Source: Alphaproteobacteria bacterium
Lineage (GTDB): Bacteria; Pseudomonadota; Alphaproteobacteria; Micropepsales; Micropepsaceae
Length of the DNA stretch: 64,000 nt
Assembly: GCA_020852655.1 (NCBI GenBank)
Contig: JADZAI010000104.1
Coordinates: 1 to 64,000 of the forward strand
Direction of reading: 5' to 3'
Shown: positions 1-64,000 of the stretch, piece after piece
How the letters are laid out: each line of letters begins with the position of its first letter
Position numbering within the stretch: position 1 is the first letter of the stretch
Made by a program: the position numbers and the translations under genes
The notes under the pieces: model-generated
Told to the model about the DNA's origin: nothing
Database searches by the model: none
The model's input: the letters and a program-made list of their open reading frames with translations, nothing else

Positions 1-1348
1 AATGCGGCTTCTCCGTTTCCGCGATGCCGGTTTCGAACAAAGTCCGCAGATAGGGCGAGACGAACTTGTTCTCGGGGTCGACGCGCTGGCGAACGGACTG
101 GAAGCGGCGCCATTCGGGATAGAGCCAGAGGAAGTCGCGGCCGGTCAGCGTGTGCTGCTTGCCCCAATGCGGCCGGCCTTCGAATTTCAGGAATTCCTCC
201 TGACAGGCCTTGAACAAGGGCCACTGGTCCATGGCGTGATACTGGTGGACGGATAGCGTCGCGCTGTCGCGGCCGCTGAACGGGCTGAGCCAGATGTCGT
301 CGCCCTTCACGAAGCGGAACTCGATCGGGAAGGCGGTGGGGATGCGCTCGGCGCGGATGCGGGCGACGACGGCGCGGATGGCGTCGGCGGCCTTCGCATG
401 CGGGACGGAAAATTCCATCTCGTTGAACCGCGTGGTGCGGGGAGAGGGAAAGGTCTCCCAGCTCCAGCGCACACGGCCGGGCTTCGCCTCGCCCTTGGCC
501 ATCTGGCTGGTCAGCAGGCGGTGGAAGAATGCGCTGGTCCAGGGCAGCCACTTCACGACCCGGCAGATGCGGTCGAAGGTGACGGAGTCGGACGAAACGC
601 GTTCGCCGCGCGCCTTCATCGCGGAAATGTCGAGCGCCCGCTCGGGCTTCTCAGGTGCGATATCGAGCGTCTTTACGACGACCTTGTCCGAATACGGAAA
701 CCAGAAAAACTCGAAATGGCGGTGTGCTGCGGCAAGTTCTTCAAGCTTCTCCAGAACCTTGCCCGCCTCCTCGACATAGCTCGCTTCGCTGAGCGCGTAA
801 GACGACACGAGCTTCAGCCGGAAACGCGTGATGACCCCTAGCGAGCCGTAGGAAACTCTCGCTGCATCAAAGAGGTCCGGGTCGTTGTTGCGATCTGCGG
901 TCAAGATTTCACCGGACCCGGTCACCAGCGTGACGCCGGTGACCATGGTCGAGAGCGAGCCGAACCCGATCCCGGTGCCGTGGGTGCCGGTGCCGATCGC
1001 GCCCCCGAGGGTCTGGCGGTCGATGTCGCCCTGGTTGGCGAGTGCGAGGCCGTGCGGGTGGAGCAGCGGGCCGACGGCATAGACCGGCGTGCCGGCCCAC
1101 AACTCGGCCTCCTGCCGGTCGGGCCAGACCTCGATCAGCCCGGTCATGTTCTCCAGGCTGACGATCGCGCCATTGCTGGCGCAGAGCGGCGTGAAGGAGT
1201 GGCCGGAGCCCGCCGGGCGTATGGGGCCGGCGACGCCGCGGATCAGGCCCGCAAGTTCCTGTTCGTTCTGCGGGCGCCAGACGGCCTGCGGCGACGCCGT
1301 GACGTCGCCCGACCAGTTCGACCAACCCGCGCCCCCCGGCGCCGCCAT
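1..1348 (-). CDS. FAD-linked sugar-lactone oxidase (ALO/gulonolactone oxidase family), 3' end cut by window edge
   Basis: This frame is open from an ATG at 1348 to the left edge, giving 449 codons. The N-terminal half is a VAO-type FAD domain: the loop RPAGSGHSFTPL holds the His that carries covalent FAD in this family, and TLGGAIGTGTHGTG follows. The C-terminal half ends with RPHWGKQH, the HWxK signature of aldonolactone oxidases. Such enzymes oxidise aldonolactones such as D-arabinono- or L-gulono-1,4-lactone, using oxygen or another acceptor. The substrate cannot be told from sequence. A GGAAGGGG ribosome site precedes the ATG. The gene lies 22 bp after the Sel1-repeat gene, so the two are probably cotranscribed. 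By family length only a few C-terminal residues should be missing. Confidence 0.88.
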   Translation of the reverse strand, partial: MAAPGGAGWSNWSGDVTASPQAVWRPQNEQELAGLIRGVAGPIRPAGSGHSFTPLCASNGAIVSLENMTGLIEVWPDRQEAELWAGTPVYAVGPLLHPHGLALANQGDIDRQTLGGAIGTGTHGTGIGFGSLSTMVTGVTLVTGSGEILTADRNNDPDLFDAARVSYGSLGVITRFRLKLVSSYALSEASYVEEAGKVLEKLEELAAAHRHFEFFWFPYSDKVVVKTLDIAPEKPERALDISAMKARGERVSSDSVTFDRICRVVKWLPWTSAFFHRLLTSQMAKGEAKPGRVRWSWETFPSPRTTRFNEMEFSVPHAKAADAIRAVVARIRAERIPTAFPIEFRFVKGDDIWLSPFSGRDSATLSVHQYHAMDQWPLFKACQEEFLKFEGRPHWGKQHTLTGRDFLWLYPEWRRFQSVRQRVDPENKFVSPYLRTLFETGIAETEKPH

Positions 1349-1370
1349 AAGCGTCCCCTTCCCGTCTGCC

Positions 1371-2294
1371 TCAATCCTGGATCGGCCTGAAGGCCTTCGC
1401 CCGGCGTTCGGCTTCGCGAACGGCATCGGGCGGTAGTTTGCTGCGGAGATTCATCAGGGCCGAGGCGGGGTCTTCGGTCGCCCTGCCCTCCGAGCCCGCC
1501 GGGGCGCTCATGAAGCCCTGGCGGGCGGCCAGCGTGTAGAATTTCAACGCCTCGATCTTGTCCTCGGCGATGCCGTCGCCCGCTTCGAGCATGGTCGCGA
1601 CATTGTATTGGCCGTGGACGTGGCCGCGCTCGGCCGATTTCAGATACCAGGAGGCGGCTTGCGTGAGGCTCGCCGCCATCCCCGTGCCGCTCTCGTAAAG
1701 CTGGCCGAGTTCGAACTGGGCATGCGGCTCGTTATGTTCTGCGGCGAAGCGGATCCAGCGCGTGCCTTCCGCAAGGTCGCGCTTCACGACCTCCGGCTTG
1801 CCGTCGATGAATTCATAGCCAAGCCGGTAGGCCGACCAGCGGTCGCCCGCTTCGGCCTGGGCGCGCCAATATGCCAGAGCCTCGGGATACTCGCCCTCCC
1901 GGAAGAGGTCGTCCCCCTGGTTTCCCGGCGCTTTGTCCTCGGCCGGCGAGGCCGGCGGCGCTATCGCGGCCCAGTCCGACAGGACCGGCGCCGCGGCCGA
2001 TTCGGTCGAAGATGCCGCCATCGCGCCCGACTTCAACGCGTCCTCGGAAAGCTTGGCCTTGGCGGTCTGGGGGCGGGGGGCAAAGGCATTGCGGGCCGCG
2101 ACAATGCGGTCGATGTCGGCGCGCTCGATCTTGGGCGAGTCGGCCGCGAGAATCTGCTCGCGGGCGGCTGCGCCGGGCTCCGGTACGTTGGCGAAGAACA
2201 GGAATCCGCCCACCGCCGCCAACACGGCGGCGGCGGCCACACCGCTGAAGAGCAGCGTGCGCATGGGATCCTTGAACTCTTCGGGCATGCTCAT
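1371..2294 (-). CDS. Membrane-anchored Sel1-repeat (TPR-like) protein
   Basis: A 307-residue protein with a short cytoplasmic N-terminus, one hydrophobic segment (about residues 12-31) and an Ala/Pro-rich linker. From about residue 130 there are at least three Sel1-type helical repeats, with motifs such as AYRLGYEFIDG, AQFELGQLYESGTG and GQYNVATMLEAGDG. Sel1 repeats are protein-interaction scaffolds. In alphaproteobacteria they occur in envelope and regulatory proteins, but no partner is evident here. It probably shares a transcript with the lactone oxidase that follows. Function unknown. Confidence 0.8.
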   Translation of the reverse strand: MSMPEEFKDPMRTLLFSGVAAAAVLAAVGGFLFFANVPEPGAAAREQILAADSPKIERADIDRIVAARNAFAPRPQTAKAKLSEDALKSGAMAASSTESAAAPVLSDWAAIAPPASPAEDKAPGNQGDDLFREGEYPEALAYWRAQAEAGDRWSAYRLGYEFIDGKPEVVKRDLAEGTRWIRFAAEHNEPHAQFELGQLYESGTGMAASLTQAASWYLKSAERGHVHGQYNVATMLEAGDGIAEDKIEALKFYTLAARQGFMSAPAGSEGRATEDPASALMNLRSKLPPDAVREAERRAKAFRPIQD

Positions 2295-2404
2295 TGCGTG
2301 TGCGTCAAGTCACACTGAACGTGCCCGACCACTATGGCAAGACGGCGGCGCGAACGGGGCACCCGTGCCACGATAGCCGGTCCGCACTCCAACCGCTGCG
2401 CGCC

Positions 2405-2683
2405 TCAAGCGGCAGCTTTGGCGAAGCGGGTGCGCGAACGAGCCCTGGCCTTTTCGGCCTCGATGCCGCGGTCGCGCGACGGCGCCTGGGTCTCAAGGTC
2501 GTGCAGCAGATGATGGGCGATGTGCGAAATGTCGTGAACGGCACGTTCGAATGCCGCGGCATTCGCCTTCGACGGCTTGTTGAAACCCGAAAGCTTGCGC
2601 ACGAACTGAAGCGCTGCCGCCTCGATCTCCTCATGCGTCGCCGGCGGGTCGAAGTTGAAAAGCGTCTTGATGTTCCGGCACAT
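2405..2683 (-). CDS. DUF2277-family small protein
   Basis: A 92-residue protein beginning MCRNIKTLFNFDPPAT, the hallmark N-terminus of the DUF2277 family, followed by the conserved stretch LQFVRKLSGFNKPSKAN. I chose the ATG at 2683 because the family begins exactly there, although the frame stays open further upstream. The C-terminus is basic (ARARSRTRFAKAAA). The family is common in proteobacteria and actinobacteria and has no assigned role. Cys2 is part of the conserved start. Confidence 0.85.
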   Translation of the reverse strand: MCRNIKTLFNFDPPATHEEIEAAALQFVRKLSGFNKPSKANAAAFERAVHDISHIAHHLLHDLETQAPSRDRGIEAEKARARSRTRFAKAAA

Positions 2684-2828
2684 GACATTGCCTTCCCGTG
2701 TGTGGCCTGGCGACCCAGCGTAGACCAAACCGATACCTACGTCTTCGCTGGGACGCCCGTCTAAAACAGCCGAGCGCTTCCTGCTCCCACCCCTCTGCCG
2801 ACCACCCCCTGCCGAGGCTGCCACGCGT

Positions 2829-3242
2829 TTAGACGGGCGCAGCCGCGCCCGCCAGATGGATGTTGCGCGTCGACCAGACCGGGACGCCAACGCCGAAGAA
2901 GTCCCGGTCGTTGCTCCATATCTCGGCGCCGTAGGCCAGCGCTGCGGCCAGCACGGGCCAGTCACTCTGCCCGCGCTTACGCAGGCGCATGCGCGCTGCG
3001 GACTCTGCGGCGCCATAGTCCGCGGGCTCCAAGACGCGAATGTCCGTCTGGAGGCGATTGAGAGCCGCCATCGTATCGTCCGGCGCGGCCCCCAGCTTGG
3101 CTGTCAGCACGACATAGGCTTCCGCAAGCTGCGGCGCGGGGATGACCGTCTCGACCCCGGCCGCCACCAAGCGACCCAACTGCGCCTGGGCGTAGATGCC
3201 CGCGATCGTGGAGATCGCGATATTGGCGTCGAGGACGATCAC
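2829..3242 (-). CDS. PIN-domain toxin of a type II toxin-antitoxin pair
   Basis: A 137-residue protein. The acidic residues expected of a PIN ribonuclease are visible: Asp in VIVLDANI at the start, Glu in QLAEAYVVL, Asp in GQSDWPVLAAAL and Asp in WSNDRDFFG. PIN toxins usually cut tRNA or mRNA using Mg2+ held by these residues. The start is taken as GTG at 3242 because it overlaps the antitoxin stop as GTGA, typical of translationally coupled toxin-antitoxin operons. The frame is open further upstream, but only inside the antitoxin gene. Confidence 0.85.
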   Translation of the reverse strand: MIVLDANIAISTIAGIYAQAQLGRLVAAGVETVIPAPQLAEAYVVLTAKLGAAPDDTMAALNRLQTDIRVLEPADYGAAESAARMRLRKRGQSDWPVLAAALAYGAEIWSNDRDFFGVGVPVWSTRNIHLAGAAAPV

Positions 3243-3559
3243 GCCCTGCGCCGTCGTACAGGCGTCGGCTTCGCCGGCTGGCCCTCGGCCCACGGATCGT
3301 CGAAGGGCTTGTCGTCCTCGATGCCGAGCTCTTTCAGCCGGGCGGCGACGTCGATTCCGCGCGCTTCCGTATTGGCGCGAAGCCTGCGCGCAGCCTCGAC
3401 GAAGCGCTTGAACGAGTCAGGTCCTGGCGGCTCCTTGTCGGCGGGCGTGTAATACCCAACCACCCGGTCGTGATTGGTGACGACGATCGGCGCCTTCGCC
3501 TCGCGGGCGATGATGGTAAAGTTGGCCCTGAACTCCTTGACGCCCATGCGGTTGGCCAT
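3239..3559 (-). CDS. Phd/YefM-like antitoxin
   Basis: A 106-residue protein. The first 40 residues (KEFRANFTIIAREAKAPIVVTNHDRVVGYYTP) match the Phd/YefM DNA-binding fold. The rest is charged and Pro-rich, as expected for a toxin-wrapping tail, and ends in a basic VRRRRA. The ATG at 3559 has a strong GGGAGG ribosome site. The PIN toxin follows with a 4-bp overlap. Autoregulation is likely through the inverted repeat just upstream (3578-3605). Confidence 0.82.
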   Translation of the reverse strand: MANRMGVKEFRANFTIIAREAKAPIVVTNHDRVVGYYTPADKEPPGPDSFKRFVEAARRLRANTEARGIDVAARLKELGIEDDKPFDDPWAEGQPAKPTPVRRRRA

Positions 3560-3577
3560 CGGCGCCTCCCTCGTAAA

Positions 3578-3605
3578 GATTGTGCACACATAAGTGATCA
3601 CAATC
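3578..3605 (-). promoter_or_regulatory. Inverted repeat upstream of the Phd/PIN pair, probable autoregulatory operator
   Basis: Perfect 7-bp arms (GATTGTG and CACAATC) are separated by 14 bp, starting 19 bp upstream of the antitoxin ATG in an AT-richer stretch. The spacer side also contains the small palindromes GTGCAC and GTGATCAC. Phd-type antitoxins bind such repeats over their own promoter. The operator role is inferred from position. Confidence 0.5.
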
Positions 3606-3713
3606 AGAGGCGCAAGGCGCAACATCGGTTGGGCGAAGCCAACGGATTGCAACGAAGCGTGGCGGAGACGGTCGGCCAGAAACGGAAGCGGCCGGATACC
3701 GTGGCGTAGAAAT

Positions 3714-3789
3714 GGCGACCCCGGCGTGACTCGAACACGCAACATCCTGCTTAGAAGGCAGGTGCTCTATCCGGTTGAGCTACGGGGTC
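3714..3789 (-). tRNA. tRNA-Arg (anticodon TCT), CCA encoded
   Basis: Reading the minus strand, acceptor GACCCCG pairs with CGGGGTC. The D arm is GCTC...GAGC, the anticodon stem CCTGC/GCAGG encloses loop CTTCTAA with anticodon TCT, and the T arm is GCGTG-TTCGAGT-CACGC. The discriminator is G and the CCA is encoded. The downstream membrane-protein frame overlaps the 5' end of this tRNA. Confidence 0.95.
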
Positions 3790-4003
3790 GTTGAGTGCGT
3801 TTTCGCCAGCGTTGGGCAGCGACGCAAGCCCAGATCGCCTCGACGAGGCCAAAGGGCCATGCGCCCTGGAGGAAGCCATAAGCCGACCCGGCGAGACAGG
3901 CTGCCGCGAACGCCAGCGTGAAATAGGGCGAGCGTTCCTCCAGCGCGTAGGTCAGCAGCATGGCCGAGACGGCGGCAAGGCCGAACCAGGTCAGGCCGCC
4001 CAA
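3767..4003 (-). CDS. Small membrane protein (two to three helices)
   Basis: A 78-residue hydrophobic protein with segments at about residues 5-20, 27-43 and 47-62, and a basic tail RWRKRTQRPRSSTG. The only start that fits is TTG at 4003, next to the stop of the upstream NDUFS4-like gene, suggesting translational coupling. The last seven codons and the stop overlap the 5' end of tRNA-Arg. I do not recognise a function. The linkage to a complex I accessory gene may hint at respiration, but that is inference only. Confidence 0.6.
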   Translation of the reverse strand: MGGLTWFGLAAVSAMLLTYALEERSPYFTLAFAAACLAGSAYGFLQGAWPFGLVEAIWACVAAQRWRKRTQRPRSSTG

Positions 4004-4004
4004 G

Positions 4005-4310
4005 CTAGTGGGTCCAGAGGCCCTTGCGGTCGTATCTGAAATTGTCGGCGTAGGCGCGGATGTTCGGCTTGCGCTCGCGCGGCTCGAAGACCTGGTAGGG
4101 AATCTCGTGCGCCTCGGCGTAGGCCACGGCCTCCTCGCGGGTCTCGAAATGCAGGCGGACCTGACGGCGGGTGTCGCCGGAGGACGTCCAGCCCATCAGC
4201 GGCTCGATCACCTGTTTTTCGGACGGCTCGAACTCGAGCAGCCAGTCGCGGGACCTTGCGGTGCCGGACTGCATGGCGGTTTTGGCAGGCTTGTAGATGC
4301 GGGCGAGCAT
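4005..4310 (-). CDS. NDUFS4-like complex I accessory protein (ETC complex I conserved region)
   Basis: A 101-residue protein matching the family of mitochondrial NDUFS4 and its alphaproteobacterial homologues. Landmarks are ARIYKPAKTAMQSG at the start, WLLEFEP, MGWTSSGDTRRQVRLHFETREEAVAYAE and a C-terminal KPNIRAYADNFRYDRKG. The protein sits on the peripheral arm of NADH:ubiquinone oxidoreductase and helps assemble or stabilise it. It is one of the supernumerary subunits shared by alphaproteobacteria and mitochondria, which supports the class assignment. No other nuo gene is in the window. Confidence 0.9.
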   Translation of the reverse strand: MLARIYKPAKTAMQSGTARSRDWLLEFEPSEKQVIEPLMGWTSSGDTRRQVRLHFETREEAVAYAEAHEIPYQVFEPRERKPNIRAYADNFRYDRKGLWTH

Positions 4311-4373
4311 GAGCGGCGTTTAGCAAGATTGCCGCAAAACGCCAATCCGGGATTTCCGGGCTGCGGCCTGAGG

Positions 4374-4450
4374 TGGTCGGGGCGGCGTGATTCGAACACG
4401 CGACCCTCTGCTCCCAAAGCAGATGCGCTACCAGACTGCGCTACGCCCCG
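4374..4450 (-). tRNA. tRNA-Pro (anticodon TGG), CCA encoded
   Basis: Reading the minus strand, acceptor CGGGGCG pairs with CGCCCCG. The anticodon stem TCTGC/GCAGA encloses loop TTTGGGA with anticodon TGG, and the T arm is GCGTG-TTCGAAT-CACGC. The discriminator is A and the CCA is encoded. Length 77 nt. Confidence 0.95.
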
Positions 4451-4481
4451 CCAAAGCGGCCGACCAAGGGGCGTGGCCGTA

Positions 4482-4958
4482 TCACGGGCGCGGGGTTTGG
4501 CTCAAGGCGCGTTCGGCGCCGCGCTTTTCGGCGTTCCGGCGGGCGTGGCCCTCCATGAGCTTAAATACGCCCGAGGCGGTGAAGACGAGCTTGTCGCCGA
4601 CCCGCATCTCGCCCTCGGCAAAGCCCATGGTGCGGGTGAAGCGCGTGCAGCGGGCGGTGCCCTCGATCCAGTCGCCGGTGCGGGCCGAAGCGAGGAAGTC
4701 GGAGGTCATTCGCACCGTCAGGAAGGGCGCGGCGGCGGCGCGGCCGACCGCTTCGCCAAGCAGTCCGTCGGCGAAGGCCATGAACCAGCCGCCATGGACG
4801 AGGCCGAAGCCGTTGCAGTGGCGGTGGAGCGCGCGGAACCCCCGCTTCCATATCTCGCCGTCGTCGAATTTGTAGAGCGGGCCGTTATGGGTCGTGAACG
4901 GCCCGCGATTGGTGGCTTCCACCCAGCCGGGGGGCGGCGGGACGATCTCGTCGGTCAT
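4482..4958 (-). CDS. PaaI-type hotdog thioesterase
   Basis: A 158-residue hotdog-fold protein with the PaaI-like active-site region CNGFGLVHGGWFMAFAD (the HGG motif) and a following strand TVRMTSDFLASARTGDWIEG. These enzymes hydrolyse acyl- or aryl-CoA thioesters. The start overlaps the stop of the upstream DUF192 gene by 4 bp (ATGA), so the two are translationally coupled. The substrate is not predictable. Confidence 0.85.
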   Translation of the reverse strand: MTDEIVPPPPGWVEATNRGPFTTHNGPLYKFDDGEIWKRGFRALHRHCNGFGLVHGGWFMAFADGLLGEAVGRAAAAPFLTVRMTSDFLASARTGDWIEGTARCTRFTRTMGFAEGEMRVGDKLVFTASGVFKLMEGHARRNAEKRGAERALSQTPRP

Positions 4959-5425
4959 GGCTTCACATTGCGGAAAAAGGGCGAACGAACGGTATCGCCG
5001 GGGGCGAGGCCGATGCGTGCCGCCGTGCCGGCGTTGAATTCGATCGCGGCAAGCGCGGGGCCGTCCGACGGGATGAGGTCGAGGCTGTAGGGCTTGGCGT
5101 TCGGCGCCACGTTGATCACCCGGCCATTGGCGCCGACATAAACGATGTCCAGCGGCAGGACCGTGTTCTTCATCCAGATGTTGATCTGCTGGGGCGCATC
5201 GTATTCGAAGATCATGCCCGCATCCGGGGCCATTGCGGTGCGGTACATGAGGCCGCGGGAGCGCTCGGCCTCGTCGTCTGCGATCTCGATGTCGAAGGCG
5301 TAGACGCCGGTTTTCGTCTCGATCATGAGTTCACCCCTCTCCCAGTTCAGGGGTTCAGGCGGCACGGAGGCGGCACCGCTACAGCCTGTGAGCAGAATGG
5401 CGCCGAGAACGGATGAACTCTTCAT
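4955..5425 (-). CDS. DUF192 lipoprotein
   Basis: A 156-residue exported protein. The N-terminus MKSSSVLGAILLTGCSG carries a lipobox (LTGC), so it is probably an outer-membrane or periplasmic lipoprotein. The DUF192 core follows with the signature motifs ERSRGLMYR, GMIFEYD, IWMKNTVLPLDIVYV and LEL-type AAIEFNAGTAARIGLAPGD. DUF192 proteins are widespread small envelope proteins with no firm biochemical role. It overlaps the thioesterase gene downstream by 4 bp. Confidence 0.88.
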   Translation of the reverse strand: MKSSSVLGAILLTGCSGAASVPPEPLNWERGELMIETKTGVYAFDIEIADDEAERSRGLMYRTAMAPDAGMIFEYDAPQQINIWMKNTVLPLDIVYVGANGRVINVAPNAKPYSLDLIPSDGPALAAIEFNAGTAARIGLAPGDTVRSPFFRNVKP

Positions 5426-5480
5426 ACGCGTGAATCGAGCGCGGATTCGGCGCGGCGTCGAGCGAAATCCGCGACGGAAT

Positions 5481-5508
5481 TTGCTCGGGCGCCCGGCCCG
5501 GCTATAAT
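5481..5508 (+). promoter_or_regulatory. Sigma70-type promoter of the thi transporter operon
   Basis: A perfect -10 hexamer TATAAT (5503-5508) lies 16 bp after TTGCTC (5481-5486). Transcription would start at about 5515, at the 5' edge of the TPP riboswitch. A consensus TATAAT is rare in this GC-rich window, and its position immediately before the aptamer supports the call. Confidence 0.75.
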
Positions 5509-5516
5509 GGGCATAT

Positions 5517-5603
5517 CCGGGGGGAGCCTACAGATGGGCTGAGAGGTTCCGACAGGAACGACCCCTTGAACCTGAACCGGTTAGGACCGGCGGAGGGACG
5601 GGG
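5517..5603 (+). ncRNA. TPP riboswitch (THI element)
   Basis: The conserved TPP aptamer elements appear in order: GGGGGAGCC, GGGCTGAGAGG, a short variable hairpin (GTTCC/GGAAC), then CCCTTGAACCTGAACCGGTTAGGACCGG with GGAGGGA closing P1. When TPP is bound, the GGAGGG ribosome site at about 5592-5597 would be sequestered. The TTG start of the first transporter gene is only a few bases downstream, which suggests control of translation initiation. The downstream ABC transporter agrees with regulation by thiamine pyrophosphate. Confidence 0.95.
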
Positions 5604-5605
5604 CG

Positions 5606-6340
5606 TTGTCTGTTTCGGGGCCTGCGCGGGGGCGGATCGATCTTCTGGGCGTGACGCTGACCTTCGGCAGCGCGCCGCTGTTTGCAGGCCTGAACCTTGC
5701 GATCGAACCGGGCGCGTTCGTGTGCCTGCTGGGGCCGAGCGGGGTCGGCAAATCCACATTGCTGCGGGCTATCGCCGGGCTGGTGCCACTGGCGGCCGGC
5801 GCCATCTACCTCGACGGGCGGGCGGCGCTCATGGCGCAGGACGACGCGCTGATGCCCTGGGCGCGACCGCTGGCGAACGTGACGCTGGGCGACCGGCTGC
5901 GCGGGCTGGGGGCGGACGAAGCTCGGGCGCGGGAGCTGCTGCGGTCGGTGGGGCTGGACGGGCGCGATGAGCGACCAGCCGCGATGTCGGGCGGCATGCG
6001 CAAGCGGGTGGCGCTGGCGCGGCTGCTCTATGAGGACTGCTCTGTCGCGCTGCTGGACGAGCCGTTCGCCGCGCTCGATGCGATCACGCGGCGAAGCGTG
6101 CAGGCGCTGACGCGGAGGCTGCTGGTCGACCGGACGGTGGTGATGGTGACGCACGACCCGGCGGAGGCGCTGACGGTCGCCGACCGGCTCGTCGTGCTGG
6201 CGGGCGCGCCGGCGCGGGTCGTGCTGGACGAGGCACCGCCCAAGGCGCCGCCCGGCACGGTGCGTGACCCCTATGATCCGAGCCTGCGCGACCTGCATCA
6301 GCAGATGCTCTCGGCGCTCGATACGGCGGTGGCGGCATGA
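5606..6340 (+). CDS. thiZ: ABC transporter ATPase for a thiamine precursor
   Basis: A 244-residue ABC ATPase with Walker A GPSGVGKST (about residues 48-56), Q-loop AQDD, signature MSGGMRKR, Walker B CSVALLDEP and the switch His in VTHDP. Start TTG at 5606 lies directly behind the TPP aptamer with GGAGGG as ribosome site. It powers the ThiX/ThiY system, which in other bacteria imports pyrimidine precursors such as HMP or formylaminopyrimidine. The stop overlaps thiX by 4 bp (ATGA). Members of the nitrate/taurine ATPase family look alike, so the thiamine assignment rests on the riboswitch and the binding protein. Confidence 0.87.
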   Translation: MSVSGPARGRIDLLGVTLTFGSAPLFAGLNLAIEPGAFVCLLGPSGVGKSTLLRAIAGLVPLAAGAIYLDGRAALMAQDDALMPWARPLANVTLGDRLRGLGADEARARELLRSVGLDGRDERPAAMSGGMRKRVALARLLYEDCSVALLDEPFAALDAITRRSVQALTRRLLVDRTVVMVTHDPAEALTVADRLVVLAGAPARVVLDEAPPKAPPGTVRDPYDPSLRDLHQQMLSALDTAVAA

Positions 6341-7092
6341 GGCTGGTGCTGTCGTCGTTCGCGGTCGTCGCATTGCTGGTCGTCGTCTGGCAGGCGGTGC
6401 ACTGGGCGACCGCCCTGCCCGACTACATCCTGCCGGTTCCGGCGCGCGTCGGCGAGGTTTGGTGGGCGCAGCGGGTGTTCATCCTGGAGAATGCGGCGGT
6501 CACGGCCATCGAGATGGTGCTGGGTTTTGTCGCGGGCGCCGTGCTGGGCGTCCTGTGTGCGCTGGCGATGAGTGTGGCGGCGCCGGTGCGCTTCGTGCTC
6601 CAGCCGGTGCTGGTGACGAGCCAGGCGATCCCGGTCTTCGCGCTGGCGCCGATCTTCGTGATCTGGATGGGCTACGGGCTGGCGCCGAAGATCGCGATCG
6701 CGGCGCTGGTGATCTTCTTCCCGGTCGCGATCGCCTTCGCCGACGGCATGCGACGGACGCCGACGGCGCTGCGCGAGGCGGCGCGCGTGATGGCCGGCGA
6801 CGGGATCGGCGCGCGGCTGCGGGCGCTGCGCCACATTACCATCCCCTCCGCCCTGCCCGATCTCGGCACAGGCCTGCGCGTCGGGGCAGGCGTCGCGGCG
6901 ATCGCGGCGGTGATCGGCGAATGGGTCGGGGCGAGTTCGGGGCTCGGCTATCTGATGACCTGGGCCAATTCGCGCGCCCAGGCGCCGCTGATGTTTGCCG
7001 CGCTGGCGACGCTGTTCGCGCTCGCCATCGCCTTCACCGGATTGATCGACACAGTGACGAGGAGGATGACACCATGGATGCGCGAGGACTGA
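6337..7092 (+). CDS. thiX: ABC transporter permease for a thiamine precursor
   Basis: A 251-residue inner-membrane protein of the BPD_transp_1 type with about six transmembrane segments. The cytoplasmic EAA loop (REAARVMAGDGIGARLR) couples to the ATPase. It is the channel subunit between ThiZ and ThiY. Its 3' end overlaps the start of the binding-protein gene by 19 bp, so the three genes form one translationally coupled operon under the TPP riboswitch. Confidence 0.87.
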   Translation: MRLVLSSFAVVALLVVVWQAVHWATALPDYILPVPARVGEVWWAQRVFILENAAVTAIEMVLGFVAGAVLGVLCALAMSVAAPVRFVLQPVLVTSQAIPVFALAPIFVIWMGYGLAPKIAIAALVIFFPVAIAFADGMRRTPTALREAARVMAGDGIGARLRALRHITIPSALPDLGTGLRVGAGVAAIAAVIGEWVGASSGLGYLMTWANSRAQAPLMFAALATLFALAIAFTGLIDTVTRRMTPWMRED

Positions 7093-8042
7093 CGCGCCGC
7101 GGCGTGATGGCGGCAGCGGGCGCGATGGCTCTGGCGGGCGCTTTGCCGGTGCGCGCGGAAGGCGGCATGACGCCGCTGAAGCTGCTGCTCGACTGGTACA
7201 TCAACCCGAACCACGCGCCTATCCTGGTGGCGGAGAAATCCGGTGCCTTCGCGCGGCGCGGCCTGGCGGTCGAGATCGTCGAGCCCGCGGACCCCAACGA
7301 CCCGCCGAAGCTCGTCGCGGCGGGCCAGGCAGACATCGCGATCACCTATCAGCCGCAGCTCACGATGCAGGTCGACCAGGGCCTGCCGCTCGCCCGCATC
7401 GGAGTGCTGATCGACACGCCGCTCAACATGCTGCTGGCGCTTGGCGACGGGCCGGTGAAGACGATAGCGGACCTCAAGGGCCGCAAGGTCGGCTTCTCGG
7501 TGGGCGGGTTCGAAGACGGGCTGCTGGGCACGATGCTGGGCACGGCCGGGCTGACGCTCAAGGATGTCGAGCTCGTGAACGTGAACTTCACGCTGGCGCA
7601 GTCGCTGATGTCTGGCGCGGCGGATGCGGTGATCGGCGCATACCGGAATTACGAACTGAACATCCTCGCGATCGAGGGTAAGCCGGCGCAGTCTTTCTTC
7701 GTCGAGGATTTCGGCGTGCCGTCCTATGATGAGCTGGTCTTCGTAGCGCAGCGCGGGAAGGCCATGGGGGCGCAGATGGCGGCCTTCCTGGATGCGATCC
7801 AGGAAGGCGTCGCGCTGACCATCAACAAGCCGGACACCGCCTGGGGCATGTTCATCGACGGGCGCCCGCAGCTCGACGACGAGCTGAACAAGCGCGCCTT
7901 CCGCGACACGCTGATCCGGTTCGCCCATGTCACGCGTGCGGCCGACGCGTCACGGTATTCGGCTTTCGCGCAATATCTCGAAAGCATGGGGCTCATCGGG
8001 AAGGCCCGGCCGGGCAGCGAATACCTGATGCAGCCGGGCTGA
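7074..8042 (+). CDS. thiY: Periplasmic substrate-binding protein (NMT1/THI5 family) of the thi transporter
   Basis: A 322-residue protein starting MDARGLTRRGVMAAAGAMALAG, a Tat-like signal (TRRGVM) with cleavage likely after VRAEG. The mature part begins LKLLLDWYINPNHAPILVAEKSG, the NMT1/THI5 signature of HMP-precursor-binding proteins, followed by a two-lobed fold (KGRKVGFSVGG, NVNFTLAQSL). It delivers a pyrimidine precursor to ThiX/ThiZ. The ATG at 7074 lies inside the end of thiX. Which pyrimidine is bound is unknown. Confidence 0.87.
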   Translation: MDARGLTRRGVMAAAGAMALAGALPVRAEGGMTPLKLLLDWYINPNHAPILVAEKSGAFARRGLAVEIVEPADPNDPPKLVAAGQADIAITYQPQLTMQVDQGLPLARIGVLIDTPLNMLLALGDGPVKTIADLKGRKVGFSVGGFEDGLLGTMLGTAGLTLKDVELVNVNFTLAQSLMSGAADAVIGAYRNYELNILAIEGKPAQSFFVEDFGVPSYDELVFVAQRGKAMGAQMAAFLDAIQEGVALTINKPDTAWGMFIDGRPQLDDELNKRAFRDTLIRFAHVTRAADASRYSAFAQYLESMGLIGKARPGSEYLMQPG

Positions 8043-8057
8043 CCGCACACAAGACAA

Positions 8058-8083
8058 AGGGCCGCATAATCGGATGCGGCCCT
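8058..8083. terminator. Bidirectional terminator hairpin between thiY and the cold-shock gene
   Basis: A perfect 10-bp stem AGGGCCGCAT/ATGCGGCCCT with a 6-nt loop lies between two convergent genes. On the minus strand it is followed by TTGTCTTGTG, so it best fits the cold-shock gene. On the plus strand there is no T tract. Confidence 0.7.
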
Positions 8084-8107
8084 CGGCTCCTCGGTTACTG
8101 GCAGCGC

Positions 8108-9019
8108 CTATTCGTCGAGCTTGATCTCGGCCACCATGACGCCCTTCGGGCCGTTGCCGAGGCGGACCGTGACCTTCTGGCCCGGCTCCAGCTCGCGCAG
8201 ATTGGCGCGGCGCAGCGTTTCCATATGGACGAAGATGTCGGGTGAGTTGCCGTCGCCGCGCTGGACGAAGCCATAGCCCTTCGCGCGGTTGAACCACTTT
8301 ACCGTTGCGGGCTCGGGATCGCCGGTCGGGACGACCTCGGGCATCGAGGAGCCGCCGCGGTCGCCGAAGTCACGGCGCGGCTTGCGGTCGCCATAGCCGC
8401 CGCCCCCACCGCCGAAGCGGTCGCCGCCGCCGAAACGATCGCCGCCTCCGCCGCCATAGCGGTCGCCGCCACCGCCGAAGCGGTCACCACCGCCACCACC
8501 GAAGCGATCGCCGCCGCGGTCGCCGAAGTCACGGCGCGGCCGGCGCTCGCCGAACCCACCGCGGTCACCCCCGCCGAATCGATCGCCACCGCCGCCAAAC
8601 CGGTCACCGCCACCGCCGTACCGGTCGCCGCTACCGCCGAAACGATCGCCGCCTCCGCCGCCAAACCGGTCACCGCCGCCGCCAAAACGATCGCCCCGCG
8701 GCTCGCGCGGCTGGTATTTCGGCGCTTCGGTAATGGTCACCGGATTGCCGTCGGCGTCGGCGAGATTGATCAGACGAACCGCCTGAAGGCCTTTCGGGCG
8801 CTTGGCGATTTCGAGCAGCATGCGCGCGTTCTGCGGCGGATTCTCGACGCCGGAATTGCGCAGGCATGTCTGATGGATCAGGGCATCGCCCTGATTGTCC
8901 GCCAGTGTTACAAAGCCAAACCCTTTGCCGGGATCAAACCACTTCAACGTCCCTTCGGATTCGAAGAGCTCTTCCGGCGCGCCGCCGCCACCACGGCCGC
9001 CAAAACCACGATCAGACAC
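8108..9019 (-). CDS. Protein with two cold-shock domains joined by an RGG-like Gly/Asp/Arg/Phe repeat linker
   Basis: With the GTG start at 9019 (GGGGGAG six bases upstream) this is a 303-residue protein. Cold-shock domain 1 (about 20-90) has RNP-type motifs KGFGFVT and DALIHQT. Cold-shock domain 2 (about 230-303) has KGYGFVQ and DIFVHME. Between them are about 120 residues of repeated DRFGGGG/DRYGGGG units and two RRDFGDRGG blocks. Cold-shock domains bind single-stranded RNA or DNA. The linker resembles RGG regions of RNA chaperones. A frame upstream to GTG 9046 also exists but lacks as good a ribosome site. Confidence 0.85.
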   Translation of the reverse strand: MSDRGFGGRGGGGAPEELFESEGTLKWFDPGKGFGFVTLADNQGDALIHQTCLRNSGVENPPQNARMLLEIAKRPKGLQAVRLINLADADGNPVTITEAPKYQPREPRGDRFGGGGDRFGGGGGDRFGGSGDRYGGGGDRFGGGGDRFGGGDRGGFGERRPRRDFGDRGGDRFGGGGGDRFGGGGDRYGGGGGDRFGGGDRFGGGGGGYGDRKPRRDFGDRGGSSMPEVVPTGDPEPATVKWFNRAKGYGFVQRGDGNSPDIFVHMETLRRANLRELEPGQKVTVRLGNGPKGVMVAEIKLDE

Positions 9020-9119
9020 CCAACTCCCCCAAGACCAAGCAGCCACACCCTTGCGGACGTTAACAGATTGGCGAGGAATGGGAAGGCGCAGGGCCGTGAC
9101 CTTAAAGGAACAGATTTAG

Positions 9120-9689
9120 ATGGATTTGAATGGCGCCTATCTCGTTCCCGCACCGCCCGAAGCGGTCTGGGCGGCCCTCAACGACCCGGAGAAGCTGAAG
9201 GCGGCCCTGCCCGGCTGCGAGAGCCTGACCAAGACCGGCGACAATGAATTCGAGGCGGTCGCGACGCAGTCGATCGGTCCAGTAAAGGCCAAGTTCAAAG
9301 GCAAGGTTCAACTTCTCGATCTAACCCCCCCTAAATCCTACACAATCAAGGGTGAAGGCTCCGGCGGCGCGGCCGGTTTCGCCAAGGGCGAAGCCAAGGT
9401 GGAACTGGTCCCCGAGGCCGCCGGCACGCGCCTGATCTACACCGTGAAGGCGACGGTGGGCGGGAAGATCGCCCAGATCGGCCAGCGGCTGATCGACGGC
9501 GTTGCGCGCAAGCTCGCGGACGAATTCTTCGAGAAGTTCTCGCAGGGCTTCGGCGAGGTGAAAATGGTGGACGCCGCGACCGGCGCCGAGGTCGAGCGCC
9601 CCCGCGGCGGATTGCCGCCCCTCGTCTGGGCGGGCGGCCTGATCGCCGTCGTGGCCGCCCTGATCGTCCTCGCCCTCTGGCTCACATAA
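9120..9689 (+). CDS. coxG: CoxG-like SRPBCC protein with C-terminal membrane anchor
   Basis: A 189-residue protein. Residues 1-145 form a CoxG-type START/SRPBCC domain ([53 protein letters not shown]). Residues about 165-188 form one transmembrane helix. CoxG proteins tether the CO-dehydrogenase complex to the membrane or shuttle quinones. Here the gene is separated from coxSLM by two opposite-strand RTX genes, and its 3' end overlaps the RTX protease stop by 8 bp in convergent orientation. An AAGGAACAG ribosome site precedes the ATG. Confidence 0.88.
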
Positions 9690-12168
9690 AGTCGTCGACC
9701 GTGAGCGTTCCGGTGCTGTTTTCGAGCTGGAACACCCAGTCCTGATTGGCCTGGTAACCGGCGACGCCGTTGGCGTCGACGACGAGGTAGATCGTGTTGG
9801 CGAGGTCCTGGTTGCCGCTGGTGGGGTCGAAGAGGATGGCCTGGCCGGCGGCGAGTTGGGCGGGGCCGATGGCGGCGGCAAGGTTGGCGTTGAAGGTGGC
9901 GGTGTTCAGGACGCCGCCCGTCACCTGCGCGGCGATTCCCGTGACGGTGCCCGGTAGGTCGATCTTGTCCTCGGCGTTGAAGTCGATGCGGTCGATGACG
10001 TCGCGGGTGACGCCGGTCGAATCGTTCAGAATGGTGAACACCAGGATATCGTGGTCACCGTCGACTCCGGGGATGAGCTTGTCGCGCTGGGTGCCGCCGA
10101 TGAGGCGGTCGGTGCCGGCGCCGCCCTGAAGCGTGTCGCCGCCGGCTGCAGCGGTGATGGTATCGTTGCCGGCGCCTCCGGCGAGGAGGTTGTTGCCGGT
10201 GTTGCCGTTGATCTGGTTGGCGAGCGCATTCCCGGTGCCGTTGATCGCCGCGGTGCCCGTCAGGACGAGGCGCTCCAGATGGGTGCCGAGGGTGTAGGTA
10301 ACGTTGCTGCGGACCGTGTCGGTGCCTTCGCCTGGGTTCTCGACGACGGTATCGCCGGCGGAGACCACATAGGTGTCATTGCCGCGGCCGCCGACCAGGC
10401 GGTTGGGGAGCGTGTTGCCGATGAGGGTATCGTTGCCGATGCCGCCATAGGCGTCCTCGATGAAGGTGCCGGCCGCGATGGTGAGCGCTTTGCCGGCGAT
10501 CGTGCTGATCGCACCGGGGTTCAGGTCGATGATGGAGTTGCCGCCGACCGCGGCGGCGACGATCCCGTCACGGCCGCCATTCGTAGCGGTAACGGTGCCA
10601 TGGCCGTCGATACCGGCGAAGCGCGCATACTCGTCGGTGAAGACATAGCGGTCGCCGGCGTCGTCGCGGCCCCAGACGTTGAGGACGATGTCGCTGACGG
10701 AGAGTGCCGTCGCGAAGCTGCGCGCGTAGCGGTCGACGACTTTCACCGACCATTGGCCCGCGGCACGCTCACCGCGGAAGGCCTGACTTTCGAACGTCCA
10801 GGTGCCGGCGAACAGGCCGTCGCTGGCTGCGCCGTCAACGAGCATGCTGGTGGCGCCGTCGGGCGAGGTGACGATGACGACGAGGTCTTCGGTGCGCGCA
10901 GCCGAAAAGGTGAGCGTCACGGTGACGCGCTCGACCTCGACATCGGCGGCGATGCCGGCGGTGAAGACCGTGCCCGAGGCATTGCCGTCAGGGATCGTCA
11001 CCGTCGCGTCCAGCATGTCGGCCGAGGCATGATGTTCGTTGGCCGAGGTCTGCGCGGGCAGCACGTCGAGCCAGGTTTCGGCGAGGCGGACGGCGGCCGT
11101 CGCATCGACGAGGCCGTAGCCGTAGTCGTTGCTGAAATGGAGCGCGCCGCCGTTCCACGTGCCCGCGCCATTCCATTCCCACGGGTAGCGCAGGTGGACG
11201 CGGTATTCCGCCGGCCCATCGCCGACGCGCCGGGCGGTCATGGCAAGGATGGACTGCACGTCGCGCCAGCCGAGGCCGGGCTCGGCCTCGTACATCAGCG
11301 CGACGACGCCGGCCACCATCGGTGCCGCCGCCGAGGTGCCGCCGAAATTGTAGTAATAGTCGCCCGCGACATAGCCGGCGAAGGTACCGGGATCGAACGG
11401 GTTCTCGCCGACGCGGTCGGTCGTGAGGATATTCGTCACGCCGAAGGCCGATACGAGCAGCGCCGAGCCATAGGTGGAGAAGTCGGTGACGAAGCCGTCC
11501 TGTTCGAGGGCCGCGACATTCACCTGGCGCGTATCCTGGCCCCAATTGTCGGAATTGAGATCGCCGCGCCAGTTGCCGGCGGCTTTGACGATGGTCATGC
11601 CGAGCCCGCCGCGTCCGCTGGTGGTGGCGAAGGCGATCGCGGCGTCGATGTCGGCGAAGAGCGACGCGGAATAGCCGTCGTTATAGCTGCCAATGCCGGT
11701 ATAGCTGCCAATGCCGGTGCCGACGATGGTGCGGCTCATATTGGCGATGTCGGCATCGGCGAGCGCGGCCGCGTCGTGTATCGTCCGCGCGGTTTCGACG
11801 AGATAGCGGTTCGTAAGGTAGGGATAGCTCGAATAGCCGACGAGGCTGGTGCCGAACGCGACGCCGACGGTTCCAACGCCGTTGGCCGCAGCGCCGATGA
11901 GGCCCGCGACCGCGGTGCCGTGATTGACGTTCGACGCCGCAAAGGCGTCGGGCACGCCGTCCCAATAGCCGTAGTCGAGATCGCGGTCGTAGTTCGGGTC
12001 GAGATCGGGGTGGGTGTAGTCGAAGCCGTCGTCGATCACCACGGTGCGCGTGCCGGCGCCCGAATAGCCGAGTTGCCAGGCGCCTGCGACGTTCAGGTCG
12101 TACAGGCCGTCGCCGGTCTGGCGCAGATGCCACTGGCCGCCGAGCAACGGATCGTTCGGTATGGGCAC
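9682..12168 (-). CDS. RTX subtilisin-like serine protease with P-domain, type I secreted
   Basis: An 828-residue S8 protease. The triad is Asp in [14 protein letters not shown] (about residue 46), His in NHGTAVAGL (about 83) and Ser in [12 protein letters not shown] (about 279), with oxyanion Asn in KAAGN. A P/proprotein-convertase domain follows (about 375-500), then RTX nonapeptides ([15 protein letters not shown]) and a tail of about 130 residues ending TLTVDDFM, typical of type I secretion signals. There is no N-terminal signal peptide. I take GTG 12168, preceded by GGAGGA; a TTG at 12219 is also in frame but has no ribosome site. Codons near 11690-11720 hold an in-frame 18-bp tandem duplication (TGIGSY twice). 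Confidence 0.87.
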
Positions 12169-12302
12169 GCTTCCTCCGCACGGCCCCGTGTCTTGCGCAC
12201 GGGCTGCGGGAGCGCCCAAGGGCCGCGTGTAATTGTCGCGGCCCGTTCCGGGCGGTCAACCGGTTTCGCTGAGGCCGATGGGCGCAGGCAGCGCCCGCTC
12301 GT

Positions 12303-14762
12303 TCAGATGAAGTCGTCCACCGTAAGCGTTCCGGTGTGGTTTTCGAGCTGGAACACCCAGTCCTGGTTGGCCTGGTAGCCGGCGACGCCGTTCGCGTCGA
12401 CGACGAGGTAGACCATGCCGGTCTGGTCGAGGTCGCCACCGTTCGGGTCGAAGAGGACGGCCTGGCCGGCCGGTAGTGCGGCGGCGTTTACCGCAGCGGC
12501 GAGGTCGGCGTTGAAGGTCGCTGTCGACAGGGTGCCTGTTGCGATCATGGACGCGATCGCCGTCGGGATGCCCGTCGACAGGTCGATCTTGTCCTCGCCG
12601 TTCAGGTCGATCCGGTCGATCACGTCGCGGGTGACGCCGGTGGAGTCGTTCACGATGTTGAAGATCAGAACGTCCTGATCGCCGTCAACGCCGGGGATGA
12701 GCTTGTCGCGCTGGGTGCCGCCGGTGAGGCGGTCGGCCCCTGCGGCGCCCTGGAGCGTATCGCCGCCGGCGCCGCCGAGCAGGCTGTCGTTGCCGTCGAG
12801 ACCAATGATCTGGTTGTTGGCGGTGTTGCCGTTGATCTGGTTGGCGAGTTCGTTGCCGGCGCCGTTGATCGCGCTGGTGCCGGTGAGGAAGAGGCGTTCG
12901 ACATTGGCCGCAAGGGCGGCGACGGTTGTGTCGCTTTGCACGGTGTCGGTACCGCCGCCGGCTGCCTCGACGATCGTGTCGCCGCTGGTGATGACGTAGG
13001 TGTCGTTCCCGGCGCCGCCGGTCAGGGTGTCGGTGCCGTCGCCGCCGGTCAGCGTGTCATTGCCGTTGCCGCCCCTGAGGGTGTCGTTCCCGGCGCCGCC
13101 GTCGATCCGGTCGTTGCCGGTCCAGCCGACGATGTCGTCGTTGCCCGCGCCGGTCGTCACCTGGAGGCGTTCGAAGCCGCTGAAGGTGATGCTGCTGTCG
13201 AAGGAATTGGAGATGACGGTGGCGTTCGAGACGAAGCTTCCGCCCGCGGCGGAATAGTCGACGATCAGGAGATCGTCGCCGCTACCGCCCACCGCGGTAT
13301 CGTTGCCGCCGCCGACACCGATCGTGTCGTTCCCGGCGCCGCCGTCGATCGAGTCGCTTTTCCCGTTGGCGTAGGTGAGAAAGCTGTCGTTGCCGGCGCC
13401 GCTGGTGACGTAGAGGGCCTCGATGCTGGTGATGCTGTTGCCGCTGCCGATGTTCTGGACGCCGGCGAGGGCGGCGTCGAAGGCGAAGGCCTGGCTGAAG
13501 GCCGAGAGGTCGGCGCGCCAGGTGTCGATGCCCGCGCCGCCGTTGATGGTCGCGGCGCCCGCGGCGGAGTTGAGGTCGTCGTTGCCGTCGCCGCCGGTGA
13601 TCGTGTCGCCATTGTCGCCGGTGCGGATGACGTCGTCGAACTTGGTGCCGGTGACGTCGAAGCGGTCGACGCCGGTGAAGACGACAGCGCCTTCGATGCG
13701 GCCGCCGGTGAAGAACTGCCCCGAGAAGCCGCTCGCGTCGGGGGCGAAGGCGCCGTCCGAGCTGAGACCGTAGATCGTGGCACCGCTGAAGTCGGCGATC
13801 AGGAGGTCGTCGCCGGTGCCGCCCTCGAAGCGGTCCTCGCCCTGAGCGAGGCTGATGGTGTCATTGCCGGCGCCGCCGATAAGGGTGTCGTTCAGCGCCC
13901 CTATGGACGTGATGATGAAGTCGTTGCCGGCGCCGAGCTTCAGCTCGACGGCCTCGATATTGGTTACGTGGCCGACGCCAATATAGATATTGGACCGCAT
14001 GTCGAACGTCATGCCAAGGGCCCCGTTGTCTCCCGACTGGTCGGCGATCCAGCGGTCCGCGCTGCCGGCCCCGCCGTCGATCGTGTCGTCCCCCTTGCCG
14101 CTGTTCAGCGTATCGTTGCCGGCTCCGCCCGCGAGCGTGTCGTTGCCATTGCCGCTGCGGATATCGTCGGCGAACTGTGTGCCGGTGATCCGGAAGCGGT
14201 CGACGCCGCTGAAGATAACGCCGCCCTCTAGCCCCCCGCCCGTGTAAAACTGTCCGGAATAGCCGTCAGACCCGCTCGTCAGCGTAGCCGAGCTGACGCC
14301 ATAGGCGGTCGCGTAGCTGAAGTCGGCAACGAGCATGTCTACGCCCGATCCGGCGTTGAACGTATAGTTGCCCTTGGCATAGGTCAGGATGTCGTTGCCG
14401 CCGAGGCTGTTGACGGTGTGATCCCCCATTCCGAGGAGGATCGAGTCACTGCGGTCGCTCGTGGTGAGGTTCGTGCCGCCGCCCCCGGCGACCCATTGGA
14501 TCAGGTTTGACGGGGTGAAGTTTGCGAAGGTGAAGGCCGATCCGTTGAAGCTGTTGCTGTTCACAGAGAAGCGAAGCACGTTCGAGAACTGGTTGTTCGT
14601 GAACAGGGCGTCGAGCGGCTGCGGCCCCTGGGAACTGAACTGTGATGTTTGGACCAGGGCAGTCGTCAGGGCCGACGTCGCGAAGGTCATCCCGTCGCCG
14701 GTGATGTCCACCCCGCGGAGATCCACCACCCCGCCCGCGCCCGTGATGTTGTAAGCGGCCAT
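12303..14762 (-). CDS. RTX calcium-binding repeat protein, type I secreted, no enzymatic domain seen
   Basis: An 819-residue protein starting [11 protein letters not shown] at ATG 14762 (GGAG upstream). It has at least seven blocks of RTX nonapeptides (GGxGNDxL), interleaved with two copies each of two larger modules: one of the type YGxSS...[10 protein letters not shown]...[12 protein letters not shown], the other of the type WxADxS...[16 protein letters not shown]. The C-terminal 130 residues closely match the tail of the adjacent protease and end TLTVDDFI. Such proteins fold on calcium outside the cell and serve as adhesins or surface-layer components. Role unknown. Confidence 0.85.
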
Positions 14763-15006
14763 ATCTGCTCCAGAGTTCCCGGTCGCCCCTGCGGCGGCCC
14801 TCAATCACCCCAGCGCAAAGACGGAAGAAAACGGATCACGCGCGGCGGTCGCATGGCCTGCGTCCCCGACTCCGTAGACGGCAAGGCGCCGCGGCCGGCC
14901 GGTTCCCCGGTTGACGTAGCGCCGGGGGCGGCGAAGATGTGGAACAATTTACGACGGTGCCGGGCGAGGCGCCGCGTCGGGCTTGAGCAGTTTCTGGAGG
15001 TTCCGC

Positions 15007-15488
<482 letters not shown>

Positions 15489-15492
<4 letters not shown>

Positions 15493-17849
15493 CCGCCACG
15501 GGAATCGGCGCCGCGGTCAAGCGGAAGGAAGATTTCCGCTTCATCACCGGCAAGGGCAATTATACGGACGACATCAACCGTCCGGGCCAGGCCTACGCCT
15601 ATTTCGTGCGCAGCCCGCACGCGCATGCGAAGATCAACGGGATCGACGCGAGCGCGGCGCTGGCCTCGCCCGGCGTGATCGCCGTGCTCACCGGCGAGGA
15701 CCTCGCGGCGGACAAGATCGGCGGGCTGATCTGCGGCTGGATGGTCCATTCGAAGGACGGCACGCCGATGAAGGCCGGGCCCCACCCTGCCCTCGCCCAG
15801 GGCAAGGTACGCTATGCCGGCGACCATGTCGCGGTGGTGATCGCCGAGACGGCGGCGCAGGCGAAGGACGGCGCCGAGGCTGTCATGGTCGACTATGACG
15901 CGCTGCCGGCGGTGGTCGACGGCAAGATCGCGCTCACCGCCGACGCGCCGCTGGTGCATGACGACATCGCGCACAACACGGTGTTCGACTGGGAACTGGG
16001 CAACCTCAAAGAAACGACCGACGCCTTCACGAAGGCGGCGAAGATCGTGTCGCTGGACCTGACGAACAACCGGCTGATCCCGAACGCGATGGAGCCGCGC
16101 GCGGCGATCGGCGACTACGATTCCGGGACGGGGATCCATACGCTCTATACGACGAGCCAGAACCCCCATGTCGCGCGGCTGGTGCTGTCGGCCTTCATCG
16201 GCATCGCGCCGGAGAACAAGCTGCGGGTGATCGCGCCGGATGTCGGCGGCGGCTTCGGCTCGAAGATCTTCATCTATGCCGAGGAGACGGTGTGCGTGTG
16301 GGCCGCCCGCAAGGTCGGCCGGCCGGTGAAGTGGACGGGCGAGCGGTCCGAGGCCTTCCTCGCCGACGCCCATGGCCGCGACCACCACACCCATGCGGCG
16401 CTGGCGCTGGATGCGGACGGCAAGATCACCGGCCTCAGGGTGCGGACGGTCGCCAATCTCGGGGCGTATCTGTCGACCTTCGCTTCGTCGGTGCCGACCT
16501 ATCTCTATGCGACGCTGCTGTCGGGCCAGTACGACATTCCCGCGATCTATGCCGAGGTGCTGGGCGTCTACACCCACACGGCGCCGGTCGATGCCTATCG
16601 CGGCGCCGGGCGGCCGGAAGCGACCTATGTGGTGGAGCGGCTGGTCGAACAGGCGGCGCGCGAAACGGGCATGGACCCCGCCGACTTCCGGCGGAAGAAT
16701 TTCATCCGCAGCTTCCCGCATCAGACGCCGGTCATCATGGTCTATGACATCGGCGACTACGAGGCCTCGCTGAACAAGGCGATGGAGCTGGCCGACTATA
16801 CCGGCTTCGCGGCGCGACGTTCGGCCTCCGAAGCCAAGGGCAAGAGGCGCGGTATCGGCTTCTCGACCTATATCGAGGCCTGCGGCATCGCGCCCTCGGC
16901 GGCGGTGGGATCGCTGGGCGCGGGCGTGGGCCTCTGGGAGAGCGCTGAGGTGCGGGTGAACCCGACGGGCTCGGTGGAGGTGCTGACCGGCTCGCACAGC
17001 CACGGCCAGGGCCACGAGACGACCTTCGCGCAGCTCGTGAGCGAGCGGCTGGGCGTGCCGCTGGAGAGTATCGAGATCGTGCACGGCGACACCGACAAGG
17101 TGCAATTCGGCATGGGCACCTATGGCTCGCGCTCCGGCGCGGTCGGCATGAGCGCGATCGCCAAGGCGCTCGACAAGGTCGAGGCCAAGGCGAAGAAGAT
17201 CGCGGCGCATCTGATGGAAGCCGCGGCCGGCGACATCGAGTTCAAGGACGGCAAGTTCACCGTCGCGGGGACCGACAAGTCGCTGTCGTTCCCGGAGGTG
17301 TCGCTGGCGGCCTATGTCGGGCACAAATTTCCGACGAGCGAGATCGAGCCGGGCCTGAAGGAAAGCGCGTTCTACGACCCGCTGAACTTCACCTTCCCGG
17401 CCGGATGCCATATCTGCGAGGCGGAGGTCGACCCGGATACCGGTGTCGTTACCATCGATCGGTTTGTGGCGGTGGACGATTTCGGCGTCGTCATCAATCC
17501 GATGATCGTCGAGGGCCAGGTGCATGGCGGGATCGCCCAAGGGATCGGCCAGGCGATGCTGGAGGTCGGGGTCTATTCGGACGACGGCCAGCTCCTGACC
17601 GGCAGCTACATGGATTACACCATGCCGCGCGCCGACAACCTGCCGAGCTTCGCGCTGGGGCTGACGAGCACGCCCTGCCCGTCGAACCCGCTCGGCATAA
17701 AGGGCTGCGGCGAGGCCGGCGCCATCGCCGCGCCGCCGGCCGTCATCAACGCCATCACCGACGCCCTGAAGATCCGCGACTTTGCCATGCCCGCCACGCC
17801 CGAACGCGTCTGGCGCGCGGCGCAGGCGGCGAAGCTGGCGGCGGAATGA
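15489..17849 (+). CDS. coxL: Molybdopterin-binding large subunit, form II CoxL-like
   Basis: A 786-residue xanthine-oxidase-family large subunit. The active-site loop is AYRGAGR (residues 369-375), the form II signature; form I CO dehydrogenases have AYxCSFR with the Cu-binding Cys. Further landmarks are DVGGGFGSK, the MCD-contacting [10 protein letters not shown] and the base Glu in GCGEAGA (about residue 742). The complex hydroxylates a substrate and passes electrons through CoxS to CoxM. Because the Cu-ligand Cys is absent, CO oxidation should not be assumed. It overlaps coxS (ATGA) and the next gene (ATGA). Confidence 0.92.
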
Positions 17850-18586
17850 GACGCGCGACCATCCTCGCCGTGGCCTTGCTGGCGTTCGCCGGCGGGGCGA
17901 ACGCGATCACCTTCGATTTCGACGCGACGCACCCCGATCCATTCGCCGATGGGTCGAAGTGCCAGACGCCGGAACTCGCATCGTCTGGCGGATACGTTTA
18001 TCAGTGGCCTTCGAAGTATGATCTCGTCTTCTCGCCCTGGGACTACCCGCAGTTCATTTGGCGCTGCGACAAGAGCGGCTTCCTCAGCTTCCCATCCGAC
18101 TTCGAACTGAAGCCTACCGAGAAAGAGGCTGTCGCGGCCTTTCTGAAGACGAAAGGCTCCGACCCGCTGAAGGGACTTGAACTGATCGGGCTCGCGCGCC
18201 GCATGGAGGAAATCTATGCCGTCCGCGAGACCGACGACGAGTTCAAGGCATTCATGCTGCGCTATATGGCGTGGCAGCTGCGGGCCGATCCTGAGGCCGA
18301 CGCATACCGGCGAAAGGCCCTGGGGCTTCACAAGAAAATGCTGGATGGCGGAACGCTCTCCGGGTTCGCGCTTCAGGAGACGCTCTTCATCCTTGGCCAC
18401 TACTCCTACCGCTTCGGCGACAAGGCGGCAGCACAAGCCTATTTCGATCGGATCAAGACGGTCGAGGTTAAGGACGAGGATACGGGACAGACGGTGAAGG
18501 GTTCGGAGTATCTCGAGGGCCTCGCCGCGGAGGTTCTCGCGGGGCAAGCTGACGACACCGTCCGCTTCAAGTCAGACACACCCTGA
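17846..18586 (+). CDS. Exported protein of unknown function inserted between coxL and coxM
   Basis: A 246-residue protein with a Sec signal ([20 protein letters not shown]). The mature part has two Cys (SKCQTPE and WRCDKSG), a stretch [30 protein letters not shown] and a helical C-terminal half resembling TPR-like repeats (AYFDRIK). The layout distantly recalls DUF2225 proteins, but I am not confident of that. It overlaps coxL by 4 bp and precedes coxM by 21 bp, so it is cotranscribed with the enzyme. Not part of the standard cox set that I know. Confidence 0.72.
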
Positions 18587-18607
18587 ACGCAAGAATAGGG
18601 AACGCCG

Positions 18608-19405
18608 ATGTACAAGTTCGACTATCACCGGCCGTCGTCGCTGAACGATGCGGCCAAGCTGTTCTCGGGCGCGGGCGACCCGAAATTCATGAGCGGCGGG
18701 CAGACGCTGATCCCCACGATGAAGCAGCGGCTCGCGGCGCCGTCCGACGTGATCGACCTCGGCGGCCTCGCCGAACTGAAGGGCATCACGGTGTCAGGCG
18801 GTGTCGTGACGATCGGCGCGGGCACGCGTCACGAGGCGGTGCAGAACTCGGCCGAGGTGGCGAAGGCCATCCCTGCCCTCGCCGATCTCGCCGGGATGAT
18901 CGGCGACCCCGCCGTGCGCCACCGCGGCACGATCGGCGGCTCGATCGCCAATGCCGACCCGTCGGCGGATTATCCCGCGGCGGTCGTCGCGCTGAACGCG
19001 ACGGTGCACACGACCAAGCGGACGATCACGGCGGACGCGTTCTTCACCGGCATGTTCGAGACGGCGCTGGAGCCGGGCGAGATCGTGACGAAGATCGCGT
19101 TCCCGGTGCCGGAGAAGGCGGGCTACGAGAAATTCCGCAACCCCGCCTCGCGCTACGCGATGGTCGGGGTGTTCGTGGCGAAGACGGCCGGCGGCGTACG
19201 CGTCGCGGTGACGGGCGCGGCGCCGAGCGTGTTCCGGCAGAGCGACATGGAAGCGGCGCTGGCGAAGCGTTTTTCGGCGGACGCGGTGGCCGGGGTGAAG
19301 CAATCGGCCGATGGGATGAACGCGGACCTGCACGGCAGCGCGGAATACCGGGCGCATCTGGTGACGGTCATGGCGAAGCGCGCGGTGGCGAAGGCGGTGG
19401 GGTAG
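18608..19405 (+). CDS. coxM: FAD-binding medium subunit of the molybdenum hydroxylase
   Basis: A 265-residue protein of the CO-dehydrogenase/xanthine-dehydrogenase FAD family, with FAD-pyrophosphate loops AKLFSGAGDPKFMSGGQTL and VRHRGTIGGSIANADPSADYP, and a CODH-type C-terminal domain. It accepts electrons from CoxS and passes them to quinone or another acceptor. A ribosome site AATAGGGAA lies before the ATG. The gene ends the coxSL-x-M run. Convergent repeats A1/A2 follow and separate it from the opposite-strand DMT gene. Confidence 0.92.
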   Translation: MYKFDYHRPSSLNDAAKLFSGAGDPKFMSGGQTLIPTMKQRLAAPSDVIDLGGLAELKGITVSGGVVTIGAGTRHEAVQNSAEVAKAIPALADLAGMIGDPAVRHRGTIGGSIANADPSADYPAAVVALNATVHTTKRTITADAFFTGMFETALEPGEIVTKIAFPVPEKAGYEKFRNPASRYAMVGVFVAKTAGGVRVAVTGAAPSVFRQSDMEAALAKRFSADAVAGVKQSADGMNADLHGSAEYRAHLVTVMAKRAVAKAVG

Positions 19406-19436
19406 TTGCTCGGCCGATCAGTGCGGTTCAGCCGGC

Positions 19437-19490
19437 GTGCGTGGCTCGAGGCTCGGTGGCGGACGCCACCGAGCACCTCACCATGGCAAG
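19437..19490 (+). repeat. REP-like palindromic repeat, copy A1
   Basis: 54 bp beginning GTGCGTGGCTCGAGG and ending CACCTCACCATGGCAAG, with an internal hairpin CTCGGTGGC/GCCACCGAG. Copy A2 follows 25 bp later in opposite orientation, in the gap between the convergent coxM and DMT genes. Confidence 0.88.
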
Positions 19491-19515
19491 TATTTTGTTG
19501 GGCTTCATAAAACTT

Positions 19516-19567
19516 CTGCCATGGTGAGGCGCTCGAACGCGGAGCGGTCGAGCCTCGAACCACGCAC
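19516..19567 (-). repeat. REP-like palindromic repeat, copy A2
   Basis: Minus-strand copy (GTGCGTGGTTCGAGGCTCG...GCGCCTCACCATGGCAG), inverted relative to A1 so that the CCATGGCA ends face each other. The pair could form a long hairpin and terminate transcription from both sides. Confidence 0.85.
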
Positions 19568-19571
19568 GCTT

Positions 19572-20498
19572 CTAGGCGCTTTTCGCCCGCTGCATTTGGG
19601 CTTCGCGCAGGGTGATGTAGGCGCCGGCGCTGAAGATGATGGCGCCGCCGAGAAGGACGAAGGCGTCCGGCAGGCGGGCGAAGATGAGATAGCCGTAGGT
19701 CGACGACCACAGGAGCTTGGTGAAGTCGAGCGGCAGGACAGCGGACATCTCGGCGTAGCGGAAAGCCTGGGCGAAGATATACTGGCCGAGCGTCGCGGTG
19801 GCGCCGACGGTGCAGAGCAAGGCGAGCTGGGCCGGGTTGGGCGTGACCCAGACGGGGACCGCCAGGACTGCTGCAAGCGGCGTGAGGACGAGGCCGATAT
19901 AGAGCGACTGCGTGAGGGCGCTCTCGGTCTGCGACAGGTTGCGGATCATGAGCAGCACCGCCGCCCAAAGGACGTTGGCGAGCAGCATCAGCAGGTGGCC
20001 GTCGGTGACTTCGGCGAAGCCCGGCCGGAGCGCGACGAGGGCGCCGAGGAAGCCGACCGCCATCGCGATCAGGCGGCGGGTGCGGACGACCTCGCCGAAG
20101 AAGAGCATCGCGAGAAGGGTCGCGAAGATCGGCGAGGTGAATTCGAGCGCGTTAGCTTCCGTAAGGGTCACCGCCGGCGAGGCGATCCCGGTGAAGAAGC
20201 AGATCATCGAGCCCGCCTGGACCAGGCTGCGCAGGACATGAAGACCCGCCTTGGACGTGCGCAGCGCCGTCGCGGCGGAGAAGGCGAACGGGGCGAGGAG
20301 GACGAGCGAGAGGCTGCTGCGGAACAGCACCGTCTCGATGGGCGGGATGCCGCTCTCGGCCAGGAGCTTGATGATGGCGTTGCCGGTCATGAACAGGAAG
20401 GCCGAGGCGGCCATGCAGGCCATGCCGACAAGCGTGTTCCGCCTGACCGGCGCGCCAGCTTTCGCCGCTGCGCCGGCTGATTTAACCTCGGCTTCCAT
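19572..20498 (-). CDS. DMT-superfamily (EamA) transporter
   Basis: A 308-residue membrane protein with ten predicted transmembrane segments in two EamA repeats (FMTGNAIIKLL... and LLANVLWAAVLLMIRNL...). The EamA families export amino acids or other small metabolites; the substrate is unknown. The ATG at 20498 is shared in the palindrome CATG with the start of the divergent coxD gene. It lies antisense within the cox locus, and a link to it is not established. Confidence 0.85.
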   Translation of the reverse strand: MEAEVKSAGAAAKAGAPVRRNTLVGMACMAASAFLFMTGNAIIKLLAESGIPPIETVLFRSSLSLVLLAPFAFSAATALRTSKAGLHVLRSLVQAGSMICFFTGIASPAVTLTEANALEFTSPIFATLLAMLFFGEVVRTRRLIAMAVGFLGALVALRPGFAEVTDGHLLMLLANVLWAAVLLMIRNLSQTESALTQSLYIGLVLTPLAAVLAVPVWVTPNPAQLALLCTVGATATLGQYIFAQAFRYAEMSAVLPLDFTKLLWSSTYGYLIFARLPDAFVLLGGAIIFSAGAYITLREAQMQRAKSA

Positions 20499-21405
20499 GA
20501 CCCCGTCCCTGCCGCAATCCATCGACCAGACTTCGGCGCTGCTGTCCACCCAGGGCTATGTCGCCGACCGGGCCCTGAGCGTGTCGGTCTTCCTGGCGCT
20601 GAAGATGGGGAAGCCGCTGTTCCTGGAGGGTGAACCGGGCACCGGGAAGACCGAGATCGCGAAGGTGCTGGCGAGCGCGCTGGGGCGGCGGTTGCTGCGG
20701 CTGCAATGCTATGAGGGACTGGACGCGGCGTCGGCGGTGTATGAGTGGAACTACGCCGCGCAGATGATCGAGATACGGCTGGCGGAAGCGGCGCATGCGA
20801 GCCGCGAGACGGTGCAGACCGAAATCTTCTCCGAGCGCTTCCTCATCAAGCGGCCGCTGCTGGAGGCGCTGGAGCCGCAGGCGGGCGGGCCGCCGGTGCT
20901 GCTGATCGACGAGCTCGACCGGGCGGACGAGCCGTTCGAGGCGTTCCTGCTGGAGATACTCTCCGACTTCCAGGTGACGGTGCCGGAGACGGGGACGATC
21001 AGGGCGGCCGAGCCGCCGATCGTCATCATCACGTCGAACCGGACACGCGAAATACACGACGCGGTGAAGCGGCGCTGCCTCTATCACTGGGTCGACTATC
21101 CCTCGCTGGCGCGCGAGCTGGAGATATTGAAGGCCAAGGCGCCGGAGTTACCCGCCGAGCTGTCGCGGCAGGTGGCGGCCTTCGTGCAGACGCTGCGCGG
21201 CGAGGATCTGTTCAAGAAGCCGGGGGTCGCCGAGACGATCGACTGGGCGGCGGCGCTGGCGGCGCTGGATGCGGTGGAGCTGACGCCGGAGGTGATCCGC
21301 GATTCGATCGGCGTGCTGCTGAAATATCAGGACGACATCGCCACGCTGACCAGCGGCGAGACGGCGCGGCTGATCGACGAAGCCAGGATGCGGGCGGCGG
21401 CGTGA
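20497..21405 (+). CDS. coxD: CoxD-like MoxR AAA+ ATPase
   Basis: A 302-residue MoxR-family AAA+ protein with Walker A GEPGTGKTE, Walker B VLLIDELDRAD and sensor 1 IITSNRTREI. In Oligotropha CoxD helps build the sulfido/copper site of CO dehydrogenase, with CoxE as partner. The ATG at 20497 overlaps the divergent DMT start by two bases, so its promoter must lie within the DMT gene. The stop overlaps coxE by 4 bp (GTGA). Confidence 0.9.
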   Translation: MTPSLPQSIDQTSALLSTQGYVADRALSVSVFLALKMGKPLFLEGEPGTGKTEIAKVLASALGRRLLRLQCYEGLDAASAVYEWNYAAQMIEIRLAEAAHASRETVQTEIFSERFLIKRPLLEALEPQAGGPPVLLIDELDRADEPFEAFLLEILSDFQVTVPETGTIRAAEPPIVIITSNRTREIHDAVKRRCLYHWVDYPSLARELEILKAKAPELPAELSRQVAAFVQTLRGEDLFKKPGVAETIDWAAALAALDAVELTPEVIRDSIGVLLKYQDDIATLTSGETARLIDEARMRAAA

Positions 21406-22595
21406 GCCGGCTTGGCGCCAATGTCGTGCATTTCGCGCGGCTGCTGCGTTCGGCCGGCGTACCCGTCGGGCCGGGCCAGGCGCTGGCGGCGGCGCGGGCG
21501 GTGGGGCTTGCCGGTGTCGACGACAAGCTCGCGCTGCGCCAGGCGCTGTTCGCGACGCTGGTGACGCGGCGCGCGCAGATGCCGCTGTTCGACCAGGCCT
21601 TCGAGCTGTTCTGGCGCGATCCGCAGATGGCCGGACGCGCGATGGCGATGCTGATGCCGATGCAGAAGCCGGAGATGGAGCCGGCGAAGGTGGCGGGCGC
21701 GCGGCGTCTGGCGGAGGCGCTGAACGAAGGGCGCGGGCCGCAGAAGGAAGCGGGCGAGCAGCTCGAAATCGACATGACGCTGACCGCGTCGGCCGATGAG
21801 GTGCTGCGCCAGAAGGATTTTGAGCAGATGAATTCGGCGGAGCTTGCCGATGCGCGGCGTATGGTGGAGCGGCTGCCGCTGGAGATCGAAGCGGTGGAGA
21901 CGCGCCGCTGGGCGGCCGCGGTGCATGGGCAACGCATCGATCTCAGGCGCACGCTGCGCCAGTCGCTGCGGGCGGGCGGCGGGATCATCCGCCTTGCCGA
22001 GGCGCGCCGCCGGGTGCAGCCGCCGCCGATCGTGGCGCTCTGCGACATCTCGGGCTCGATGGCGAAATACGCCCGCGTGTTCCTGCACTTCCTGCATGCG
22101 CTGACCGAAGCGCGCCGGCGGCGCGGGCAGCGCGTCTCGACCTTCGTCTTCGGGACGCGGCTGACCAATGCGACGCGGGCGCTGAAGCATCGCGACATCG
22201 ACGAGGCACTGGACGCGGTCGGGCGCGACGCGGGCGATTGGGGCGGCGGCACGCGCATCGGCACGGCGCTGAAGGACTTCAATTTCCGCTGGTCGCGCCG
22301 CGTGCTGGGCCAGGGCGCGGTGGTGCTGCTGATCACCGACGGGCTCGACCGCGACGAGGCGGGCGTGCTGGGCATCGAGGCGGAGCGGCTGGCGCGCTCG
22401 TGCCGGACGCTGATCTGGCTCAATCCCCTGCTCCGCTACGCCCAGTTCCAGCCGCGGGCGTCGGGCATTCGCGCGTTGCTGCCGCATGTGGACCGGTTCC
22501 TGCCGCTCTATAGTGTGGAGACGCTGGCCGACCTGTCGCGCGAACTTGCCAGTTCCGGCCGGCGGGGCCATCTCGGATTGCGGCAAGCGGCGTGA
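21402..22595 (+). CDS. coxE: CoxE-like VWA-domain protein
   Basis: A 397-residue protein with an N-terminal helical region and, from about residue 205, a VWA domain with the MIDAS motif DISGSM and a second metal-site region LLITDGLDRDE. It works with the MoxR ATPase CoxD in maturing molybdenum hydroxylases. The GTG start at 21402 overlaps the coxD stop. Repeats B1/B2 follow immediately downstream. Confidence 0.9.
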   Translation: MSRLGANVVHFARLLRSAGVPVGPGQALAAARAVGLAGVDDKLALRQALFATLVTRRAQMPLFDQAFELFWRDPQMAGRAMAMLMPMQKPEMEPAKVAGARRLAEALNEGRGPQKEAGEQLEIDMTLTASADEVLRQKDFEQMNSAELADARRMVERLPLEIEAVETRRWAAAVHGQRIDLRRTLRQSLRAGGGIIRLAEARRRVQPPPIVALCDISGSMAKYARVFLHFLHALTEARRRRGQRVSTFVFGTRLTNATRALKHRDIDEALDAVGRDAGDWGGGTRIGTALKDFNFRWSRRVLGQGAVVLLITDGLDRDEAGVLGIEAERLARSCRTLIWLNPLLRYAQFQPRASGIRALLPHVDRFLPLYSVETLADLSRELASSGRRGHLGLRQAA

Positions 22596-22611
22596 CCATA
22601 TGGCTTACACT

Positions 22612-22669
22612 CTTGCCATGGTGGGGGTGCGACCCCGGACTTGATCCGGGGGAGCCTCGAACAACGCAT
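22612..22669 (-). repeat. REP-like palindromic repeat, copy B1 (divergent core)
   Basis: Minus-strand copy beside coxE. The outer ends match the family (ATGCGTTGTTCGAGGCT and CACCATGGCAAG), but the central hairpin is replaced by CCCCGGATCAAGTCCGGGG. It lies back to back with B2, opposite to the orientation of pairs A and C. Confidence 0.75.
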
Positions 22670-22680
22670 TGGCGGCGGGT

Positions 22681-22734
22681 GTGCGTGGTTCGAGGCTCGA
22701 CCGCTGCGCGGCCGCGCACCTCACCATGGCAGGA
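22681..22734 (+). repeat. REP-like palindromic repeat, copy B2
   Basis: 54 bp, GTGCGTGGTTCGAGGCTCGACCGC...GCGCACCTCACCATGGCAGGA. It ends 20 bp upstream of the first XdhC-type gene, so that gene's leader lies next to the repeat. Confidence 0.88.
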
Positions 22735-22754
22735 GCTTTGAATTGGAGACAGCG

Positions 22755-23087
22755 ATGGACGACGACAAGGTTCTGGAGCAGGCGGAGGCCTGGCTGTCGG
22801 AGGGGCGCAAGGTGGCGCTGGCGACAGTGGTGAAGACCTGGGGCTCGGCGCCGCGGCCGGCAGGGAGCCAGTTCGCGATCAACGACGCGGGGGCCTTCGT
22901 CGGCTCGGTCTCGGGCGGCTGCATCGAAGGCGCCGTCGCCGCCGAGGCGAAGGAGTCGATGAAGGACGGCAAGGTGCGCAAGCTCTCGTTCGGCGTGACG
23001 AACGAGCAGGCGTGGGAAGTCGGCCTCGCCTGCGGCGGGCAGATCGAGGTCTTCGTTGAGCCGGTAGCCTGGGAGCCTGTGCAGTGA
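22755..23087 (+). CDS. XdhC/CoxI N-terminal-domain protein
   Basis: A 110-residue protein equal to the N-terminal XdhC_CoxI domain, with VVKTWGSAPRPAGSQFAI, GSVSGGCIEGAVAAEA and GLACGGQIEVFVEP. XdhC proteins bind and sulfurate the molybdenum cofactor before insertion. ATG 22755 has GGAGAC upstream. The stop overlaps the next gene, which encodes the Rossmann half, so the XdhC function is split over two coupled genes. Confidence 0.87.
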   Translation: MDDDKVLEQAEAWLSEGRKVALATVVKTWGSAPRPAGSQFAINDAGAFVGSVSGGCIEGAVAAEAKESMKDGKVRKLSFGVTNEQAWEVGLACGGQIEVFVEPVAWEPVQ

Positions 23088-23767
23088 AGCTTGCGACGCT
23101 GAAGGCGCTGACGGCGGCGCGCGCGCAAGGGCGCGAGATCGCGGTCGCGACGCGGCTCGCGGACGGCGAGGAGCGGCTGATCGACCTGACCGAGCCGCCT
23201 TGCGACGATCTGGAAGGGCTCGCGGTGCGCATGGCGGCGCGCGACGACAGTGCGCCTGTGGAGTTGATGGGCGAGACCTGGTTCATCAACGTGTTCAACC
23301 CGCCGGTCGCGCTGGTCGTGGTGGGCGCGGTGCATATCGCACAGCCACTGAGCCGGATGGCGGCGGCGCTGGGCTGGGCCGTGACGGTGATCGATCCGCG
23401 CACGGCCTTTGCCAGCGAAGCACGCTTCCCGGGAGTGACGCTGACGCATGACTGGCCGGACGAGGCGATCGCGAAGGTCGCACCGACGACACGCACGGCG
23501 GTCGTGACGCTGACGCATGATCCCAAGCTCGACGATCCCGCGCTCCAGGCCGCGCTGAAGAGCCGGGCCTTCTTCATCGGCTCGCTGGGCTCGAAGAAGA
23601 CGCACGCGGCGCGGCTGGCGCGGCTGGAGGCGGCCGGGTTCAACGAGGAGACGCTGTCGCGCATCCGCGGGCCGGTGGGGCTCAACATCAATGCGCGGTC
23701 GCCGGCGGAAATCGCGGTGTCGATCGTCGGCCAGATCGTCGAAACGCTGCGCGCAGGGTCGAAGTGA
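23084..23767 (+). CDS. XdhC Rossmann-domain protein
   Basis: A 227-residue protein corresponding to the C-terminal half of XdhC: VALVVVGAVHIAQPLSRMA begins the Rossmann fold, followed by VTVIDPRTAFA, TLTHDPKLDDPAL and FIGSLGSKKTHAARLARL. It is translationally coupled at both ends (GTGA overlaps) to the N-terminal XdhC gene and to the MoeA/MobA fusion. Likely role: loading sulfurated molybdenum cofactor into CoxL. Confidence 0.88.
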   Translation: MKLATLKALTAARAQGREIAVATRLADGEERLIDLTEPPCDDLEGLAVRMAARDDSAPVELMGETWFINVFNPPVALVVVGAVHIAQPLSRMAAALGWAVTVIDPRTAFASEARFPGVTLTHDWPDEAIAKVAPTTRTAVVTLTHDPKLDDPALQAALKSRAFFIGSLGSKKTHAARLARLEAAGFNEETLSRIRGPVGLNINARSPAEIAVSIVGQIVETLRAGSK

Positions 23768-25380
23768 GGTTTGAAACAATCAGGGTCGAGGACGCTGTCG
23801 GCGCCATCCTGGCCCACGGCATCCAGCACGGCGAGGCGCGCTTCAAGAAGGGCCGCGTGCTGACGGCGGCCGACACCGCGGCGCTGGCCGCGGCGGGGGT
23901 GAGCGAAGTGACGGTCGCGCAGCTCGACGCGGACGACGTGCCGGAAGACGAAGCGGCAGCGCTGCTGGCCGAGGCGCTGGCGGGCGACGGCGTGCGCGTG
24001 GCGTCGGCGTTCACGGGCCGGGCCAATCTCTATGCGACGGTGCCGGGCGTCTTCACGGTGAAGGCCGAGGCGATCGATGCGATCAACGCGGTGGACGAGG
24101 CAATCACCGTCGCCACCCTGCCCGCCTTCGACGAAGTCATGGCGCGGGCGATGCTGGCGACGATCAAGATCATCCCCTACGCGGTAAAGCGCGCGTCGCT
24201 GAATGCGACACTGGCGCTGGCGCGTGCGCTGGGGCCGGTGATGGAGGTCTCGCCCTATCGGCCCTTGCGCGTCGGACTGGTCTCGACCTCCCTGCCGCAG
24301 ACGAAGGCTTCGATCCATGCCAAGAACCGTGCGACGCTGGAAGCGCGGCTGGCGGCCGCCAGGGCGCCCGTCGTGGCCGACGAAATCGTGCCGCACGAGG
24401 CCGGCGCGGTGGGCGATGCCGTGCGGCGCGCGCTCGCGGCGAAGGCGGAGCTGGTGCTGATCTATTCGGCCTCGGCGATTGCCGACCGGCGCGACGTGGT
24501 GCCTGACGGTATCGTTCGCGCCGGCGGCGAGGTACTGCGCTTCGGCATGCCGGTCGATCCGGGCAATCTGCTGCTGCTGGCGCGCAAGGGCGAGGTGCCG
24601 GTTGTGGGCTTGCCCGGCTGTGCGCGCTCTCCGAAGATGAACGGGTTCGATTGGGTGCTTCAGCGCCTGCTTGCGGGGCTGCCAGTGAGCGAGGGCGATG
24701 TCGGCCGCATGGGCGTCGGCGGACTGTTGAAGGAGATTCCTTCGCGGCCGCAGCCGCGCGACAAGGCGGCGCCGGCGGTCAAGAGCGCCGCACGGATCGC
24801 GGCGGTGGTGCTGGCTGCGGGGCAGTCGCGCCGCATGGGCGCGCCGAAGCAGCTCGCTGTCATCGGCGGCATGCCGATGTTGCGGCGGACCGTCGAGCAG
24901 GTGCGCGCGAGCGGGGTCGACGAGATAGTGGTGGTCACGGGACATGAGGCCGAGGCGGTGGGCACGGCGCTGAAGGGGCTGCCGGTGACGCTGGTGCGCA
25001 ATCCGGATTATGCGCTGGGGCTGAGCACATCGCTGAAGGCGGGGCTGGCGGCGCTGGACGAGGACGTCGATGGGGCGCTGATCGTGCTGGGCGACATGCC
25101 GGGCGTCGGGGCCGGGGACATCGACCGCATGCTGGCGGCGTTCGATCCGGCCGAAGGGCGCGGCATCGTGGTGCCGGTGCATGCGGGCAAGCGCGGCAAT
25201 CCTGTGCTGTGGGCGGCGGCCTATTTCCCCGAGATGGCGCGGGTGAGCGGCGACACCGGCGCGAAGCATCTGCTGGCGGAGTTCGCGGAAGCCGTGTGCG
25301 AGGTGGAACTGGGCGACGGGGTGCTCACCGACATCGACACGCCGGAGCAACTCAAGGCATTCACGGATGCGCGCGCATGA
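23764..25380 (+). CDS. MoeA-like molybdopterin-binding domain fused to MobA-like nucleotidyltransferase
   Basis: A 538-residue two-domain protein. Residues 1 to about 335 resemble MoeA/MogA-type molybdopterin-binding domains (FKKGRVLTAADTAALAAAGV, LIYSASAIADRRDVVPDGI, GNLLLLARKGEVPVVGLPGCARSPK). Residues about 348-538 are a MobA/MocA nucleotidyltransferase (VVLAAGQSRRMGAPKQL, VLGDMPG). MocA-type enzymes make the cytosine dinucleotide form of the cofactor that this hydroxylase family uses, so the fusion probably finishes the cofactor for CoxL. GTG start, coupled upstream; the stop overlaps the SufU-like gene. Confidence 0.88.
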   Translation: MRFETIRVEDAVGAILAHGIQHGEARFKKGRVLTAADTAALAAAGVSEVTVAQLDADDVPEDEAAALLAEALAGDGVRVASAFTGRANLYATVPGVFTVKAEAIDAINAVDEAITVATLPAFDEVMARAMLATIKIIPYAVKRASLNATLALARALGPVMEVSPYRPLRVGLVSTSLPQTKASIHAKNRATLEARLAAARAPVVADEIVPHEAGAVGDAVRRALAAKAELVLIYSASAIADRRDVVPDGIVRAGGEVLRFGMPVDPGNLLLLARKGEVPVVGLPGCARSPKMNGFDWVLQRLLAGLPVSEGDVGRMGVGGLLKEIPSRPQPRDKAAPAVKSAARIAAVVLAAGQSRRMGAPKQLAVIGGMPMLRRTVEQVRASGVDEIVVVTGHEAEAVGTALKGLPVTLVRNPDYALGLSTSLKAGLAALDEDVDGALIVLGDMPGVGAGDIDRMLAAFDPAEGRGIVVPVHAGKRGNPVLWAAAYFPEMARVSGDTGAKHLLAEFAEAVCEVELGDGVLTDIDTPEQLKAFTDARA

Positions 25381-25799
25381 GTGAAGATCTGTACCAGAAG
25401 GCGCTGCTGCGCCTCGCGGCGAGCGCACATGGCGCGGGAAGGCTGCACGGCGACTGCTGCTCGGGCCGCGAGGCGAACGCAATGTGCGGCGACAGTGTGG
25501 TGTTCGACGCGCGGGTGGATGGCGCCGCGCGGATCACCGAGGTCGCGAACGAGCTGAAGGGCTGCGTGCTGGTGCAGGCGTCGGCTTCGCTGCTGGCCGA
25601 GCATGCGGTGGGCCGGAGCGCGGCGGAGGTTGCAGCCTTGCGGGCCGATGTGGCGGCGATGCTCGAAGGCGGCGCGGTGCCCGGCGGGGTCTGGGCGGGG
25701 TATGAGGTGTTCAAACCCGCCGCAGCCTACAAAAGCCGGCACTCCTGCGTGCTGCTGCCGATCGACGCACTGGCGAAGGCGCTGGAGGGGTGTGGGTAG
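25377..25799 (+). CDS. NifU/SufU-like Fe-S cluster scaffold of the cox locus
   Basis: A 140-residue protein with the three IscU/SufU ligand Cys in the expected contexts: AMCGDSV, LKGCVLVQASAS and RHSCVLLP. Such proteins assemble Fe-S clusters, here plausibly for the two [2Fe-2S] sites of CoxS. The ATG overlaps the MoeA/MobA stop by 4 bp, and it is the last gene of the maturation operon. Repeats C1/C2 follow. Confidence 0.85.
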   Translation: MSEDLYQKALLRLAASAHGAGRLHGDCCSGREANAMCGDSVVFDARVDGAARITEVANELKGCVLVQASASLLAEHAVGRSAAEVAALRADVAAMLEGGAVPGGVWAGYEVFKPAAAYKSRHSCVLLPIDALAKALEGCG

Positions 25800-25813
25800 G
25801 ATTTCGGTTGTTC

Positions 25814-25866
25814 GTGCGTAGTTCGAGGCCCGACCGCTTCGCGGTCGCGCACCTCACCATGGCAAG
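25814..25866 (+). repeat. REP-like palindromic repeat, copy C1
   Basis: 53 bp, GTGCGTAGTTCGAGGCCCGACCGC...GCGGTCGCGCACCTCACCATGGCAAG, with hairpin CGACCGC/GCGGTCG. It begins 14 bp after the SufU-like stop. C2 follows in inverted orientation after 64 bp of AT-richer DNA. Confidence 0.88.
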
Positions 25867-25930
25867 ACAATTTGGTAGGGACTAGACAATCGTCGCGCGC
25901 TCTACTTAACGAAACCCAAAATCACCCTCT

Positions 25931-25978
25931 TTGCCATGGTGAGGTGCCCGGCCTACGGCCGGGCCTCGAACCACGCAC
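25931..25978 (-). repeat. REP-like palindromic repeat, copy C2, left flank of the GIY-YIG gene
   Basis: Minus-strand copy of 48 bp with its own hairpin core CCCGGCC/GGCCGGG. Its GTGCGTGG end lies 14 bp before the GIY-YIG start codon. The repeat is open in the frame of the gene, with an in-frame ATG at 25936 inside the conserved CCATGG. Confidence 0.88.
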
Positions 25979-25992
25979 GTACGCTTGACACC

Positions 25993-26322
25993 ATGTCCGA
26001 CCCACCTAACGCTAGTCCTATGATTAACGGTGCGTGGGTCTATATTCTGCTGTGCGCTGACGGCAGCTATTATGTTGGATCGACCACCGACGATCCCGGG
26101 GTTCGCACGAGCAAGCACAACGAGGGCGTATATGGCGGATACACCGCGCTACGCCGGCCCGTGAAATTGATCTTCCAAGAGGATTTCGCAGACATCAGGC
26201 AAGCACAAGCCTTTGAGCAGCAGGTCAAGCGCTGGTCGCGCGCCAAGAAGGAGGCATTGATCCGGCGTGATTGGGACGCGCTACCGGCGTTGTCAAGACG
26301 CCGAGGTGGCAAGCAGCGCTGA
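25993..26322 (+). CDS. GIY-YIG nuclease domain protein bracketed by inverted repeats
   Basis: A 109-residue single-domain protein of the small GIY-YIG (UPF0213-like) group: VYILLCADGSYYVG carries the GIY and YIG Tyr positions, RTSKHNEG the catalytic Arg, and AFEQQVKRWSRAKK the metal-binding Glu followed by a basic helix. All key residues are present, so it should be an active nuclease. Neither ATG 25993 nor ATG 26020 has a clear ribosome site, and the frame stays open into repeat C2. The stop is 7 bp before repeat D. Its target is unknown; the flanking repeats suggest it acts on them. Confidence 0.8.
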   Translation: MSDPPNASPMINGAWVYILLCADGSYYVGSTTDDPGVRTSKHNEGVYGGYTALRRPVKLIFQEDFADIRQAQAFEQQVKRWSRAKKEALIRRDWDALPALSRRRGGKQR

Positions 26323-26329
26323 TGTGCCG

Positions 26330-26382
26330 GTGCGTGGTTCGAGGCCCGCCCGCTTCGCGGTCGCGCGCCTCACCATGGCAAG
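26330..26382 (+). repeat. REP-like palindromic repeat, copy D, right flank of the GIY-YIG gene
   Basis: 53 bp, GTGCGTGGTTCGAGGCCCGCCCGC...GCGCGCCTCACCATGGCAAG, with core hairpin CCGC/GCGG. It lies in the gap before the opposite-strand enoyl-CoA hydratase and is inverted relative to C2, so the same repeat end points at the nuclease gene from both sides. Confidence 0.88.
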
Positions 26383-26407
26383 GTCTTTGCTTTTGGACCA
26401 CCGCAGA

Positions 26408-27178
26408 TCAGCGGAACTTCGGTGCCCGCTTTTCCTTGAACGCGGCGACGCCTTCCTGGTGGTCGGTGCTGATGAAGCTGAGGGATTGGAAACTGCGTTC
26501 GAGGTCGAGGGCGTGTTCGAGGGTCGTCGGCTCGGCGTTCAGCATGCGCTTGAGGAGCGTCTGGGCGCCGGCGGGCTGGGCGGCGAGTTTCTGTGCGAGC
26601 GCGAGGGCGGATTGCTGGACGTCGGCGTCGGGGACGACGTCGTCGAAAAGACCGAGCTTCAGGGCTTCGTCGGACTTCAGCGTCTTCGCCTGCATCAGGA
26701 TGAGGCGCGCGGGGCCGAAGCCGATGCGCTGGGGCAGCGTATGCGCGATGCCGTAGTCGGGCACGAGGCCGAGATTGAAGAAGGGAAAGCCGATCTTCGC
26801 GCCCTGCCCCGCGACTATCGCGTCGCACAGCAGCGCGAGGCCGGCGCCGGCGCCCATGGCGAAGCCTTCGACCGCGGCGACCACGGGCTTCGAGGCGCCA
26901 TGCAGGCGGCGCACGACGATATGGTTCTTGAGCATGCGGTCGGAGCCGGTGCGCTCATTGTAGCTGCCCATGGTCGCGACATCGCCGCCGGCACAGAAGG
27001 TGCCGCCCTTGCCCGTGATGATCAGCGCACGGACGGTTTCGTCCTCCAGCGCCTCGTCAAGCACCTGGTAGAAGGCGTCGCGCGTCGCCGTGTCGAACGG
27101 GTTGCGCTTGTCGGGGCGGTTCAGCGCGATGCGCAGGACGCGCGCGTCAGGCCGGTCGATAACGAGAAGATCGCTCAT
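26408..27178 (-). CDS. Enoyl-CoA hydratase/isomerase family protein
   Basis: A 256-residue crotonase-fold protein. The oxyanion-hole regions are RNPFDTATRDAF and GTFCAGGDVATMG; AVEGFAMGAGAGLALLCD and LGLVPDYG follow. The second canonical catalytic Glu position (usually PE.GL.P) reads LGLVPDYG, so it has one acid in a shifted context and may be an isomerase or another crotonase type. ATG 27178 is chosen because the family begins there. Monocistronic by position. Confidence 0.87.
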   Translation of the reverse strand: MSDLLVIDRPDARVLRIALNRPDKRNPFDTATRDAFYQVLDEALEDETVRALIITGKGGTFCAGGDVATMGSYNERTGSDRMLKNHIVVRRLHGASKPVVAAVEGFAMGAGAGLALLCDAIVAGQGAKIGFPFFNLGLVPDYGIAHTLPQRIGFGPARLILMQAKTLKSDEALKLGLFDDVVPDADVQQSALALAQKLAAQPAGAQTLLKRMLNAEPTTLEHALDLERSFQSLSFISTDHQEGVAAFKEKRAPKFR

Positions 27179-27278
27179 GGCGTTTGTCCTGCTCTGGAGC
27201 TTTGTTCTGAAAGGTAGGCGCGGCGGAGAGGCGCTGGCATGGGTCCCCCGGTTGGCCGTGAGCGTCAATATCCGCGCT

Positions 27279-28883
27279 CTAACCCACCTGGCCGACGAAG
27301 GCGCCCCAGGGCTTCAGCGACAGGCCGCCGCCGCCGAAGCCCCAGCCCCCCGGACCGAACTCGAACGGCGAAACCGAGGTCTGGGCCGGGAGCTTGTGGA
27401 CCGCCGCATCGTTGCTGAGGTTGAAGACGCAGAGCAGGCTCTGTTCGGGATGGATGCGCTTGAAGGCGAGGACCTGGTCGCCTGCCTCGACGATCTCGAT
27501 ATTGCCGGTGACGAGCGCCGGCATCTGACGGCGCATCGCGACGGTCCGGCGCGTGAAGTTCAGGACCGAGTCCGCGTCGCCTTCCTGCACGTTGGCCGCC
27601 ATTTTCTGGTGTTCGGGATCGACGGGGAGCCAGGGCATGCCCGTCGTGAAGCCGGCATGCGGCGCATCCACGCGCCACGGCATCGGCGTACGCTCGGGAT
27701 CGCGGCCCTTGCCGTGCGGAAAATAGAGTTCACCCACAGGGTCCCGCACCTGGTCGAAGGTGATGTCGCCGTCGCCCAGCCCCAGCTCCTCGCCCTGATA
27801 TAGGAGCACAGTGCCCTTGAGGCTGAGGAGCAGCGTCAGGGCCAGTTTTGCGAGCTGGTCGTTTCGCTTGCCGCCGCCATAGCGGCTCACGGTGCGCGAC
27901 ACGTCGTGGTTCGAGAAGGTCACGCAGGGCCAGACATGCGGCCGCTCGTTCAGGAAGCGGTAATAGGCTTCGAAAATCTGCGGGCGGAAGGTCCGGTCGT
28001 CGAGGAAGGTGAAGGTGTAGCCGGACTGGAGGCCGTGCGTTTCGCCGACATACTCGCCGATGAGGCCCGGCTCTTCCGAGAACTCGCCGAAGGCAAACCG
28101 GTTGCCGAAGCCTTCCACGACGGCGCGCACGTCATCGAGCGCCTTGCGGTTCTCGGGCAGGTTCGAATCGTGGATGCGCTTCTGCATGTTGGGCGCGTGC
28201 GCCCACTGCATCTTGCCGCGCATGTTGGGCGGGATGGCCGGATTGTCGCGCAGCTTGTCGTCGTGGAGAAACGAGTTCGCCACGTCGAGACGGAAGCCGT
28301 CGACGCCCTTGTTGAGCCAGAACCTGAGGACGTTGAGCGCCGCCTGGCGGGCCTCGGGATTGCGCCAGTTCAGCTTGGGCTGGCTGCGCAGGAATTTGTG
28401 GAAGTAATATTTGCGGCGCGCGGGATGATAGGACCACGCCGGTCCGCCGAAGACGCTCAGCCAGTTGTTGGGCGGCCCGCCGTCATCCTTGGCCTCGGCC
28501 CAGACATACCAGTCGCCCTTGGTCGAATTCTCGCCCTCCAGGCTTTCGAGGAACCAGGGGTGGCGCATCGAGGTATGGGCCAGCACCTCGTCCATGACGA
28601 GCCGGAGGCCGCGCCCGTGCATCTCGGCGAGCAGCGCGTTGAACGCCGCCATGCCCCCCATCTCGGGGGCGATATCCTCGTAGTCCGAGACGTCGTAGCC
28701 GAAATCCCGGTTCGGGCTCGGGTGCACCGGCGACAGCCACAAGGCGTCCACGCCCAAGGCCTGGACATAGTCCATCTTGGAGATCAGTCCCGGCAAATCG
28801 CCGATGCCGTCGCCGTCGCTATCGCAGAAACTCCGCGGATAGACCTGGTAGACGACGGCACCCTTCCACCACGGAGCCGTCAT
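27279..28883 (-). CDS. GH13 alpha-glucosidase (oligo-1,6-glucosidase/AglA type)
   Basis: A 534-residue glycoside hydrolase 13. The nucleophile Asp is in GFRLDVAN, the acid/base Glu in FAFGEFSEEP and the transition-state Asp in FSNHDVSR. Conserved region I reads MDEVLAHTS, with Ala where many members have Asn. There is no signal peptide, so it acts in the cytoplasm on short alpha-glucosides such as maltose or isomaltose. It starts 6 bp after the ClpP-like stop, so the two are probably cotranscribed. No sugar transporter is nearby. Confidence 0.9.
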   Translation of the reverse strand: MTAPWWKGAVVYQVYPRSFCDSDGDGIGDLPGLISKMDYVQALGVDALWLSPVHPSPNRDFGYDVSDYEDIAPEMGGMAAFNALLAEMHGRGLRLVMDEVLAHTSMRHPWFLESLEGENSTKGDWYVWAEAKDDGGPPNNWLSVFGGPAWSYHPARRKYYFHKFLRSQPKLNWRNPEARQAALNVLRFWLNKGVDGFRLDVANSFLHDDKLRDNPAIPPNMRGKMQWAHAPNMQKRIHDSNLPENRKALDDVRAVVEGFGNRFAFGEFSEEPGLIGEYVGETHGLQSGYTFTFLDDRTFRPQIFEAYYRFLNERPHVWPCVTFSNHDVSRTVSRYGGGKRNDQLAKLALTLLLSLKGTVLLYQGEELGLGDGDITFDQVRDPVGELYFPHGKGRDPERTPMPWRVDAPHAGFTTGMPWLPVDPEHQKMAANVQEGDADSVLNFTRRTVAMRRQMPALVTGNIEIVEAGDQVLAFKRIHPEQSLLCVFNLSNDAAVHKLPAQTSVSPFEFGPGGWGFGGGGLSLKPWGAFVGQVG

Positions 28884-28889
28884 CGCCGG

Positions 28890-29489
28890 CTACTTGATGT
28901 CGGCGATGTTGTCGATGATGTGGGTGACGATGCCGTATTCCTTGGCATCCTTCGGGCCCATCCAGAAGTTGCGGTCGGTGTCGATGTCGACCTTCTCGAT
29001 GGGCTGGCCGGTCTCGCGGGCGATGATGGCGTTGATGCGCTTGCGCATCTTGATGATCTCTTCCGCCTCGATCTGGATGTCCGACGCCTGGCCGCGCACG
29101 CCGCCGAGCGGCTGGTGCAGCATGAAGCGGGTGTTGGGCAGGCAGTAGCGGTTCTCTTTCTTGGCGCCGAGGAAGATGTGGGCGCCGGCCGAGGCGACCC
29201 AGCCCGAGCCGATCATCACGACGCGCGGCTTCACGAACTGGATCATGTCGTGGATCACGTCGCCGCTCTCCACATGGCCGCCGGGCGAGGAGACGATGAC
29301 CTTGATGTCGGCATCGCCTTCCGCGGAAAAGGCCAGCAATTGCGCCGTCACGCGCTCGGCGATCTTGTCGTTGATCTCGCCGAAAATGAGGATCGTGCGG
29401 GCCTTGTAGAGCGCCTGCCCGACCGGGGACGGGACGATGCTCTCGGCCTTCTCATCCTTCTTGTCGCCTTCGTCCAGCATCCAGGTCAC
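28890..29489 (-). CDS. ClpP-family serine protease subunit (second, non-canonical type)
   Basis: A 199-residue ClpP-fold protein. Triad residues are visible: Ser in GSGWVASAGAHIF, His in RFMLHQPLGG and Asp in VDIDTDRNFWMG. The Ser motif departs from the usual GQAASMGA. The GTG at 29489 is preferred because GGAG lies six bases before it; ATG 29480 would be too far from it. It is not next to clpX or tig as the housekeeping clpP usually is, and it is followed by the GH13 gene. Probably a paralogue with its own partner ATPase elsewhere. Confidence 0.87.
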   Translation of the reverse strand: MTWMLDEGDKKDEKAESIVPSPVGQALYKARTILIFGEINDKIAERVTAQLLAFSAEGDADIKVIVSSPGGHVESGDVIHDMIQFVKPRVVMIGSGWVASAGAHIFLGAKKENRYCLPNTRFMLHQPLGGVRGQASDIQIEAEEIIKMRKRINAIIARETGQPIEKVDIDTDRNFWMGPKDAKEYGIVTHIIDNIADIK

Positions 29490-29651
29490 TTGGTTCTCCA
29501 CTGAAGGCGGCCGAACCGGCCGCGGAGTCGAGCGACCTAGATAAGGGGTTCGGCGACGGGGTGAAAGGGCGGCCGTCTCCGCCTGGTTACGAAACAATAT
29601 TGCGAAACAGCGGCGCAGGGGCCGGCCAACGCACCCCAACCTGGGTCAGGC

Positions 29652-29717
29652 ATTCGAACGTCGATTTTGCGCATACCCGGCTTTTTACGCTACGGCATGC
29701 AATCGAACGTCGATTTC
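29652..29717. promoter_or_regulatory. Two direct copies of a TCGAACGTCGATTT site in the clpP-like upstream region
   Basis: The 14-mer TCGAACGTCGATTT occurs at 29654-29667 and 29703-29716, 49 bp apart. The second copy is a perfect inverted repeat AATCGA-ACG-TCGATT. They lie in the 266-bp gap (29490-29755) between the ClpP-like gene and the flavoprotein gene, where I see no ORF. Paired operator sites are the simplest reading; the regulator is unknown. Confidence 0.45.
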
Positions 29718-29755
29718 GGGGCTTTTCTCGCGGTGCGCGCGGGAAAAACCGCACG

Positions 29756-30922
29756 TCAGAATGCGTTCTCCGTCGGGAGCCCGAGGAGGTGGCGGCCGTA
29801 TTGTTCGGAGACGCGGTCGGGGTGGGCGTTGATGTGGAGGGGCATGGCCTGGAAGTCGCGATAGCGTCGTTCGAAGGGGGCGCCCTCGCGCAGGCCGTTG
29901 CCGCCCAGCACGCGCAGGATCAGCCGCATCGCCTCGTCGCAAAGGCGGAGCGCGAGCATGGTTGAGCCGAGCTGGTCCAGATAGTCCGGTTCCGCCGGGG
30001 TGCGGCCGGCGGCGATGCGGCTGTCCGTCCGGGCGCAGGCGCCGAAAACGGCGTCGCGCGCCGCCCCGATAGCGGCGGCCGCCTGGCCCAGATTCACATG
30101 GATGGTGGGGCGCTCCACCATCTTGACGCCCATGATGGCGATACGACCCTTGATGCCCTCGGCCGCCTCGCGCAGCGCCTGCGCCGCCACGCCGACCGCC
30201 ATCGCGCCCAGCCAGAGATCGGAGAGGCCCACCCAGTCCTCGCGATAACGCGCGTCCACCATCGCCCGCTCGGGCTCGCGGAACGCTTCCCGGAAGCGTG
30301 GGGGAAAGTCCACGATGGAGCGCGCAGGCACACGCACGTCGGTGTAGTGGATGTGGTCGGTTGCGGAGGCCCGCAGGCTCATCGCCTTCCAGGTCGGATC
30401 GATGCGGACGCCGGGCTGGTCCAGCCGCAGGAGGGCGAAGCGCGGGGCGCGGGCGCCTTCGGGGACGAAGGTCACGCCGGCATAATCCGCGTAGCGCCCG
30501 CCCGAGCCGAAGGACGCGACGCCGTTGAGGACCGTCGTGTCGCCGTCCGCGCGGCCGGATATGGCCGTACCCGCCCCCGCCGGAAAGCACACCCAGCGGT
30601 GCGACCGCACGATATCGGCGAGCAGATCCTGGTGCTCCGGGCCGAGTAGGCCACAGAAGAAGTGGAACGTGCAGAGGTGGTTCCACAGGCACCAGGCGGT
30701 CGATCCGCAGGCGGCGGCCACCGCTTCGAGTTCCCGCGCAATCGCTCCGACACCGCTCTCCAGGCCGCCGAGGCCGCGGCTCGCCGACATGCGCATGACG
30801 TCGCTGGCCTTGATGGCCGCGATGACGTCGGGCGAAACGGAGCGCGTCGCGTCGGCCTCGGCGGCCTGGGCCGCGATGGCGGGAAGCAGCGGCGCTACGA
30901 GGAGTTCTGCGCGATCGGACAT
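29756..30922 (-). CDS. Acyl-CoA-dehydrogenase-like flavoprotein (two-component monooxygenase type)
   Basis: A 388-residue protein of the acyl-CoA dehydrogenase superfamily. The N-terminal helical domain (SPDVIAAIKASDVMRM, GSTAWCLWNHL), beta domain (GVASFGSGGRYADY, FALLRLDQPGVRI) and C-terminal helical domain (YLDQLGSTMLALRLCDEAMRLILRVLGGNGL) are in order. The Trp/His-rich middle and lack of the usual dehydrogenase Glu context point to the DszC/HpaB-like FMNH2-dependent branch rather than fatty-acid oxidation. No flavin reductase is adjacent. Substrate unknown. Confidence 0.82.
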   Translation of the reverse strand: MSDRAELLVAPLLPAIAAQAAEADATRSVSPDVIAAIKASDVMRMSASRGLGGLESGVGAIARELEAVAAACGSTAWCLWNHLCTFHFFCGLLGPEHQDLLADIVRSHRWVCFPAGAGTAISGRADGDTTVLNGVASFGSGGRYADYAGVTFVPEGARAPRFALLRLDQPGVRIDPTWKAMSLRASATDHIHYTDVRVPARSIVDFPPRFREAFREPERAMVDARYREDWVGLSDLWLGAMAVGVAAQALREAAEGIKGRIAIMGVKMVERPTIHVNLGQAAAAIGAARDAVFGACARTDSRIAAGRTPAEPDYLDQLGSTMLALRLCDEAMRLILRVLGGNGLREGAPFERRYRDFQAMPLHINAHPDRVSEQYGRHLLGLPTENAF

Positions 30923-30945
30923 GGCGGCGGCTCGAAATTCACGTT

Positions 30946-31710
30946 TCAGTTCACACCAACCGCGGCGCTGAGGACGGGGCCGATCTCGGCATTGATGACC
31001 AGGTCGGCGAGGGAGTCGAGTTCGGTTTCCTCGCGGTTGAGGATGACGAGGCGGGCCCCGTTACGTTTGGCGGCGATGGGAATGCCGGCGGCGGGATAGA
31101 CGACGAGCGAGGAGCCCACGGCGAGCATGAGATCGCACTCATAGGCTTCCATCGTGGCGCGCTCCATCTCGGCCTCGGGCATGGCCTGGCCGAAGGAGAT
31201 GGTGGCGGACTTGATGATCCCACCGCACGAGGTGCAGTCGGGCGCGTCGCCGGTTTCGGCCCACATCCGCTTCACCACGTCGTTCTCGTAGCGCAGGCCG
31301 CAGGAGAGGCATTTGCAGTAACGCGTGGTGCCGTGGACCTCGACGACCTTGTCCTCGGGCACGCCGCCCTGCTGGTGCAGGCCGTCGATGTTCTGCGTCA
31401 CCACGAGGCTGACCTTGCCGGTGACGACGAGGCGCGCGATGGCGCGATGGCCGGCATTCGGCTCGGCTTTGGCGATCGTGTCCTCGCCTTCGAAGCGGCG
31501 GGTCCAGGCTTCGCGCCGGATCTCGCGCGAACGGACGAAGTCCTGGAACTGGATCGGCTTCATGCGGGTCCAGAGGCCCGAGGGCGAGCGGAAGTCCGGG
31601 ATGCCGCTTTCGGTCGAGATGCCGGCGCCGGTGAACACCATCGCGCGGCGCGACTCGGCGAGCAGCTCCCTGAGCTTCGCAATGCCGTCCTGCTGGCCGG
31701 TCCGGATCAT
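30946..31710 (-). CDS. Sir2-family NAD-dependent deacylase
   Basis: A 254-residue sirtuin with NAD-binding GAGISTESGIPDFRS, catalytic His in VVEVHGTTRYCKC, TQNIDGLHQQGG, a zinc site of four Cys (CKCLSC and CTSCGG), and VGSSLVVYPAAGIP. It removes acyl groups from Lys in proteins using NAD+. The ATG at 31710 overlaps the phnE2 stop by 4 bp, so it is the last gene of the phn transporter operon, an uncommon companion. Confidence 0.92.
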   Translation of the reverse strand: MIRTGQQDGIAKLRELLAESRRAMVFTGAGISTESGIPDFRSPSGLWTRMKPIQFQDFVRSREIRREAWTRRFEGEDTIAKAEPNAGHRAIARLVVTGKVSLVVTQNIDGLHQQGGVPEDKVVEVHGTTRYCKCLSCGLRYENDVVKRMWAETGDAPDCTSCGGIIKSATISFGQAMPEAEMERATMEAYECDLMLAVGSSLVVYPAAGIPIAAKRNGARLVILNREETELDSLADLVINAEIGPVLSAAVGVN

Positions 31711-32582
31711 GTGCGCTCTCCGACGATGAGCGACCTCAGACGCTTCGAGATGGCATCGATGACGGCAACGAGCACGAGGAAGACGACCAGGATGAAGGCC
31801 ACCATCGACCATTGGCTGTTGCGGGCGAGATCGGAGAGGTAGTAGCCGATGCCGCCCGCGCCGACGATGCCGAGCACCGCGGCCGAACGTACGTTGGACT
31901 CGAAGAAGTAGAGCGCCTGACTGAGCTGCACCGGCAGCACCTGCGGAACCAGGGCGAAGCGGAGAATCTGAAGCCGCGTCGCGCCCGTCGCGGTTACGCC
32001 GTCGACGGGTTTGCGGTCGGCGTTCTCGATCGTCTCGGCGCCGAGTTTCGCAAGGGCGGCGAAGTCCGACATCATCAGCGCCAACACGCCGGCCATCGGG
32101 CCGAGACCGATCGAGGCGACGAAGATGAGCGCCCAGATCAGCGAGGGGATGCCGCGGAACATGTCGAAGAAGCGGCGCACGATGAAGTGCGCGGCGCGGT
32201 TCGGCACGACGTTCGAGGCGCCGAGGAAGGCGAGCGGAAAGGCGATCAGCGCGGCAAAGAGCGTGCCGAGGAACGCCATGCCGAGCGTCTCGCCGGTCGC
32301 GGAGAGGAACTCGCCGGTGTAGCAGACGGTCTCCAGCGGCGGCTCGGCGCGTACGCAGGGGTCCGGCGGGAGCATCTCGACGATGAAGCCGGCAAGACGG
32401 GAGATGCCCTTCCACAGGAGTTCGGGCGTCAGGCCGAACCTGACCCAGAGCCAGGCGAGATAGGCGAGCGCGACCGTCGATCCGATCCACGGCAGCGCCC
32501 CCTTCCAGAGCGGGGGCGCGATGATGGCGCGGTGCGCGGCGCGGGCGGCGGCCATGCGTTCGGGGGTGAGGCCGGCCATCAT
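31707..32582 (-). CDS. phnE: Phosphonate-type ABC transporter permease 2
   Basis: A 291-residue permease of the PhnE family with about six membrane segments, a periplasmic insert holding two Cys (PPDPCVRAEPPLETVCYTG) and the EAA-type loop ENADRKPVDGVTATGATRLQI. It starts with a double ATG overlapping the phnE1 stop and ends overlapping the sirtuin start. It pairs with PhnE1 to form the membrane channel for phosphonate, phosphite or a similar anion. Confidence 0.88.
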   Translation of the reverse strand: MMAGLTPERMAAARAAHRAIIAPPLWKGALPWIGSTVALAYLAWLWVRFGLTPELLWKGISRLAGFIVEMLPPDPCVRAEPPLETVCYTGEFLSATGETLGMAFLGTLFAALIAFPLAFLGASNVVPNRAAHFIVRRFFDMFRGIPSLIWALIFVASIGLGPMAGVLALMMSDFAALAKLGAETIENADRKPVDGVTATGATRLQILRFALVPQVLPVQLSQALYFFESNVRSAAVLGIVGAGGIGYYLSDLARNSQWSMVAFILVVFLVLVAVIDAISKRLRSLIVGERT

Positions 32583-33496
32583 CGGGACGCTCCGATGAAG
32601 CGATGGCGGATCCGTTCCGACGTCAGGTCGATGACGAAGATGAGGGCGATCACGAGCAGGATGATCGCAAGCGCGTCGTCGAAGCGCAGGTTTTCGATTG
32701 CGATGACGAGATCCTGGCCGATGCCGCCGGCGCCGACATAGCCTACGGCGGCGGCGGCCGCGATGTTGATCTCCAGACGGAGCAACGCGTACGAGAAGAA
32801 GTTCGGCATGATCTGCGGCATGACGCCGAAGCGGATCGCATGAAACCAGTTGCCGCCCGTGGCGCGCACGCCTTCCAGCGGCTTCATGTCGATGTTCTCG
32901 TGGACTTCGCTCATCAGCTTGCCGAGCGCGCCCGTCGTGTGGAGCGCGATGGCGAGCACGCCCGCCGCGGCGCCGGGTCCGAAGGCCTGGACGAAGACGA
33001 GCGCGACGATGATGTCGGGCAATGTGCGGAAGAATTCGAGCAGGCGCCGCGTGAGCATCGAAATCCACCGGCCGGGGCCGATGTTGCGGGCAGCGATGAA
33101 GGACAGCAGGAAGGCCGCGCCGCCGCCGATCGCGGTCGCGAGGATGGCCATCTGGATCGACTCCCACAGGAGACCGATCCAGCGCGGCAAGGCATAGAAC
33201 CAATAGGCGAGCGAGCCTTCGGTCGTGGCATTGCCGGCCAGCTTCGCCCATTGGAGGTCGGGAAGGGCGCGGGCCAGGAAGGCCTGCATGCGCGGAACGC
33301 CTTCGAAGAGGCGGATGAGGTCGAACTGCGCGATGTAGGCCGATGCGCCCAGCGCCAGCACGAACAGAACCGCGCCGACGGCGAAGAAGACATACCAGCG
33401 GCGCGCATGGACCGCGTGCTCGCGCCGGAAGGCGGCGATGGCAGTGCTGGCGCGCTCATCCCCGGCAGCGTCGATCAGTCCGGCGAGCGTGCTCAT
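32579..33496 (-). CDS. phnE: Phosphonate-type ABC transporter permease 1
   Basis: A 305-residue PhnE-family permease with a longer N-terminal cytoplasmic region, membrane helices from about residue 36 and the loop ENIDMKPLEGVRATGGNWFHAI, closely parallel to that of PhnE2. Two different PhnE subunits are the rule in rhizobial-type phnCDE1E2 operons. It is coupled upstream to phnD and downstream to phnE2 by 4-bp overlaps. Confidence 0.88.
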   Translation of the reverse strand: MSTLAGLIDAAGDERASTAIAAFRREHAVHARRWYVFFAVGAVLFVLALGASAYIAQFDLIRLFEGVPRMQAFLARALPDLQWAKLAGNATTEGSLAYWFYALPRWIGLLWESIQMAILATAIGGGAAFLLSFIAARNIGPGRWISMLTRRLLEFFRTLPDIIVALVFVQAFGPGAAAGVLAIALHTTGALGKLMSEVHENIDMKPLEGVRATGGNWFHAIRFGVMPQIMPNFFSYALLRLEINIAAAAAVGYVGAGGIGQDLVIAIENLRFDDALAIILLVIALIFVIDLTSERIRHRFIGASR

Positions 33497-34425
33497 GCGG
33501 CCGTCCGGCGGGAGGTTTCTTCCTCGGCCTTGATGTCGAAGATGACCTTGTAGAAGCCGGGTGGCGCGGGCACGAAGCCCTGCCCCTGCCCGCCGGTCAA
33601 CGCCTCGAACGCAGCCTTGTCGGCCTGGCGCAGATTGATGTGCGCGTCGATGACCTTCTGGCGCAGATCGGGCTGAAGTCCCATGCGCATCACGAACGGG
33701 CCGTTGGGGATGGGGCCGCTCTTCCAGACGATGCGGAGGTCCTTCATGTCGAGCGACCTGTTTTCGACGAGGCGGCGGAGGATGCCGCGCGAAAAGCCCT
33801 CGGCCTCGTCGCCGACGCCGGAGGCCCAGGTCACACCGGCGTCCGTCGTGCCGTTGAGCACGGAAAAGACCGCCTGCTCGTGACCGCCGGCGAAGATGTA
33901 TTTGGAGAAGAACTTCTCGGGGTCGTTGCCCTCCTTGCGCATGTAGTAGCGCGGGATGAGGTAGCCCGAGGCCGAGTTGACGTCGGCGAAGGCCATGGTG
34001 TGGCCACGCAGATCGGCGAGCGTATGGAACGGCGAGGATGCCTTCACGAACAGGACGGCGATGTAGTTGATGGTGCCGTCCTTCTCCTTCATCGTCAGCG
34101 GTGCGTCGACGCCGTCGCCCATCTCCTTCTTGATGGTCGCGTAGTTGGCCGGCCCCATGATGCCGAAGTCGATCTGGTCGTTTTCCATGGCGAGCGCGAC
34201 GCCGGAATAGCCGGCGGCGCGAAACGAGCGGAGCGGCAGGCCGGTTTCGCGTTCGATATAGTGCTGATAGTTGGTCAGCGCGCCGATGCGGGCGGGATTG
34301 GTCTCGAGCGTGGAGAAGCCGCTGACGAGTTCGCGCGGACGGCCATTGGCGTCGAACCGTCCCGGCGCGCAGCCCGTGAGTGCCAAGGCCGCAGCTCCGG
34401 TGGTGAATCCGCGGCGCGTAATCAT
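33493..34425 (-). CDS. phnD: Phosphonate-type substrate-binding protein, Tat/lipoprotein
   Basis: A 310-residue PhnD-family protein. The N-terminus MITRRGFTTGAAALALTGCAPG combines a twin-Arg motif with a lipobox (LTGC). The binding domain has GFSTLETNPARIGAL, MENDQIDFGIMGPANY, HTMAFADVNSASGYLIPRYY and VTWASGVGDEAEG. It presents phosphonate, phosphite or phosphate-like ligands to PhnE1/E2. No C-P lyase or phosphonatase gene is in the window, so the ligand is open. Confidence 0.88.
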   Translation of the reverse strand: MITRRGFTTGAAALALTGCAPGRFDANGRPRELVSGFSTLETNPARIGALTNYQHYIERETGLPLRSFRAAGYSGVALAMENDQIDFGIMGPANYATIKKEMGDGVDAPLTMKEKDGTINYIAVLFVKASSPFHTLADLRGHTMAFADVNSASGYLIPRYYMRKEGNDPEKFFSKYIFAGGHEQAVFSVLNGTTDAGVTWASGVGDEAEGFSRGILRRLVENRSLDMKDLRIVWKSGPIPNGPFVMRMGLQPDLRQKVIDAHINLRQADKAAFEALTGGQGQGFVPAPPGFYKVIFDIKAEEETSRRTAA

Positions 34426-35186
34426 GTGGCCTTCAGGTCCTGGCCGTATATGCGCTGGCGCGTGGCATGGTCGAGACCGGTGGGCGGGCCGTCATAGACG
34501 ATCCTGCCGCGCTCCATGCCGACGATGCGCCGGCAATATTGCTCGGCGACATCCAGGTCATGGAGATTGCAGAGGACGGTGATGCCTTCGCGCGCGTTGA
34601 CCCCGGCAAGCGCATCCATGACCGCTTCGCTGTTCTGCGGATCGAGCGAGGCAATGGGTTCGTCGGCGAGGATCAGCTTGGGCTCCTGCATGAGGGCGCG
34701 GGCTATCGCGACGCGCTGCTGCTGGCCGCCGGAGAGCGTCTCGGCACGCTGGAGCGCCGCGTCGGCGAGATCGAAGCGGGCGAGGATCGCGACGGCCGCG
34801 GCGCGCTCGTCTTCCGAGAAGAGCATGAACAGGCTCGACAGGGTCGAGCGCTTCTGAAGCCGGCCGACGAGAACGTTGGTCAGCACGTCGAGGCGGCCGG
34901 AGAGATTGAACTGCTGGAAGATCATGGCGCAGTCGGCGCGCCACTGGCGCAGCGCGGCGCCCTTCAGCGCGGTGACGTCGGTGTCGTTGAAGAAGACCTT
35001 GCCCGCGGTCGGCTCGTGCAGGCGGTTGATGCAGCGCAGGAGCGTCGACTTGCCGGCGCCGGAGCGGCCGATGATGCCGACGAACTCGCCGGGCTGGAAC
35101 GTCAGCGACACGTCGTCGAGCGCTCGCCGCGCCCCGAAGCTCTTGGACAGACCAGCCAGTTTGAGCATGCGCCCCGCCGAACTCAT
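34422..35186 (-). CDS. phnC: Phosphonate-type ABC transporter ATPase
   Basis: A 254-residue ABC ATPase with Walker A GRSGAGKST, signature LSGGQQQR, Walker B LILADEP and D-loop SLDP, and the PhnC-type insertion LQKRSTLSSLFMLFSEDERAAA. It is the first gene of the operon phnC-phnD-phnE1-phnE2-sir2, all joined by 4-bp overlaps. The 78 bp upstream (35187-35264) hold no gene, and I see no Pho-box-like repeat in it. Confidence 0.9.
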   Translation of the reverse strand: MSSAGRMLKLAGLSKSFGARRALDDVSLTFQPGEFVGIIGRSGAGKSTLLRCINRLHEPTAGKVFFNDTDVTALKGAALRQWRADCAMIFQQFNLSGRLDVLTNVLVGRLQKRSTLSSLFMLFSEDERAAAVAILARFDLADAALQRAETLSGGQQQRVAIARALMQEPKLILADEPIASLDPQNSEAVMDALAGVNAREGITVLCNLHDLDVAEQYCRRIVGMERGRIVYDGPPTGLDHATRQRIYGQDLKAT

Positions 35187-35264
35187 TCGGGACGGAAGCT
35201 TAGAGCGGAAGTGCGCGCGAAGGCCAAGGCCCGACTGAGGCCGCGGCGGCGCGTCATGGGTCTG

Positions 35265-37340
35265 TCACGACGGCAGCGGCAGGCCGGCCTGGGCGGCAAC
35301 ATGGCGGGCGAGCTGAAGCGCCTCGCCGCCGCTTGCCGTAACGGACTTGACGTTCAGGAGACCCGCCAGCCCTGCGAGCGTCGCGATGCGGCGCGGATTG
35401 AGGGCACCGTTGCCGCGCCAGAGTGCCGGTGCGGACCAGGCGGTGACGGCGGCGCGGCCTTCGATCCAGACGGAGGGCGCGACGTCGACGGCCCAGGCGG
35501 GTTCCTCCACCGGCGGGCGGGCCATGGCGAGGAAGCCGGCAGTGTCGGGCGGCGGCCAGTCGCCGGGGCCGTTGGCGATGTGCAGCAAAGGCGGCAGCGA
35601 GCCGAAGCGGCGCAGCACTTCGTCGCGGATAACGGCGAGATAGGGCTGGAAGCGGTCGAGCGTCTTCAACGGCGGCGTGCCTTCGGGACAGCCGCCGGTG
35701 CGCTCGAAATATTCCGCCGCGAGTCCGCCGAGCGAGGCGAGGACGGTCGTGTCGGGCAGGTCGAAGCGGTCGATCGTGTCGAGGCGGATGCGGAAGGCCT
35801 CATCGAGCAGGTCGAGTTCGCTGCCCATGACGCGCGTCGCCGAGCCGCCGTGGCGGCGGTGGTCGTTCAGCACGGCCGGCGTGAAGGCGATGCGGCCGGC
35901 GGCGGCGCAGGCGAGATAGACGAACCAGTCGCCGCATTGGCGGAAGCTGGTCAGCGCCTCGGCGAGCGGCTGGACGGTGGCGCGGCGCAGGAGGGCGGCG
36001 CTGCCGTTGGGGATGGTGTTCTTGTGGGCGAGCGCGGCGATCACCTCGTCGCGCCCATCGGCGACGTAAGGTGCGCGCCAGCGGTCGAGCGAGAGGTCGT
36101 CGGTGTAGTCGCGATAGTCCTGCGCGAGCACGAGGCCCGAGGCGGAGATGGTACGCGACTGGGCGTAGCTGAGATGCACGTCGGGCGTGAACGGCGCCTT
36201 CAGCGCGGCGAGAAGTTCGGGCGCGCAGCGATCGTCGGATTCGGCGAACCAGACGAGATCGGTCGCCGCGAAGCCGAGGCCCTTGGCCCATTGGCGAAAG
36301 GCGGAGCCGCTGCGGCGGCTGTTGTGGACGATGCGGATCGGGATCGGCGAACGCGCGGCATAGCGTTCGGCGACGGCGAGGCTGTCGTCTGAGGAGGCGT
36401 CGTCGAGGAAGACGATCTCGGCGGGCGGTGCGGTCTGCGCGAGGATCGACTCGAAGCGCTGCGGCAGAAACGGCGCGTGGTTGTAGTTGGGGATGACCGC
36501 GGTGACCTTGAGCTCGGGGCGCGGATCGGTTGCGGGCAGCGGCGGCGGCTCGACCGTGTCGATGCCGGCGCGGCCGTGCTGGATCGCGTGGACCAGCGGA
36601 TTGACGGCGCTCTCGCGCGCCTCGGCAGTGCGGCGGAGATAGCGCGCGGTGCAGAAGCGCGGCGAGGGATCGCGCAGGTCGAAGGCGCCGCCGAGCACGA
36701 AATGGACGAGCGGGTTCTGCCCGGTCGCGGCCACGTCGGGGTAGCGCGCCAGATAGACGTCGGCGTCGAAATGCGGACCGGGGTTCAGCGTGCCGCCGGC
36801 GCCGTGCATCAGGAAATGCGCGAGCGGCGTGATGCCGGGCGGGATCGCGGCGGCATAGCGTTCGAGATACCAGGCGGTGTCGAAGAGCGGATGCGGGTCG
36901 CCGGCGGGGTGGGCGATATAGTGCGCCAGCGGCGCCGCGCCGTTCAGCTCGCCGGCCTTGGTGCGGTAGTGGGTGTCGTCGAAGAGCGGATTCGGCCCGC
37001 TGCCCTTGCCCATGAGGTAGTGGACCAGCGGGCCGCCCCCGAAATCGCGGCAGCCGGGGTGGCGGGCGGCATACCAGTCGGTCCAGAACAGTACCGACGG
37101 GTCGTGGCCGAGGGCGATGCCGCGGTCGAGATAATGGCCGATGGCGTCGGCACGCCAGCGGCCGAGGTCGCCATAGCGCTCGCGATACCAGGCTTCGTCG
37201 AAGACCCCGCTCCCGGCGATCAGGCGCCGCGCGGCGCTGCGCGACAGGCCGGCACCGAGCCCTGCGTCGCGCCAGGCCCTGCGGACGCGGCGGGCGGCAA
37301 ATCGGGCGGCCCGTCCGGGGAGGCCCGCCAGCCCCGTCAT
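35265..37340 (-). CDS. Glycosyltransferase (GT2) with six N-terminal FDxxWYxxRYPDV...NPLxHY repeats
   Basis: A 691-residue protein. Residues about 45-275 hold six tandem repeats of about 36 residues built on FDEAWYRERYGDL...HYLDRG and FDADVYLARYPDV...NPLVHFVLGG. From about residue 289 a GT-A domain follows: VTAVIPNYNHAPFLPQRFESIL, VFLDDASSDDSL and FAESDDR carry the nucleotide-sugar and metal-binding acids. It transfers a sugar to a polysaccharide, glycolipid or protein. The start overlaps the galE stop by 4 bp, so the UDP-galactose supply is probably coupled to it. Confidence 0.85.
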   Translation of the reverse strand: MTGLAGLPGRAARFAARRVRRAWRDAGLGAGLSRSAARRLIAGSGVFDEAWYRERYGDLGRWRADAIGHYLDRGIALGHDPSVLFWTDWYAARHPGCRDFGGGPLVHYLMGKGSGPNPLFDDTHYRTKAGELNGAAPLAHYIAHPAGDPHPLFDTAWYLERYAAAIPPGITPLAHFLMHGAGGTLNPGPHFDADVYLARYPDVAATGQNPLVHFVLGGAFDLRDPSPRFCTARYLRRTAEARESAVNPLVHAIQHGRAGIDTVEPPPLPATDPRPELKVTAVIPNYNHAPFLPQRFESILAQTAPPAEIVFLDDASSDDSLAVAERYAARSPIPIRIVHNSRRSGSAFRQWAKGLGFAATDLVWFAESDDRCAPELLAALKAPFTPDVHLSYAQSRTISASGLVLAQDYRDYTDDLSLDRWRAPYVADGRDEVIAALAHKNTIPNGSAALLRRATVQPLAEALTSFRQCGDWFVYLACAAAGRIAFTPAVLNDHRRHGGSATRVMGSELDLLDEAFRIRLDTIDRFDLPDTTVLASLGGLAAEYFERTGGCPEGTPPLKTLDRFQPYLAVIRDEVLRRFGSLPPLLHIANGPGDWPPPDTAGFLAMARPPVEEPAWAVDVAPSVWIEGRAAVTAWSAPALWRGNGALNPRRIATLAGLAGLLNVKSVTASGGEALQLARHVAAQAGLPLPS

Positions 37341-38314
37341 GGGACCGCGTGCTTGGCGTGCCAGGCGCAGGCGGTGCGGGCGATGGTCGCCATGTCCGAC
37401 ATCACGGGCGTCCAGCCGAGAATGGTGCGGGCACGCGCGGTGGAGGCGATGAGGATCGGCGGGTCGCCGGCGCGGCGCGGCGCCGCCTCGACGGGCACTG
37501 ACCGACCGGCAGCGGCGCCGACGGCGGCAATGATCTCGCGCACCGACGCCCCGGCGCTGGTGCCGAGGTTGAAGGCGCCGCTCTCGCCGCCGCGGGCGAG
37601 ATGCTCCAGCGCCTTCACATGCGCGTCGCCGAGGTCGGTGACGTGGACATAGTCGCGGATGCAGGTGCCGTCTTCGGTCGGGTAATCCTCGCCGAACAGC
37701 CGGAAGACTCCGCCCTGCCCCATCGCCGCCTTCACCGCGAGCGGGATGGCGTGGGTTTCGGGATCGTGGAGTTCGCCGATCTCGCCGTCGGGATCGGCGC
37801 CGGCGGCGTTGAAATAGCGCAGCGCCGCCCATTGCAGGCCATAGGCCTTCTCGTAATCCTTCAGCGCCATTTCCAGACTGAGCTTGGTCGCGCCATAGGC
37901 GTTGATCGGCGCTTTGGGCGAGTCCTCCAGGATGGGCGAGGTGTCCGGGACGCCATAGACCGCGGCGCTCGAGGAAAAGACGATGACGCCGATGCCGGCC
38001 CGGCGCATCGCGTCGAGGAGCTCGATGCCGCCGGCGACATTGGCGCGGTAATACTGCGCCGGGCGCGCGACGGAATCGCCGACCAGCGACAGCGCGGCGA
38101 AGTGCATCACGGCGTCGGGCTTGTGGCTGGCGAAGATGGCGTCGAGGAAGGCCGGGTCCGTGACGTCGCCGACTTCCAGCGGCCCCCACTTCACGGCCGA
38201 ACGCCGGCCCTGGCTGAGATTGTCCGCGGCCACGGGCTCGTGGCCGGCCTGGGACAAGGCCTTGCAGGCATGGCTGCCGACATAGCCGGCCCCTCCGGTG
38301 ACGAGGACTCTCAT
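37337..38314 (-). CDS. galE: UDP-glucose 4-epimerase
   Basis: A 325-residue extended short-chain dehydrogenase with the NAD motif GGAGYVGSHACKAL at the N-terminus, catalytic Ser in FSSSAAVYG and the YGATK (YxxxK) pair, and GTCIRDYVHVTDL typical of GalE. It interconverts UDP-glucose and UDP-galactose in the cytoplasm. The downstream glycosyltransferase is translationally coupled. Confidence 0.93.
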   Translation of the reverse strand: MRVLVTGGAGYVGSHACKALSQAGHEPVAADNLSQGRRSAVKWGPLEVGDVTDPAFLDAIFASHKPDAVMHFAALSLVGDSVARPAQYYRANVAGGIELLDAMRRAGIGVIVFSSSAAVYGVPDTSPILEDSPKAPINAYGATKLSLEMALKDYEKAYGLQWAALRYFNAAGADPDGEIGELHDPETHAIPLAVKAAMGQGGVFRLFGEDYPTEDGTCIRDYVHVTDLGDAHVKALEHLARGGESGAFNLGTSAGASVREIIAAVGAAAGRSVPVEAAPRRAGDPPILIASTARARTILGWTPVMSDMATIARTACAWHAKHAVP

Positions 38315-38389
38315 ACGGGCTCCCGCGATTCAACCGCGTGTAGCACAGCCCGTGCCATCGCAGGCGATGCGGCGATAAGGGTGCCCGTT

Positions 38390-38417
38390 GAAAGTAAGGA
38401 AATTTTGCCTTACTTTC
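38390..38417 (+). promoter_or_regulatory. Perfect palindrome upstream of the AbrB/PIN pair, probable operator
   Basis: Arms GAAAGTAAGG and CCTTACTTTC (10 bp each, perfect) flank an 8-bp AT-rich spacer, ending 17 bp before the antitoxin ATG. It is the most AT-rich stretch locally and probably overlaps the promoter. AbrB/MazE-type antitoxins dimerise on such sites. Confidence 0.65.
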
Positions 38418-38434
38418 TTGTCGAGAGGGTTGTC

Positions 38435-38695
38435 ATGGGCACGTTGAAAGTCACCGCTAAAGGTCAGGTCACGCTGAAGAAGGACGTGCTGCGGCATTTG
38501 GGCGTCGCGCCGGGCCAGAAGGTCGACATCGACATGATGCCGGACGGAAGCGTCGAGATTCGGGCGATGAGAGCCAAAGATGCGTCAGGCAATGTTGCGG
38601 ACCTCCTCGGGCTGCTGAAGCGCTCTGGACAACCCGCTCTCACGATTGAGGAAATGAACGATTTGATTGCAGACGGCTGGGCCGGCAGACGGTGA
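38435..38695 (+). CDS. AbrB/MazE-family antitoxin
   Basis: An 86-residue protein with an N-terminal SpoVT-AbrB domain (GTLKVTAKGQVTLKKDVLRHLGVAPGQKVDI) and a C-terminal toxin-binding tail (LTIEEMNDLIADGWAGRR). The ATG follows GAGAGGG. It overlaps the PIN toxin by 4 bp (GTGA) and probably represses its own operon through the palindrome at 38390-38417. Confidence 0.88.
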   Translation: MGTLKVTAKGQVTLKKDVLRHLGVAPGQKVDIDMMPDGSVEIRAMRAKDASGNVADLLGLLKRSGQPALTIEEMNDLIADGWAGRR

Positions 38696-39090
38696 AGATT
38701 GCCGTCGACACCAATATCCTCGTTCGCCTTTTGACGAATGACGACGCAGCGCAGGGTGCCATAGCGGCGACGCTGCTGCGGGAGGCCGAGGCCGTCGTAG
38801 TCACCGTGCCGACCTTGTGCGAGTTGGTCTGGGTTCTCTCGCGGGGATATAAACTACCCGCTGCCGATCTCGCCCGCGCGATCCGGGGACTTCTCAACTC
38901 CGGTAACGTCGTGATGGATCGGCCGGCGGTTCAGGCCGGGCTCGACCTGCTCGATTCAGGAGGCGATTTCGCGGACGGCGCCATGGCGCATGAGGGCCGC
39001 CAATTGGGTGCGGAGCGCTTCATCTCGTTCGACCGGAAAGCCGTGCAGCTACTTCTTGCGGCTGGTCACAGCGCCAGTGTTGCAGCTTGA
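38692..39090 (+). CDS. VapC-like PIN-domain toxin
   Basis: A 132-residue PIN ribonuclease with Asp in IAVDTNILVRLL, Glu in TLCELVWVL, Asp in GGDFADGAMA and Asp in ISFDRKAV. It starts with GTG inside the antitoxin stop, so it is made in coupled amounts. VapC toxins cut specific tRNAs or rRNA; here tRNA-Glu lies just downstream on the other strand, which may be coincidence. Confidence 0.88.
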   Translation: MKIAVDTNILVRLLTNDDAAQGAIAATLLREAEAVVVTVPTLCELVWVLSRGYKLPAADLARAIRGLLNSGNVVMDRPAVQAGLDLLDSGGDFADGAMAHEGRQLGAERFISFDRKAVQLLLAAGHSASVAA

Positions 39091-39103
39091 TAGCGCTGAG
39101 AAG

Positions 39104-39178
39104 TGGCGCGGCCTACGGGAATCGAACCCGTCTTTACAACGTGAAAGGCTGTCGTCCTAACCGATAGACGAAGGCCGC
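39104..39178 (-). tRNA. tRNA-Glu (anticodon TTC), CCA encoded
   Basis: On the minus strand, acceptor GCGGCCT pairs with AGGCCGC. The sequence TCGTCTA after the acceptor is typical of tRNA-Glu. Anticodon stem ACAGC/GTTGT encloses loop CTTTCAC (anticodon TTC), and the T arm is ACGGG-TTCGATT-CCCGT. The discriminator is G and the CCA is encoded. Length 75 nt. Confidence 0.94.
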
Positions 39179-39252
39179 GCGGGAGCGGGGTGGATACCCG
39201 CATGCCCCCGGGAAGGCAAGCGATTCGGGCGTGAAACCGTGGGGTTATGGGC

Positions 39253-40107
39253 TCACGGGGCGAGGAAGGCGCGGAGGGGCGCAGCCGCGCTCGCTGCCTG
39301 GCGCAAGCCGGCTTCGGCCGTCGGGGCGCGGATGGCGGGATCGAGGGCGTTGAGGCCCATGGCGGCACGGGCGGCGGCGTCCGGTTCGATGACGTGGACT
39401 GCGGCACCGGCGGCTTCCAGCCTGGCGATCTCCCCGGGCAAGGTCGGCGAACCGCCCGGGAGGCCGGCCTGCCCCATCGGGGAGAGGATCAGCACCGCCG
39501 CCGCACCGACGGCAAGGTCGGCGTTTTCCGCAGAGCGCATGCCGCCGTCGACATAGCGACGGCCACCGATCGAAACCGGCGGCCAGACGCCCGGCACGGC
39601 GCAACTGGCGGCGACGGCGTCGATCAGGCTGACACCGGAGCCGGCGTCGAAGGCACGGAAGACGCCGCTTTCCGCGTCGATCGCGGTGAGCGAGAGCGGC
39701 CGCGCCGGCCAGTCATGCGACGGCAGGCGGGCGGCGATGACGGCGCGGCGGGCCGCTTCGCCGACTGTTTTGGTCTCCAGCGCAAGGCGGCCGATGCGCC
39801 GATTGCGTTCGGCGGGATCCTTGACGCCCGTGAGGGCTGTGAAGGCGCGGATCAGTTCGGCCATCTGGCTGGGGTCGGGCGAGATTTCCGCGACCTGCTT
39901 TGCCGGGTCGATCTGGCGCGCGAGCAGCTCGGCGGGCGCCACGCCGCTGCCGAGCTGTCCTCCGACGGCGGCGCCGGCCGAGGTGCCGATGACGGCTGAT
40001 GCCTTGGTGAGGTCGATGCCCTGTTCGGCGAGGCCGGCGATGAGGCCGGTCATCCATGCGATGCCGGAGAGGCCGCCTCCGCCGAGGACGAGTGTCATGT
40101 CGCGCAT
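39253..40107 (-). CDS. Patatin-like phospholipase
   Basis: A 284-residue patatin-fold hydrolase: oxyanion loop LVLGGGGLSGIAW, nucleophile Ser in GTSAG (GxSxG) and catalytic Asp in YVDGG (DGG). No signal peptide. These enzymes hydrolyse acyl esters of phospholipids or other lipids; the physiological substrate is unknown. It is a stand-alone gene, 28 bp from the small secreted-protein gene upstream. Confidence 0.88.
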   Translation of the reverse strand: MRDMTLVLGGGGLSGIAWMTGLIAGLAEQGIDLTKASAVIGTSAGAAVGGQLGSGVAPAELLARQIDPAKQVAEISPDPSQMAELIRAFTALTGVKDPAERNRRIGRLALETKTVGEAARRAVIAARLPSHDWPARPLSLTAIDAESGVFRAFDAGSGVSLIDAVAASCAVPGVWPPVSIGGRRYVDGGMRSAENADLAVGAAAVLILSPMGQAGLPGGSPTLPGEIARLEAAGAAVHVIEPDAAARAAMGLNALDPAIRAPTAEAGLRQAASAAAPLRAFLAP

Positions 40108-40135
40108 GGCGTTGCTCCCTCTATGCCGGTCGCCT

Positions 40136-40471
40136 TCAGGGCCTGGCGCGACATTTCCCGAAGGAGATGTCGGTCGTCTTCTCGGCGAGCTGAACGTCCA
40201 TGTACTCCATCGACGGCCACAGGCGGAATTTCAGATCCTTGCCGTCCACCTCGATCGCCCCGGAGGCCGCGGTGCGGTCGACGGTGATCTTCGCGATCGA
40301 ACAGCCATGCACCGTCTCGCGGCAATGGGAGAGCGTGCCGCGGTCGAAGTCGAGCAGGACGTGGAAGCCGATCGTCTCGGTGCGGCACTGGTCCTGCGTG
40401 CAGACATGGCGAACGCTCGGATCGCACAGAAGGATGGCGGTCGCGGCCATGAGGGTGGTCGAGAGCATCTG
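40136..40471 (-). CDS. Small secreted Cys-rich protein of unknown function
   Basis: A 111-residue protein with a probable signal segment (MLSTTLMAATAILLCDP) and Cys in SVRHVCTQDQC, LSHCRETVHGC and FGKC, suggesting disulfides in the periplasm. It begins 11 bp after the recJ stop, at ATG 40471. I do not recognise a family. Confidence 0.6.
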   Translation of the reverse strand, partial: QMLSTTLMAATAILLCDPSVRHVCTQDQCRTETIGFHVLLDFDRGTLSHCRETVHGCSIAKITVDRTAASGAIEVDGKDLKFRLWPSMEYMDVQLAEKTTDISFGKCRARP

Positions 40472-40482
40472 CGTTGCGTCCG

Positions 40483-42261
40483 TTAGGGCTGCGTCACCGG
40501 GGCGACGTCTTCGATCGAGAGTTCGACGCGCCGCTCGCCCTGCCATTCGTTGAGCAGGAGGCGGCCGGCGAGATGCACCTTGCTGCCCTTCCGGGCGAGC
40601 GCGGCGCCGACTTCGGTGTTGGCGGCGCGGAAGGCGATCGCCTTCAGCCGCGCATTGCCGCACATGACGACGACCGAGCTGTGGTTCTCGCCGACGATCT
40701 GGCTGTTGACGATGCAGGCATCGGGGACGGCGAACACGGGCTCGGGATTGCCGGCGCCGAACGGGCCGGCGCGTTCCACCATGTCGTGCAGGCCCTCGGT
40801 CAGCGCCTGCGGTCCCGCGACGGCGTCGATGGCATAGAGGCCGCGGTCCTGCCGCGCGGCAACTTCGGGCGCGAGGCGTGCGTTCAGGAAGGCGATGACA
40901 TCGGCGAGATTCTCGCGCGGTGCCGAGAGTGCGGCGGCCATGCGGTGACCGCCGCCGCTGGTGAGAAGGCCTTCCTCGCGCGCCGCCGTTACAGCGCCGC
41001 CGACATCCACGCCGGAGACGGAGCGCAGCGATGCCTTGGCGCTGGTGTCGTCGAGCGCGAACACCGCGGCGGGGAGATCGAAGCGATCCTTCAGGCGTCC
41101 CGCGACGATGCCGATGACGCCGGGATGCCAGCCGTCGCCGTGGGCGGCAGCGAGGCCCTCCCCTACCCCCTCGGCGCGGAGCTGCGCGGTGGCGCGTTCC
41201 AGCACTTCGGCTTCGATGGCCTGGCGTTCGCGGTTGTAGCGGTCCAGTTCGAGCGCGGCCTTGGCGGCGAAGTTCGGATCGTCCGTCGACAGAAGAAGGG
41301 CGCCGAGATCGGCCCGCCCGACACGGCCGCCGGCGTTGACGCGCGGGCCGAGGGCGAAACCGAAATGGCTGGCGCGGATGGGGCCTTTGAGGCCGGCGAT
41401 GTTGCGGAGGGCGACGAGACCGGCGGAGCCGCCGCCCGCCTGGAGCTGCTTCAGGCCCTGGTTGACGAAGGCGCGGTTCAGCCCCGTCAGCGGGACGACG
41501 TCGCAGATCGTTGCGAGGGCAACGAGGTCGAGATACTGGCGAAGGTCCGGCTCCTTGGTCGTCGCCGAGAACCAGTTGCGGCGGCGCAGCTCGCGATTGA
41601 TGCCGACGAGCAGCATGAAGGTGACGCCGGCGGCGCAGAGATGACCGAGGCCGGACTCGTCCGCCGGCCGATTGGGGTTCACGATGGCGAAGGCGTGCGG
41701 GGCGCGCTCGGCCATCATGTGGTGGTCGGCGACGATGACGTCGAGGCCGGCGTCGCGGGCGGCTTCGAGCGCGTCGAAGGCCTGGGCGCCGCAGTCGACG
41801 GTGATGACGAGGCGGACGCCTTCGGCGGCGAGGTTCCTCAGTGCGGTCGGGTTCGGGCCGTAGCCCTCGACCATGCGGTCGGGGATATAGAGGCGGAGGA
41901 AGCGGCCGAGGCTGCGAAAATAGCGCAGCAGCAAGGCCGAAGAGGCACCGCCGTCGACGTCGTAGTCGCCGAAGACGGTGCAGGGTTCATCCGCGACGAT
42001 GGCGTCGGCGATGCGCGACGCCGCAGCGTCGAGATCGGCCAGCGTCGAGGGATCGGGCATCCAGGCACGCAGCGAAGCGTCGAAATGGCTCGCGATGCGG
42101 GTTTCGTCGACGCTGCGTCCGGCGAGGATGCGGGCGAGCAGGTCGGGGACGGCGTGACGGCGCGCGATGTCGGAGGCGCGGGTTTCGTCGCCGAGGCGGA
42201 AGCGCCAGGTCTTGCCGGCCGCCGAGCGCGTAACGCCCAGGCAGACTGCGCCGGCGGTCAT
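40483..42261 (-). CDS. recJ: Single-stranded-DNA exonuclease RecJ
   Basis: A 592-residue DHH-family exonuclease with motif GDYDVDGGASS, VDCG, the DHH motif VIVADHHM and the DHHA1 site GGGHRMAAA. The C-terminal OB domain ends with GRLLLNEWQGERRVELSIEDVAP. RecJ degrades single-stranded DNA 5' to 3' in mismatch and recombination repair. ATG 42261 overlaps the glpX stop by 4 bp. Confidence 0.94.
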   Translation of the reverse strand: MTAGAVCLGVTRSAAGKTWRFRLGDETRASDIARRHAVPDLLARILAGRSVDETRIASHFDASLRAWMPDPSTLADLDAAASRIADAIVADEPCTVFGDYDVDGGASSALLLRYFRSLGRFLRLYIPDRMVEGYGPNPTALRNLAAEGVRLVITVDCGAQAFDALEAARDAGLDVIVADHHMMAERAPHAFAIVNPNRPADESGLGHLCAAGVTFMLLVGINRELRRRNWFSATTKEPDLRQYLDLVALATICDVVPLTGLNRAFVNQGLKQLQAGGGSAGLVALRNIAGLKGPIRASHFGFALGPRVNAGGRVGRADLGALLLSTDDPNFAAKAALELDRYNRERQAIEAEVLERATAQLRAEGVGEGLAAAHGDGWHPGVIGIVAGRLKDRFDLPAAVFALDDTSAKASLRSVSGVDVGGAVTAAREEGLLTSGGGHRMAAALSAPRENLADVIAFLNARLAPEVAARQDRGLYAIDAVAGPQALTEGLHDMVERAGPFGAGNPEPVFAVPDACIVNSQIVGENHSSVVVMCGNARLKAIAFRAANTEVGAALARKGSKVHLAGRLLLNEWQGERRVELSIEDVAPVTQP

Positions 42262-43223
42262 CCCGCCGGGCGCGGGTGGCGCGTCTTGATCCAGCGAACC
42301 GTGCCGGTCGCGGAGCGCATGACGACGGTCTCGGTCGTCAGGTGGTCGCCGATTTCCAGCACGCCGTTGAGCATCGAGCCGGTGGTGACGCCGGTCGAGG
42401 CGAAGATGACGTCGCCGGAGGCAAGCTCGGTCGTGACGTATTTCTTGGTCAGGTCCTTGAGCCCGATGCGCTCGGCCCTGGCACGCTCGTCGTCGGTCTT
42501 GAACACCAGGCGACCCTGCATCTGGCCGCCGATGCAGCGGAGCGCCGCCGCGGCAAGGACACCCTCGGGGGCGCCGCCCTGGCCGATATAGATGTCGATG
42601 CCGGTGCCGGGCTCGGAGCAGTCGATGACGCCGGCGACGTCGCCGTCGGTGATGAGGCGGACGGCTGCGCCGGTCTTCCGGACCGAGGCAATGATGTGCG
42701 AATGGCGCGGACGGTCGAGGATGCAGGCAGTGATCTGATCGACGCGGCAGCCCTTGGCCTTGGCGAGGGCGATCACGTTGTCGGCGGCATCGGCGTCGAG
42801 ATCGACAACGCCTTCGGGATAACCCGGGCCAATCGCGATCTTGTCCATGTAGGTGTCGGGGGCGTGGAGCAGCGTGCCGCCCACGGCGAGGGCGACGACG
42901 GCCATGGCGCCGGGCATGTGCTTCGCGGTGAGGGTGGTGCCTTCCAGCGGATCGAGCGCGATGTCGACCTTCGGGCCGCGCCCGGTGCCGACCTTCTCGC
43001 CGATGAAGAGCATCGGGGCTTCGTCGCGTTCGCCTTCGCCGATGACGACCGTGCCGTCGATGTCGAGCTTGTCGAACGCCTTGCGCATAGCGTCGACGGC
43101 GGCCTGGTCGGCGGCCTTCTCGTCGCCACGGCCAGCCAGGCGGTAAGCGGCCAGTGCCGCTGCTTCGGTGACCCGGCACACCTCGATAGCCAAGGTGCGG
43201 TTCAACAACGCGGCTTCGCTCAT
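42258..43223 (-). CDS. glpX: Class II fructose-1,6-bisphosphatase
   Basis: A 321-residue GlpX-type phosphatase with metal-binding GEGERDEAPM and ALDPLEGTT, and ITDGDVAGVI and GIDIYIGQGGAPEGVLAAAAL. It catalyses the irreversible step of gluconeogenesis. It lies between hom and recJ in the same direction, and the hom-glpX gap is 85 bp. This alphaproteobacterial order (aminotransferase-hom-glpX-recJ) is familiar. Confidence 0.94.
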   Translation of the reverse strand: MSEAALLNRTLAIEVCRVTEAAALAAYRLAGRGDEKAADQAAVDAMRKAFDKLDIDGTVVIGEGERDEAPMLFIGEKVGTGRGPKVDIALDPLEGTTLTAKHMPGAMAVVALAVGGTLLHAPDTYMDKIAIGPGYPEGVVDLDADAADNVIALAKAKGCRVDQITACILDRPRHSHIIASVRKTGAAVRLITDGDVAGVIDCSEPGTGIDIYIGQGGAPEGVLAAAALRCIGGQMQGRLVFKTDDERARAERIGLKDLTKKYVTTELASGDVIFASTGVTTGSMLNGVLEIGDHLTTETVVMRSATGTVRWIKTRHPRPAG

Positions 43224-43308
43224 CTAGTCCCCAATGAATCCAATGCAGCCGCGACTCGTGCGGGTTTCGCTTTGGCGGAGCGGGTTTAGCCCCCGCCGCC
43301 ACCCCCGG

Positions 43309-44601
43309 TCAAAGTCTTTCCATCCGGATCATGCAGGGCGGTTCGACCACCGCCCCGGCCGCCTCGACGGCCTTCATGGCCGCAATGACAGCCGCCTCAC
43401 GCGCCTCATGCGTGATGATGACGATCGAGACCTTCTCGTCCGGCGCCCGGCCGCGCTGGATCATGCTCTCTATCGAGACCGCCTGGTCGGCCAGGCAGCT
43501 AGCGATGGTCGCCAGCACGCCCGGACGATCGAGCACGTTAAACCGCAGGTAGAACGTCCCCTCCCGCTCGCCCAGATTGGCCCGCTCGGGCACGACAAGC
43601 GAGGCGGTGGGGATACCGAAGGCCGGGATCCTGAGGCCGCGGGCGATGTCGATGAGGTCGGACACGACGGCCGACGCGGTCGGCCCGGCCCCGGCGCCGC
43701 GCCCCTCCAAGACCGAAACGCCGGCGGCGCTCGATTCGGTGACGACGCCGTTGAGGACGCCCATGACGTCGGCGAGCGGGGTGCCCAGCGGCACCATGGT
43801 GGGGTGGACGCGGGCCTCGACGCCCCGCGCCGTCACGGCGGCGATGCCGAGCAGCTTGATGCGATGGCCGAATTCGGCGGCGAAGCTGATGTCGACGGGC
43901 GAGATGCGGTCGATGCCCTGGACATAGACGCCGGCGGCGTCCGGGGCGGTCCCGAAGGCAAGGCTCGCGAGGATGGCGAGCTTGTGGGCGGTGTCGAAGC
44001 CGCCGGTGTCGAGGGTGGGATCGGGCTTTTCCGCGTAGCCCAGGTCCTGCGCCTCGGCGAGCACGTCGGCGAAGGGCCGCCCGGTCTCCTCCATCTGCGT
44101 CAGGATATAATTGCAGGTGCCGTTGAGGATACCGACGACGCGCGTGATGATGTTCCCGGCGAGTCCTTCCCGCAGCGCCTTGACGATCGGAATGCCCCCG
44201 GCGGCCGCCGCCTCGAAGTTGAGGGCGAGGTTCCACTTTTCGGCGAGGGCCGCCAGACGCGCCCCCTGCGCGGCGATCAGCGCCTTGTTCGCGGTGACGA
44301 CGTGCTTGCCGGATTCCAGCGCCTTTTCAACGACCTGCGCCGCGACGTTCTCACCGCCGATCAACTCCACGAGGACGTCGATAAGGTCGGACTGGGCCAA
44401 CTCCCGGGCGTCCTCGAACCATTCGAAGCGCCCCGGCCAGAAGCCACGGTCCTTGTGCCGGTCGCGGGCGCTGATGCCGTTGATCTGGATGCGCCGGCCG
44501 CAGCGCGCGGCGATGTGGTCCTCGTTCTCGGTGAGCAGGCGAACGAGCCCGCCGCCGACCGTGCCGAGGCCGGCGATACCGATGCGCAGCGGCTCCTTCA
44601 T
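43309..44601 (-). CDS. hom: Homoserine dehydrogenase with ACT domain
   Basis: A 430-residue protein: NAD(P)-binding IGIAGLGTVGGGLVRLL, the catalytic region AAAAGGIPIVKALREGLAGN and NGTCNYILTQM with the substrate-binding acids EAQDLGYAEKPDP. A C-terminal ACT domain (FNVLDRPGVLATIASCLADQAVSIESM) is the likely threonine-feedback site. It makes homoserine for threonine and methionine. The start overlaps the aminotransferase stop by 4 bp. Confidence 0.94.
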   Translation of the reverse strand: MKEPLRIGIAGLGTVGGGLVRLLTENEDHIAARCGRRIQINGISARDRHKDRGFWPGRFEWFEDARELAQSDLIDVLVELIGGENVAAQVVEKALESGKHVVTANKALIAAQGARLAALAEKWNLALNFEAAAAGGIPIVKALREGLAGNIITRVVGILNGTCNYILTQMEETGRPFADVLAEAQDLGYAEKPDPTLDTGGFDTAHKLAILASLAFGTAPDAAGVYVQGIDRISPVDISFAAEFGHRIKLLGIAAVTARGVEARVHPTMVPLGTPLADVMGVLNGVVTESSAAGVSVLEGRGAGAGPTASAVVSDLIDIARGLRIPAFGIPTASLVVPERANLGEREGTFYLRFNVLDRPGVLATIASCLADQAVSIESMIQRGRAPDEKVSIVIITHEAREAAVIAAMKAVEAAGAVVEPPCMIRMERL

Positions 44602-45833
44602 ATCTGGTTCGCGCGCAGCGGTTCGGGCACCGGGCCGTTGCCGAGCAGTTCGCTGGCGCGGCCGAGGAAGGTCTTCACGTTGCGCGCCGCCTGGCGGATG
44701 CGGTGCTCGTTCTCGACGAGGCCGAAGCGGACATGGCTGTCGCCATACTCGCCGAAGCCGAGGCCGGGAGCGATGGCGACGCCGGCGTGTTCGATCATCA
44801 GATTGGCGAAGTCGACCGACGAGATGCCGCGGAACTGCTCCGGGATCGGCGCCCATGCGAACATGGTCGCCGGCGGCGAGGGGATGTCCCACCCCGCCCG
44901 CTTGAAGCTCTCCACCAGGACGTCGCGGCGGGCGCGGTAGGTCTTGCGGATCTCGTCGACGCAGTCCTGCGGACCGTTGAGCGCGGCGGCCGCGGCCACC
45001 TGGATCGGCGTGAAGGCGCCGTAGTCGAGATAGGACTTCACCCGGCTGAGAGCGTTCACCAGCCGTTCGTTGCCGGCGGCGAAGCCCATCCGCCAGCCCG
45101 GCATGGCGTAGGTCTTCGACAGCGACTGGAACTCGATCGTGATGTCCTTGGCGCCTTCGACCTGGAGCATCGAGGGCGGCGGGTTGCCGTCGAAGTAAAG
45201 CTCCGAATAGGCGAGGTCCGACAGGATCCACATATCGAAGCGCCGGGCGAAGGCGACGATCTCCTTGTAGAAGTCGAGATCGACAACCTGGGCGGTGGGA
45301 TTGGAGGGGTAGCTCACCACCACGGCAATGGGCGACGGGACGGAGTGTTTCGCGGCGCCATGCAGGCGGCTCAGGAACATCTCCGGCGTCTCGGCCGGTA
45401 CGTGGCGCACGACCGCGCCGGCGATGATGAAGCCGTAGGCATGGATCGGATAGGCGGGGTTCGGGGCGAGCACGACGTCGCCCGGGGCGGCGATCGCCTG
45501 GGCGAGGTTGGCGAAGCCCTCCTTCGAGCCGAGCGTCGCGATGACCTCGGTCTCCGGGTTCAGCTTCACGCCGAAGCGGCGCTCGTAATAGCCGGCCATC
45601 GCCTTGCGCAGGCCGAGGATGCCCTTGGAGGCCGAGTAGCGGCTCGTCTTGGGATCGCGCACCGTTTCGACCAGCTTGTCGACGATATGCTTGGGCGTCG
45701 GCATGTCGGGATTGCCCATGCCGAAGTCGATGATGTCGGCGCCGCCGGCCCTGGCCTTGGCCTTCAGGCGATTGACCTGTTCGAAGACGTAGGGCGGGAG
45801 ACGCTTGATCTTGTAGAAATCGTTCGACGGCAT
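44598..45833 (-). CDS. Class I/II PLP aminotransferase (AlaC/LL-DAP aminotransferase type)
   Basis: A 411-residue fold-type I aminotransferase beginning MPSNDFYKIKRLPPYVFEQV. The PLP Lys is in SLSKTYAMPGWRMGF, the cofactor-contacting region in SYPSNPTAQ and the C-terminal Arg in SHVRFGLVENEHRIRQA. Proteins of this type upstream of hom are usually annotated as alanine-synthesising or LL-diaminopimelate aminotransferases. The exact amino-donor pair cannot be decided from sequence. Confidence 0.88.
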   Translation of the reverse strand: MPSNDFYKIKRLPPYVFEQVNRLKAKARAGGADIIDFGMGNPDMPTPKHIVDKLVETVRDPKTSRYSASKGILGLRKAMAGYYERRFGVKLNPETEVIATLGSKEGFANLAQAIAAPGDVVLAPNPAYPIHAYGFIIAGAVVRHVPAETPEMFLSRLHGAAKHSVPSPIAVVVSYPSNPTAQVVDLDFYKEIVAFARRFDMWILSDLAYSELYFDGNPPPSMLQVEGAKDITIEFQSLSKTYAMPGWRMGFAAGNERLVNALSRVKSYLDYGAFTPIQVAAAAALNGPQDCVDEIRKTYRARRDVLVESFKRAGWDIPSPPATMFAWAPIPEQFRGISSVDFANLMIEHAGVAIAPGLGFGEYGDSHVRFGLVENEHRIRQAARNVKTFLGRASELLGNGPVPEPLRANQI

Positions 45834-45908
45834 GGCACTGACTGGCGGATTCGAAGGGAAAAGCGGCGGCACCCTATAGCATCGCCGCCGTCCGCCATAG
45901 GGCAGGTT

Positions 45909-46139
45909 TCAGGGCGTCTGGCGAGGTAACGGCTGCGTCACCCTGCCGGAACGGACGATCGCCCCGGCCTCGCGGGTGGCTTCGCCGTCGGCTTCGACCT
46001 TGGCCTTCAGCGCCGCCCGCTCGTCGGGCGTCGTCCTGGGGCCGGGCGGCTGGTTGAGATCGGCCAGCCGCGGGAACGCGGCTTCGGGCGTGGCGCATCC
46101 GGCGAGCGCGAGCGCGCCGTAGAGGATGTAGGTTCGCAC
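45909..46139 (-). CDS. Small lipoprotein of unknown function
   Basis: A 76-residue protein starting at GTG 46139 with signal and lipobox YILYGALALAGCATP. The mature part is Pro/charged (LADLNQPPGPRTTPDERAALKAKVEADGE). GGAGAGGG lies about 10 bp upstream. It reads away from phaC, sharing a 123-bp divergent region with it. Likely real because of the lipobox and codon use, but no family is recognised. Confidence 0.6.
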   Translation of the reverse strand: MRTYILYGALALAGCATPEAAFPRLADLNQPPGPRTTPDERAALKAKVEADGEATREAGAIVRSGRVTQPLPRQTP

Positions 46140-46262
46140 GCGCGGGTGGCCCTCTCCTTCGGTAGGACGATCCTGCGACGGCCTGACGGGCGAGGCAAGG
46201 GCTTCGCCTTGCGCGCGTCCACCGGGCACGCCAATTTGGGGATGCCAGGAGCCAAACAGATC

Positions 46263-48095
46263 ATGTCGGATAAAGCTGCCAAGCCGGGGCCGAACAGCAA
46301 GCCAGCCGCCCCTCCTCCCGGCGATTTTCCCCTGCCCGACGTCTCCGCCTTCGCGCGCAACATGGCGGAGGTCGGCAAGAAGAGCCAAAAGCTGGTGATG
46401 GACTATCTGGCGACGCGCGACGGGCCGAAGGGCGTCCAGGTCGTCGATCCGCTGAATGTCGGGCAGGCCTTCGTCGACCTGACGACGCGCATGATGCACG
46501 ATCCGCGGCAGGTGATGGAGGCGCAGGCCAAGCTGTGGGCCGGCCACCTGAAGCTCTGGCAGAACACGACCAAGCGGCTGCTGTGGGGCGACGATGTCGA
46601 GCCGGTCGTGCCGACGCCGCAGGGCGACAAGCGCTTCAAGGATCCCGACTGGCAGAAGAACCAGATCTTCGACTTCATCAAGCAGTCCTACCTGCTGACG
46701 GCCGACTGGCTCCAAGACACCGTAGACACGGTCGAGGGACTGGATGCGCCCACGCGCAAGAAGATCAATTTCTATACGAAGCAGTTCGTCGACGCGATGT
46801 CGCCGTCGAACTTCATCCTGACCAACCCCGAGGTTCTGAAGGAAACGCTGCGCACCAACGGCGAGAATCTCGTGCGCGGCCTGACCCATGTGATCGAGGA
46901 CCTGGAGCGCGGCAAGGGCAAGCTCCAGATCCGCCAGGTCGACGATTCGAAGTTCAAGGTCGGCGAGAATCTTGCGACGACACCGGGCAAGGTCGTGTTC
47001 CAGAACGACCTGATGCAGCTCCTGCAATATAGTCCGACGACGGACGAGGTGTATGAGCGGCCGCTGCTGATCATCCCGCCGTGGATCAACAAATTCTACA
47101 TCCTGGACCTGAAGCCCGAGAATTCCTTCATCCGCTGGGCGGTGGCGCAGGGTTATTCGGTCTTCGTCGTCTCGTGGGTGAACCCGGACAAGCGCCTCTC
47201 GCAGAAGGCCTTCGACGATTACCTGACCGAGGGCTTCTACCCTGCCCTCCAGGCGACGCAGGACGCGACCGGGTCCGACAAGGTCAATGTCATCGGCTAT
47301 TGCATCGGCGGCACGCTGACGACGGCGGGCCTCGCCCACATGGCGGCACGCGGCGACGACCGCATCACCAGTGCGACCTTCTTCACCTCGCAGGTCGACT
47401 TCACCGAAGCCGGCGATCTCACGGTCTTCATCGACGACCAGCAGCTCGCCTCGATGGAAGCCCAGATGAAGAAACAGGGCGGCTATCTCGACGGCGAAGC
47501 GATGGCGACGACGTTCAACATGCTGCGCTCGAACGATCTCATCTGGTCGTTCGTGGTGAACAACTACCTGCTCGGCCGCGATCCGCTGGCCTTCGACCTG
47601 CTCTACTGGAATTCCGACGCGACGCGCATGCCGATCGCCATGCATCTCCAGTATCTGCGCGAGTGCTATCGCGACAATCTGCTGGCCCAGGGCAAGATGA
47701 AGCTGGCCAACGTCAAGCTGGACCTGAAGAAGATCACGGTCCCGGTCTTCCTCCAGTCGTCGAAGGAAGACCACATCGCGCCGGCGAAGTCGGTCTACAA
47801 GGCGACGAAGGCGTTCTCGGGTCCGACCGAATTCATGATGGCGGGCTCCGGCCACATCGCCGGCGTCATCAACCCGCCCTCCGCGAAGAAATACCAGTTC
47901 TGGACCAACACCGGGACGCCGCCGACGCTGGACGCCTGGCGCGCCGGCGCGACCGAGACGCCCGGCTCGTGGTGGCACTACTGGGACGCCTGGCTGGCGC
48001 CGAAATCCGGCGGCAAGGTGAAGGCCCGCATACCGGGCGACGCGAAGCTGCGGGTGATCGAAGACGCCCCCGGCAGCTATGTGAAGATGAAGTAG
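46263..48095 (+). CDS. phaC: Class I poly(3-hydroxyalkanoate) synthase
   Basis: A 610-residue PhaC. The N-terminal domain has the conserved NPLNVGQ-like VDPLNVGQAF and GDKRFKDPDWQKN. In the alpha/beta-hydrolase domain the lipase-box Cys is in GYCIGGT, Asp in SSKEDHIAP and His in GSGHIAGVINPP. It polymerises (R)-3-hydroxyacyl-CoA on granule surfaces. phaA, phaB and phasin genes are not adjacent. ATG 46263 is used; an in-frame ATG at 46242 is possible. Confidence 0.94.
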   Translation: MSDKAAKPGPNSKPAAPPPGDFPLPDVSAFARNMAEVGKKSQKLVMDYLATRDGPKGVQVVDPLNVGQAFVDLTTRMMHDPRQVMEAQAKLWAGHLKLWQNTTKRLLWGDDVEPVVPTPQGDKRFKDPDWQKNQIFDFIKQSYLLTADWLQDTVDTVEGLDAPTRKKINFYTKQFVDAMSPSNFILTNPEVLKETLRTNGENLVRGLTHVIEDLERGKGKLQIRQVDDSKFKVGENLATTPGKVVFQNDLMQLLQYSPTTDEVYERPLLIIPPWINKFYILDLKPENSFIRWAVAQGYSVFVVSWVNPDKRLSQKAFDDYLTEGFYPALQATQDATGSDKVNVIGYCIGGTLTTAGLAHMAARGDDRITSATFFTSQVDFTEAGDLTVFIDDQQLASMEAQMKKQGGYLDGEAMATTFNMLRSNDLIWSFVVNNYLLGRDPLAFDLLYWNSDATRMPIAMHLQYLRECYRDNLLAQGKMKLANVKLDLKKITVPVFLQSSKEDHIAPAKSVYKATKAFSGPTEFMMAGSGHIAGVINPPSAKKYQFWTNTGTPPTLDAWRAGATETPGSWWHYWDAWLAPKSGGKVKARIPGDAKLRVIEDAPGSYVKMK

Positions 48096-48099
48096 CCGC

Positions 48100-48552
48100 A
48101 TGGGTAGCGTGGCCGATGTCATCCTGCGTTCCTTCGAAATCGCCGCCGAACGCTGCGGCGACCTGACGCCGCTCGTCTATGCGAAGCTGTTCCGCGAGCA
48201 GCCTGAGATCGAGCGGCTGTTCCACCGGGATATAAGCGGCGCGCTGAAAGGCGACATGCTGGGAACGGTGATCGAGTCGATCCTCGACTTCGTGGGCGAC
48301 CGGCATTTTTCCTATGTGCTGATCCAGAGCGAAGTCATGTCGCACGAAGGGCATCAGGTGACGCCCGACGTGTTTCTCACCTTCTTCCCCACGTTGGCCG
48401 ATTGCGTGCGCGACGCCTGCGGCGATGCCTGGACATCGGATATGGAGGCCGCGTGGCGAGAGGTTCTCGCGGCGTTGAAGGCGTGCGTCGAGCAGTCGAT
48501 CGAACCGGCCGCAGCGAGCCCCGACCGGCTCGCATCGGCGGCCGCCCGCTGA
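48100..48552 (+). CDS. Single-domain globin-like protein
   Basis: A 150-residue helical protein that fits a globin: VYAKLFREQPEIERLF resembles the B-C helices, DMLGTVIESILDFVGD the E region, and VMSHEGHQVTPDVFLTFFPTLADCVRDACGDAWT the F-H helices with a His in MSHEGH as likely proximal ligand. It starts 4 bp after phaC and is probably cotranscribed, suggesting a link to oxygen- or redox-limited polymer storage. The haem ligand assignment is inferred. Confidence 0.72.
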   Translation: MGSVADVILRSFEIAAERCGDLTPLVYAKLFREQPEIERLFHRDISGALKGDMLGTVIESILDFVGDRHFSYVLIQSEVMSHEGHQVTPDVFLTFFPTLADCVRDACGDAWTSDMEAAWREVLAALKACVEQSIEPAAASPDRLASAAAR

Positions 48553-48573
48553 TCCGGCGGCCGGGAAAACGGC

Positions 48574-48984
48574 ATGGCCGAACCGAAGACGCGCCCGACA
48601 AGCGCGAGCGTTGCCGCCTTCATCGACACCGTGCCCGACGAGCGCAAGCGGGACGACGCCAGGGCGCTCGTGAAGCTGTTCACGGCCGTCACCGGCGAGA
48701 AGGCCGTGATGTGGGGTCCGTCGATCGTCGGCTTCGGCACCTATCAGGCCGCATCGGGCCCCTGGCCGCGCACCGGATTCGCGCCGCGCAAGGCCGACCT
48801 CGTCCTCTACCTGATGGCAGACTTCGACGGTCAGGCCGACGCGCTGAGGCGCCTCGGTAAGCACAAGCGCGGCAAGGCGTGCCTCTACGTGAAGCGTCTC
48901 GCCGATGTCGACACCGAGGCGGTCAAGGATCTGATCGCCGGAAGCTGGGCCGAAATGGCGCGGCGCTATCCGGCCCAGGCTTGA
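48574..48984 (+). CDS. DUF1801-family protein
   Basis: A 136-residue protein with the DUF1801 pattern: ASVAAFIDTVPDERKRDDARALVKLF, VMWGPSIVGFGTYQ, FAPRKADLVLYLMADF and GKHKRGKACLYVKRLADVD. The family (YdhG-like) has no confirmed function. It lies 21 bp after the globin gene in the phaC run and ends 12 bp before the convergent argC stop. Confidence 0.88.
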   Translation: MAEPKTRPTSASVAAFIDTVPDERKRDDARALVKLFTAVTGEKAVMWGPSIVGFGTYQAASGPWPRTGFAPRKADLVLYLMADFDGQADALRRLGKHKRGKACLYVKRLADVDTEAVKDLIAGSWAEMARRYPAQA

Positions 48985-48996
48985 GACGGCGGATCG

Positions 48997-49926
48997 TCAG
49001 GCGCCCAGCATCAGCTCCAGGTTCTGCACGGCGGCCCCCGACGCGCCCTTGCCGAGATTGTCGAGGCGGGCGACCAGCACGGCCTGGCGGTATTGTTCGC
49101 TGCCGTAGACGCGAAGCTCCAGCATGTTGGTATGGTTCAGCGGCTCGGCGTCGATGCGATCCTTGCGCGCTTCGCTGAGCGGCGATTCGATCACCTTCAC
49201 CCAGGTGCTGCCGCGGTAGCGTTTCGCGAGCGCTGCCTCGAGATCGGCGACCTGCGGCTTGCCGGGCAGCGTATCGAGGTGAAGCGGCACGCTGACCAGC
49301 ATGCCCTGCCGGTAGTTGCCGACCGACGGCACGAAGATCGGCCGCGTGATGAGGCCGGCATAGAGCTGCGTCTCCGGCAGGTGCTTGTGGTTCAGCGAGA
49401 GGCCGTAGAGATCGAAGCTCGGCCCCTGCCCGCTTTCATACTGCTCGATCATCGCCTTGCCGCCGCCGGAATAGCCGCTGACGGCGTTGATCGAGATCGG
49501 ATGATCGGCCGGAATGATCCCGGCGTCGACCAGCGGACGGATGAGCGCGATGGCGCCCGTCGGATAGCAGCCGGGGTTCGAGACGCGCATCGCCCCGGCG
49601 ATCAGCGCGGCCTGCCGATCGGTGAGCTCCGGGAAGCCGTAGACCCAGCCCTTCGCGACGCGGTGCGCGGTGGAGGCGTCGAGCAGCTTCGGCGCCTCCG
49701 TGCCCATCTCGTCGGCCATGGCGGCGGCTTCCTTCGCCGCGTCGTCGGGCAGGCAGAGGATCGCGAGATCGACCGCGGCCATCATGTCGCGGCGCGCTTG
49801 GCGGTCCTTGCGGTGCGCCTCGGCGATGGACTTCACCTCGTAGCGCGGCAGGGCGTCGAGGCGCTGACGGATCTCCAGCCCCGTCGTGCCGTGTTCGCCG
49901 TCGATGAAGATGGTGGGCCTGCTCAT
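48997..49926 (-). CDS. argC: N-acetyl-gamma-glutamyl-phosphate reductase, short (type 2) form
   Basis: A 309-residue protein of the short ArgC family, beginning PTIFIDGEHGTTGLEIRQRL. The catalytic Cys is in VSNPGCYPTGAIAL, and the His-rich loop LSLNHKHLPE is typical. It reduces N-acetylglutamyl phosphate to the semialdehyde in arginine synthesis. In many alphaproteobacteria argC follows rplM-rpsI; here a GST gene and a secreted-protein gene lie between them. Confidence 0.92.
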   Translation of the reverse strand: MSRPTIFIDGEHGTTGLEIRQRLDALPRYEVKSIAEAHRKDRQARRDMMAAVDLAILCLPDDAAKEAAAMADEMGTEAPKLLDASTAHRVAKGWVYGFPELTDRQAALIAGAMRVSNPGCYPTGAIALIRPLVDAGIIPADHPISINAVSGYSGGGKAMIEQYESGQGPSFDLYGLSLNHKHLPETQLYAGLITRPIFVPSVGNYRQGMLVSVPLHLDTLPGKPQVADLEAALAKRYRGSTWVKVIESPLSEARKDRIDAEPLNHTNMLELRVYGSEQYRQAVLVARLDNLGKGASGAAVQNLELMLGA

Positions 49927-49966
49927 ACCGCGATCCGCCGTTGCTCTTGTGTCGTTGCTTCGTTCG

Positions 49967-50596
49967 TCAGGTCAGCATTGGGGGCATGCCCGGCTCGGCC
50001 TTCGCCATGGCGCGCCGATAGGCCGGACGTTCGCCGATGCGGCCGAGATAGGCCCTGATGTTCGGATAGGCGTCGAGGGTCAGGCCGCGGAAGGCGCGGC
50101 TGGTGGTGAGGCAGTAAACCATCATGATGTCGGCGGTGGTGAGGTTGCGGCCGCCGATGAAGGGCTTCTCGCCGACCCGCGCTTCTACCATCGCCCAGCC
50201 GCGCCGGCTGCGATCCTCGACGAAGGGCAGCGGCGTGCCGCCTCCTGCCCCCTGCACGAGCTGCATCATGAGCGTCGTCATGAAGGTGCCGTTCGACCAG
50301 TGGAACCAGAAGAGGTGATCGGCGAAATCCGGATCGTCCGCCGCGGGTACGAGCCGGCCCTTGCCGTATTTCGTCGTGATGTAGTCGCAGATCGCGCCGC
50401 TCTCGCCGAGCACGAGGTCGCCGTCGGTGATGACCGGCGCGATGCCCATCGGATGGAGCGCCTTGTACTCGTCCGGCGCGAGGCGATTGTCGGCGCGGCG
50501 GTCATAGCGCTTGAGCGTGTAGTCGAGTTCCAGTTCCTCGCAGAGCCACACGATGCGCTCGGATTGCGAAATCCCCAGATGATGAACCGTAAGCAT
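49967..50596 (-). CDS. Glutathione S-transferase family protein
   Basis: A 209-residue cytosolic GST. The N-terminal thioredoxin-fold half has MLTVHHLGISQSERIVWLCEELEL, with the Ser of SQSERI as likely catalytic residue, and the glutathione-binding VITDGDLVLGESGAICDYI. The all-helical C-terminal domain includes FIGGRNLTTADIMMVY. It lies between argC and a secreted-protein gene, possibly in one transcript. Substrate unknown. Confidence 0.9.
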   Translation of the reverse strand: MLTVHHLGISQSERIVWLCEELELDYTLKRYDRRADNRLAPDEYKALHPMGIAPVITDGDLVLGESGAICDYITTKYGKGRLVPAADDPDFADHLFWFHWSNGTFMTTLMMQLVQGAGGGTPLPFVEDRSRRGWAMVEARVGEKPFIGGRNLTTADIMMVYCLTTSRAFRGLTLDAYPNIRAYLGRIGERPAYRRAMAKAEPGMPPMLT

Positions 50597-50635
50597 TCTC
50601 TGCGGCCTCCCTGCCGGTCTTCGCGATTCTGTGCC

Positions 50636-51052
50636 TTACTTTAGTTTCGGAAGCTTGCTGCGGTCCGCGCCCAGCGGTTCGACATAGAACGTCTCGGCGC
50701 ATTCCAGACGACCATCGAAATGCCGGATACCCAGCCCGAGTCCGTCCTCACCCCATAATTCGGCCTGGATGATGATCACAGGCTCTCGGTTGGGATTGTC
50801 GCCCCATGGATCGTCGACCAGCCACGCATATTGCGGCACGGGATAGTTCTCCAGCGGCCGGCCGGGCGGCCTTTCGCCGCCCATATCGAAATAGATGCTG
50901 TCATAGCTACACACCGCCCGTCCCGCCTTGATATCCTCCGGCGTGGTGGCACGGCCGGATACGAAGCCGTCCGCCGGCAGCGGCGGCCATTCCTTAGAGG
51001 CGGCCGGCAGGGCGAATGCGATTGCAGACAAAAGGACGGCAAGTCGAAGCAT
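50636..51052 (-). CDS. Secreted protein of unknown function
   Basis: A 138-residue protein with a Sec signal (MLRLAVLLSAIAFALPAASKE). The mature part is rich in Pro, Asp and aromatic residues (YDSIYFDMGGERPPGRPLENYPVPQY) with two Cys (AVCSYD and LECAET) that may form a disulfide. No family recognised. The rpsI terminator separates it from the ribosomal-protein operon. Confidence 0.68.
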   Translation of the reverse strand: MLRLAVLLSAIAFALPAASKEWPPLPADGFVSGRATTPEDIKAGRAVCSYDSIYFDMGGERPPGRPLENYPVPQYAWLVDDPWGDNPNREPVIIIQAELWGEDGLGLGIRHFDGRLECAETFYVEPLGADRSKLPKLK

Positions 51053-51067
51053 GAAGATGTTCCGCCA

Positions 51068-51099
51068 ATAAAAAAGGGCGCCCGTTGCCGGACGCCCTT
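51068..51099 (-). terminator. Rho-independent terminator of rplM-rpsI
   Basis: On the minus strand AAGGGCG...CGCCCTT forms a stem with a GC-rich 12-nt loop region and is followed by a TTTTTTATT tract, 24 bp past the rpsI stop. Confidence 0.85.
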
Positions 51100-51123
51100 C
51101 CAGAATAGCAGAAAGAGAGCGTC

Positions 51124-51624
51124 TCAGCGCTTGGAGAACTGGAAGCTGCGGCGGGCCTTCGGCTTGCCGTATTTCTTGCGTTCGACGACGCGCGGGTCGC
51201 GGGTGAGGAAGCCGCCGGCCTTCAGCACCGGGCGCAGGTCTGGCTCCATCGTGATGAGGGCGCGCGACAGGCCGTGGCGCAGCGCACCGGCCTGGCCCGA
51301 GAGGCCGCCGCCGGCGATTGTCGCGAACACGTCATACTGGCCTTCGCGGTTGGCGGTGACCAGCGGCTGGTGGATCAGCATGCGGAGCACGGGGCGGGCG
51401 AAATAGACCTGCTCCTCGCGGCCTTCGATGACGATCTTGCCGGTGCCGCGCTTCAGCCAGACGCGAGCGATGGCGTTCTTGCGGCGGCCGGTCGCATAGG
51501 CGCGGCCCTGCTTGTCGACCTTCGACTTGCCTTCGCCCTGCACAACGGCTTCGGGCGCCTTGGGCGCTTCGGCCTTGACGAGGCGCGACTTGAGGTCGCC
51601 GAGGGAACGGGTGTCCTGAGCCAT
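51124..51624 (-). CDS. rpsI: 30S ribosomal protein S9 with N-terminal extension
   Basis: A 166-residue S9. The core has [41 protein letters not shown] and the C-terminal [17 protein letters not shown] that reaches the decoding site. About 40 extra N-terminal residues are typical of alphaproteobacterial S9. It follows rplM by 5 bp in the universal rplM-rpsI operon. Confidence 0.97.
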
Positions 51625-51629
51625 CGCGG

Positions 51630-52091
51630 TTAGGCCCTCTTGTTCTTGGAGTTCATGGCGCCGATGTCGACCGGCTCGGGCGTCTGGGCGGCGTGCGGAT
51701 GCTCAGGCCCGGCATAGACCTTCAGGTTGCCGAGCAGCTTGCGGAAGAGCGGGCCGCGCGGCAGCATGCGCTCCACGGCCTTCTCGAGCACGCGCTCCGG
51801 GAACTTGCCTTCCAGGATCTTGCCCGCGACGCGTTCCTTGATGCCGCCCGGATGCCCGGTGTGGTGGTAGTATTTCTTGTCCGCCAGCTTGTTGCCGGTG
51901 AACACGACCTTCTCGGCATTGATGACGACGATGTTGTCGCCGGTGTCCATGTGCGGGGTGAAGGTGGCGAGGTGCTTGCCGCGCAGGCGCATGGCGATCT
52001 GCGAGGCGAGGCGGCCGACGACCAGACCCTTGGCGTCGATCAGCACCCACTTCTTCTTGATGTCGGCGGGCTTCGCCGAATAGGTGGTCAT
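51630..52091 (-). CDS. rplM: 50S ribosomal protein L13
   Basis: A 153-residue L13 with the family signature [53 protein letters not shown] and [28 protein letters not shown]. It is the first gene of rplM-rpsI. Its promoter must lie in the 233-bp gap 52092-52324, shared with the divergent RTX gene. Confidence 0.97.
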
Positions 52092-52190
52092 TTCTCGGTT
52101 CTCTTATTGACGCGAGCGGCACGCCGCTCGGAAGGCGGTGCGTGTATGCGCCACCGGCCGGAAAGTCAACGATCAGGCCGGAAAAAGGCG

Positions 52191-52210
52191 TACGGTATCA
52201 TAATACCGTA
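52191..52210. promoter_or_regulatory. Near-perfect 20-bp palindrome between rplM and the RTX gene
   Basis: TACGGTAT-CATA-ATACCGTA has perfect 8-bp arms in an AT-rich island. It lies 100 bp upstream of rplM and 115 bp upstream of the RTX gene, so it could regulate either. The binding protein is unknown. The rest of the 52092-52324 gap shows no ORF. Confidence 0.5.
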
Positions 52211-52324
52211 TGTAGACAACACGCTGCCCGCCTCCGCCATCATTGTCTCGAATTAATGCCAGTTCCGATTTGATCGGGGCAATGTGCTCGGGAACTCCTA
52301 CGCAGACCCAAGCACGAGGCACAG

Positions 52325-54121
52325 ATGGCACTCTGGACACCCGGACCCGGCGCGACCGACGGCAATGACACCTATGTCGCCGACAGCGGCGGCGGCTACG
52401 CCTTCGCGCTCGCCGGCAACGATACGCTGACCGGTGCGGAGGGCGACGACCAGCTCGAGGGTGGGCTGGGCGACGATTCGATCGACGGCGGCGCCGGCAG
52501 CAACGACTATGTGAGTTATTTCCAGTCCGGCGGCCCCATCACCGTCAACCTGGCGCTCACCGGTCCGCAGGCCACCGGCATCGACGGCCTCGACACCATC
52601 GTCAATGTCGAGAACATCTGGGGCTCGTTCTTCAGCGATACGCTGACCGGAAACGACGGCAACAACCTCATCGAAGGGTTCGGCGGCAACGACACCATGG
52701 ACGGCGGCGCCGGCCTCGACCAGGTGAGCTATTTCAATGCCGGCGCGGGCGTGACCGTGAATCTGTCGCTCACCACGGCCCAGGACACCGGCGGCGAGGG
52801 AATCGACACGCTGTCGAATTTCGAGGACCTCTACGGCTCGAACTTCGTCGACGTCCTGACCGGAAACGGCGGCGACAACCGCATCAACGGCGCCGGCGGC
52901 AACGACCGGATCGACGGCGGCGACGGCACGGACGTGCTGAGCGGCGGCGACGGAGACGACACGCTCATCGGCGGCAACGGCTACGATACCGCCGACTATT
53001 TCTTCGCTGCGGCGGCCGTGAAGGTGAACCTCGCCGCGACCACGCCCCAGGCGACCGGCGGCGCCGGCACCGACACGCTTTCGGGGATCGAGGCCATCCT
53101 GGGCTCGGCGTTCAACGATACGCTGACCGGCGGCAACGGCGACGACCAGATCGAGGGCGCGGCAGGAGACGACCGCCTCAACGGCGGCGCCGGCATGCAT
53201 GACCGCGCCAGCTATTTCAACGCACCGGGCGCGGTCACGGTGAATCTCGGCATCTCGGGCCCGCAGAACACCGTCGGCGACGGCACGGATACGCTGACGA
53301 ATTTCGAGAATATCTACGGCTCGCGCTTCGGCGATACCCTCACCGGCAGCGGCGCGGCCAACGACCTCAGCGGCGATGCGGGCGACGATACGCTGAACGG
53401 CGCCGGCGGGAACGACACGCTGAATGGCGGCAGCGGCAACGACGTGATGAAGGTCGACTCCGCCGGCGACGTGGTGAACGAGGCCGTGGGCGGCGGCAAC
53501 GACCTCGTCGAGACCAAGGTCAGCTACACGCTGACGGCCGGCCAGGAGATCGAGACGCTGGTCACCGCCGCGCCGGCCGCGACGATGGCGCTCAACCTGA
53601 CCGGCAACGAGTTCGCCAACACGATCCGCGGCAATGCCGGGATCAACATCCTGACGGGCGGCGACGGCAACGACTCGCTGTTCAGCGGCTCCGGCAACGA
53701 TCACCTGAACGGCGGGCTAGGGCGCGACACGCTCGATCCGGGCACGGGCAGCGACGTCTTCGACTATACGGCCGTCGCAGAATCGACCGGCGCCAATCGC
53801 GACGTGATCCTCGGCTTCCGCGCCGACGGGCGGGACCGGATCAATCTCCCGACCGTGCCGACAGGGATCGACGCGAACCTGACGCAGGGCATCCTGCGCT
53901 CGGCCAGCTTCGACGCCGACCTGCGCGCCGCAGTCGGGGCGACCAAGCTGGCCGCCGGCCACGCGGTGCTGTTCGATCCGTCGAACGGCGATCTCAACGT
54001 CGCCGGCCATGTCTATCTGGTAGTCGACGCCAACGGCATCGCAGGCTACCAGCCGGGCAAGGATTATGTGTTCGAACTGGTCGACCCGGCGGGCGGGCCG
54101 ACGGCGGACTGGTTCGTTTAG
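52325..54121 (+). CDS. RTX calcium-binding repeat protein with four internal modules, type I secreted
   Basis: A 598-residue protein without signal peptide. RTX nonapeptides (GGxGDDxL/I) alternate with four copies of a module of about 50 residues of the type SYFNAGAGVTVNL...GTDTLxNFENIYGSxFxDTLTG. The C-terminal 130 residues (from about DPGTGSDVFDYTAV to TADWFV) align with the tails of the two RTX proteins at 9.7-14.8 kb and are the likely type I secretion signal. No enzymatic domain is seen. Possible surface or matrix protein. Confidence 0.87.
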   Translation: MALWTPGPGATDGNDTYVADSGGGYAFALAGNDTLTGAEGDDQLEGGLGDDSIDGGAGSNDYVSYFQSGGPITVNLALTGPQATGIDGLDTIVNVENIWGSFFSDTLTGNDGNNLIEGFGGNDTMDGGAGLDQVSYFNAGAGVTVNLSLTTAQDTGGEGIDTLSNFEDLYGSNFVDVLTGNGGDNRINGAGGNDRIDGGDGTDVLSGGDGDDTLIGGNGYDTADYFFAAAAVKVNLAATTPQATGGAGTDTLSGIEAILGSAFNDTLTGGNGDDQIEGAAGDDRLNGGAGMHDRASYFNAPGAVTVNLGISGPQNTVGDGTDTLTNFENIYGSRFGDTLTGSGAANDLSGDAGDDTLNGAGGNDTLNGGSGNDVMKVDSAGDVVNEAVGGGNDLVETKVSYTLTAGQEIETLVTAAPAATMALNLTGNEFANTIRGNAGINILTGGDGNDSLFSGSGNDHLNGGLGRDTLDPGTGSDVFDYTAVAESTGANRDVILGFRADGRDRINLPTVPTGIDANLTQGILRSASFDADLRAAVGATKLAAGHAVLFDPSNGDLNVAGHVYLVVDANGIAGYQPGKDYVFELVDPAGGPTADWFV

Positions 54122-54129
54122 GGCCTCGC

Positions 54130-54161
54130 GTCAGGCTGCGCCATACATGGCGCGGCCTGAC
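54130..54161. terminator. Hairpin between convergent RTX gene and pyrG
   Basis: A 14-bp stem (GTCAGGCTGCGCCA with TGGCGCGGCCTGAC, one G-U pair) with a 4-nt loop sits between the RTX stop at 54121 and the pyrG stop at 54171. There is no T tract, so it may act as a stabilising or bidirectional terminator hairpin. Confidence 0.6.
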
Positions 54162-54170
54162 AGCCGATCG

Positions 54171-55823
<1,653 letters not shown>

Positions 55824-55873
55824 TCAGCGCGCCGCAAGCAAAAGGCGGCGCGCCGGCGCGATGAGATTGGGGA

Positions 55874-56305
55874 TTACGGGGAAGCGGGCTTCGGGGCCGG
55901 CTGCGCAGGCGCCGGAGCAGGCTGGGCCGGAGCAGGCTGGGCCGGCGCGGGCTGCGCAGGCGCCGCTTCGGGCGCAGGCTTCGACGAGGGCAGCGCTGTC
56001 GGGTCGAGCGGCGCCGACTGGGCCGGTGCCGTCGGGGCCGCCGGCGCGGCGCTGTCGATGATCGACGAGCGGCCCGAGCCCGCAGTGGCGAGCAGCGTCA
56101 GGGCGATGCTGGTGACGAAGAAGGCCGCCGCAAGGTAGGCCGTGGTGCGGGTCAGCGCATTGGCCGCACCGCGGGCCGAGAACAGGCCGCCGGCGGTGCC
56201 GCCGCCGCCGATGCCGAGGGCCCCGCCTTCGGACTTCTGAAGCAGGATCACGCCCGTCATGGCGAGCGCGATGAAGAGGTGAATGACGAGGACGACGATT
56301 TCCAT
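55874..56305 (-). CDS. secG: Preprotein translocase subunit SecG with Ala/Pro tail
   Basis: A 143-residue SecG: helix 1 IVVLVIHLFIALAMTGVILLQ, loop KSEGGALGIGGGG...FSARGAANALTRTTA and helix 2 LAAAFFVTSIALTLLA. An Ala/Pro/Gln tail of about 65 residues carries tandem PAPAQ units encoded by short DNA repeats (about 55900-55960), likely length-variable between strains. It supports SecYEG transport in the inner membrane. Confidence 0.93.
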   Translation of the reverse strand: MEIVVLVIHLFIALAMTGVILLQKSEGGALGIGGGGTAGGLFSARGAANALTRTTAYLAAAFFVTSIALTLLATAGSGRSSIIDSAAPAAPTAPAQSAPLDPTALPSSKPAPEAAPAQPAPAQPAPAQPAPAPAQPAPKPASP

Positions 56306-56389
56306 CTGACGCTTTCAAGGCGGGCGCCAAGCGCTGCCGCCGATTTCAAGCGCGGGTGTCTATCCGAAAGCCGCGCCGAGTGCAAAGCG

Positions 56390-57340
56390 TCAGGCGCGGC
56401 GTCCGCGGGCCCGGATGCGCTCCAGGGTCTCGTCGAGTTCAGCCTTGCAGGCATTCTCGTTGAGGTCGGGTGACAAGGTCACCTGAAGAGCTACCGACAA
56501 GCGGACAAGAATCTGAGCGTTCTTGGCTATCTCGCTGCCTTCCAACGCTTTTCTTACGACATCGGCAACGGTGCCAGCGGTCTTGAACGCCTGGTGCGCA
56601 TCTTCGGTCTCGGCGATCGCCGCCAGCTCGCGCGCCGTCGACACGATCTTGTCGAGGTCGGCGCGTCGCACGCCGCCCTCCGCCGGGCTCTCGGCCTGGC
56701 TCAAGACGAATCCTGCCATGATTCCGATCTGGAAGGCGGCGCGCCGCATGCGTTCCAGATTGACCGCGCGCCGGCCGTCGTCGACGGCGATCTGGAGAGC
56801 GGACTGCGCCGCCAGGCCGGACAAGCCGTCGACCGCCTTCAGCTTCAGCGAATTCACGACATCGATCGGCTTCGTGCCGCCGGCCCGAGCCGCATCCTTC
56901 CGGCGATCCGGGCCGACATAGTCCGAGGTCACGACGAATCCCTTGCGCGCCAGGGCGTGCGTTCGGATTCGCTCGGCCAGCATGTTCGTCGCGAAAGGAC
57001 GGCACAGCAGGTCATCCGCGCCGCTGTCCAGGACCCGTCTGACGAGCTGGCTCTCCGGCAGCCACGTCGTGACCACGATCACGGCAAAGGGATTGCGGCC
57101 GATGCCGCCTCGCCTCACGCGATGGATGAAGTCGTAGGCCGGATCGTTGGGCTTGCTCGCCTCCAGCGACAGCAGGTCGAAGTCGCGCTCGGAACAGGCC
57201 TGCCTCAGATCGTCGACCGTCGCGTAGGTCTCGATGTCACGAAAACCCAGCATATACAGCACGTTACGCATGCCGGTGCGGTTCATCGCGACCGGGTCGT
57301 AGACGCCGACGGTGGCCAGATCATAGCGAAACTGGTTCAT
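56390..57340 (-). CDS. Receiver-like regulator lacking the phospho-acceptor Asp
   Basis: A 316-residue protein. Residues 1-135 form a CheY-like fold (VGVYDPVAMNRTGMRNVLYMLGF, FAVIVVTTWLPESQLVRRVLDSGADDLLCRPF). Where receivers have the phosphorylated Asp, this reads LLSLEASKPND, i.e. Glu, and the usual Lys-Pro is Arg-Pro. A conserved-looking FVVTSDYVGPDRRK follows, then an all-helical region to the C-terminus with no DNA-binding motif that I recognise. A phosphorylation-independent, protein-binding regulator is likely. The 104 bp upstream to tpiA contain no ORF. Confidence 0.78.
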   Translation of the reverse strand: MNQFRYDLATVGVYDPVAMNRTGMRNVLYMLGFRDIETYATVDDLRQACSERDFDLLSLEASKPNDPAYDFIHRVRRGGIGRNPFAVIVVTTWLPESQLVRRVLDSGADDLLCRPFATNMLAERIRTHALARKGFVVTSDYVGPDRRKDAARAGGTKPIDVVNSLKLKAVDGLSGLAAQSALQIAVDDGRRAVNLERMRRAAFQIGIMAGFVLSQAESPAEGGVRRADLDKIVSTARELAAIAETEDAHQAFKTAGTVADVVRKALEGSEIAKNAQILVRLSVALQVTLSPDLNENACKAELDETLERIRARGRRA

Positions 57341-57444
57341 GAACCTGCAAACTCAACGCGCGGCAGTTGGCCGCCCCGGCACCATAGGGTGCGGCGCTTA
57401 CGGCGCCTTTACGCCGGTCCGTCGAATTTGCAGCAAATGCGGCG

Positions 57445-58215
57445 CTAGCTGCGATAGGCGTCCAGGATGGCATCGAAATCGCGCGCCAGGAGGCTGGCGC
57501 CGCCGACAAGGGCGCCGTCGACATCCGCCAGTGCCAGGATTTCCCTCGCGTTCGCCGGCTTCACGGAGCCGCCGTAGAGAATGCGCATCCGGTTGCCTTC
57601 CGCAGCGCCAAATCGGGCGGTGAGGCGGGTGCGGACGGCGTGATGCATGGCGACGATGTCGTCGGTCGAAGGCGTCTTGCCGGTGCCGATGGCCCAGACG
57701 GGCTCGTAGGCGAGCACGGTATTGCCGGCGTTCGACAGGGTCGGCAGGCTAAAATCGACCTGCTGGCTGACGACATCGATCGCCCTGCCCGCCTCGCGCT
57801 CGGCCAGCGTCTCGCCGACGCAGACGATCGAGACGATACCGGCCCGGTGGGCGGCGGCGGCCTTGTGGGAGACGACCTGGTCGGTCTCGCCATAATAGGA
57901 GCGGCGCTCGGAGTGGCCGACGATGACGTAGTCGCCGCCGGCGTCGCGGATCATGGCCGCGCTGATGTCGCCGGTGAAGGCGCCTTCGTCGGCGTGGTGG
58001 CAGTCCTGGCCGCCGAAGGCCACGCCGCGCTGGCCCCAGGCCGCGGCGAAGGGACGGATGAGGGTTGCAGGAGGACAGATGAGCACGTCGGCGGCGGGGG
58101 CCGACGCCCTCACACGATTTACGAGGGACTCGACCTCGGCGCCGGCGGCGAAGAGGCCGTTCATTTTCCAGTTACCGGCGACCAGCGGCCGCCGTCCGTG
58201 TGTATCCTTCGTCAT
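57445..58215 (-). CDS. tpiA: Triosephosphate isomerase
   Basis: A 256-residue TIM barrel with active-site Lys in AGNWKMNG, His in VIVGHSERRSYYGE, Glu in AYEPVWAIGTGKTP and the phosphate loop ILYGGSVKPAN. It interconverts dihydroxyacetone phosphate and glyceraldehyde 3-phosphate. ATG 58215 is chosen because the family begins near there; the open frame extends further upstream. Confidence 0.96.
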   Translation of the reverse strand: MTKDTHGRRPLVAGNWKMNGLFAAGAEVESLVNRVRASAPAADVLICPPATLIRPFAAAWGQRGVAFGGQDCHHADEGAFTGDISAAMIRDAGGDYVIVGHSERRSYYGETDQVVSHKAAAAHRAGIVSIVCVGETLAEREAGRAIDVVSQQVDFSLPTLSNAGNTVLAYEPVWAIGTGKTPSTDDIVAMHHAVRTRLTARFGAAEGNRMRILYGGSVKPANAREILALADVDGALVGGASLLARDFDAILDAYRS

Positions 58216-58346
58216 GACCCGCGGCTTAGCCCGCAGTTCCCGGCCCGCCAAGAGGGAACCGCCGGAGGGACGTGAAGTCCGTGTAATCCGAACGTCCACC
58301 GGACGTGCCGTGCCGTATTATTGTCGAGTTCCCAACGGAGCAGCCG

Positions 58347-59297
58347 ATGCTTATCCGCAAGCCGTCCGACATTCGTTCGTCCGAAATCACCCCGCTACGC
58401 GCCTATCTGAGCCGGCGGGCCATCATGCGCGGGTCCGCCGGGCTGATCGCGGCCGGAGCCTTGGGCGGGCTCAGCCTCGCGGCGCCGCTACAGACCGTGA
58501 AGAGCGATCTGACGACGACCGGCGAGACGCTGACGTCCAAGGACGACGTCACGAGCTACAATAATTTCTACGAGTTCGGCGTCGACAAGTCGGACCCGGC
58601 GGAGAACGCCGGGCCGCTGACGACATCGCCGTGGACGGTGAAGGTGGACGGGATGGTCGCGAAGCCGGGCGACTATGCGTTCGAGGATATCGTCAAGCCG
58701 CACGCCATCGAAGAGCGGGTCTATCGGATGCGCTGCGTCGAGGGCTGGTCCATGGTGATCCCCTGGAATGGATTTCCGCTGGCCGACCTGCTGAAGCGCT
58801 TCGAACCCCTGAGCAGCGCGAAATACGTGGCCTTCGAGACCTTGGTGCGACCCGCAGAGATGCCCGGGCAGGACAGCTCTTGGCCGGTCCTCGAATGGCC
58901 CTATGTCGAAGGGCTGCGGCTGGACGAGGCGATGAACCCGCTGACGCTGATGGCGATCGGGCTCTACGGCGAGACGCTGCCGAACCAGAACGGCGCGCCG
59001 CTGCGGCTGGTGGTACCGTGGAAATACGGTTTCAAGGGCATCAAGTCGATCGTGCGCATCACACTGACCGACACGCAGCCGCCGACGTCGTGGAACAAGC
59101 AGGCGGCGAACGAGTACGGCTTCTACGCGAACGTGAATCCGCAGGTCGACCATCCGCGCTGGAGCCAGGCGACCGAACGGCGGATCGGCGAAAGCGGCGG
59201 CTTCTCGGCGCCCCGCCGCGACACGCTGATGTTCAACGGCTATGGCGATTTCGTCGCGAGCCTCTACAGCGGCATGGATCTGGCGCAGAACTACTGA
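58347..59297 (+). CDS. msrP: Periplasmic methionine-sulfoxide reductase catalytic subunit
   Basis: A 316-residue molybdopterin enzyme (YedY). The N-terminus has a Tat signal ([21 protein letters not shown]). The Mo-ligand Cys is in [15 protein letters not shown], and the pterin-binding region [18 protein letters not shown] follows. It repairs oxidised Met in periplasmic proteins. ATG 58347 has CGGAG six bases upstream. Its stop overlaps msrQ by one base (TGATG). Confidence 0.95.
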
Positions 59298-59911
59298 TGA
59301 CGGCCCTGCCCCGCCCGACCGTCCTGCAACGCCTGCACGGCGTGCTCCGCCGCGTGCCGACCTGGACGGTGTATATCGCCGGGCTGATACCGGCGCTGGT
59401 CTATCTCTATTGGGGATTTGCCGGGCGGCTGGGCGCCGACCCTTCGCGAACGCTCGAACATGGGCTGGGCCTCTGGGCGTTGCGGTTTCTGATCGCCGGG
59501 CTGGCGGTGACACCGCTGCGCCAGGTCACAGGGCTCAATCTGGTGCGCTTCCGCAGGGTTATCGGGCTCGTCGCCTTTACCTATGTGGTGCTGCATTTCC
59601 TGACCTATGTCGGGCTCGACCGGCAGTTCGAATGGTTCGCGATCCTGAAGGATGTGACCCGGCGCTGGTACATCATCATCGGCTTCGCGAGCTTCCTGTT
59701 CCTGATCCCGCTGGCGATCACTTCGACCAATGCGATGATCCGGCGGCTGGGGCCGAAGGCGTGGACCCGGTTGCACCGGCTGGTCTATGTCGTGGTGCTG
59801 GGCGGGGCGGTGCATTTCCTGATGTCGGTGAAGGCGTGGCCGCCCGAGCCGCTGATCTATCTCGCGATCGCCTGTAGCCTGGTCGGGTGGCGGCTCGTGG
59901 CCCCGCGCTGA
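59297..59911 (+). CDS. msrQ: Haem-binding membrane subunit of the MsrPQ system
   Basis: A 204-residue membrane protein of the YedZ family with about six helices, haem-ligand His in LHFLTYVGLD and LHRLVYVVVLGGAVHF, and the ferric-reductase-like fold. It feeds electrons from the quinone pool or a flavin reductase to MsrP. It is translationally coupled to msrP. Confidence 0.94.
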   Translation: MTALPRPTVLQRLHGVLRRVPTWTVYIAGLIPALVYLYWGFAGRLGADPSRTLEHGLGLWALRFLIAGLAVTPLRQVTGLNLVRFRRVIGLVAFTYVVLHFLTYVGLDRQFEWFAILKDVTRRWYIIIGFASFLFLIPLAITSTNAMIRRLGPKAWTRLHRLVYVVVLGGAVHFLMSVKAWPPEPLIYLAIACSLVGWRLVAPR

Positions 59912-59915
59912 TGCC

Positions 59916-59958
59916 GGCCGCCAAGGCGCGGAAACGGCGCTTTCCGCGCCTTGCGGCC
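59916..59958 (+). terminator. Long hairpin after msrQ
   Basis: GGCCGC-(C)-AAGGCGCGGAAA...TTTCCGCGCCTT-GCGGCC forms an 18-bp stem with a single bulge and a 6-nt loop, beginning 5 bp after the msrQ stop. No T tract follows. Probably a terminator or 3' stabiliser that separates msrPQ from the chaperone gene. Confidence 0.6.
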
Positions 59959-60013
59959 GGGGTGCGCAGCCACCTATAAGGCGCGTCCACCTGAGAAAAG
60001 GCCTGCCTCCGCC

Positions 60014-61900
60014 ATGATGGAAACCATGCGCCGCGCCGCAAAGACCTGGGTCGCGACGATCCTGGTCGGCTTGCTTGTGGTGGCGTTTGCGGTTTGGGGC
60101 GTCCAGGACATCTTCAAGGGCGGGCGGGACACGACGCTCGCCAAAGTGGGCGACGACGAACTCGACGTGCGGACGTTCGAGAACGAGTACGCCCGGCGCC
60201 TGCGCAGCCAGATCAACGAGGCGGGCCAGCCGATGACGGCCGCCGAGGGCCGCGCGGCGGGCCTTGACCGGGCCGTGCTGGACGACATGGTCGCAGACCT
60301 TGCCGTTCTGGAAGAAGCCCGGCGCCTCAAGCTGTCGGCCAGCGACGACATGGTTCGGGCGGCGCTCTATTCCTTCCAGGGCCTTGTCGGGCCGGACGGC
60401 AATATCGACCGCGACGCCTTCCTCCGGGCGTTGCAGGACATCGGCTATACCGAAGGCGAGTTCCTGAGCGCGCTGCGCTACGACCTGATGCGCGCGCAGC
60501 TTCTCCAGACGGCGGCGATCGGCGCGCCGGCCCCGCGCGGCTTCGGCCTGGCGCTCCAGGCCTATGCCAACGAGCGTCGGGTGGTCGAGTATGTCGTGCT
60601 GCCGCCGGAGAAAGCGGGCGAGATCGCGGCGCCCGACGACGCGGCGCTGCAAGCCTATCTGGAGGCCAACAAGGCGACGTATACCGCCCCCGAGCTGCGC
60701 GGCGTGACGTATCTTGCGATCGGCCCGAAGGACATCATCCCGACGATCGACATCCCCGACGACGCCGTGAAGGCGGAGTACGAGGCGCAGAAGCAGCGCT
60801 ACGAGACGCTGGAGACGCGCGAACTCCAGCAGATCGTCTATCCGACCAAGGAGGACGCCGAGGCGGCGCATGCGCAGCTCGCGTCGGGCAAGACGTTTGA
60901 AGATCTCGTCGCCGACCGCAAGCTGAAGGCGGAAGACGTTGCGCTCGGCACGATCACGAAGGGCGATCCGGCGGTGCCGGCGGGTGCATTCGGGATCGCG
61001 GAGGGCCAGGTCAGCGCACCGCTGGAGGGACCGTTCGGCTGGGCGCTGGTGAAGGTGATCAAGGTCCACCCGGGTTCGGTGAAGAGCTTCGAGGACGTGC
61101 GCCAGGAGGTCCGCGACGGGCTCGCGATGGACAAGGCGCGCGACCAGATCTCCGACCTCGTTACCAAGATGCAGGACGCACTTGCTGCAACGGACAGCCT
61201 GGAGGAAGCCGGCAAGGAGCTGAACCTCACGGTGCGCACGATCCCGGCGATCGACGCACAGGGTCGCGACGGTGACGGCAAGCCGATCGAGGGACTGCCC
61301 GACGGCCCGGGCTTCCTGGGCGACGTGTTCGGCATCGGCCAGGGCGAGCACACCGATGTCTCCGAGACGCCGGAGCATGTGATCTATGCGGTGCGCGTCG
61401 ACAGCGTTTCGCCGTCGGCGCTGCGGCCGCTCGCTTCGATTCGCGACAAGATCGCCGCCGCCTGGCTCGCCGAAGAGCAGGCGAAGAAACTGAAGGCGCT
61501 GGCCGAGGATCTGGCGAAGACCGCGAACAGCGGCAGCACCAGCCTCGCCGACCTCGCGAAGGCGAATGCGCTGGAGGCGAAGACCAGCGAGTCGATCGCG
61601 CGCGATGCGCCGGTGAACGATCTGTCGGCGGAGGTGATCGGCACGCTGTTCGCGACGAAGGCGGGCACCTGGGTGGCCGGGCCCGGCCAGGCGCCGCGCT
61701 ATGTCGTCGCGCGGGTGAAGGACGTGACGCGGGCCGAGTCGCCCGACGCCCTCGCCGAGGAGCGCAAGCTTCGCAGCGAAGCCACCACGGCGACCAGTGA
61801 CGACCTGGCCGAAATCTATCGGCAGGAGATCGTCAAGGCGACGCCGGTCACGATCAACGAGTCGCTCTACGAGCAGACGAAGACGCGCGGCCAGCAATGA
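60014..61900 (+). CDS. ppiD: PpiD-like membrane-anchored periplasmic chaperone (SurA_N/parvulin)
   Basis: A 628-residue protein with a short cytoplasmic start, one transmembrane helix (about residues 12-30) and the SurA_N-type domain KVGDDELDVRTFENEYARRLRSQ. The central parvulin-like domain (RELQQIVYPTKEDAEAAHAQLASGKTFEDLV, PFGWALVKV) is degenerate, and a second helical lobe follows. It probably helps fold outer-membrane proteins leaving the Sec channel. The stop overlaps trpE by 4 bp. Confidence 0.87.
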   Translation: MMETMRRAAKTWVATILVGLLVVAFAVWGVQDIFKGGRDTTLAKVGDDELDVRTFENEYARRLRSQINEAGQPMTAAEGRAAGLDRAVLDDMVADLAVLEEARRLKLSASDDMVRAALYSFQGLVGPDGNIDRDAFLRALQDIGYTEGEFLSALRYDLMRAQLLQTAAIGAPAPRGFGLALQAYANERRVVEYVVLPPEKAGEIAAPDDAALQAYLEANKATYTAPELRGVTYLAIGPKDIIPTIDIPDDAVKAEYEAQKQRYETLETRELQQIVYPTKEDAEAAHAQLASGKTFEDLVADRKLKAEDVALGTITKGDPAVPAGAFGIAEGQVSAPLEGPFGWALVKVIKVHPGSVKSFEDVRQEVRDGLAMDKARDQISDLVTKMQDALAATDSLEEAGKELNLTVRTIPAIDAQGRDGDGKPIEGLPDGPGFLGDVFGIGQGEHTDVSETPEHVIYAVRVDSVSPSALRPLASIRDKIAAAWLAEEQAKKLKALAEDLAKTANSGSTSLADLAKANALEAKTSESIARDAPVNDLSAEVIGTLFATKAGTWVAGPGQAPRYVVARVKDVTRAESPDALAEERKLRSEATTATSDDLAEIYRQEIVKATPVTINESLYEQTKTRGQQ

Positions 61901-63387
61901 GCGCCGCTACCGCGTTTGCAGAAGCCTATGACATGGGCCGGCCGCAGGTCGTCGCCCGCACGCTGATCGCCGATCTCGAGACGCCGGTATCGGCATTCCT
62001 GAAGATCGCGCACGAACGGCCCTATTCCTTCCTCTTCGAAAGCGTCCAGGGCGGCGAGACCCGCGGACGCTATTCGATCATCGGCTTCGACCCGGACCTC
62101 GTGTGGCGCTGCCGTGGGCACGCGGCCGAGCTGGACGAGGGTCAGGGCTTCCGGCCCGAGCCGACACCGCCGCTGACCTCGCTGCGGCAATTGCTGGCGC
62201 GTTCGCGGATGGAGCTGCCGCACGGCCTGCCGCCGATGGCGGCGGGCGTGTTCGGCTATCTCGGCTACGACATGGTGCGGCTGGTCGAGCATCTGCCGGA
62301 CATGAACCCCGACGCACTGGGTTTGCCCGACGCGATCCTGGTACGGCCGTCGCTGATCGCGATCTTCGACAATGTGCGCGACGAGATCACCCTCGTCACC
62401 GCCGTGTGGCCCTCGGCGCTTGGCGCCGACGAGGCGTGGCGGTCGGCAAATGCCCGGCTGGACGCGGTGGAGACGCGCTTGCACGGTGCCCTGCCCCGGC
62501 TGGAAGCGGGCAACGCGCCTTGGCCGTCATCGGACCTGCTCGAGTCCAACACGCCGCATGACGAGTATCTCGCCATGGTGGAGCGGGCGAAGGCGTATAT
62601 CGCTGCCGGAGACGTCTTCCAGGTCGTGCCGAGCCAGCGCTTCCGCATGCCGTTCGCGCTGCCGCCCTTCGCGCTCTATCGCTCGCTGCGGCGGACGAAC
62701 CCGTCGCCATTCCTTTATTTCCTGGATTTCGAGGGTTTCCAGATCGTCGGATCGAGTCCGGAGATCCTGGTGCGGCTGCGCGACGGGACGGTCACGATCC
62801 GGCCGATCGCCGGGACGCTGCCGCGCGGTGCGACGCCCGAGCAGGATGTCGCGAACGAGAAGAAGCTGCTGGGCGATCCGAAGGAGCGGGCCGAGCATCT
62901 GATGCTGCTCGACCTCGGGCGCAACGATGTCGGCCGCGTCGCGAAGACCGGCACGGTGAAGGTGACGGACTCGTTCTTCATCGAGCGCTACAGCCACGTC
63001 ATGCACATCGTCTCCAATGTCGAGGGCGAGATCGATCCGCGCTACGACGCGATCGACGCGCTGGCGGCAGGCTTTCCGGCCGGGACGCTCTCGGGCGCGC
63101 CCAAGGTGCGGGCGATGGAGATCATCGACGAACTGGAGCGCGAGAAGCGCGGTATCTATGCCGGTGCGGTCGGCTATTTCGCAGCCAACGGCACGATGGA
63201 CACGGCAATCGCGCTGCGCACCGCGGTGGTGAAGGACGGCGTCATGTATGCCCAGGCCGGCGGCGGCGTGGTGGCGGACAGCGATCCCGAGTCCGAATTC
63301 CAGGAGACGGTGAACAAGGCGCGCGCACTCATCCGCGCGGCCGAGGACGCCGTGCGCTTCGTCGACGGCGAGAAGCCGAACGCCTAA
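61897..63387 (+). CDS. trpE: Anthranilate synthase component I
   Basis: A 496-residue enzyme with an N-terminal feedback/regulatory domain (LESVQGGETRGRYSIIGFDP) and a C-terminal chorismate-binding domain: FQVVPSQRF, IVGSSPEILVR, IRPIAGTLPRG, DLGRNDVGRVAKTGTV and GAPKVRAMEIIDELE. It makes anthranilate from chorismate with TrpG. No trpG follows; the next gene is unrelated. The ATG lies in the ppiD stop (ATGA), an arrangement seen in other alphaproteobacteria. Confidence 0.95.
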   Translation: MSAATAFAEAYDMGRPQVVARTLIADLETPVSAFLKIAHERPYSFLFESVQGGETRGRYSIIGFDPDLVWRCRGHAAELDEGQGFRPEPTPPLTSLRQLLARSRMELPHGLPPMAAGVFGYLGYDMVRLVEHLPDMNPDALGLPDAILVRPSLIAIFDNVRDEITLVTAVWPSALGADEAWRSANARLDAVETRLHGALPRLEAGNAPWPSSDLLESNTPHDEYLAMVERAKAYIAAGDVFQVVPSQRFRMPFALPPFALYRSLRRTNPSPFLYFLDFEGFQIVGSSPEILVRLRDGTVTIRPIAGTLPRGATPEQDVANEKKLLGDPKERAEHLMLLDLGRNDVGRVAKTGTVKVTDSFFIERYSHVMHIVSNVEGEIDPRYDAIDALAAGFPAGTLSGAPKVRAMEIIDELEREKRGIYAGAVGYFAANGTMDTAIALRTAVVKDGVMYAQAGGGVVADSDPESEFQETVNKARALIRAAEDAVRFVDGEKPNA

Positions 63388-63451
63388 CGTGACGGCTGGC
63401 GCGGGCCTGCTGTTTTCGTCAGGATCGCTCCCATGAGCCCGCGGCGCATCC

Positions 63452-64000
63452 ATGACGCCTGAGCAGCGCGCCGCGCAGCTTTCGTGCTGGCATGGGCGGC
63501 GCGTGACGCCGGAGCCGCTGACGGGCGGGATCACCAACACGAATTTCGTGGTGCGCGACCGGGGCGAGGCCTTCGTCGTGCGCATCGGCGGCGACATTCC
63601 GGTGCACGGCATCCTGCGCCGGAACGAACTCGCGGCGTCACAGGCGGCGTTTGCCGCGGGCGTGTCGCCGGAGGTGGTGCATGTGGAGCCGGGGGCGCTG
63701 GTGATGCGCTTCGTCGCGGGCCGGACATTGAGGGCAGAGGACGTGCGCGACGATGCGATGCTGCCGCGGCTGGTCGATCTCGTGGCGCAGGCGCATCGCG
63801 AGATACCGAAGCATCTGCGCGGCGCGCCTGCGATGTTCTGGGTGTTTCATGTCGTGCGGGACTACGCGCATACGCTCGCTGCCGGGCGGAGTTCGCATGC
63901 GGCACGGCTGCCGCATCTGCTGGCGGCGGCGGAGGCGCTGGAGCGCGCGGTCGGCCCGGTGGAGATCGTCTTCGGGCACAACGATCTGCTGGCGGCAAAT
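63452..64000 (+). CDS. Choline/ethanolamine-kinase-like phosphotransferase, 3' end cut by window edge
   Basis: The frame from ATG 63452 is open to the right edge (183 codons). The APH/choline-kinase fold is visible: LTGGITNTNFVVRDRGEAFVVRIGG is the nucleotide loop and Lys/Arg region, and the fragment ends in FGHNDLLAAN, the catalytic HNDLxxxN motif. Members phosphorylate choline, ethanolamine or related alcohols such as thiamine. The metal-binding DxE motif would lie beyond the edge. It follows trpE by 64 bp. Confidence 0.85.
   Translation, partial: MTPEQRAAQLSCWHGRRVTPEPLTGGITNTNFVVRDRGEAFVVRIGGDIPVHGILRRNELAASQAAFAAGVSPEVVHVEPGALVMRFVAGRTLRAEDVRDDAMLPRLVDLVAQAHREIPKHLRGAPAMFWVFHVVRDYAHTLAAGRSSHAARLPHLLAAAEALERAVGPVEIVFGHNDLLAAN

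What the first reader, a model, noticed from the sequence alone, without database searches (positions are those of the whole stretch)
25814..26382. GIY-YIG nuclease gene framed by inverted REP-like repeats: a possible RAYT-like element with a different nuclease
Seen: repeat C2 (minus) ends 14 bp before the GIY-YIG gene and repeat D (plus) begins 7 bp after its stop, so the same repeat end faces the gene from both sides. C1 lies 64 bp further out. Four more copies occur within 7 kb and none were noticed elsewhere in the window. The nuclease keeps all GIY-YIG catalytic positions, and its frame runs into repeat C2. Known: in gammaproteobacteria REPs are spread by RAYT tyrosine transposases, whose genes sit between inverted REPs. 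Inference: a GIY-YIG protein may play that role here. I know of no described system of this kind.
Basis: partly seen in the sequence, partly recalled or inferred. Interest (0 to 1): 0.75.

Follow-up and report, generated by a model that had tools for sequence, protein, structure and literature searches.

The report
Nuclease gene paired with hairpin repeats
A small DNA-cutting enzyme gene sits among copies of a short hairpin-forming DNA repeat, and the same pairing recurs in distantly related bacteria, which suggests that the enzyme recognises the hairpin and may help the repeats spread.

Summary
A 100-aa GIY-YIG nuclease gene (26020-26322, +) lies between copies of a ~50-bp palindromic repeat (41 bp before it, 7 bp after it); seven copies lie in the window and about 35 in the genome. 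A second nuclease copy (82% identical) elsewhere in the genome is framed by the same repeat. Both gene-plus-repeat blocks are missing, leaving gaps of about 10-15 bp, at the matching sites of same-genus genomes. The repeat is a hairpin with a bulged TC: [arm]T-TC-GA..stem..TC-A[arm']. The core TTCGA..CTCA occurs within 400 bp of 40 of 53 related genes from several phyla, against 3 of 31 genes of a neighbouring GIY-YIG group, which has a different repeat. The outer arms change in sequence but keep pairing. Across 120 genomes repeat number follows gene presence. Own and same-genus genomes hold no Y1 (RAYT-type) transposase. So a nuclease with its own hairpin repeat is well supported; that it moves the repeats is inferred. 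It is not without precedent: from memory, the Ssn family (GIY-YIG, single-strand-specific, Neisseria repeats) is such a kind. Some genomes hold many repeats without the gene, and a gene subgroup has few or none nearby.

The parts
26020..26322 (+). GIY-YIG nuclease gene, 100 aa (alternative start ATG 25993)
   Evidence: PF01541 E 5.7e-16; catalytic residues conserved in 53 relatives; start by alignment with paralogues
25814..25864 (+). hairpin repeat C1
25932..25978 (-). hairpin repeat C2, inverted partner of C1
   Evidence: DNA fold with TC bulge, z -3.1
26330..26380 (+). hairpin repeat D
   Evidence: DNA fold with TC bulge, z -1.9
25789..26409 (.). block (C1, C2, gene, D) absent from the matching site of two same-genus genomes
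22614..22668 (-). degenerate repeat, half of an inverted doublet
22681..22731 (+). repeat, other half of the doublet; the doublet is absent in G003
19437..19488 (+). repeat, half of an inverted doublet
19517..19567 (-). repeat, other half of the doublet

Best explanation
The gene encodes a site-specific nuclease whose cognate site is the surrounding hairpin repeat. When the repeat is single-stranded (lagging strand, repair, incoming DNA) it folds into a hairpin with a bulged TC between two helices; the protein recognises the bulge and its GA/TC neighbours and cuts there. Repair of the cut from another copy would convert or seed repeats at new intergenic sites and would sometimes carry the gene along, giving gene-plus-repeat blocks, inverted doublets and copy numbers that follow the gene. 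Shown: the pairing, its clade specificity, the conserved bulged hairpin with covarying arms, gain/loss of whole blocks at clean sites, and absence of a RAYT. Inferred: binding, cleavage, single-strand specificity and role in dispersal.
For: Two of two clade-A genes in the own genome are framed by the repeat. In 53 clade-A loci from several phyla the core TTCGA..CTCA(GG/CC/AC) is 24.6-fold enriched in the 400-bp flanks, 40 of 53 loci, against 3 of 31 clade-B loci, Fisher p 2e-9. With pairing required, TTC-GA/TC-A ranks first among 1044 hairpin kinds seen; the TC bulge is confirmed. Outer pairs 1-3 are 81/78/72% paired, shuffled 48/43/40%, control 42/38/43%, with C-G, G-C and T-A all used. Copy number: median 21 in genomes with the gene, 0 without; one genome per other family, 5 of 6 against 1 of 42 with at least 5 copies. 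Clean empty sites for both own blocks. No PF01797 in 12 of 13 genomes searched. Catalytic residues conserved.
Against: No biochemistry. 13 of 53 clade-A genes lack the motif within 400 bp. A subgroup of the family with longer frames shows no repeat shared by both flanks, though several of them have one copy nearby. Eight genomes without a detected clade-A gene hold 13-40 copies. Orientation of repeats around the gene is not fixed. Presence/absence shows gain or loss, not a transposition mechanism, and no target-site duplication was identified. GIY-YIG nucleases only hydrolyse; joining would need host recombination.
Confidence: 0.6

Rival explanations
1. Ssn-like regulator of DNA exchange: the nuclease cuts single-stranded DNA at the repeats and modulates natural transformation or recombination, and the repeats are kept or spread for other reasons.
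For: The sister clade B in the same genomes is framed by GTCAT..ATCCA repeats; one of them, GTCATTCCCGCGAAAGCGGGAATCCA (L103), matches a sequence in the N. gonorrhoeae pilE upstream region (PMC7593972). From memory the Neisseria Ssn protein acts on repeats and modulates transformation.
Against: No competence data for these hosts; clean gene-block gains fit dispersal better; the Ssn paper could not be read here.
Confidence: 0.3
2. Repeats are inert intergenic palindromes and the gene merely rides with them through homologous recombination between copies; there is no recognition.
For: The two repeats around each own copy are often direct and near-identical, so recombination could move the gene. 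Repeats are intergenic in any case.
Against: Specificity: clade-A genes carry clade-A repeats and clade-B genes carry clade-B repeats in the same genomes; the core is conserved across phyla while the arms vary.
Confidence: 0.12
3. The repeats are classical REPs spread by a RAYT, and the nuclease is incidental.
For: Inverted doublets look like REPINs.
Against: No Y1 transposase in the own genome and none in any of four same-genus genomes, with the E. coli control ringing; no conserved GTAG beside the hairpin.
Confidence: 0.03

Closest known systems
Ssn family, GIY-YIG site-specific single-stranded nucleases (Neisseria meningitidis; Nat Commun 2025, from memory, not read here)
   Same: Small single-domain GIY-YIG protein with a genomic repeat as its presumed site; repeats abundant and intergenic.
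   Different: Neisseria-type repeats (GTCATTCCCGC..GCGGGAATC) resemble those of the other clade (B) found here; this clade (A) has a different repeat with a bulged TC core. Cleavage is untested, and whether the Ssn work already covers this clade is unknown to me.
RAYT/REP system (TnpA-REP, IS200/IS605-like Y1 transposases)
   Same: Short hairpin repeats, inverted doublets, gene framed by repeats, copy number following the gene.
   Different: Unrelated enzyme with no HUH/Y1 chemistry; no Y1 transposase in the own or same-genus genomes.
UPF0213 / YhbQ-type GIY-YIG proteins (PDB 1zg2, 1ywl)
   Same: Closest solved structures by sequence, E 2.7e-11 and 5.4e-11, same single-domain size.
   Different: No link to repeats that I recall; the relationship shown here is only sequence similarity.

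Membership tests
GIY-YIG nuclease superfamily (PF01541) | HMM match over the curated cut-off | tested here: met
   59 bits against cut-off 22.6
GIY-YIG nuclease superfamily (PF01541) | Catalytic Tyr, Tyr, Arg, His and Glu present | tested here: met
   Y18, R29, H33 and E66 invariant in 53 of 53, Y8 in 51 of 53 (its numbering is +2)
Ssn family | Genomic repeats that go with the gene | tested here: met
Ssn family | Site-specific cleavage of single-stranded DNA only | not testable with these tools
   needs purified protein
Ssn family | Falls with Neisseria Ssn in a protein tree | not tested
   Neisseria protein sequence and paper not available here; the clade-B repeat, not the clade-A repeat, resembles the Neisseria one
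RAYT/REP | Y1 (HUH) transposase | tested here: not met
   the protein is GIY-YIG; no PF01797 match in the own genome
RAYT/REP | Short palindromes flanking the gene and in inverted doublets genome-wide | tested here: met
   nine inverted neighbours with gaps of 24-75 bp among 35 copies
RAYT/REP | Conserved GTAG beside the hairpin | tested here: not met
   the other window copies read GTGG at that place; only C1 has GTAG
GIY-YIG homing endonuclease | Lies in an intron or intein of a conserved gene | tested here: not met
   intergenic; the neighbouring genes are adjacent at the empty sites

The most novel reading that the evidence does not exclude
A GIY-YIG counterpart of RAYT: a clade of small nucleases recognising a bulged-TC hairpin disperses its repeats, and sometimes itself, in many bacterial phyla, and is the source of the widespread CCTTCGACAAGCTCAGG and TTCGAG..CTCA repeats.
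Probability: 0.3. Interest if true: 0.85.

Novelty: new variant of a known kind. Interest (0 to 1): 0.62.

Why it matters
REP-like palindromes whose origin is unexplained are common in bacteria that lack RAYTs. If this clade is their enzyme, it gives a concrete protein/site pair, with a predicted recognition feature (TC bulge between covarying helices), that can be tested with one oligonucleotide assay. Site-specific single-strand nucleases are also rare and useful as tools.

Tried and rejected
The long reading frame through repeat C2 as real coding sequence: rejected, since homology begins at 26020 and the paralogue's upstream differs. RAYT as the driver: rejected. A defence-system assignment: no PADLOC match. 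An RNA element: no Rfam match in 19000-27000. NCBIfam: no family, even at E 10. The library does not hold the Ssn paper, and searches for repeat strings found only a Neisseria sequence. A Nocardioides copy-number test could not be run because loci are not accepted as centres. A fixed orientation rule for the repeats did not hold across loci. Structure prediction was not run: family placement was already clear from sequence.

Full report
Observation. The window holds seven copies of a ~50-bp palindromic repeat, all intergenic, at 19437-19567 (inverted doublet), 22614-22731 (inverted doublet) and 25814-26380 (C1+, C2-, gene, D+). The gene is best read as 26020-26322 (100 aa); an upstream ATG at 25993 is possible. 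The protein is a GIY-YIG domain and nothing else; the nearest solved relatives are the UPF0213 proteins 1zg2 and 1ywl. Y18, R29, H33 and E66 are invariant in all 53 relatives aligned, and Y8 in 51.

Own genome. The window is G000:C104. A paralogue with 82% identity lies at C76:75516-75815 and is also framed by the repeat, with five copies within about 0.8 kb. The relaxed repeat pattern has 35 hits and no hit for the reversed control. Nine pairs of neighbours are inverted, 24-75 bp apart, as in REPINs. A third, distant GIY-YIG gene (C9) is surrounded by a different repeat family. A fourth GIY-YIG hit lies in a 682-codon frame, probably uvrC (the name is inferred from length).

Gain and loss. 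In the same genus, window 25789-26409 is replaced by about 11 bp in G002 and about 15 bp in G003, between the same two neighbouring genes. The doublet at 22614-22731 is likewise missing in G003. The second block (C76) is replaced by about 10 bp in G002. In turn the site of G002's own gene copy carries no gene or repeat in G000. Gene-plus-repeat blocks have therefore come and gone as units at three separate sites in one genus. The direction of each change and the mechanism are not shown.

Generality. Relatives were taken from a genome-wide search and from related genomes. In many loci (Chloroflexota, Nocardioides, Treponema, Bacteroidota, KSB1, Rhodoplanes and others) the upstream and downstream 400 bp share a repeat beyond anything found by sliding the same geometry over the rest of the locus. 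The repeats differ in sequence between lineages but share one design. With hairpins enumerated without preset letters, the kind [arm]-TTC-GA..TC-A-[arm'] comes first among 1044 kinds in clade-A flanks: 51 occurrences in 24 of 53 loci, 23.7-fold over the rest of the same loci; it is not enriched around clade B. Equivalent view: T-A closes the outer helix, TC is a 2-nt bulge, GA/TC opens the inner helix, and DNA folding of five copies gives that bulge in four. Chosen by the core letters alone, hits near the gene have outer pairs 1-3 paired in 81, 78 and 72%, against 48, 43 and 40% after shuffling and 42, 38 and 43% for the same core away from the gene. C-G, G-C and T-A all occur, so the arms covary. 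The inner stems of the own-genome copies also differ from copy to copy; 17 of 32 distinct ones fold better than shuffles at p<0.05.

Specificity. The core TTCGA..CTCA(GG/CC/AC) is near 40 of 53 clade-A genes and 3 of 31 clade-B genes, while GTCAT..ATC(C)CA is near 18 of 31 clade-B genes and 8 of 53 clade-A genes. The split also holds inside single genomes (G031, G049, G051), with one clade-A gene in G033 as an exception. The two groups were first cut at 60 bits; the tree separates them except for two low-scoring members, one of them a fragment cut by a contig end, but the branch itself has no support value to lean on. If all hits away from the gene are assumed to lie in the 10-15% of DNA that is intergenic, the enrichment falls from 24.6-fold to about 2.5-3.7-fold; the clade-B comparison is the better control.

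Copy number. In 120 related genomes, those with a clade-A gene have a median of 21 copies of CCTTCGA..CTCAGGRT and the others 0 (Mann-Whitney p 5e-10). With one genome per other family, 5 of 6 against 1 of 42 have at least 5 copies. Phylogeny was not modelled. In the own genus the repeat of this window follows the gene: 35, 37 and 8 copies in the three genomes with the gene; 0 in G001 without it; G003, with a gene fragment at a contig end, has 0 of this form but 42 of the sister form. Exceptions: eight genomes without a detected clade-A gene have 13-40 copies.

Mechanism. The bulged hairpin exists only when the strand is single (or extruded), so a single-strand or hairpin-specific nuclease is the natural reading. 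Cutting followed by repair from another copy could spread repeats. This last step is inference. No Y1 transposase was found in 12 of 13 genomes searched, the own one and four of the same genus included.

Known kind. From memory, the Ssn family of GIY-YIG single-strand nucleases acts on repeats in Neisseria and has thousands of homologues; the paper was not held. The clade-B repeat at L103 shares GTCATTCCCGCGAAAGCGGGAATC with a Neisseria gonorrhoeae sequence printed in PMC7593972. This suggests, but does not prove, that clade B is the Ssn type and that clade A, the present gene, is a relative with another kind of site. I therefore file it as a new variant of a known kind.

Noticed in passing
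L080 (G000:C9:7858-8136 and about 1 kb either side): A distant GIY-YIG gene of the same genome sits inside a different repeat family (GTCATCCTCCGGCGCGCCGCC..GGCGCCGCGACCGGGGGACCCATGCCTGAG), several copies within 2 kb.
   Followed up: partly
L103 flanks: A clade-B GIY-YIG gene is framed by GTCATTCCCGCGAAAGCGGGAATCCAA, whose core matches a repeat upstream of gonococcal pilE (PMC7593972).
   Followed up: partly
L082; L081; L083: In the same genus two forms of the repeat coexist, GG-TTCGAG..CTCA-CC and CC-TTCGAG..CTCA-GG, a swap that keeps the outer helix paired; in G003 only the second form is found.
   Followed up: yes
window 10042-14151 and 52843-53715: Stretches about 65-78% alike to parts of L080 2940-4894; perhaps a repeat-rich protein family.
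   Followed up: no
L047 5001-5240: A distant GIY-YIG relative in Paludibacter is flanked by direct copies of about 107 bp that look like tRNA 3' parts, as if inserted at a tRNA gene.
   Followed up: no
G007, G055, G065, G039: Genomes with 17-40 copies of the sister repeat but no detected clade-A gene; gene loss or another driver.
   Followed up: no
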